Source of the DNA: a virus
Direction: 5' to 3' (one strand)
Virus record (IMG/VR): IMGVR_UViG_3300027754_003430
Span: 1-20,319 of that record
DNA length: 20,319 nt
Numbering within the stretch: the first letter of the stretch is position 1; each line of letters starts with the position of its first letter. Positions 1 to 20,319 of the stretch are shown piece after piece. A program made the translations under genes and the position numbers. The notes under the pieces are model-generated. The model worked only from the letters and a program-made list of their open reading frames with translations. It did not search any database and was not told the origin of the DNA.

Positions 1-904
1 GAACGTTATATTCGATGTAGAGTTGAAAGTTTCTTAGCCGAAGGTCATCGAGGTCGGTATAACCTTCATCGCGATAGTCAAGCTTTCCTTCGCCGAGTTC
101 AACTTGAGCGATGTAGTCAAGTCGGTAAGATTCCTGCTCTGTGTACGTAAACTTCCTGTAGAGTTTGATGTAATCAAGGACGGCGATGCCGATAGGGGCA
201 TAGCAAATGCAGTCTCGTCCACGGCTGTTAACTTTGTATTCACGAAGTATTTTCCAGGGAGAGAGACGTTCAGCGTGATCATCTCCAAGAACCTTTCGAA
301 TCCTGTTGACAAGATACGGAATGTCGAAGAACTCGATGTTCCAGCCTGTGACAACGTCAGGCGAATAGAGTGATCCGTTCCAGACTTCGAGAAAGGCGAG
401 TAAGAGTGCAGATTCGTCTGCGCATTTGTAATATTGTACATTGTCTTGATGCTCCTGATATTCACCGCAACCAAAAGTAGTCTTTCTACCATTGCGGCCG
501 ATGGTAATCGCTGTGATTTCATTGTCTGCTTTCTCGATGTCGGGGAAACCACCTTCAATGCTGGTCTCGATATCGATCGAACAAACTGAAACGAGGGCAG
601 GATCATACTTGATCTCACCCTTATACTTGTCATAAATATACATGTAAGGCCAATCGGAGAGGCCGTAGATGTTCATGCCTGCCACGTTTTCGTAACTTTG
701 TAGAAACTCTCGTGTTTCAGACATGGAATCGAATTGCATCTTGCCGACATATTCACCTTTCAGGTTCTTATGTTCGGTTTGTGCACTTGCTTGAACGAAT
801 AAATAAGGTTTGTATTTCACAGAAAACTTGACAGGTTTGCCGTCAGATATTCCGCGAACTAAAATTTGATTTCGATGACGAGTAACATTGGTATAAAAAT
901 TCAT
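1..904 (-). CDS. 43: DNA polymerase gp43, N-terminal part (runs off window)
   Basis: Replicative family B DNA polymerase of T4-like phages, which copies the genome with the gp45 clamp. The visible 301 codons hold the N-terminal and 3'-5' exonuclease domains. Exo I is seen as SIDIETS, with D111 and E113 matching the T4 metal-binding pair. Exo II is GWNIEFFDIPYL, with D194 as the likely third acidic residue. The frame is open to the left edge, so Exo III and the polymerase domain are missing only because the window ends. The ATG at 904 has GGAG five bases upstream. Promoter 934-962 lies just ahead, divergent from the endolysin gene. In T4 this gene directly follows regA; here about 16 kb of other genes intervene. 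The identification rests on motifs and the phage replication context and is firm. Confidence 0.95.
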   Translation of the reverse strand, partial: MNFYTNVTRHRNQILVRGISDGKPVKFSVKYKPYLFVQASAQTEHKNLKGEYVGKMQFDSMSETREFLQSYENVAGMNIYGLSDWPYMYIYDKYKGEIKYDPALVSVCSIDIETSIEGGFPDIEKADNEITAITIGRNGRKTTFGCGEYQEHQDNVQYYKCADESALLLAFLEVWNGSLYSPDVVTGWNIEFFDIPYLVNRIRKVLGDDHAERLSPWKILREYKVNSRGRDCICYAPIGIAVLDYIKLYRKFTYTEQESYRLDYIAQVELGEGKLDYRDEGYTDLDDLRLRNFQLYIEYNV

Positions 905-933
905 TGGATCTCCAGTATCTGGCCGCATTATTA

Positions 934-962
934 GTTATACTCTAAAACCCAAATAAAGTACA
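934..962 (-). promoter_or_regulatory. Promoter of the TGTACA family, ahead of gene 43
   Basis: On the minus strand TGTACT (957-962) is followed by a 17-base spacer and TATAAC (934-939). It is the one member with a changed last base in both boxes, but the spacing equals that of the seven other members. It points at gene 43, about 30 bases before its ATG. The same 76-base gap (905-980) must also hold the promoter for the divergent endolysin, for which I see no clear element. Confidence 0.65.
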
Positions 963-980
963 TAGTAAAAGGCGATAAAA

Positions 981-2147
981 ATGAAACTAACTGAACATTT
1001 TGCTCTAGAAGAAATGACTGTTTCTCCAACGGCTAAAAAACTTGGACTTAGCAATAATCCAACTCCAGAACATATTGAGAATATGCGTTACTGTTGCGAA
1101 AAGATTCTTGAACCAGTTCGTGCAAAGTTTGGTCCTGTGACGATCAACTCTTCGTATCGTGCACCGCTTGTGAATAAGGCAGTCGGTGGTTCAAAGACAT
1201 CACAACATGTCAACGGTCAGGCGATTGACTTTGAAGTAAAAGGTGTTGATAACAAAACTGTTGCCGATTGGATCGGCGATAATCTTGAATTTGACCAAGT
1301 GATTCTTGAGTTCTACACAAAAGGTGATAAGAATTCAGGATGGGTTCACGCTTCGATTAAGAAGGCTGGTGGGAATCGTCGTCAACTTCTAGTTGCTGCG
1401 AAGTCAAAATCTGGTGGCACAACATATACGCCTGTTCAGGATTTTGATCCCACCACAATGAAGGCCACTGGAGTTCTTCGTCAGACAACTCCTCCGGTTC
1501 CTGCTTCAAAGGCAATTCCGATTGCTGCGGGTCTTGGTCCATTAGCTGCTCTCCAAACGAAATGCGGCATTGTTGCCGACGGTAAATGGGGACCTGGAAC
1601 ATATAAGGCAGCAAGAGATTATTTCAAGCTGACAAACAATCAAGCGGCACACTTCTTCGGTCAGTGTGCTCATGAGTCAGGTGGGTTTAAGGTGTTCTCT
1701 GAGAACCTCAACTACTCAGATAAGGGACTCAACGGAATTTTCAAGAAGTATTTTCCTACGATCGCTTCGACTGCAGGTTATGCTCGTAAACCAGAAAAGA
1801 TTGCAAACAAAGTGTATGCTAATCGGATGGGGAACGGTTCAGAAGCCTCTGGAGATGGTTATAAGTGGAGAGGTCGTGGTCCGATCCAACTGACTGGGAA
1901 AGACAACTATGCAACCTTTGCCGCTGACGTAAAACGTCCTGACGTCTTGACGAATCCTGATCTTGTGGTTGGTGAGTTGGCTTTTGAGTCTGCATTATGG
2001 TTCTTCCGTAAAAATGGATTGCTTGCAATTGCAGACAAAGGTGTATCCGATGCTATCATCACTCAGATTACAAAGCGAGTGAATGGCGGTACACATGGTC
2101 TTGACGATCGCCTAAAGAAAACAAAACAATACGCCAATTGGGGATAA
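981..2147 (+). CDS. Two-domain endolysin: M15 peptidase + GH19 glycosidase
   Basis: A 388-residue cell wall lytic enzyme. Residues 1-130 look like a small M15 zinc peptidase of the D-Ala-D-Ala / L-Ala-D-Glu type: the SQHVNGQAIDFE motif supplies H76 and D83, and GWVH supplies H123. Residues 135-190 are a low-complexity linker. Residues 190-215 (CGIVADGKWGPGT) resemble a short peptidoglycan-binding helix pair. Residues 215-388 are a GH19 chitinase-type muramidase domain, with QCAHESGGF (E232 likely catalytic) and the WRGRGPIQLTG signature. It would cut both the peptide and the glycan of peptidoglycan. No signal peptide is visible, so it should need a holin. It is the only plus-strand gene in the window. 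Its ATG is preceded by AAAGGCG. Confidence 0.92.
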   Translation: MKLTEHFALEEMTVSPTAKKLGLSNNPTPEHIENMRYCCEKILEPVRAKFGPVTINSSYRAPLVNKAVGGSKTSQHVNGQAIDFEVKGVDNKTVADWIGDNLEFDQVILEFYTKGDKNSGWVHASIKKAGGNRRQLLVAAKSKSGGTTYTPVQDFDPTTMKATGVLRQTTPPVPASKAIPIAAGLGPLAALQTKCGIVADGKWGPGTYKAARDYFKLTNNQAAHFFGQCAHESGGFKVFSENLNYSDKGLNGIFKKYFPTIASTAGYARKPEKIANKVYANRMGNGSEASGDGYKWRGRGPIQLTGKDNYATFAADVKRPDVLTNPDLVVGELAFESALWFFRKNGLLAIADKGVSDAIITQITKRVNGGTHGLDDRLKKTKQYANWG

Positions 2148-2151
2148 GTTG

Positions 2152-2180
2152 AAGGGGAGCGAAAGCTCCCCTTCTTTTTA
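2152..2180 (+). terminator. Rho-independent terminator after the endolysin
   Basis: A perfect 9-bp stem (AAGGGGAGC / GCTCCCCTT) with a GAAA loop starts four bases after the endolysin stop and is followed by CTTTTTA. It sits between converging genes. On the minus strand the hairpin is not followed by a T-run, so it should mainly stop plus-strand transcription. Confidence 0.85.
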
Positions 2181-2687
2181 CTTCGTTTTACCTTCTGCCA
2201 AGAATTCGGCAGCTTGCGACGGATATTCTTCGTCTGGATCCTGAATATGGATCTTCTTTGGTTTCTTATGCTCAGGAATAATTGCTTCGAGAGCAATCTT
2301 GAGAATACCATTCAGAAGAGATGCGTTACGAATCTCTACATTATCCGCGAGATTAAACGTGCGAGTAAATGGGCGATTCGCAAGTCCTTGATAGAGGAAT
2401 GCAGGCCATGTCCATTCGCCCTTCGAATCCTGCTCTGCAGGTTCTCCAGACTGAACATTACCTTTGATGATTAGCTTATCTTCTGCAAGCTCGATTTCGA
2501 GATCCTGCTTACCGAAACCAGCAACAGCCATCTCGATAAGATACTTGTTCTCATCAATCTTCTTGATATTGTATGGGGGATAGTTTTGAGCTGCCTTGAC
2601 AGTCTGCTCTGCAGCTTCTGACATTCTCTTTACGATTGGATCGAAGCCTACAAAAAAGCGATCGAAATCCTTGATATTATTAAACAT
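2178..2687 (-). CDS. Hsp20 / alpha-crystallin small heat shock protein
   Basis: A 169-residue small heat shock protein, an ATP-independent holdase that keeps unfolding proteins soluble. The crystallin domain covers about residues 40-140: an early stretch reads YLIEMAVAGFGKQDLEIEL, and a late stretch reads NASLLNGILKIAL, close to the family's G-x-L signature. The start at 2687 is chosen because AGGAG lies seven bases before it; the ATG at 2693 would sit almost on the ribosome binding site. Hsp20 genes are common in T4-like phages of aquatic bacteria, where they may help fold virion proteins (known association; role inferred). It is the last gene of the minus-strand operon that begins at 4590 and ends against the endolysin terminator. 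Confidence 0.9.
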   Translation of the reverse strand: MFNNIKDFDRFFVGFDPIVKRMSEAAEQTVKAAQNYPPYNIKKIDENKYLIEMAVAGFGKQDLEIELAEDKLIIKGNVQSGEPAEQDSKGEWTWPAFLYQGLANRPFTRTFNLADNVEIRNASLLNGILKIALEAIIPEHKKPKKIHIQDPDEEYPSQAAEFLAEGKTK

Positions 2688-2719
2688 ACTCATTCTCCTA
2701 TTAAGCGAGTTTAGTTGTG

Positions 2720-3163
2720 TCACCCATTAGGCGTGACAGTTTTATTTATCAGATAAAGTTGAACACATGCTTCTAAAAACATTTGTTTTGTGATATCCCA
2801 GTGAAAATGTTCAACGTCTTCATCTGGTTCGTATGATACAACCTTCGTAATTCCTTTCTGAATGATGCTCTTTGCGCATTCGCTACAAGGTAGCAGAGGA
2901 CTATAAAGCGTACAACCTTCAACAGACAACGGAGCATTATCGAGTGCATTTCGCTCGGCGTGAGCTACGAACAGATGTTTCGTCGGTCTATCATTGTATC
3001 TCTGTGCAAGATCGTTCACACCACGAGGAAAGCCATTAAAACCGAGAGAGACGATACGATTGTGCTTATCTACGATGACGCATCCTACTTGTGTCCGAGG
3101 ATCCTTTGACCATGTCGCGACATGGTCAGCAAGATCGAGGAATCGTGCTGCCCACTTACTCAT
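2720..3163 (-). CDS. cd: Deoxycytidylate (dCMP) deaminase
   Basis: A 147-residue zinc enzyme that converts dCMP to dUMP and so feeds thymidylate synthesis. The zinc site is plain: HAE at 68-70 (H68 ligand, E70 proton shuttle) and PCSEC with C93 and C96. The N-terminal DPRTQVGCVIVD and GFNGFPRG stretches are typical of the dCMP deaminase family rather than of cytidine deaminase. T4 gp cd is longer (about 190 residues) and carries an extra zinc-bound insertion, so this is a compact form. It overlaps the upstream cytidylyltransferase by four bases (ATGA), which suggests translational coupling. Confidence 0.92.
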   Translation of the reverse strand: MSKWAARFLDLADHVATWSKDPRTQVGCVIVDKHNRIVSLGFNGFPRGVNDLAQRYNDRPTKHLFVAHAERNALDNAPLSVEGCTLYSPLLPCSECAKSIIQKGITKVVSYEPDEDVEHFHWDITKQMFLEACVQLYLINKTVTPNG

Positions 3164-3570
3164 TTCTTTGCTTTCAAAATACGTTCACGCAAACCAGATG
3201 AACTATAGTTGTGCCTACGGCTGCAGTAGTGGATAGGAATATCGAGATAGGATCCAGTAAATTCTGTCCGATCAATGTAATCCATACCAAGGAAACGAAC
3301 GTCCCAATCGTAACCTGACAGTAGGTTTAGCAGATCAGCTTCTGTATCATAAGGGATTATTTGATCGACATACTTGCATGCTTCGAGTTGTACATAGCGC
3401 TCAAACATTGCTTGAACTGGCTTGTTCTTCTCAGGTCGATCAATCGTAGGATCTGACTGCAAAGCCACGACCAACCGATCACATTTCCCCTTTGCTTCCA
3501 TCAGCATCAGGATATGACCTGCATGAAACAAATCAAAACAACTTGCTACGATACCTACACGTTCAGTCAT
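3160..3570 (-). CDS. Cytidylyltransferase-like nucleotidyltransferase (TagD type)
   Basis: A 136-residue single-domain nucleotidyltransferase of the glycerol-3-phosphate cytidylyltransferase / heptose adenylyltransferase superfamily. FDLFHAGH near the N terminus is the HxGH nucleotide-binding motif (residues 16-19). FERYVQLEACKYVD matches the helix after the phosphate-binding residues, and YSSSGLRERI matches the C-terminal S-S/T-x-x-R motif. The enzymes join a nucleotide to a phospho-alcohol or phospho-sugar. The real substrate cannot be read from sequence. It overlaps the dCMP deaminase downstream and a 37-residue membrane peptide upstream, each through ATGA. Confidence 0.87.
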   Translation of the reverse strand: MTERVGIVASCFDLFHAGHILMLMEAKGKCDRLVVALQSDPTIDRPEKNKPVQAMFERYVQLEACKYVDQIIPYDTEADLLNLLSGYDWDVRFLGMDYIDRTEFTGSYLDIPIHYCSRRHNYSSSGLRERILKAKK

Positions 3571-3680
3571 TCAAACAAAACTCCAATTACAGTTATCATA
3601 GCAAGCAAAAGAACAATACCAAGACAGCCTGATCCAGTTAGTCCATCCCACATTGCGCGCTGACGAGGATGATTAGTCAT
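3567..3680 (-). CDS. 37-residue membrane peptide
   Basis: A short open frame with an N-terminal basic segment (MTNHPRQRAMWDGLTG) and one hydrophobic helix (about residues 18-36). Its ATG lies inside the last codons of the gene upstream, and its TGA overlaps the ATG of the cytidylyltransferase. This coupled arrangement is the main support that it is translated. Function unknown. Confidence 0.7.
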   Translation of the reverse strand: MTNHPRQRAMWDGLTGSGCLGIVLLLAMITVIGVLFE

Positions 3681-3885
3681 AATCAATCCCTTCGTCTTGT
3701 TTGCGGCCCATGTAATGATCATCACTTACACAATGAAATTGTGCTTGCAGACGGCTATTAATAATCGTGCGAGTCACTTCACCGGCAAACTTCACACACT
3801 GTTCTTGACCACCGGTTTCGTAAACATCTTTTGCAACGAATTCGCCTTCTTGAGTGAACAAATAAACAATCAACCAAAAACTCAT
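3673..3885 (-). CDS. Small protein of unknown function (70 aa)
   Basis: A 70-residue protein beginning MSFWLIVYLFTQEGEF, a short hydrophobic stretch that looks more like a first beta strand than a membrane helix. It has two cysteines (QCVKF and FHCVSDD) and an acidic C terminus. The ATG overlaps the stop of the upstream gene by four bases. It is part of the operon running from the metallopeptidase to Hsp20. I do not recognise a family. Confidence 0.75.
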   Translation of the reverse strand: MSFWLIVYLFTQEGEFVAKDVYETGGQEQCVKFAGEVTRTIINSRLQAQFHCVSDDHYMGRKQDEGIDYD

Positions 3886-4121
3886 TTTACTTCAACCCTT
3901 ACAAGATTAGCAGGAGCAACACAGTAAGAACCTGCATCAGTATCGACCTTAATTAGGCCTCCATCGTAGCAAGCCTTAATAGTAGCTTTATTCAGCGCGC
4001 GCTCTTCGTTTTCATTAATGATAGCCGATCCAAGAAACCAGCCAGTCAATAAAACTAGTAAACCCACCATACCAGTAAAACTAAATACACGATCAAAAAT
4101 TGTTTTCATAATATCTTTCAT
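3882..4121 (-). CDS. Single-pass membrane protein (79 aa)
   Basis: The open frame extends further upstream, but that part lies inside the metallopeptidase gene in another frame. The ATG at 4121 has AAGGA seven bases ahead and follows the peptidase TGA by one base, so I start there. Residues 1-13 are basic, 14-34 form one membrane helix, and the C-terminal 45 residues hold two cysteines (ACYDGG, SYCVAP) and would lie outside the cytoplasm if the helix is a signal anchor. Function unknown. Confidence 0.78.
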   Translation of the reverse strand: MKDIMKTIFDRVFSFTGMVGLLVLLTGWFLGSAIINENEERALNKATIKACYDGGLIKVDTDAGSYCVAPANLVRVEVK

Positions 4122-4122
4122 A

Positions 4123-4590
4123 TCAATTTCCTTTATATTGAACCCACTTTGCATAAAGACCGACTTCACGGCCATACGCTTCGATCTCCCAAGGAGAGTC
4201 AAAGTAATCATCTTCTTTACGTTTTGCTTTCCAAACTTCACCCATCCACTTGCTGTAGATTTTGAGACCGCCGCGTGCAGCAACTGCATGGCCAGTCTGA
4301 AGTTCGTTCTTGGCATGTTGCTTGACGTGCACCATTTCATGGCCAAGAGTCTTGATCATGTCTTTGATGTCTTGGCTCTTCAGGCCGATGGTGAACCACC
4401 GAGGATTGCGAAAACCATCTTCATCGACGCATTCGCCTTCAACGTCAAGGTTATTGTAAACTTCGATGTCGAGGGTGAGGTTGCGAACCATGCGAGGATC
4501 CATCAACTGATCGGCAAAAAACTCTGCGGCTTCCTTCAGAAGGGCTTTCTCTTTGCGCTTGCCAATCATGCCGGTAATCGTGATATTCAT
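4123..4590 (-). CDS. HExxH zinc metallopeptidase (SprT-like)
   Basis: A 155-residue predicted zinc peptidase. GHEMVHVKQ gives the HExxH motif at residues 84-88, and the downstream WEIEAYGRE could supply the third, acidic ligand. The layout (short N-terminal helices, HExxH in the middle, an E-x-E-A helix at the end) is like small SprT/WSS1-type and phage-encoded peptidases; SprT is the best guess but the family is uncertain. The ATG at 4590 has AAGGA seven bases upstream and is preferred over two ATGs at 4605-4608. It is the first gene after promoter 4618-4646 and leads an operon of seven genes. Confidence 0.8.
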   Translation of the reverse strand: MNITITGMIGKRKEKALLKEAAEFFADQLMDPRMVRNLTLDIEVYNNLDVEGECVDEDGFRNPRWFTIGLKSQDIKDMIKTLGHEMVHVKQHAKNELQTGHAVAARGGLKIYSKWMGEVWKAKRKEDDYFDSPWEIEAYGREVGLYAKWVQYKGN

Positions 4591-4617
4591 GTTTTCGTCC
4601 TTCATCATTATAGGTTC

Positions 4618-4646
4618 ATCCTATCATGAAAATGGATTAATGTACA
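4618..4646 (-). promoter_or_regulatory. Promoter of the TGTACA family, ahead of the metallopeptidase operon
   Basis: TGTACA (4641-4646), a 17-base spacer ending in TGA, then TAGGAT (4618-4623) on the minus strand. A TATAAT lies 11 bases further downstream, also seen at the same offset in two other family members. It begins three bases after the cyclase stop, so it separates the curli/cyclase run from the metabolic operon. Confidence 0.8.
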
Positions 4647-4649
4647 TGT

Positions 4650-6710
4650 TTATTTTGAGGTTGCGCGATAAATTCCGTCCCATTTATATGGTTCTTCAAT
4701 CTTCAAATCTTGAATGCGTTTCTCCATCATCTCGTAGTATGCATTCAGATCTTCGTTCCAGCAACGCTTCAGATCTTTTATCATATTGATAGCTGCATCC
4801 CATTTGCCTTGACGATAGAGTTCGAGGAACTTTTTATGTAGGAGGTCTCCTGCTCCATCAGTAACATCAAAAATGGTATAGATTCTGGCGGGTTCTGTCT
4901 TACCTTTTACGGCAATGAGATCAAGCTCAACTACTTGGTATACATCCCTAACCAATTCGGCAGTTTGTGGCCCGACGACAAGTTTGACCCCATAAGGCTT
5001 GGATTGACCTTCCAAACGAGCAGCCAGATTAACGCCATCACCCAGGCAAGTATAGTCAAAACGCTGAGTACTGCCCATATTGCCAACAACCACAGTGGCA
5101 GTGTTAATACCAAGACCCATCCCAAAAGCGGGTATACCTTCGCTTTTAACTTCTTCATTAAATATCTCCAAATCTTTGAGCATCTGAAAGGATGTTCTCA
5201 CTGCATCTAATGCATGCTGTTTGTTATCGAGTGGCGCATTCCAGAATGCCATCTGTGCATCACCGATATACTTATCTAATGTCCCGTTGTTTTCAAGAAT
5301 CGCTCTTGTCATGACAGTCATATAACGATTCATGATTGATGTGAGGCCTTGGACATCTTCGCCATAGTGTTCAGAGATTGTAGTAAATCCACGAACGTCT
5401 GTGAACATGATTGAAAGCTCGCGCGATTCTCCTCCGAGTTTCAAGAGATCTGGTTGTCTTTGTAACTTTGCGACCAGATCTGGACTTAGATATGTGCCAA
5501 ACTGTTTCTTGATTTGTTGCTTCTGCATGAACTCACTAATAAACTTTACGGTATAAATATGCATATAGATGATCGCGATGGCCAGCACGTTAAAAGTGAC
5601 ATCCAACAAGATTCCTTTACTCGCGAATAAATACACCGGTAAATAAAGGTATCCACCTAGAATCAAACCTATCCAAACGATAGAGTATTTTAATCGAGAG
5701 ATCATGATTAATGACAGAGCCAAAACAAGAAGAGCAGCAAGATCTACAAGCTGTGTCCAATTCGGAATCGAAACAGAATCTCCATTTATCAGAGTTTCAA
5801 GAATACTCGCTTGCAATTGATGGGGATATTGCGCACCTGAAGGAGTCGCTACAGGATTCGCAATTCCTGCGGCAGTTACGCCTAGAATCACTATCTTACC
5901 AGTCAGATCAGGAACTTCTTCGCCAATTTCGTATGACTGGAATCGATAGTTCGGATTAATGAACACTCTTCCATATTCGTCTGTTTTAATTGTTTCAAAA
6001 GAAGGAATTCTTAATGCTTCAACCCCAGTCTGATTTATCTTGGCTTGATACGAAGAGTCTCCTGCCGCTACACGCAACAGCTCTAGAGCAAATGCGGGAT
6101 AGTATTCGCCTGATGATTCAGATAGAAGAGGAACTCGCCTCACAACCCCATCAGTCTCAGGTAGGGTTGACGTTATCCCAACACCGGCTGCGGCTTCTTG
6201 AAGAACTGAGACATTACTTAGAACGCATGGGTATTGAGGAAGAAATTCAGTTGCTTCTCCATCGCCGATTACGGCAACGCCTGTTTTCCGAATTGTCGTA
6301 CTTACCCGAGAACAAGAGTCGCTTACAGTCTGACTAAGAACGACTGGATATTTGTTTAAGCTATCTGAAAGAACACTATCAGTGCCCATGCGATCAGGCT
6401 CGAGCATAAGTACAGTGCTGCCAACAAGAGCAGCCCCTCTATCATAGACCTCATCAATGATTTTAGCGTGGACTTCGCGCGGGAAAGGCCACTGACCATA
6501 TTTTTCAATTGATTTCTCCCCTAAATTAATGACTACAATCTGCTCAGATTGTTTTGCTTTATCAAGCATGATGTAATCATAAAATTTGAGACGAGTCGCT
6601 TCAACTAAGTATGGATCTTGTAATTTAAATGCAAGTAATAATGCAAATGTAAAGAGTGCCAACCATGGACTCAATAGAATCTTTTTAATTTTTAACGTAA
6701 CTGTATCCAT
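4650..6710 (-). CDS. CHASE2-domain class III adenylate cyclase
   Basis: A 686-residue membrane receptor cyclase that should make cAMP from ATP. Order: membrane helix (11-31), a CHASE2 sensor outside the cytoplasm (about 40-315, with YGQWPFPR and GKIVILGVTA stretches typical of CHASE2), three membrane helices (about 321-340, 342-362, 368-388), and a cyclase domain (about 430-615). Catalytic residues are all present: metal-binding D438 (FTDVRGF) and D484 (YIGDAQMAFW), adenine-selecting K480 and T554 (the Lys/Thr pair of class IIIb adenylate cyclases), and transition-state N561 and R565 (NLAARLE). A C-terminal tail of about 70 residues follows. The gene overlaps the upstream curlin-repeat gene by 26 bases. 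Such enzymes are common in bacteria; finding one in a T4-like phage operon is unusual. Confidence 0.93.
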   Translation of the reverse strand: MDTVTLKIKKILLSPWLALFTFALLLAFKLQDPYLVEATRLKFYDYIMLDKAKQSEQIVVINLGEKSIEKYGQWPFPREVHAKIIDEVYDRGAALVGSTVLMLEPDRMGTDSVLSDSLNKYPVVLSQTVSDSCSRVSTTIRKTGVAVIGDGEATEFLPQYPCVLSNVSVLQEAAAGVGITSTLPETDGVVRRVPLLSESSGEYYPAFALELLRVAAGDSSYQAKINQTGVEALRIPSFETIKTDEYGRVFINPNYRFQSYEIGEEVPDLTGKIVILGVTAAGIANPVATPSGAQYPHQLQASILETLINGDSVSIPNWTQLVDLAALLVLALSLIMISRLKYSIVWIGLILGGYLYLPVYLFASKGILLDVTFNVLAIAIIYMHIYTVKFISEFMQKQQIKKQFGTYLSPDLVAKLQRQPDLLKLGGESRELSIMFTDVRGFTTISEHYGEDVQGLTSIMNRYMTVMTRAILENNGTLDKYIGDAQMAFWNAPLDNKQHALDAVRTSFQMLKDLEIFNEEVKSEGIPAFGMGLGINTATVVVGNMGSTQRFDYTCLGDGVNLAARLEGQSKPYGVKLVVGPQTAELVRDVYQVVELDLIAVKGKTEPARIYTIFDVTDGAGDLLHKKFLELYRQGKWDAAINMIKDLKRCWNEDLNAYYEMMEKRIQDLKIEEPYKWDGIYRATSK

Positions 6711-8145
6711 TGCAAGGTCCGGTCGTACATGTGATTGACATTAAGACTGAGTCAGTAACGCTCGCAGCAGTTTGCGATACAGTGACTCCAATTCCAGGAT
6801 TATTTATTATTAGTTTAAACAGCTTCTGCGCAGCACCAGATTGAGTGATGGTTGCATTCAATCCTCCATAAGGTGCACTGATATCTAAGAAGTGATTACC
6901 AGAACCTGATTGTGTAGTTGTGATAACGTTCGAATTACCTAAGATGTTGAAGAACGCAGACTTTCCACCAACATCTTTTTGCTGAGCAGTCAGCTGATTT
7001 CCTGTTCCATTCATTACTAGCTCTGTATATTTGCCATTATATTGTTGTGTCAGAGATACCGTATTACCGTTTCCTGTGACAGACACTTCTGCAAGATTGT
7101 TTCCAAGAGCTGCCGCTGCAGTGCCTTGATTGATAGTAATAGCGTTATTGCTACCGTTGATCAACATCGATTGAGAACCATTCACACCTCTTACGGCGTT
7201 AAATTTTGAGAACTGTTCGATGTTGACGGTGTTATTATCACCGATGTTTTGAATGTAAATTGAGTTACTTACAATGGCATTTGTCTGACCAAGCTTAATA
7301 GTTTGATTAGTCGCAATTGATGTAGTTGGATATGTTGGTTCTGCAGGAGGCGGAGGTGGAGCAGTCGGTGCCGAAGATCCTTGGTTAGGTGCAACAGGAG
7401 CAAACGTAGTACCATTCAACGCCGTAGTTCCTTGTAACTGATCGATGAATAGAATAGGTGAGAGAGCTGTATCGCCAAGATTGAACGACGAGAATCCAAG
7501 CATATAGTTGCCATCTGCCGGAACTGTGAACACAGCAACCTGCCATCCAGTAGCACCATATGAATTGGTCGAGTAGTTGCCCGTTCCAGGATTCGTAAAG
7601 CCTAACAACGCAAAGTTCTGTGTTTGACCGTTGAGTGTTGGTGTTCCTGGTCCACCTGTCAAGGTGATGAGAGAACCGTCGTTATACGGAACATAGTCTG
7701 TCGACAGATATTGCCACCCAAACGAATATGTAATTCCTGCTTGTAAGAATATTGTTCGACTGACAGAAGAAGCGTTCGTAGGATTCATCGATCCATTCGA
7801 ATAGATCGTATTACGAATAGAAGTGATATTTGAAGCGCTCAGTCCAAGAGTAGTCATTGCAGCATTAAATTGAGGAGAATTTCCTCCTGCTTGAACCGAG
7901 AGCATGTACGATCCATATGGAGTAATCGTCCAACACTTACCACCGCCTGGGCAATAGTTCTGCATTCCAGTCGTAACTTGTACACCGTTGCCACTATCGC
8001 TCCATGACGTACGAAGTGTAGTAGATCCGTTACTAGCTGTCCAACCAGCATAAGTTCCAGCTTCAAAACCATAGTTTGATGGTGTCTGTGCATTTAACTG
8101 CACGCTGAACATTAACAGTAGTAGTGTTAAGATCCATCTCATCAT
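6685..8145 (-). CDS. Secreted curlin-repeat protein with large N-terminal domain
   Basis: A 486-residue exported protein. Residues 1-19 are a Sec signal peptide ending LNA. Residues 20-245 form a Gly/Ser/Thr-rich probable beta-sandwich (SNYGFEAG, YAGWTASNGS, ILFIDQL) that resembles surface adhesion or carbohydrate-binding modules, with a CPGGGKC cysteine pair. Residues 256-275 are a Pro-rich linker. Residues 296-460 carry about six curlin-like repeats of the pattern x-I-x-G-x-x-N-x-x-x-x-x-Q (INGSNNAITINQ, VTGNGNTVSLTQQ, ILGNSNVITTTQSG). The C terminus has a second cysteine pair. It may be a fibre cap, nucleator or adhesin carried by CsgG (inference). It overlaps FecR by four bases and the cyclase by 26. 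Confidence 0.85.
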   Translation of the reverse strand: MMRWILTLLLLMFSVQLNAQTPSNYGFEAGTYAGWTASNGSTTLRTSWSDSGNGVQVTTGMQNYCPGGGKCWTITPYGSYMLSVQAGGNSPQFNAAMTTLGLSASNITSIRNTIYSNGSMNPTNASSVSRTIFLQAGITYSFGWQYLSTDYVPYNDGSLITLTGGPGTPTLNGQTQNFALLGFTNPGTGNYSTNSYGATGWQVAVFTVPADGNYMLGFSSFNLGDTALSPILFIDQLQGTTALNGTTFAPVAPNQGSSAPTAPPPPPAEPTYPTTSIATNQTIKLGQTNAIVSNSIYIQNIGDNNTVNIEQFSKFNAVRGVNGSQSMLINGSNNAITINQGTAAAALGNNLAEVSVTGNGNTVSLTQQYNGKYTELVMNGTGNQLTAQQKDVGGKSAFFNILGNSNVITTTQSGSGNHFLDISAPYGGLNATITQSGAAQKLFKLIINNPGIGVTVSQTAASVTDSVLMSITCTTGPCNGYSYVKN

Positions 8146-9278
8146 CTTGCACCCGACTCTTGTATCACGGTGATATTTCCTTGTGGTCTACCTGTACCAG
8201 TCGTAGTCCATTTATCATCCATAAAATTGTAAGCGTCGACAATCCCATTATGAGATGAAACCATTTGAATTTCAGTATCTTTTGGTAACCACACTATGAC
8301 AACTTGATTCTTATCTTCTGAGATTCTCGAGTACACCCATCCGACTTGCATTTGTTTTTTAAATATAGGAGATACATTCGTATAGATAGTTTCTGTCGGT
8401 CTTGCTCCAGAGTTATACTCTGCATAAATGTTTTGAAGTTCGTCTTGAGTAGGCAAACGAAGAGTAGCCACCGCAACTTCTTCTACGCCATCTCCGCCAG
8501 TATTTGGATCTTGGTTGTCATCAGAAGCGGCTTTTGCAGGATTGACAAACTTCTTGAGTGCTTCGCGAGCAGCAGTGATCAGTGATTGACCGTCATCCGT
8601 TTCGAGAGGAGAGATCTGAATATTGTTGTCCATACCCTTCATTGAAGGATTAATGACGACAGGAGGCGCAGGAGGCGCATAAGAATTCTCGACCATCGTT
8701 GCTTGGAATGGCTGAGTCAGAGTGACGATGCCTGCAGCAGTGATGACATCGATAGCTCCTGAAGGGCATTCGAAGTTGATCTTTGTGATATCTTTATCGT
8801 TGTAACATTCAGGAACAAGAACAACAGTCGATCTGCCTGCCTCATCAACAGACATAACAAAGTCTGTGCCTCTGACTGCAATCGTCGCAGTCGGAGTACG
8901 TATTCCAACACCTCGAGAGTTCCCATGAGCAATCCCGCCAGAAGTATATCTTGCAGTCCCCAAAGCCAGTTTAAGACCGAGTTTGCCTTTACTCTTATTA
9001 TTTCCATCATAAACGAAATCATCAATTATTAACCTTGAATTTTGTGTGATGTTTACCATCGTGGCATCAACGAATCGAATCTTAAATCTACCTTGAGAGT
9101 TAGTCGATACGGTATCGTTCTTCTCGATACTCGAGCCTTTAGCAGCAGGTGCAACCTTTGCACCACGCTTAACGGAACCTCCGCCCTGAAACTCTGATAT
9201 CGATCCCACACCTGCAAAGGCGGGAACCGATATCAGAAGTAATAGATTAATGGCCAGTCTTGATATTAAACGTACCAT
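8142..9278 (-). CDS. Secreted FecR-domain protein
   Basis: A 378-residue exported protein. Residues 1-22 are a signal peptide ending AFA-G. Residues about 45-200 match a FecR domain: ENDTVST-type opening, then GRFKIRFVDATMVNI and the hallmark TPTATIAVRGTDF (about 128-140). The remainder has a Pro-rich spacer and a C-terminal beta-rich part (about 300-378) with no family I know. FecR domains of this stand-alone periplasmic kind often neighbour CHASE2 cyclases in bacteria (my knowledge, unchecked), which fits the cyclase two genes downstream. The start overlaps the curlin gene upstream by 32 bases, and the ribosome site is weak, suggesting reinitiation. Confidence 0.88.
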   Translation of the reverse strand: MVRLISRLAINLLLLISVPAFAGVGSISEFQGGGSVKRGAKVAPAAKGSSIEKNDTVSTNSQGRFKIRFVDATMVNITQNSRLIIDDFVYDGNNKSKGKLGLKLALGTARYTSGGIAHGNSRGVGIRTPTATIAVRGTDFVMSVDEAGRSTVVLVPECYNDKDITKINFECPSGAIDVITAAGIVTLTQPFQATMVENSYAPPAPPVVINPSMKGMDNNIQISPLETDDGQSLITAAREALKKFVNPAKAASDDNQDPNTGGDGVEEVAVATLRLPTQDELQNIYAEYNSGARPTETIYTNVSPIFKKQMQVGWVYSRISEDKNQVVIVWLPKDTEIQMVSSHNGIVDAYNFMDDKWTTTGTGRPQGNITVIQESGAR

Positions 9279-10020
9279 TTGAACCCGCCGAGTTAATATT
9301 GATTACGGTTTCTGAAGCTCCGTACTGTTGGGTTGTAATGGTGTTAAGTGTACCTGTGAGGTTCACATAAAGTGAATGACCGAATGTGCCGCCAAGACCT
9401 GTTTGTGTCACGTCGAAGTCATTATAGTCACCTGTGACAAGAAGAGTCTGAGTTGCATTAGGTGAGAGTGCATCAATGTTGAATGCATTATTATCACCAG
9501 TTACATCCATCGAGTTACGAATGTTTTCGCCTGAACCATGAAATACGAGCGAGTTTGAATCGCCTGTAAATCTGGCATTCAGATCAAACTTGTTACAGAT
9601 AGCGTCAGATTGAAGCGTGCCGCAACGGATGTCTGCGGTGTTGAGATTACCGATTTGACGAACTGTTACTGCTGTGATTCCTGTTGCTCCTGTAGCGGAG
9701 ACCACGCCCATGTAGAGTTGGTTTCCGTTACCGGTTTGAACAGCGATGACACTTTGATTATCACCTCGTAAATAGATAGGATCATCATTGTCGCCAATGA
9801 TATTAGCAGTACCAGTTTGAACAACGTTAACATCTACATTGCCACCTTCTTGATCGATATATACTTTGTTTGTTGTAGCCACTGCAGCTGCAGTCACCTC
9901 ATTTGGTGATGTAGTTACAATTGCTGGTGGAGTTGGGGCTGTCGGTAGCACGGTTTGTGCAGTCACTGATGTTCCATAAAGAAGAGCAGCACCAACTAAT
10001 AAAGACTTAATTACCTTCAT
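9247..10020 (-). CDS. Curlin-repeat fibre subunit (CsgA/CsgB-like)
   Basis: A 257-residue exported protein with signal peptide 1-22 (ending VTA-Q). After a Pro/Thr-rich N-terminal stretch, the protein is built from curlin-like strand-loop-strand repeats containing Gly-x-x-Asn and Gln: VYIDQEGGN, VVQTGTANI, AVQTGNGNQLYM, VRQIGNLNTADI, VTGDNNAFNI, VTGDYNDFDVTQ, LTGTLNTITTQQ. This is the design of CsgA and CsgB, which stack into extracellular amyloid. The start at 10020 is chosen because AAGGA lies eight bases ahead; the longer frame would run inside CsgG. It overlaps CsgG by 14 bases and FecR by 32. At 257 residues it is longer than E. coli CsgA (about 150). Confidence 0.87.
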   Translation of the reverse strand: MKVIKSLLVGAALLYGTSVTAQTVLPTAPTPPAIVTTSPNEVTAAAVATTNKVYIDQEGGNVDVNVVQTGTANIIGDNDDPIYLRGDNQSVIAVQTGNGNQLYMGVVSATGATGITAVTVRQIGNLNTADIRCGTLQSDAICNKFDLNARFTGDSNSLVFHGSGENIRNSMDVTGDNNAFNIDALSPNATQTLLVTGDYNDFDVTQTGLGGTFGHSLYVNLTGTLNTITTQQYGASETVININSAGSNGTFNIKTGH

Positions 10021-10831
10021 TTGTTGATTCCTTTTGCTTAAATCTCCATAGTCCTTTGCGTTCACCATCCTTGATTAATTCCACAACTGCCGTTTCTATG
10101 GCTGAACGGATTGCATAACTACCAGCTTCATTTGATGTTTGTTGTCCATCAAATTCAAAAGCTTTTGTTCCCACATCAAAAAACTTAAATGCTGTCACTC
10201 CCTCGGAAGTAGAGAGTAGATTCTTCTCAACGGTGACAGAAGTTAAAACTTCACCTGTCTGAACCGAAACGAGTCGCATACTAATAGTAACTTGATCTTC
10301 TGAATATTGTTGATAAGGACCGATTCCGAGGAATCTTGCACCGTTACCACCAGTTTTGGTATTTGAACTATAGTCAATAATACCGCCTTCAAGGATGATA
10401 CCTGCAACCATCAAAGGAGGAAGTGGTTCAGCACCTTCTCCGAGTTGTTGCTCTCTCATCTGTCTTACGAGTTGACGTTCTTTAATAAGCGAATCAATGC
10501 CTACGCGCTCGACTGGTCGAAACCATTTTCCTCCACCAGTATCTGCCAATGTTTTAATAACATAAGCATCTGCACCTTGAGTGACGGCTGTCGAGAAGCT
10601 GGCTTGAGTAGCAGAAGGTTTGCGTTGTCCTGTTCTATCAGTGAACGAGTAGATGGCAATCGGAATTACCTGACCATCAAGTTCTGGTAGAGTTCTAAAC
10701 AACTTAGGATTTGCAAATCTTTCTACTTCAGCATCTTCTCTTGCGAGATATGATTGATTGAGATGAGGATGCACTCCTCCAGCACAAGCCGTTGTGATAA
10801 GAAGTAATGGAAGTAATAAAAGCTTTTTCAT
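10007..10831 (-). CDS. csgG: CsgG-like curli secretion pore lipoprotein
   Basis: A 274-residue outer membrane lipoprotein. CsgG forms a nonameric beta-barrel pore through which curlin subunits leave the cell. The lipobox LITTAC puts the lipidated cysteine at residue 16. Segments clearly shared with E. coli CsgG include FSTAV (79-83), KWFRPVERVG, GGNGARFLGIG, YQQY.EDQ, TGEVLTSV, SAIETAVV and the C-terminal GLW. The constriction loop keeps the ring phenylalanine (F79, equivalent to F56 of mature E. coli CsgG), but the tyrosine and asparagine positions are replaced by small residues and the loop is one residue longer. AAGGAG lies ahead of the ATG; CsgF ends nine bases upstream. Confidence 0.95.
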   Translation of the reverse strand: MKKLLLLPLLLITTACAGGVHPHLNQSYLAREDAEVERFANPKLFRTLPELDGQVIPIAIYSFTDRTGQRKPSATQASFSTAVTQGADAYVIKTLADTGGGKWFRPVERVGIDSLIKERQLVRQMREQQLGEGAEPLPPLMVAGIILEGGIIDYSSNTKTGGNGARFLGIGPYQQYSEDQVTISMRLVSVQTGEVLTSVTVEKNLLSTSEGVTAFKFFDVGTKAFEFDGQQTSNEAGSYAIRSAIETAVVELIKDGERKGLWRFKQKESTNEGN

Positions 10832-10840
10832 GACTTCTCC

Positions 10841-11281
10841 TTAAAATGCAAACGTTGCGATAGGAACAGTCACGACTGTCGTATTACCAAATTTGTCAAC
10901 GACAGTCAATGTCACTGATGTACCAGTTTTTACATAGCTAATCGTGTTACCATCAAGATTAAACATGCCTTGTTGCGCCGAACCTTCTGCAAACAGATTG
11001 TTTGACAACTGTGTGGCTAGCTGAGCATATACCTGAGAGGTGAATAGTGCCATGAACTTTGCAAGCGGCGTATTCGAAGCTTCAGCTCTTGCAAGAGCAA
11101 TCTTTGAGGCTTCAGCATCTTTGATTGCTTGTTCACGAGAACGTTCTTGTGCATCGATTGATTGCACATGTGACGACCATCCATATCCATTAAAGGATGG
11201 ACTTTTAAACTGTTGTACGAGCGGATCAGCTGCCGCTGGGCTGCTGAAGAATATCGAGCAAATCAATATTTTCTTGAACAT
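10841..11281 (-). CDS. csgF: CsgF-like curli accessory protein
   Basis: A 146-residue exported protein; signal peptide about 1-19 (ending AAA-D). The mature N terminus DPLVQQFKSPSFNGYGW matches the start of E. coli CsgF (FQFRNPNFGG), the segment known to insert into the CsgG pore and form a second constriction. The C-terminal half (GNTISYVKTGTSVTLTVVDKFGNTTVVTV) matches the CsgF beta-rich tail that binds the nucleator. The middle is Ala-rich and helical. The start at 11281 has GAGGA in good position; an ATG 21 codons upstream would put basic residues ahead of the signal peptide. It lies directly before csgG. Confidence 0.87.
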   Translation of the reverse strand: MFKKILICSIFFSSPAAADPLVQQFKSPSFNGYGWSSHVQSIDAQERSREQAIKDAEASKIALARAEASNTPLAKFMALFTSQVYAQLATQLSNNLFAEGSAQQGMFNLDGNTISYVKTGTSVTLTVVDKFGNTTVVTVPIATFAF

Positions 11282-11352
11282 CTTTTTCCTCTTTCTTTTC
11301 AGAAGAAAATCCAAATTCAAGACAGAATACTTTAAGGATCTCAATTTTTAAA

Positions 11353-11604
11353 TTAATTGTCATTATGAGGATCCTTTATCTGTAAAACAACGCTCACCTT
11401 CTGTTGAAGTCTAATGAGATCGTTGTCCAACATACGGACACGATCGATTAGTGCAATTAAAATACCGTTAGTTTCGCCAATCAATGGCATTAATTTATCT
11501 GTGACAAACTTATAAATGAACCAAACAAAATATCCCATTCCCACAGACGCGACAATTGGAAAACCGTATTGTTTTATAAGCTCTGCGAGCAGTTCTGGAT
11601 CCAT
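11353..11604 (-). CDS. Small membrane protein, paralogue 2 (holin candidate)
   Basis: An 83-residue protein with one membrane helix (about 15-33: FPIVASVGMGYFVWFIYKF), then an amphipathic or coiled-coil stretch (GILIALIDRVRMLDNDLIRLQQKVSVVL) and a short polar tail. It clearly resembles its upstream neighbour: both have GFPI, an aromatic-rich helix, then G-I-(I/L)-x-x-L-x-x-R-V-x-x-(M/L)-(N/D)-x-D-(I/L)-I-R. The ATG shares one base with that gene's stop (TAATG). The size and shape suit a holin or antiholin for the cytoplasmic endolysin, or a YvrJ-like protein; neither is proven. The position at the head of the curli run suggests co-expression. Confidence 0.8.
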   Translation of the reverse strand: MDPELLAELIKQYGFPIVASVGMGYFVWFIYKFVTDKLMPLIGETNGILIALIDRVRMLDNDLIRLQQKVSVVLQIKDPHNDN

Positions 11605-11891
11605 TAGTCTTTCCGAGCATCGTTCTTTCCGTCTGCTCGGGCAATTCTGTCAAGGTCTGGCTGAAGACCGAGAGCTGAACTGACTATAGCATCAACACGG
11701 ATGATATCATGATTCATTGTCTTGACTCGATTGTCAAGCCCCATGATAATACCCTGCATGCCCCTGATTGCTTTTACAACACTCTCAAGGATATAGTTGA
11801 TAACAAAATAAACGAAAACCCCACCGAGCAATGCTGCTGCGATGGGGAATCCGACGTCACCAATAATTTTGAATATAGTATCGTAACCCAT
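11604..11891 (-). CDS. Small membrane protein, paralogue 1 (holin candidate)
   Basis: A 95-residue protein with one membrane helix (about 14-34), an amphipathic segment (GIIMGLDNRVKTMNHDIIRVDAIVSSAL), and a charged C terminus (ARADGKNDARKD). It is a paralogue of the next gene downstream. The ATG has no Shine-Dalgarno sequence; a late-type TATAAATA lies only five bases upstream, so the message from it may be leaderless or the true start may differ. It may act as a holin with its partner (inference from size and topology). Confidence 0.75.
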   Translation of the reverse strand: MGYDTIFKIIGDVGFPIAAALLGGVFVYFVINYILESVVKAIRGMQGIIMGLDNRVKTMNHDIIRVDAIVSSALGLQPDLDRIARADGKNDARKD

Positions 11892-11896
11892 ACGAT

Positions 11897-11904
11897 TATT
11901 TATA
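11897..11904 (-). promoter_or_regulatory. T4-late-type TATAAATA box before the curli run
   Basis: An exact match to the T4 late -10 element (TATAAATA, minus strand), read by gp55 sigma with gp45 as activator in T4. No TGTACA-type promoter lies between 12720 and 4650 except at the ends, so this could make the curli/cyclase run a late operon. The caveat is position: transcription would begin at or inside the ATG at 11891. An 8-base match also occurs by chance. Confidence 0.45.
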
Positions 11905-11925
11905 CTATTTAGCGATTGCTATTGT

Positions 11926-12066
11926 TTATTCTGCCCTTAAAAACAGTTCGTCAAACTTTTTTATCCACATCGCTTTAAACTCAGGATTCTCTGCACGCTG
12001 AGATGCAACGAGAACGTTCTTCAAACGACGAACAAAGACTCGATCGGTCCATGGATCAAACTTCAT
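11926..12066 (-). CDS. Small basic/aromatic protein (46 aa)
   Basis: A 46-residue frame starting MKFDPWTDRVFVRRLKNVL, rich in Arg, Lys and aromatics, with no membrane helix. Its ATG overlaps the stop of the upstream membrane protein (ATGA), which is the reason for calling it. It ends about 20 bases before the TATAAATA box. No family recognised. Confidence 0.68.
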   Translation of the reverse strand: MKFDPWTDRVFVRRLKNVLVASQRAENPEFKAMWIKKFDELFLRAE

Positions 12067-12344
12067 ACAATAACTCCTACAATTAAAATACCAACAACGA
12101 GTGCGTTTACAGCAATCAATGCTTTATCTCTCATCGCGATTGCAGCATAACCCCAAAGGCCAGCACCAGCAATCGAGATCAGAAGATCTGCCGCATGGAA
12201 ATCAAATGCTCGACAAGCTGCAGCCACAATAACACAGGACGTGCCGGTCCATTTGATGATTTCGAGAAAAAGTTCTGATTTCCGACGAGCCAGAGCAGCT
12301 CGCTGACTTGGAAACCGACTTAAATCTTTTGAGAGTTTAAGCAT
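12063..12344 (-). CDS. Small membrane protein (93 aa)
   Basis: A 93-residue protein with a basic N-terminal region (MLKLSKDLSRFPSQRAALARRKSE) and two or three membrane helices (about 27-46, 49-71 and 74-93). The last helix runs to the C terminus (GILIVGVIV). It is the second gene after promoter 12720-12748 and overlaps its downstream neighbour by ATGA. Holin is a possible alternative role, but nothing in the sequence proves it. Confidence 0.75.
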   Translation of the reverse strand: MLKLSKDLSRFPSQRAALARRKSELFLEIIKWTGTSCVIVAAACRAFDFHAADLLISIAGAGLWGYAAIAMRDKALIAVNALVVGILIVGVIV

Positions 12345-12346
12345 AA

Positions 12347-12691
12347 TTAATCCTTTTGATAATTTTCAAGAAGTGTGAAGCCTGCCGAAGCGCAGCGATA
12401 AAGTTTACCGTCAACGTCAAGAATATCACCAACTGACATCGAAGAGCAAGGGCCGAGCTTAAAAATATCCTCGAAGTATATGCTTTCTTCCCAGAGATTC
12501 ATTGCTTCAAAGGCATTTTCCATGTCGTTGGTATCAACGTTAGCGACATGCGTGTAGTACTGGAAGTTTTCAGCTTTAAATTTACCTTCGAAGCTACGAT
12601 CGAAGTAAGCCTTGATACGTGCGCTTGTTTCGCCGGTATTGATCATGTTGATCTCTGCATCGGTAAGCTGAATCTGATAAACCTTAATCAT
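12347..12691 (-). CDS. Conserved-looking phage protein of unknown function (114 aa)
   Basis: A 114-residue soluble protein (MIKVYQIQLTDAEINMINTG...) with an acidic middle (NDMENAFEAMNLWEESIYFEDIF) and a C-terminal beta-rich part that contains SVGDILDVDGKLYRCASAGF, a small barrel-like pattern. The ATG is preceded by AAGAAGGAA. It is the first gene of the operon led by promoter 12720-12748. The style is that of early T4-like small proteins; no function assigned. Confidence 0.8.
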   Translation of the reverse strand: MIKVYQIQLTDAEINMINTGETSARIKAYFDRSFEGKFKAENFQYYTHVANVDTNDMENAFEAMNLWEESIYFEDIFKLGPCSSMSVGDILDVDGKLYRCASAGFTLLENYQKD

Positions 12692-12719
12692 TTTTTTCTT
12701 CCTTCTTTATTATAGTTCC

Positions 12720-12748
12720 ACCTTACACTGTTTTGATAATAATGTACA
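12720..12748 (-). promoter_or_regulatory. Promoter of the TGTACA family (cassette copy 1)
   Basis: TGTACA (12743-12748), a 17-base spacer, TAAGGT (12720-12725), and TATAAT 11 bases further downstream, all on the minus strand. It lies two bases after the T-run of the terminator at 12751-12787, forming one unit with it, and drives the genes at 12691, 12344 and 12066. Confidence 0.82.
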
Positions 12749-12750
12749 CC

Positions 12751-12787
12751 AAAAAACGCACTCAGAGCAAGTCCGAATGCGTTTTTT
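12751..12787 (-). terminator. Terminator after the peroxiredoxin operon
   Basis: A 10-bp outer stem (AAAAAACGCA / TGCGTTTTTT) with partial inner pairing (TCAGA with TCCGA, one mismatch) and a T-run on both strands. On the minus strand it stops transcription from the peroxiredoxin side 17 bases after the 57-codon gene and directly precedes a promoter. The 3' arm is nearly identical to that of the terminator at 16747-16778. Confidence 0.85.
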
Positions 12788-12803
12788 TTAAAAAGATTAT
12801 GAG

Positions 12804-12977
12804 TTATGTATCGTTGTTTTTCTGAGGATACTTTTGATAATAAGAGTCTTCGATATTCTCTCCGAAGAAATCGACATCAAGTTCGTTCAGTTCCTTGACA
12901 AGACGATAGCCAAAATAGGAAAGGATTCCTACGACTGCTATTCCTGCAACTCCAGCAACGACTTTCTTATTATCCAT
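12804..12977 (-). CDS. Single-pass membrane protein (57 aa)
   Basis: A 57-residue frame starting MDNKKVVAGVAGIAVVGILSYFGYR, i.e. one N-terminal membrane helix (about 5-24), then an acidic tail (NELDVDFFGENIED). The start overlaps the end of the peroxiredoxin gene by eight bases, with only a weak ribosome site, so reinitiation is likely. The stop lies just before the terminator. Function unknown. Confidence 0.72.
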   Translation of the reverse strand: MDNKKVVAGVAGIAVVGILSYFGYRLVKELNELDVDFFGENIEDSYYQKYPQKNNDT

Positions 12978-13557
12978 TTTCTTTTAACCAGTTTAAGATG
13001 TTTTCTGGAGCAGTTTCACCATAAGGATCGACTGGGCAATTATCTTCTGCGCCTGGTTCGATGAACCACTTCTCGATCTTACCGTTATTAACGACACATG
13101 CGTAACGCCATGAGCGTTCACCAAAACCGAGATTATCCTTATGAACTAGCATACCCATCTTACGAGTGAACTTACCTGAACCGTCAGGAATTACCTTGAC
13201 TTTCTTCACCTTCTGTGCTTTCGCCCATGCATTCATCACAAACGCATCGTTGACCGAAACACAATAGATGTCCTTAATTCCGAGAGCCTTGAATTCAGCA
13301 AACTTCTCTTCGAAACCAGGAAGTTGATATGTCGAACACGTTGGAGTGAATGCACCAGGAAGGGAGAAAAGAACCACGCGTTTACCTGCGAACAGATCCC
13401 ACGTGGTGACATCTTCCCAGCGATATGGATTGTCACCGCCAATCAAGTCATCTCTAACACGAGTTTTAAAAGTTACACTTGGAACAAGAGTTTTCAGTTC
13501 ATCACCTACATTCTCATCAATATCCCAAAACCTTTTAATCTTAATACGTTGTACCAT
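12970..13557 (-). CDS. Prx5-type peroxiredoxin
   Basis: A 195-residue thiol peroxidase that reduces hydrogen peroxide and alkyl hydroperoxides. PGAFTPTCS holds the peroxidatic Cys74, with the T-x-x-C arrangement of active peroxiredoxins; LPGFEEKFAEFKALGI and CVSVNDAFVMNAW follow as in the Prx5 (peroxiredoxin/redoxin) group. The conserved arginine is likely in SWRYACVV. Three further cysteines are present, so a resolving cysteine cannot be assigned; glutathione or thioredoxin may do this job. Family members of about 160 residues are usual, so the N terminus is extended by about 25 residues. AGGAG lies before the ATG. It could protect infected cells from oxidative stress (inference). Confidence 0.92.
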   Translation of the reverse strand: MVQRIKIKRFWDIDENVGDELKTLVPSVTFKTRVRDDLIGGDNPYRWEDVTTWDLFAGKRVVLFSLPGAFTPTCSTYQLPGFEEKFAEFKALGIKDIYCVSVNDAFVMNAWAKAQKVKKVKVIPDGSGKFTRKMGMLVHKDNLGFGERSWRYACVVNNGKIEKWFIEPGAEDNCPVDPYGETAPENILNWLKENG

Positions 13558-13566
13558 AATTTACTC

Positions 13567-13716
13567 CTACCAATGATGAATTGCATTTGCAATCAAAAAG
13601 ATGTTTGCTATGACGGCTTGTACGATGAAGAGAGTTCGGATCAAAGCGACTCTATCAGACTCGCGATCACAAGGACTTGCTTTTTCACCTAAAGCTTTTG
13701 CCCAAATACGCCACAT
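13567..13716 (-). CDS. Small membrane protein (49 aa)
   Basis: A 49-residue frame: an amphipathic N terminus (MWRIWAKALGEKASPCDRES), then one membrane helix (about 27-46). GGAG lies six bases before the ATG. It ends about ten bases before the peroxiredoxin start and shares its ribosome-site region (TAG-GAG). Small proteins with a W-x-x-W/F-A-K-A-L-G-E-K opening occur, as I recall, in other T4-like aquatic phages; this is unchecked. Function unknown. Confidence 0.75.
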   Translation of the reverse strand: MWRIWAKALGEKASPCDRESDRVALIRTLFIVQAVIANIFLIANAIHHW

Positions 13717-13737
13717 AACTATCTCCATGAATAATGT

Positions 13738-13795
13738 GAAGCGACAAACCTATTGCTGGTTGGGCAGGAGTACCACTCCCTAGATTTGTCGCTTC
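13738..13795 (-). ncRNA. Candidate structured leader RNA (three-way junction)
   Basis: A long imperfect inverted repeat: an 11-bp perfect arm pair (13738-13748 with 13785-13795), one C/A mismatch, then three more pairs (13750-13752 with 13781-13783). Inside are a 5-bp hairpin (GGAGT-ACC-ACTCC, 13767-13779) and a weaker 3-bp one (13754-13766), so the whole folds as a three-way junction. It lies between tRNA-Asn and the 49-codon gene, 22 bases before its ATG. There is no T-run, so it is not a simple terminator. It could be an RNA processing site, a leader that controls the peroxiredoxin operon, or a small RNA. I match it to no known class. Confidence 0.5.
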
Positions 13796-13888
13796 TTCGG
13801 TGGTTCAGCAGTTCGGGTTCTAGTCGTTAGTGACCCTCATAGTGTGCCTTAAATCAAGAGATGCATCTCCATCATCTCCCACTCGAAT
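13796..13888. other. Non-coding stretch between tRNA-Asn and the folded leader
   Basis: No gene of useful length. It contains a 12-base perfect palindrome GAGATGCATCTC (13858-13869) and, on the minus strand, two tiny frames with nearby ribosome-like sites (an 8-codon one starting MMEM and a 6-codon MRVTND after AAGGC). These could be leader peptides, but tiny frames arise by chance. With 13717-13795 it forms the longest gene-free region of the window, 172 bases. Confidence 0.4.
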
Positions 13889-13963
13889 TGGCTCCCCGAG
13901 ATGGGTTCGAACCACCGGCCAGGTGATTAACAGTCACCTGCTCTACCACTGAGCTATCGGGGA
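13889..13963 (-). tRNA. tRNA-Asn (anticodon GUU)
   Basis: A full cloverleaf on the minus strand: acceptor TCCCCGA / TCGGGGA, D arm GCTC-GAGC, anticodon stem GGTGA / TCACC with loop CTGTTAA, T arm GGTGG-TTCGAAC-CCATC. The discriminator is G and CCA is encoded. U1-A72 and G73 match bacterial tRNA-Asn. It lies inside an operon between the 63-codon gene and the folded leader. Confidence 0.95.
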
Positions 13964-13970
13964 ATAAACT

Positions 13971-14162
13971 TTATTTTAAATTCTTTAATTCTGTATTGAT
14001 ATACAACTGAGCCGAATTCATAATAGTGCGAATCGCTGCCTTCTCGGCAGGAGTTGCCCCGAGTGCTTGAACATAAAGATTGATATCAATCGACTGTGCA
14101 CCAGGACCACCATCTTCGTCGAGAGTGTGTTCACTGACATGCATTTCAACTTTCTTAATCAT
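13971..14162 (-). CDS. Small acidic protein (63 aa)
   Basis: A 63-residue protein: MIKKVEMHVSEHTLDEDGG, then an Ala-rich helix-forming half (ATPAEKAAIRTIMNSAQLY). AAGGA lies seven bases ahead of the ATG. A TATAAATA (14174-14181) overlaps this ribosome site and is therefore unlikely to be its promoter. The stop is seven bases before tRNA-Asn. Function unknown. Confidence 0.75.
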   Translation of the reverse strand: MIKKVEMHVSEHTLDEDGGPGAQSIDINLYVQALGATPAEKAAIRTIMNSAQLYINTELKNLK

Positions 14163-14176
14163 ATTATATTCCTTAT

Positions 14177-14428
14177 TTATATGCTGTTGCTGTCTTTGTT
14201 CATTTCCATCTGCCGCATAATCCTTTGCTCTTCTTTCAAGCGTGCAGCTTTCGTGGCAGGTGTTTCCATGGATTTTTCCTTATGAGCTTGACGTTCTTCG
14301 TCAGTCATCTTATTTGTCATATCAAGAACGATATTAAACAGCCGATTAAACTCAGAAGAATTAGGAAAGTAGCGTTGAACCGATGAGAAACGAGTTTCAG
14401 CCATCGTCAAGTAATCAGAATTAGTCAT
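14177..14428 (-). CDS. Small helical protein (83 aa)
   Basis: An 83-residue, highly charged, probably all-helical protein (DYLTMAETRFSSVQRYF..., then DEERQAHKEKSME... and AARLKEEQRIMRQMEM near the C terminus). The start at 14428 is chosen over 14440 because GGAG lies six bases before it. It is the first gene after promoter 14453-14481. Function unknown. Confidence 0.78.
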   Translation of the reverse strand: MTNSDYLTMAETRFSSVQRYFPNSSEFNRLFNIVLDMTNKMTDEERQAHKEKSMETPATKAARLKEEQRIMRQMEMNKDSNSI

Positions 14429-14452
14429 TATAATCTCCATTTCTTATTATTC

Positions 14453-14481
14453 AATCTACAACATAATGCATAATTTGTACA
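14453..14481 (-). promoter_or_regulatory. Promoter of the TGTACA family, after tRNA-Thr
   Basis: TGTACA (14476-14481), a 17-base spacer ending TTG, then TAGATT (14453-14458) on the minus strand. It starts about 28 bases after the end of tRNA-Thr and serves the genes at 14428 and 14162, tRNA-Asn and probably the peroxiredoxin group, down to the terminator at 12751-12787. Confidence 0.8.
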
Positions 14482-14509
14482 CTAAATAACGTATACAATG
14501 AAAAATAAA

Positions 14510-14585
14510 TGGTGCCCCCACGACGACTTGAACGCCGGACCTACGCATTACAAGTGCGTCGCTCTACCAACTGAGCTATAAGGGC
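14510..14585 (-). tRNA. tRNA-Thr (anticodon UGU)
   Basis: Cloverleaf on the minus strand: acceptor GCCCTTA / TGGGGGC with two G-U pairs, D arm GCTC-GAGC, anticodon stem ACGCA / TGCGT with loop CTTGTAA, T arm CGGCG-TTCAAGT-CGTCG, discriminator A, encoded CCA. It reads ACA codons. It ends the operon that contains the methyltransferase. Confidence 0.95.
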
Positions 14586-14591
14586 ATTAAA

Positions 14592-15137
14592 CTAAATTAG
14601 AGAAGTATATTCACCGTGTAAACCTTTAATATGTGCATAATGATACATTGCATTTTGCTCTAACGGTGTCTTCTGATAATACGTAATATCAAATCGTGTA
14701 AGATCTGATAACGTCATATTAGATTTATGCTTCTCATAAGGATTACCTTCATGGTTTCCTTGATTAACATTTGTAGGCCATGCAATAATAATATTACGAG
14801 AACAATATGTCAAACACTCTAAAGTATCAATAGCTTCACTCAGATAAAGATGTTCGAGCACATCGAAACAAGTAATCAAATCATAAATTTTATTATCTTG
14901 TTTAGTAAACTCTTGAATCTCCATCTTATGAAGAATATGATATTTATCTTGTAATTTGTATGCTGACCAGTACTTTTCAGTAGGCTCAACTGCTTCGAGT
15001 ACAGCACGAGGAGCTGCTCGCTTGAACATATCACTATATGAACCAGAACCACATCCTACATCTAAGATATAGTTCGGCGCAATCTTACTAATATGGTTTT
15101 CTAGTGTGTTATTAAACACTCCGATTGACCAAGGCAT
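14592..15137 (-). CDS. SAM-dependent methyltransferase (class I)
   Basis: A 181-residue Rossmann-fold methyltransferase. Motif I is ILDVGCGSG (24-32), followed by AVEPTEKYW (ribose-binding acidic residue region) and DLITCFDVLEHL (motif IV-like). The C-terminal part is poorly typed, so the target (small molecule, sugar, protein or nucleic acid) cannot be told. AAGGA lies six bases before the ATG. It sits between tRNA-Lys and tRNA-Thr. Base composition is lower in GC than its neighbours (about 33% in one line counted by eye, against about 43% in the clamp loader) and it uses many TTA and ATA codons, which suggests a separate origin. Confidence 0.87.
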   Translation of the reverse strand: MPWSIGVFNNTLENHISKIAPNYILDVGCGSGSYSDMFKRAAPRAVLEAVEPTEKYWSAYKLQDKYHILHKMEIQEFTKQDNKIYDLITCFDVLEHLYLSEAIDTLECLTYCSRNIIIAWPTNVNQGNHEGNPYEKHKSNMTLSDLTRFDITYYQKTPLEQNAMYHYAHIKGLHGEYTSLI

Positions 15138-15152
15138 ATACTATCCTTTAAA

Positions 15153-15228
15153 TGGTGGACGCTCTGGGGTTCGAACCCAGGACCTACAGGTTAAAAGCCC
15201 GGTGCTCTACCTACTGAGCTAAGTGTCC
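15153..15228 (-). tRNA. tRNA-Lys (anticodon UUU), with stem mismatches
   Basis: Cloverleaf on the minus strand: acceptor GGACACT / AGCGTCC, D arm GCTC-GAGC, anticodon loop CTTTTAA, T arm CTGGG-TTCGAAC-CCCAG, discriminator A, encoded CCA. The fifth acceptor pair is A/C and the outermost anticodon-stem pair is C/T, so two stems are imperfect. The remaining features are standard. Confidence 0.9.
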
Positions 15229-15246
15229 GTAAACTTTAACAATTGA

Positions 15247-15405
15247 TTACCATTCGTTGATAATCTCGATGCCCTTGTTCCGATAATGCTGCCTCCAGTA
15301 GAAGCACTCATCCATCATAGCATGACCGCTGTGGTTCTTATACTCAATCTTACGAAGAACCTTATTGGTTTTAGCGTTGCGAATGGTGAGAGTATAGTTG
15401 AGCAT
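15247..15405 (-). CDS. Small protein (52 aa)
   Basis: A 52-residue basic protein, starting MLNYTLTIRNAKTNKVLRKIEYKNHSG-like strands, then a helix with CFYWRQHYRNKG. AGGA lies six bases before the ATG. It is the first gene after promoter 15432-15460 and ends just before tRNA-Lys. Function unknown. Confidence 0.74.
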   Translation of the reverse strand: MLNYTLTIRNAKTNKVLRKIEYKNHSGHAMMDECFYWRQHYRNKGIEIINEW

Positions 15406-15431
15406 TTCGTTTCCTTTCTGATTATAGATCC

Positions 15432-15460
15432 ATCTTAAACCAAAAAAGAATTAATGTACA
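15432..15460 (-). promoter_or_regulatory. Promoter of the TGTACA family, after tRNA-Arg
   Basis: TGTACA (15455-15460), a 17-base spacer, TAAGAT (15432-15437), with TATAAT 11 bases further on, minus strand. It begins eight bases after the 3' end of tRNA-Arg. It would drive the 52-codon gene, tRNA-Lys, the methyltransferase and tRNA-Thr. Confidence 0.82.
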
Positions 15461-15468
15461 CTAAAAAG

Positions 15469-15546
15469 TGGTGATCCCGGCAGGATTCGAACCTGCGGCC
15501 CCAAGCTTAGAAGGCTCGTGCTCTAATCCAGCTGAGCTACGGGACC
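15469..15546 (-). tRNA. tRNA-Arg (anticodon UCU)
   Basis: Cloverleaf on the minus strand: acceptor GGTCCCG / CGGGATC, D arm GCTC-GAGC, anticodon stem CGAGC / GCTTG with loop CTTCTAA, T arm GCAGG-TTCGAAT-CCTGC, discriminator A and encoded CCA. It reads AGA and AGG codons. It ends the operon that starts at promoter 16254-16282. Confidence 0.95.
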
Positions 15547-15554
15547 TCTAACTG

Positions 15555-15728
15555 TTAGACGATACGACCTATTCGATGAAGAAGATTAGCTACCTTCATG
15601 AGTTCGGGAGACGCATTTCGCTCGCTCTCTTCAGTACTTACGAGCATATCTTTATAATGACGGAGGGCGCGCTTTAGTAAATCCATATCTGCTGGCGCAA
15701 ACGTTCCACCTTTATTTTCATTCGGCAT
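15555..15728 (-). CDS. Small protein (57 aa)
   Basis: A 57-residue frame starting MPNENKGGTFAPADMDLL, then a helical part with LRHYKDMLVSTEESERN and KVANLLHRIGR. Its ATG shares one base with the upstream stop (TAATG). The stop is eight bases before tRNA-Arg. Function unknown. Confidence 0.72.
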   Translation of the reverse strand: MPNENKGGTFAPADMDLLKRALRHYKDMLVSTEESERNASPELMKVANLLHRIGRIV

Positions 15729-15889
15729 TACTTCGACTCCAATAACCAGTTATTCGCGGTGTCCATCCAATCGAGTGCTTCAACAGGAATCGATTCTCCA
15801 CGACGCTTTGCGTTCAGAAGATCGCAAAATGTATCTTCGACGGCCTTCGGATTTTCCATTGTTGGAAATGCAAAAAGTTCGACGTTCAT
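15728..15889 (-). CDS. Small acidic protein (53 aa)
   Basis: A 53-residue frame starting MNVELFAFPTMENPKAVEDTF, with a C-terminal half carrying LDWMDTANNWLLE. AGGAG lies eight bases ahead of the ATG. It is followed by the 57-codon gene through a TAATG junction. Function unknown. Confidence 0.75.
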   Translation of the reverse strand: MNVELFAFPTMENPKAVEDTFCDLLNAKRRGESIPVEALDWMDTANNWLLESK

Positions 15890-15919
15890 AAAATAATCTC
15901 CTAATAATATATATTCAAC

Positions 15920-16225
15920 TTATCGCGAAGTATAGTCGTAAACAGTGAAATGAGTTGCGTCGGCAATCAAACAATCTTGCATCGCACGGTGGCGCGAACG
16001 AAGATAAGTGGTTTTATCGGGACGAGTCATTTCGCGGCCGATTGAAACGGCGCGAGGGCCACGATAGCGAAGACGGACACGAGTATTGGTTTCGCGGTAA
16101 GCGGCCAAAACTTGTTCGCGAAGTTCGATTGGAATCCAATAAGCGCGGACAGGATAATAATTTTGACGAGTCGCGTCGGCAGGGACGGCGTAATTCGATT
16201 CGATTTGTTTAATGGTAAGAGTCAT
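15920..16225 (-). CDS. Small basic protein (101 aa)
   Basis: A 101-residue, Arg-rich protein (MTLTIKQIESNYAVPADAT..., then RVRLRYRGPRAVSIGREMTR and TYLRSRHRAMQDC). The basic charge might suit nucleic acid binding, but there is no recognised domain. The start at 16225 is chosen because AAAGGA lies seven bases before it; the frame upstream covers the promoter. First gene after promoter 16254-16282. Confidence 0.78.
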   Translation of the reverse strand: MTLTIKQIESNYAVPADATRQNYYPVRAYWIPIELREQVLAAYRETNTRVRLRYRGPRAVSIGREMTRPDKTTYLRSRHRAMQDCLIADATHFTVYDYTSR

Positions 16226-16253
16226 AATATATTCCTTTTCAACTGATAATATC

Positions 16254-16282
16254 ATTCTACCATAGTTTGGCATTATTGTACA
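16254..16282 (-). promoter_or_regulatory. Promoter of the TGTACA family, tRNA-Arg operon
   Basis: TGTACA (16277-16282), a 17-base spacer ending TGG (extended -10), then TAGAAT (16254-16259), minus strand. It begins eight bases after the stop of the gene at 16291 and drives the three small genes at 16225, 15889 and 15728, plus tRNA-Arg. Confidence 0.82.
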
Positions 16283-16290
16283 CCGGTATT

Positions 16291-16683
16291 TTACTCTGAT
16301 AACCATCGAGCGATTGAACCGTACTTGAGGTTGAGTTCATGCTCAAGAATCTCGAGACCATAGAATTCGAACTCCGCCGCGCGAATACCTTCGGCTTCGG
16401 CGATGATCTCGATCGCACGTTCACGAGTTGTACCCTGAACGATTTGCATCGTCTCTTCAACTCGAGCAACAAACTTGTCGAAGTAGATCTGTTGATACTC
16501 AGCTTCGCTCTCGATCTGCTTATCAAGCATGTGCGAAAGAGCTTCGAAGTCGGTATCGAACTCTTCGATCGACGCGAACTCGGCGTGACGAGGACGACTA
16601 CCGTATACGTCCTTGTACAGGTCAGAGTAGATATCGCCATCACGGCTGTTGGTTGCAGTGTTAATATCACGAAGAGTAAGCAT
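16291..16683 (-). CDS. Phage protein of unknown function (130 aa)
   Basis: A 130-residue acidic, mostly helical protein. It opens MLTLRDINTATNSRDGDIY, and the segment SDLYKDVYGSRPRHAEF resembles a motif seen in other T4-like small early proteins (recalled, unchecked). The rest is a long Glu-rich helix region. The start at 16683 is preceded by AAGGA and follows promoter 16714-16742; the longer frame would run over the promoter. Function unknown. Confidence 0.8.
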   Translation of the reverse strand: MLTLRDINTATNSRDGDIYSDLYKDVYGSRPRHAEFASIEEFDTDFEALSHMLDKQIESEAEYQQIYFDKFVARVEETMQIVQGTTRERAIEIIAEAEGIRAAEFEFYGLEILEHELNLKYGSIARWLSE

Positions 16684-16713
16684 AGTATTTTTCCTTTTCA
16701 TCATCATATACCC

Positions 16714-16742
16714 AGGATACAACGTTTTGACAATAATGTACA
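16714..16742 (-). promoter_or_regulatory. Promoter of the TGTACA family (cassette copy 2)
   Basis: TGTACA (16737-16742), a 17-base spacer ending TTG, TATCCT (16714-16719), minus strand. It directly follows the T-run of the regA terminator. The spacer is nearly the same as in the copy at 12720-12748 (ATTATT, then TCAAAAC). Confidence 0.8.
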
Positions 16743-16746
16743 CAAA

Positions 16747-16778
16747 AAAACGCACTCAGAATCATCCAAGCGCGTTTT
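16747..16778 (-). terminator. Terminator after regA
   Basis: A 7-bp stem (AAAACGC / GCGTTTT) followed on the minus strand by a run of seven T. It lies about 25 bases after the regA stop and would end the replisome operon, just before the next promoter. Confidence 0.78.
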
Positions 16779-16800
16779 AATTTCAATTTAAATCAATAAC

Positions 16801-17196
16801 TTATTTTTTGCGACCGATATTATATTTCGTCACGAGACTCCATTCATTTTTTTCTTTGAATGGAAGGATCTTAATTTGGTTCAAAGGAGTCTGAGGATCA
16901 ATGATATTATCTGGATCAACAATCGCGATCAATCCCCAATCGGAGAGAAGCTTGGTAATTGTATTTCTGCGACCTTTGTCTTCTTCTGAAAAGTCTGATG
17001 GTTTACCATCGAGTGCAAACAACTCTTTGAAGTGGACGATATAATATTTGCCTTGTTTGTGTAAGATATGGCAAGACTGATAAAGAGTCTTGTCCTTACG
17101 AGAAGCTACGCCGATACGAGTCAAAGTCTCGCGAACTTTCAAGAAATCGTCTTCTTCTCCAAGCCTCACTTCAACTAAAGTTTCTAAAATATTCAT
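16801..17196 (-). CDS. regA: RegA translational repressor
   Basis: A 131-residue RNA-binding repressor that, in T4, blocks translation of early messages including its own and 44/45. Strong similarity to T4 RegA (122 residues) is visible by eye: FLKVRETLTRIGVA, KDKTLYQSCHILHKQGKYYIVHFKE, LLSDWGLIAIV and EWSLVTKYNIG. The N terminus has about eight residues more than T4. The ATG overlaps the gp62 stop by four bases. In T4 gene 43 would come next; here a terminator and about 16 kb of other genes intervene. Confidence 0.96.
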   Translation of the reverse strand: MNILETLVEVRLGEEDDFLKVRETLTRIGVASRKDKTLYQSCHILHKQGKYYIVHFKELFALDGKPSDFSEEDKGRRNTITKLLSDWGLIAIVDPDNIIDPQTPLNQIKILPFKEKNEWSLVTKYNIGRKK

Positions 17197-17579
17197 GTTT
17201 CACCCTTCTGAATCTTTTTCTTTATTATTTTTATATGTTCAGAGGAGAGGATATCAAGAGCTGCCTTGGCAGCACGGCGGTTATAATTGTAGTACTCTGC
17301 AACCGCTTCGAGATCTCCATCCTTTTCTTTTTTCACCCACTTCGCAAAGCGTTTGCTAGGTCGTATGATATTTATCAAAAAAGAATATTGGAGTTTGTTA
17401 TCGAGGTTGTGGTTGCAGTTCATCATGTTGGCGGCATGAATGGAATCGGCAAAGTAAGATAAGGATCTATTTGTTAGCCAAGGACTGTATGTCTTCTCGG
17501 CGAGAGCATCATTCTCCGTACCTTTCATCAGGTTCTTCTTGGTCGAGTTGATCGATTTCACGAAGTCGAAGGGTGTCAT
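17193..17579 (-). CDS. 62: Clamp loader small subunit gp62
   Basis: A 128-residue partner of gp44 that helps open and load the gp45 clamp. It is much shorter than T4 gp62 (187). Visible family stretches are SPWLTNRSLSYFADSIHAANMMN, LQYSFLINIIRPSKRFAKWVKKEK and the helical C terminus ALDILSSEHIKIIKKK. Position between gp44 and RegA fits the standard order. The ATG has AAAGG ahead of it. It overlaps the upstream four-cysteine gene by 71 bases and RegA by four. Confidence 0.9.
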   Translation of the reverse strand: MTPFDFVKSINSTKKNLMKGTENDALAEKTYSPWLTNRSLSYFADSIHAANMMNCNHNLDNKLQYSFLINIIRPSKRFAKWVKKEKDGDLEAVAEYYNYNRRAAKAALDILSSEHIKIIKKKIQKGET

Positions 17580-17757
17580 TTGATCGGCCTTTCATTATCA
17601 CGTCTGCAGACTTATCAAAGAAGTCTGCGCACTTATCACATATTTCAAGAGAGACCATGCCTTCATCAGTATTCATTTGTATTTCATGAAATGGCACGCT
17701 CTTCAGATACTTATCTTCACACACGGCGCATGTTTTATTTCGATTGAACCAGATCAC
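17509..17757 (-). CDS. Four-cysteine zinc-ribbon-like protein (82 aa)
   Basis: An 82-residue protein inserted between genes 44 and 62. CAVC (C10, C13) and CDKC (C40, C43) form a likely zinc ribbon or knuckle; the rest is a charged helical tail. I take the GTG at 17757, which overlaps the gp44 stop as GTGA, in place of an ATG 12 codons upstream inside gp44. The last 71 bases lie in another frame inside gp62, an unusually long overlap. T4 has no gene at this position. A role with the clamp loader or transcription is guesswork. Confidence 0.72.
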   Translation of the reverse strand: MIWFNRNKTCAVCEDKYLKSVPFHEIQMNTDEGMVSLEICDKCADFFDKSADVIMKGRSNDTLRLREIDQLDQEEPDERYGE

Positions 17758-18689
17758 AAGAATTCGCAGTCGGCCATAATTTCTGTGAGACATGCCATGA
17801 GATTGATCTCAGGATCAGCAGCGAATGCATTCTGATACTGATACTTTGCGAGATGGAGTACGAGTTGAGGCATACTACCTTTGCCGATATAATCCTCGGC
17901 CTTATCGAAGAAGGCACGGAAGAACTCGGTCGGTTCAATGTCAGACTCTCCAAGCCACTTACGAACGGCTGTGAAGTTCTTATCCTTCATGTAACCAATG
18001 AGTTTGGCGAGTGCATTGTCAGAGAAGTTACGTAGGATACCGGTATCGATCTTACCAGTCGCACTGTAACGCTGCAACTCATTGATCACTCGGCGCCAAT
18101 CAGGAAAGTGAGACTTGATCACTTCAGCCACAACTGGCTTCTCGTATTCTACACCTTCAATGTCAAGAATGCCGCACACTCGTTGCATAAATTGTTTTGC
18201 AAGAGCTGGCAGTTCTGACTTTGGAATCTTGAACTTGATCACAGAACAACGAGAATGAAGAGGCTCGATGATACGATCAACAAAGTTACAAGTGAGAATA
18301 AATCCACAATTGGCACTGAACTCTTCCATAAAGTTACGAAGAGCTGGTTGAGTCGACTGAGGATTGAGATAGTCGGCTTCGTCGAGGATCACCATCTTTC
18401 TGCCACCCATGAGCGACACAGAGCTAGCAAACTGTGAGATGTCGTTACGTAGCATATCGATGTTGCCATTCATCGAACCGTTGATAACGATATAGTCACA
18501 TTGTAGTTCTTCGCACATGGCTTTTGCCACAGTCGTCTTGCCAACACCTGCGGTACCAGAGAGAATGAGGTTAGGAATGTTTTTCTGATCTACGAACTGT
18601 TGAAATGTTTTCTTCAGTTCGTCAGTCAGGATAGTGTCGGACACGGTCTTTGGGCGATACTTCTCTACCCACAAAAAATCTTCAAGCAT
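17754..18689 (-). CDS. 44: Clamp loader ATPase subunit gp44
   Basis: A 311-residue AAA+ ATPase (T4 gp44 is 319) that loads the gp45 clamp onto primer-template DNA as a 4:1 complex with gp62. It opens with WVEKYRPKTVSD, typical of clamp loaders. Walker A is GTAGVGKT (45-52), Walker B ILDEAD (DEAD 103-106), and the arginine-finger SRC motif is at 146-148. GGAG lies ahead of the ATG. The gene follows gp45 with an attenuator-like hairpin between them. Confidence 0.97.
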   Translation of the reverse strand: MLEDFLWVEKYRPKTVSDTILTDELKKTFQQFVDQKNIPNLILSGTAGVGKTTVAKAMCEELQCDYIVINGSMNGNIDMLRNDISQFASSVSLMGGRKMVILDEADYLNPQSTQPALRNFMEEFSANCGFILTCNFVDRIIEPLHSRCSVIKFKIPKSELPALAKQFMQRVCGILDIEGVEYEKPVVAEVIKSHFPDWRRVINELQRYSATGKIDTGILRNFSDNALAKLIGYMKDKNFTAVRKWLGESDIEPTEFFRAFFDKAEDYIGKGSMPQLVLHLAKYQYQNAFAADPEINLMACLTEIMADCEFL

Positions 18690-18705
18690 AATATATCTCC
18701 GTCAC

Positions 18706-18734
18706 AAAAAGCGGGTGATGCCGAAACACCACCC
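18706..18734 (-). terminator. Attenuator-like hairpin between genes 45 and 44
   Basis: An 8-bp stem with one mismatch (GGGTGGTG / CATCACCC, minus strand), a six-base loop, then GC and five T (18706-18710). It lies within the 52-base gap between the clamp and the clamp loader, so it could reduce read-through and give more clamp than loader. The T-run is short, so efficiency is uncertain. Confidence 0.6.
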
Positions 18735-18741
18735 ATAATAA

Positions 18742-19401
18742 TCAAGCCTCGAACGCCGAGTTGGATTCAACAGCGATCCAGTATTCTACTGTTGCGCCCT
18801 TCCAATGGCTAAGGCCCTTGGAAGAGATCGAAACGTCATAAGAACCTGGAATCAACTTCATGCAATCCGAACGGAATACCATGCGAAAGCGAGCTTCAGT
18901 TTCACCAACTTCGATGCTAAACGAGTCGTTGCTAGTGCCACGAGTATCGACAGCCTGAAGCAAGATCTTACCGTTCTTACCGACGATGGCAATCTCAGGC
19001 AACTGAGAAACTGCCAACGCCTTCATCACTCGATTAAGCGCTTCTTCAGAAATCAAGCAATTGACTTCTGGATTTGGCAATTCAATCTCACGATCAGGAG
19101 GAACGATGATCAGCGAAGGATCAGTGACAGCGTACTGAAACTTGTTGTTACCTTCGATGAGTTCGACGTACGAATCCTTGATTTCAATCTCAGGATCATT
19201 AAACAAGGAAAGAGTGCCAATAAACCGTGAGAGGTCATATACGGCAAAACCTTTGTCAAATTCTTGTTTAATTGTTGCTTTTGCAAGAACAGATTTTGTA
19301 CTCGAAATAGTACGAATCACATTTCCAGGCTTGAACATAATGTTCTTGTTAATAGCCGAGAAGTTCTTGAGTACTTGCAACGTATCATTATCTAATTTCA
19401 T
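18742..19401 (-). CDS. 45: Sliding clamp gp45
   Basis: A 219-residue processivity clamp (T4 gp45 is 228); it forms a trimeric ring on DNA, tethers the polymerase and, in T4, activates late transcription. Family stretches include LDNDTLQVLKNFSAINKNI, GNVIRTISSTKSVLAKA, FAVYDLSRFIGTLSLF and YDVSISSKGLSHW. The start at 19401 has GGAG seven bases ahead; a longer frame from 19431 runs across the -10 box of the promoter and is rejected. First gene of the replisome operon. Confidence 0.96.
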   Translation of the reverse strand: MKLDNDTLQVLKNFSAINKNIMFKPGNVIRTISSTKSVLAKATIKQEFDKGFAVYDLSRFIGTLSLFNDPEIEIKDSYVELIEGNNKFQYAVTDPSLIIVPPDREIELPNPEVNCLISEEALNRVMKALAVSQLPEIAIVGKNGKILLQAVDTRGTSNDSFSIEVGETEARFRMVFRSDCMKLIPGSYDVSISSKGLSHWKGATVEYWIAVESNSAFEA

Positions 19402-19429
19402 AATAAATCTCCATATGTTCGGAATATTC

Positions 19430-19458
19430 AATATACCAACGATTGTATTAATTGTACA
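19430..19458 (-). promoter_or_regulatory. Promoter of the TGTACA family, ahead of gene 45
   Basis: TGTACA (19453-19458), a 17-base spacer ending TGG (extended -10), then TATATT (19430-19435), minus strand. It begins three bases after the stop of the glycosyltransferase-like gene and about 30 bases before the gene 45 ATG. It drives the replisome operon 45-44-62-regA. Confidence 0.83.
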
Positions 19459-19461
19459 CCA

Positions 19462-20319
19462 TTATTTGTTTTTACCGAGTGCAGAAGGATCTGCAGTTGC
19501 AGCTGCACCGATACGGGCAATATCTGGCAGAGAACCACCGAATACATACGAACCAACGTGCTTCAGTTCCATCCATGGGCAAAGCCATACATGCATTCCA
19601 GCATTACGAACCCACTGACAGAACATATAGTCTTCGGAGAGGTAACGTTTCGAATATTCTTTGATTACACCATTGTTCGGATCTTTCACAAAGTCTACAA
19701 TCTCTTTTGCTTTTGCTTTTGGATTCTTTTTCAAGTATTCTTCAAGCTCGGCATTAATGTTCGTACGCTTATGATCGATCGGCGTATCGAAGTAAGCCAT
19801 GATTTCACGGCTACCGTCGAAGTGTTCTGTACGAACGTGATCAGGTTTGTAGAACTGCTGAGGATAAGCTTCTTGAAACTTCTCGAAAGTTTGGCGCCGA
19901 ATCATCATGAATCCAGTTCCAGATTCAAGCACTTCGACTGGTTGTCCAAGAGCAATCTCTCGTGTTTCACCAGTTGGATTAAAGACGTAATCACCAACAA
20001 ACTTTTCGAGATCGTTTGGATTCTCGTCAGCCATACCCTTATCGACAGCAAGCTTAATCTTTTCCCAACTGATGCACTTCTTCGGATATGGACCAGCGAT
20101 GATATCATAGTTATCTACTGATGGATCTGGATTTTGTAGAGCAAGCAGTGCGATCACGTCATTTGGATTGAATCCAATATCAGAGTCGATGAACATCAAG
20201 TGAGTATCACCTGAACGCATGAATTCGTCTGCGCAGTAGTTACGCGCTCGAGTGATCAATGACTCGTTAAACAAGAAGTAAAATCTGACTTGAATTCCGT
20301 AGTGCGTACAAAGTGCAGA
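19462..20319 (-). CDS. Glycosyltransferase-like protein, 5' end outside window
   Basis: 285 residues are visible and the frame stays open to the right edge, so the start is missing. THLMFIDSDIGF carries a D-x-D nucleotide-sugar/metal site, and FNESLITRARNY just before it is a stretch I recall from conserved glycosyltransferase-family 2-like genes of T4-like aquatic phages. ESGTGFMMIRR and SEDYMFCQWVRNAG (the E-D catalytic-base region of GT-A folds) also fit. It would transfer a sugar to DNA, protein or host surface; the target is unknown. It ends three bases before promoter 19430-19458. Confidence 0.85.
   Translation of the reverse strand, partial: SALCTHYGIQVRFYFLFNESLITRARNYCADEFMRSGDTHLMFIDSDIGFNPNDVIALLALQNPDPSVDNYDIIAGPYPKKCISWEKIKLAVDKGMADENPNDLEKFVGDYVFNPTGETREIALGQPVEVLESGTGFMMIRRQTFEKFQEAYPQQFYKPDHVRTEHFDGSREIMAYFDTPIDHKRTNINAELEEYLKKNPKAKAKEIVDFVKDPNNGVIKEYSKRYLSEDYMFCQWVRNAGMHVWLCPWMELKHVGSYVFGGSLPDIARIGAAATADPSALGKNK

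Follow-up and report, generated by a model that had tools for sequence, protein, structure and literature searches.

Phage noncoding RNAs near tRNA genes have been described in several forms. GOLLD and ROOL occur near tRNA islands, and their functions are poorly known; GOLLD is often longer than 800 nt, and both are represented by Rfam profiles (PMC12286853). In phage T4, the stable RNAs rnaD and rnaC lie directly 3' of the last tRNA of the array, and they are late transcripts, detected by Northern blotting, of unknown function (PMC9697503). The manA RNA (RF01745) has been described in potential 5' untranslated regions (UTRs) (PMC2864571) and is classed in Rfam as cis-regulatory; it has long been listed as a candidate riboswitch, and the question of its function dates back to 2010.

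Here we analyzed a 20,319-nt stretch of viral DNA (the window; positions 1 to 20,319 of IMG/VR virus record IMGVR_UViG_3300027754_003430). A preliminary description had reported a stem enclosing two small hairpins at 13738-13795, in a 172-base gap downstream of tRNA-Asn, and its coordinates, arms, and gap length proved correct: 172 nt separate tRNA-Asn (13889-13963) from the ATG at 13716. The tRNA-Asn, 49-codon, and peroxiredoxin genes all run in the same direction, with the minus strand as the sense strand. The reported element makes up only the 3' half of the conserved RNA, which is longer and extends back to tRNA-Asn. The whole RNA occupies 13738-13887 on the minus strand, is approximately 150 nt long, and consists of two modules (domains 1 and 2; Table 1), with its 5' end adjoining tRNA-Asn. 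We rejected a coding reading of the gap because indels among relatives are not multiples of three (in L210, the P3 loop has lost or lacks 8 nt relative to the others), and the gap is thus noncoding. ARAGORN and Rfam identified the RNA stretch itself as neither tRNA nor tmRNA, and a DNA similarity search of phage and plasmid records with the gap and domain 1 gave no meaningful match. Elsewhere in the window, a methyltransferase-like gene (14592-15137), which weakly matches a phrog of tRNA methyltransferases, lies between tRNA-Thr and tRNA-Lys.

Table 1. Features of the RNA and its surroundings in the window
Feature	Position	Strand	Remark
tRNA-Asn (GUU)	13889..13963	-	immediately 5' of the RNA
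Domain 1, three-way junction	13796..13887	-	covariation, model R1
Domain 1 P1	13887-13884 and 13882-13879 with 13803-13796	-	
Domain 1 P2 hairpin	within 13878-13851	-	
Domain 1 P3	GGCA 13848-13845 with UGCU 13810-13807; GGGU 13836-13833 with ACCC 13818-13815	-	
Domain 1 conserved sequences	AAGGCACACUAUGAGGG and CUGCUGAACC	-	
Domain 2 (element first reported)	13738..13795	-	covariation, R2 match
Domain 2 closing stem	13795-13781 with 13752-13738	-	15 pairs including one U.G
Domain 2 hairpin GGGAGU-GGU-ACUCCU	13780-13766	-	
Domain 2 GCCCAACCAGCAA	13765-13753	-	possible 2-bp hairpin
GGAG ahead of 49-codon gene	13726-13723	-	putative ribosome-binding site
49-codon gene, phrog_1679, cyanophage family	13567..13716	-	downstream of the RNA
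Peroxiredoxin gene	12970..13557	-	PF08534, phrog_2281

The arms at 13738-13748 and 13785-13795 form the only perfect inverted repeat in the window of at least 11 bp with a spacer of at most 60. As at least one such repeat arose in 26% of dinucleotide shuffles, the length of the arms does not by itself exceed what chance produces. The folding energy is beyond chance: the z score is -4.75 for the minus strand and -3.80 for the plus strand, and none of 200 shuffles equaled it on either strand. When the window copy was folded by energy on its own, the three-way junction was not chosen on the minus strand; the L262 relative and the L226-type manA core did fold in this way. Covariation settles the reality of the domain 2 structure. 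Across six distinct window-type sequences, 99.4% of cells pair and both sides change in four pairs (closing-stem columns 7, 9, 10, and 11), and neither the paired percentage nor the covariation score was reached in any of 500 shuffles. The mismatch that had been placed between the 11 arm pairs and three further pairs turns out to be a U.G pair on the minus strand, giving 15 contiguous closing pairs. A GGU/ACC loop pairing, invariant in sequence, is possible within domain 2. The element has no hairpin followed by a T-run and no terminator-like match, in agreement with the earlier view that it is not a plain terminator. The bare stem pattern GCGACAAA...TTTGTCGC also hit, among the matches listed, unrelated contigs, and it was not used.

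Rfam searches at gathering and relaxed thresholds returned only the tRNA and chance matches. The RF01745 model gave no match at its gathering threshold (55.2 bits), and a search of 301 bases relaxed to E<=5 gave none either. A covariance model built from manA central junctions only, with no window-type sequences in its training set (R2), matched the window at 13744-13790 with 28.6 bits (E of 1e-5 in 263 kb and of 6e-8 in 1.6 kb), and its matches among 35 sources, including T4 and other phages, were confined to window-type loci. Domain 2 thereby contains, as located by R2, the manA central junction with its GUGGU hairpin and AACCA loop. The divergent manA of cyanophage S-SSM7 was missed by R2, so domain 2 is akin to the particular manA subfamily that these uncultured phages carry; a blastn search of reference phages with sister-phage manA DNA returned nothing. 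By inspection, the GUGACUGAAUAA/UAAGG segment and the outer pseudoknot of manA are absent from 13729-13888, where domain 1 is found instead. The window RNA is not a full member of the manA family. Judging from the match in sequence and structure, we take domain 2 to be a shortened relative of the manA central junction, which outside domain 1-containing RNAs was seen solely as part of full manA RNAs.

L002 and L003, fetched through a peroxiredoxin search, keep the window stretch at 92% identity and carry a 158-amino-acid outer-membrane-like open reading frame (ORF) between tRNA-Asn and the RNA. Because 568 to 610 bp, including this ORF, separate the two in the seven L002-type loci, the RNA is not always beside a tRNA. 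With a pattern taken from the shared core, we found another eight loci of the window type along with many manA RNAs, and the domain 1 pattern added L262, where both domains stand ahead of a different, unrelated gene; in all window-type loci, both domains lie upstream of a small protein gene. In L011 to L013, an Rfam manA RNA (64 to 66 bits) occupies this slot, immediately preceding the same small gene and upstream of peroxiredoxin as well. The near identity of the manA core and domain 2, together with this alternation at one locus, suggests module recombination; domain 2 and manA may also share an ancestor, with the remaining parts of manA since lost. The manA copies found here fit the published 5' UTR view only in part: in nine contigs (L216, L222, L231, L232, L234, L235, L239, L240, and L242), manA is located 5 nt downstream of tRNA-Met and 14 to 15 nt upstream of tRNA-Ala with no protein gene adjoining, and in S-SSM7 it abuts tRNA-Gly. 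Two other structured elements were seen among these contigs. A tRNA-like RNA with a 7-bp acceptor stem and a T-arm, recognized by neither ARAGORN nor the Rfam tRNA model, follows tRNA-Asn in L012 (1918-2003) and L011 (408-486). A module of the form GAUCUGGGACACG..GACUAAGAUCC..GGCUGGUACGCAGGGG, present in three IMG/VR contigs, immediately precedes manA in one phage (L013, 2556-2645) and domain 1 in others (for example, L267, 3456-3545).

Domain 1 is an undescribed tRNA-array motif that is outside Rfam and supported by covariation. A scan of IMG/VR with AAGGCACACUAUGAGGG, its 17-nt core, returned 36 contigs; the invariance of the core is due in part to its use as the probe, and the CUGCUGAACC half, absent from the probe, and the closing stem were retained in 33 of the 36 matches. 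Among 20 distinct sequences from uncultured phages, both sides change in five of seven P1 pairs (26 double-change cells), and the two outermost P1 pairs are formed in a minority; the P2 hairpin is maintained although its sequence has been rewritten. None of 500 shuffles and no slid version paired as well, counted on the structure of Table 1 (RNAalifold pairs the P3 core otherwise). Model R1, for which the window was a training sequence, matched it at 13796-13885 with 89.9 bits. It found a single copy in each of eight positive records and no match in seven reference cyanophages or in the manA-bearing contigs. Domain 1 had no match in Rfam, and we found no description of a similar RNA in the literature. 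Nine exact 17-mer matches in prokaryotic genomes were dismissed as chance because all lacked the second half of the motif.

Twenty-two contigs carry domain 1 without domain 2, and 19 of them have tRNA-Leu(UAG) upstream, at 5 to 7 nt in 16 cases, with tRNA-Leu(CAA) 4 to 302 nt downstream in all but one of the 19; many of these contigs are close relatives, so the counts do not represent independent events. Both modules behave as tRNA-array units. Other modules were observed 3' of domain 1. In L263, L274, L275, and L284, a short element resembling an H-type pseudoknot, ACUGCGCCGCCCGUAUGCAGU..CGGGC, follows closely and shows a single compensatory change (ACAGC/GCUGU in place of ACUGC/GCAGU or the reverse); L264 and L272 have a junction-like module with GCCAGC(A/U)AU, faintly resembling the ACCAGCAAU of domain 2. 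L267 (2911-3165) and L265 (4079-4336) carry a permuted tmRNA (RF04321, 91 to 93 bits) ahead of their domain 1 copy; this copy sits in a stretch poor in genes and apparently rich in RNAs.

The preliminary claim of a probably functional, unassigned structured RNA is upheld, since the check it had proposed for compensatory changes in the stems found them in both domains; its interpretation as a whole is partly supported. With a conserved RNA after a tRNA, domain 1 in arrays, and a manA-like core, the locus resembles an array-borne noncoding RNA more closely than it does a peroxiredoxin switch. Starting from what was directly observed (covarying conserved structure in both domains, proximity to tRNA genes, the manA-core match, and alternation with manA), we favor, with a probability of about 55%, a two-module noncoding RNA of about 150 nt that is cotranscribed with the array, excised, stable, and trans-acting. 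The RNA at 13738-13887 would be transcribed together with the tRNA array, and cutting of the precursor would probably release it along with tRNA-Asn; the freed RNA might then persist as a stable small RNA and act in trans during infection. Against this reading, the two domains precede a small protein gene at every window-type locus, as expected of a leader, the L002-type RNAs are set apart from tRNA-Asn, and domain 2 was found separate from domain 1 only within full manA RNAs.

A peroxiredoxin leader, as proposed earlier, is only one possibility, because the L262 RNA precedes another gene. A riboswitch-like or protein-binding leader of the 49-codon and peroxiredoxin genes would agree with the 11 nt between the end of the domain 2 stem and the GGAG, with the true manA in the same slot of L011 to L013, and with the constant placement of window-type copies ahead of a small gene. 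However, the gene in L262 is unrelated, domain 1 alone and manA occur flanked by tRNA genes and lack a gene to control, and the ribosome-binding site lies outside any stem, with no terminator. Peroxiredoxin regulation as the main role is not supported, given L262, the array copies, and the L002-type loci; the spacing makes a cis role possible, and since the window RNA also sits at a leader position, cis regulation, while unlikely, keeps an appreciable share of the weight.

The junctions could instead protect the tRNA precursor on its 3' side and the downstream mRNA at its 5' end, or direct where nucleases cut between tRNA and mRNA. Such a role would suit both the very stable 15-bp stem and the position of the RNA, with the last tRNA on one side and the mRNA on the other. 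Yet both domains contain long conserved unpaired sequences, exceeding the needs of a simple barrier, and domain 1 also occurs mid-array, a few bases from its flanking tRNAs, making a processing or stability element improbable. That the central junction alone is left of manA, with the Rfam model unmatched even at relaxed thresholds, would be consistent with a decaying remnant with no present function, but covarying stems and loops conserved among relatives, and the separate conserved domain 1 attached, leave this already disfavored reading with very little probability.

Beyond the favored array-borne, trans-acting RNA, we tentatively consider that domain 1 might be the founder of a new class of tRNA-array RNAs of large phages that recombines with interchangeable 3' modules (the manA core, the pseudoknot, and others), and that manA in these phages might be array-borne rather than a gene leader. 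What our analysis adds is a previously undescribed RNA motif from uncultured phages, supported by covariation and linked to manA. Because several manA copies sit between tRNA genes without a gene to regulate, whether manA is a riboswitch or trans-acting is directly testable.

Compared with known systems, domain 2 has in common with the manA of sister phages the sequence GGGAGUGGUACUCC-UGC(C/U)CAACCAGC-A, the layout of closing stem and hairpin, the genomic slot, and the GUGGU and ACCA loops. In contrast to manA, the window RNA lacks the 5' hairpin, GUGACUGAAUAA, UAAGG, the outer pseudoknot, and the GGUA..AAUCC segments, is not matched by the Rfam manA model, and carries domain 1 instead. GOLLD and ROOL are likewise phage noncoding RNAs near tRNAs but are much larger, and neither has an Rfam match in the window RNA. 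The T4 region (L297) gave no match to R1 or R2; rnaC and rnaD of T4 (the stable RNAs of species 1 and 2) resemble the window RNA in position, lying 3' of the last tRNA of the array, and are likewise small and structured.
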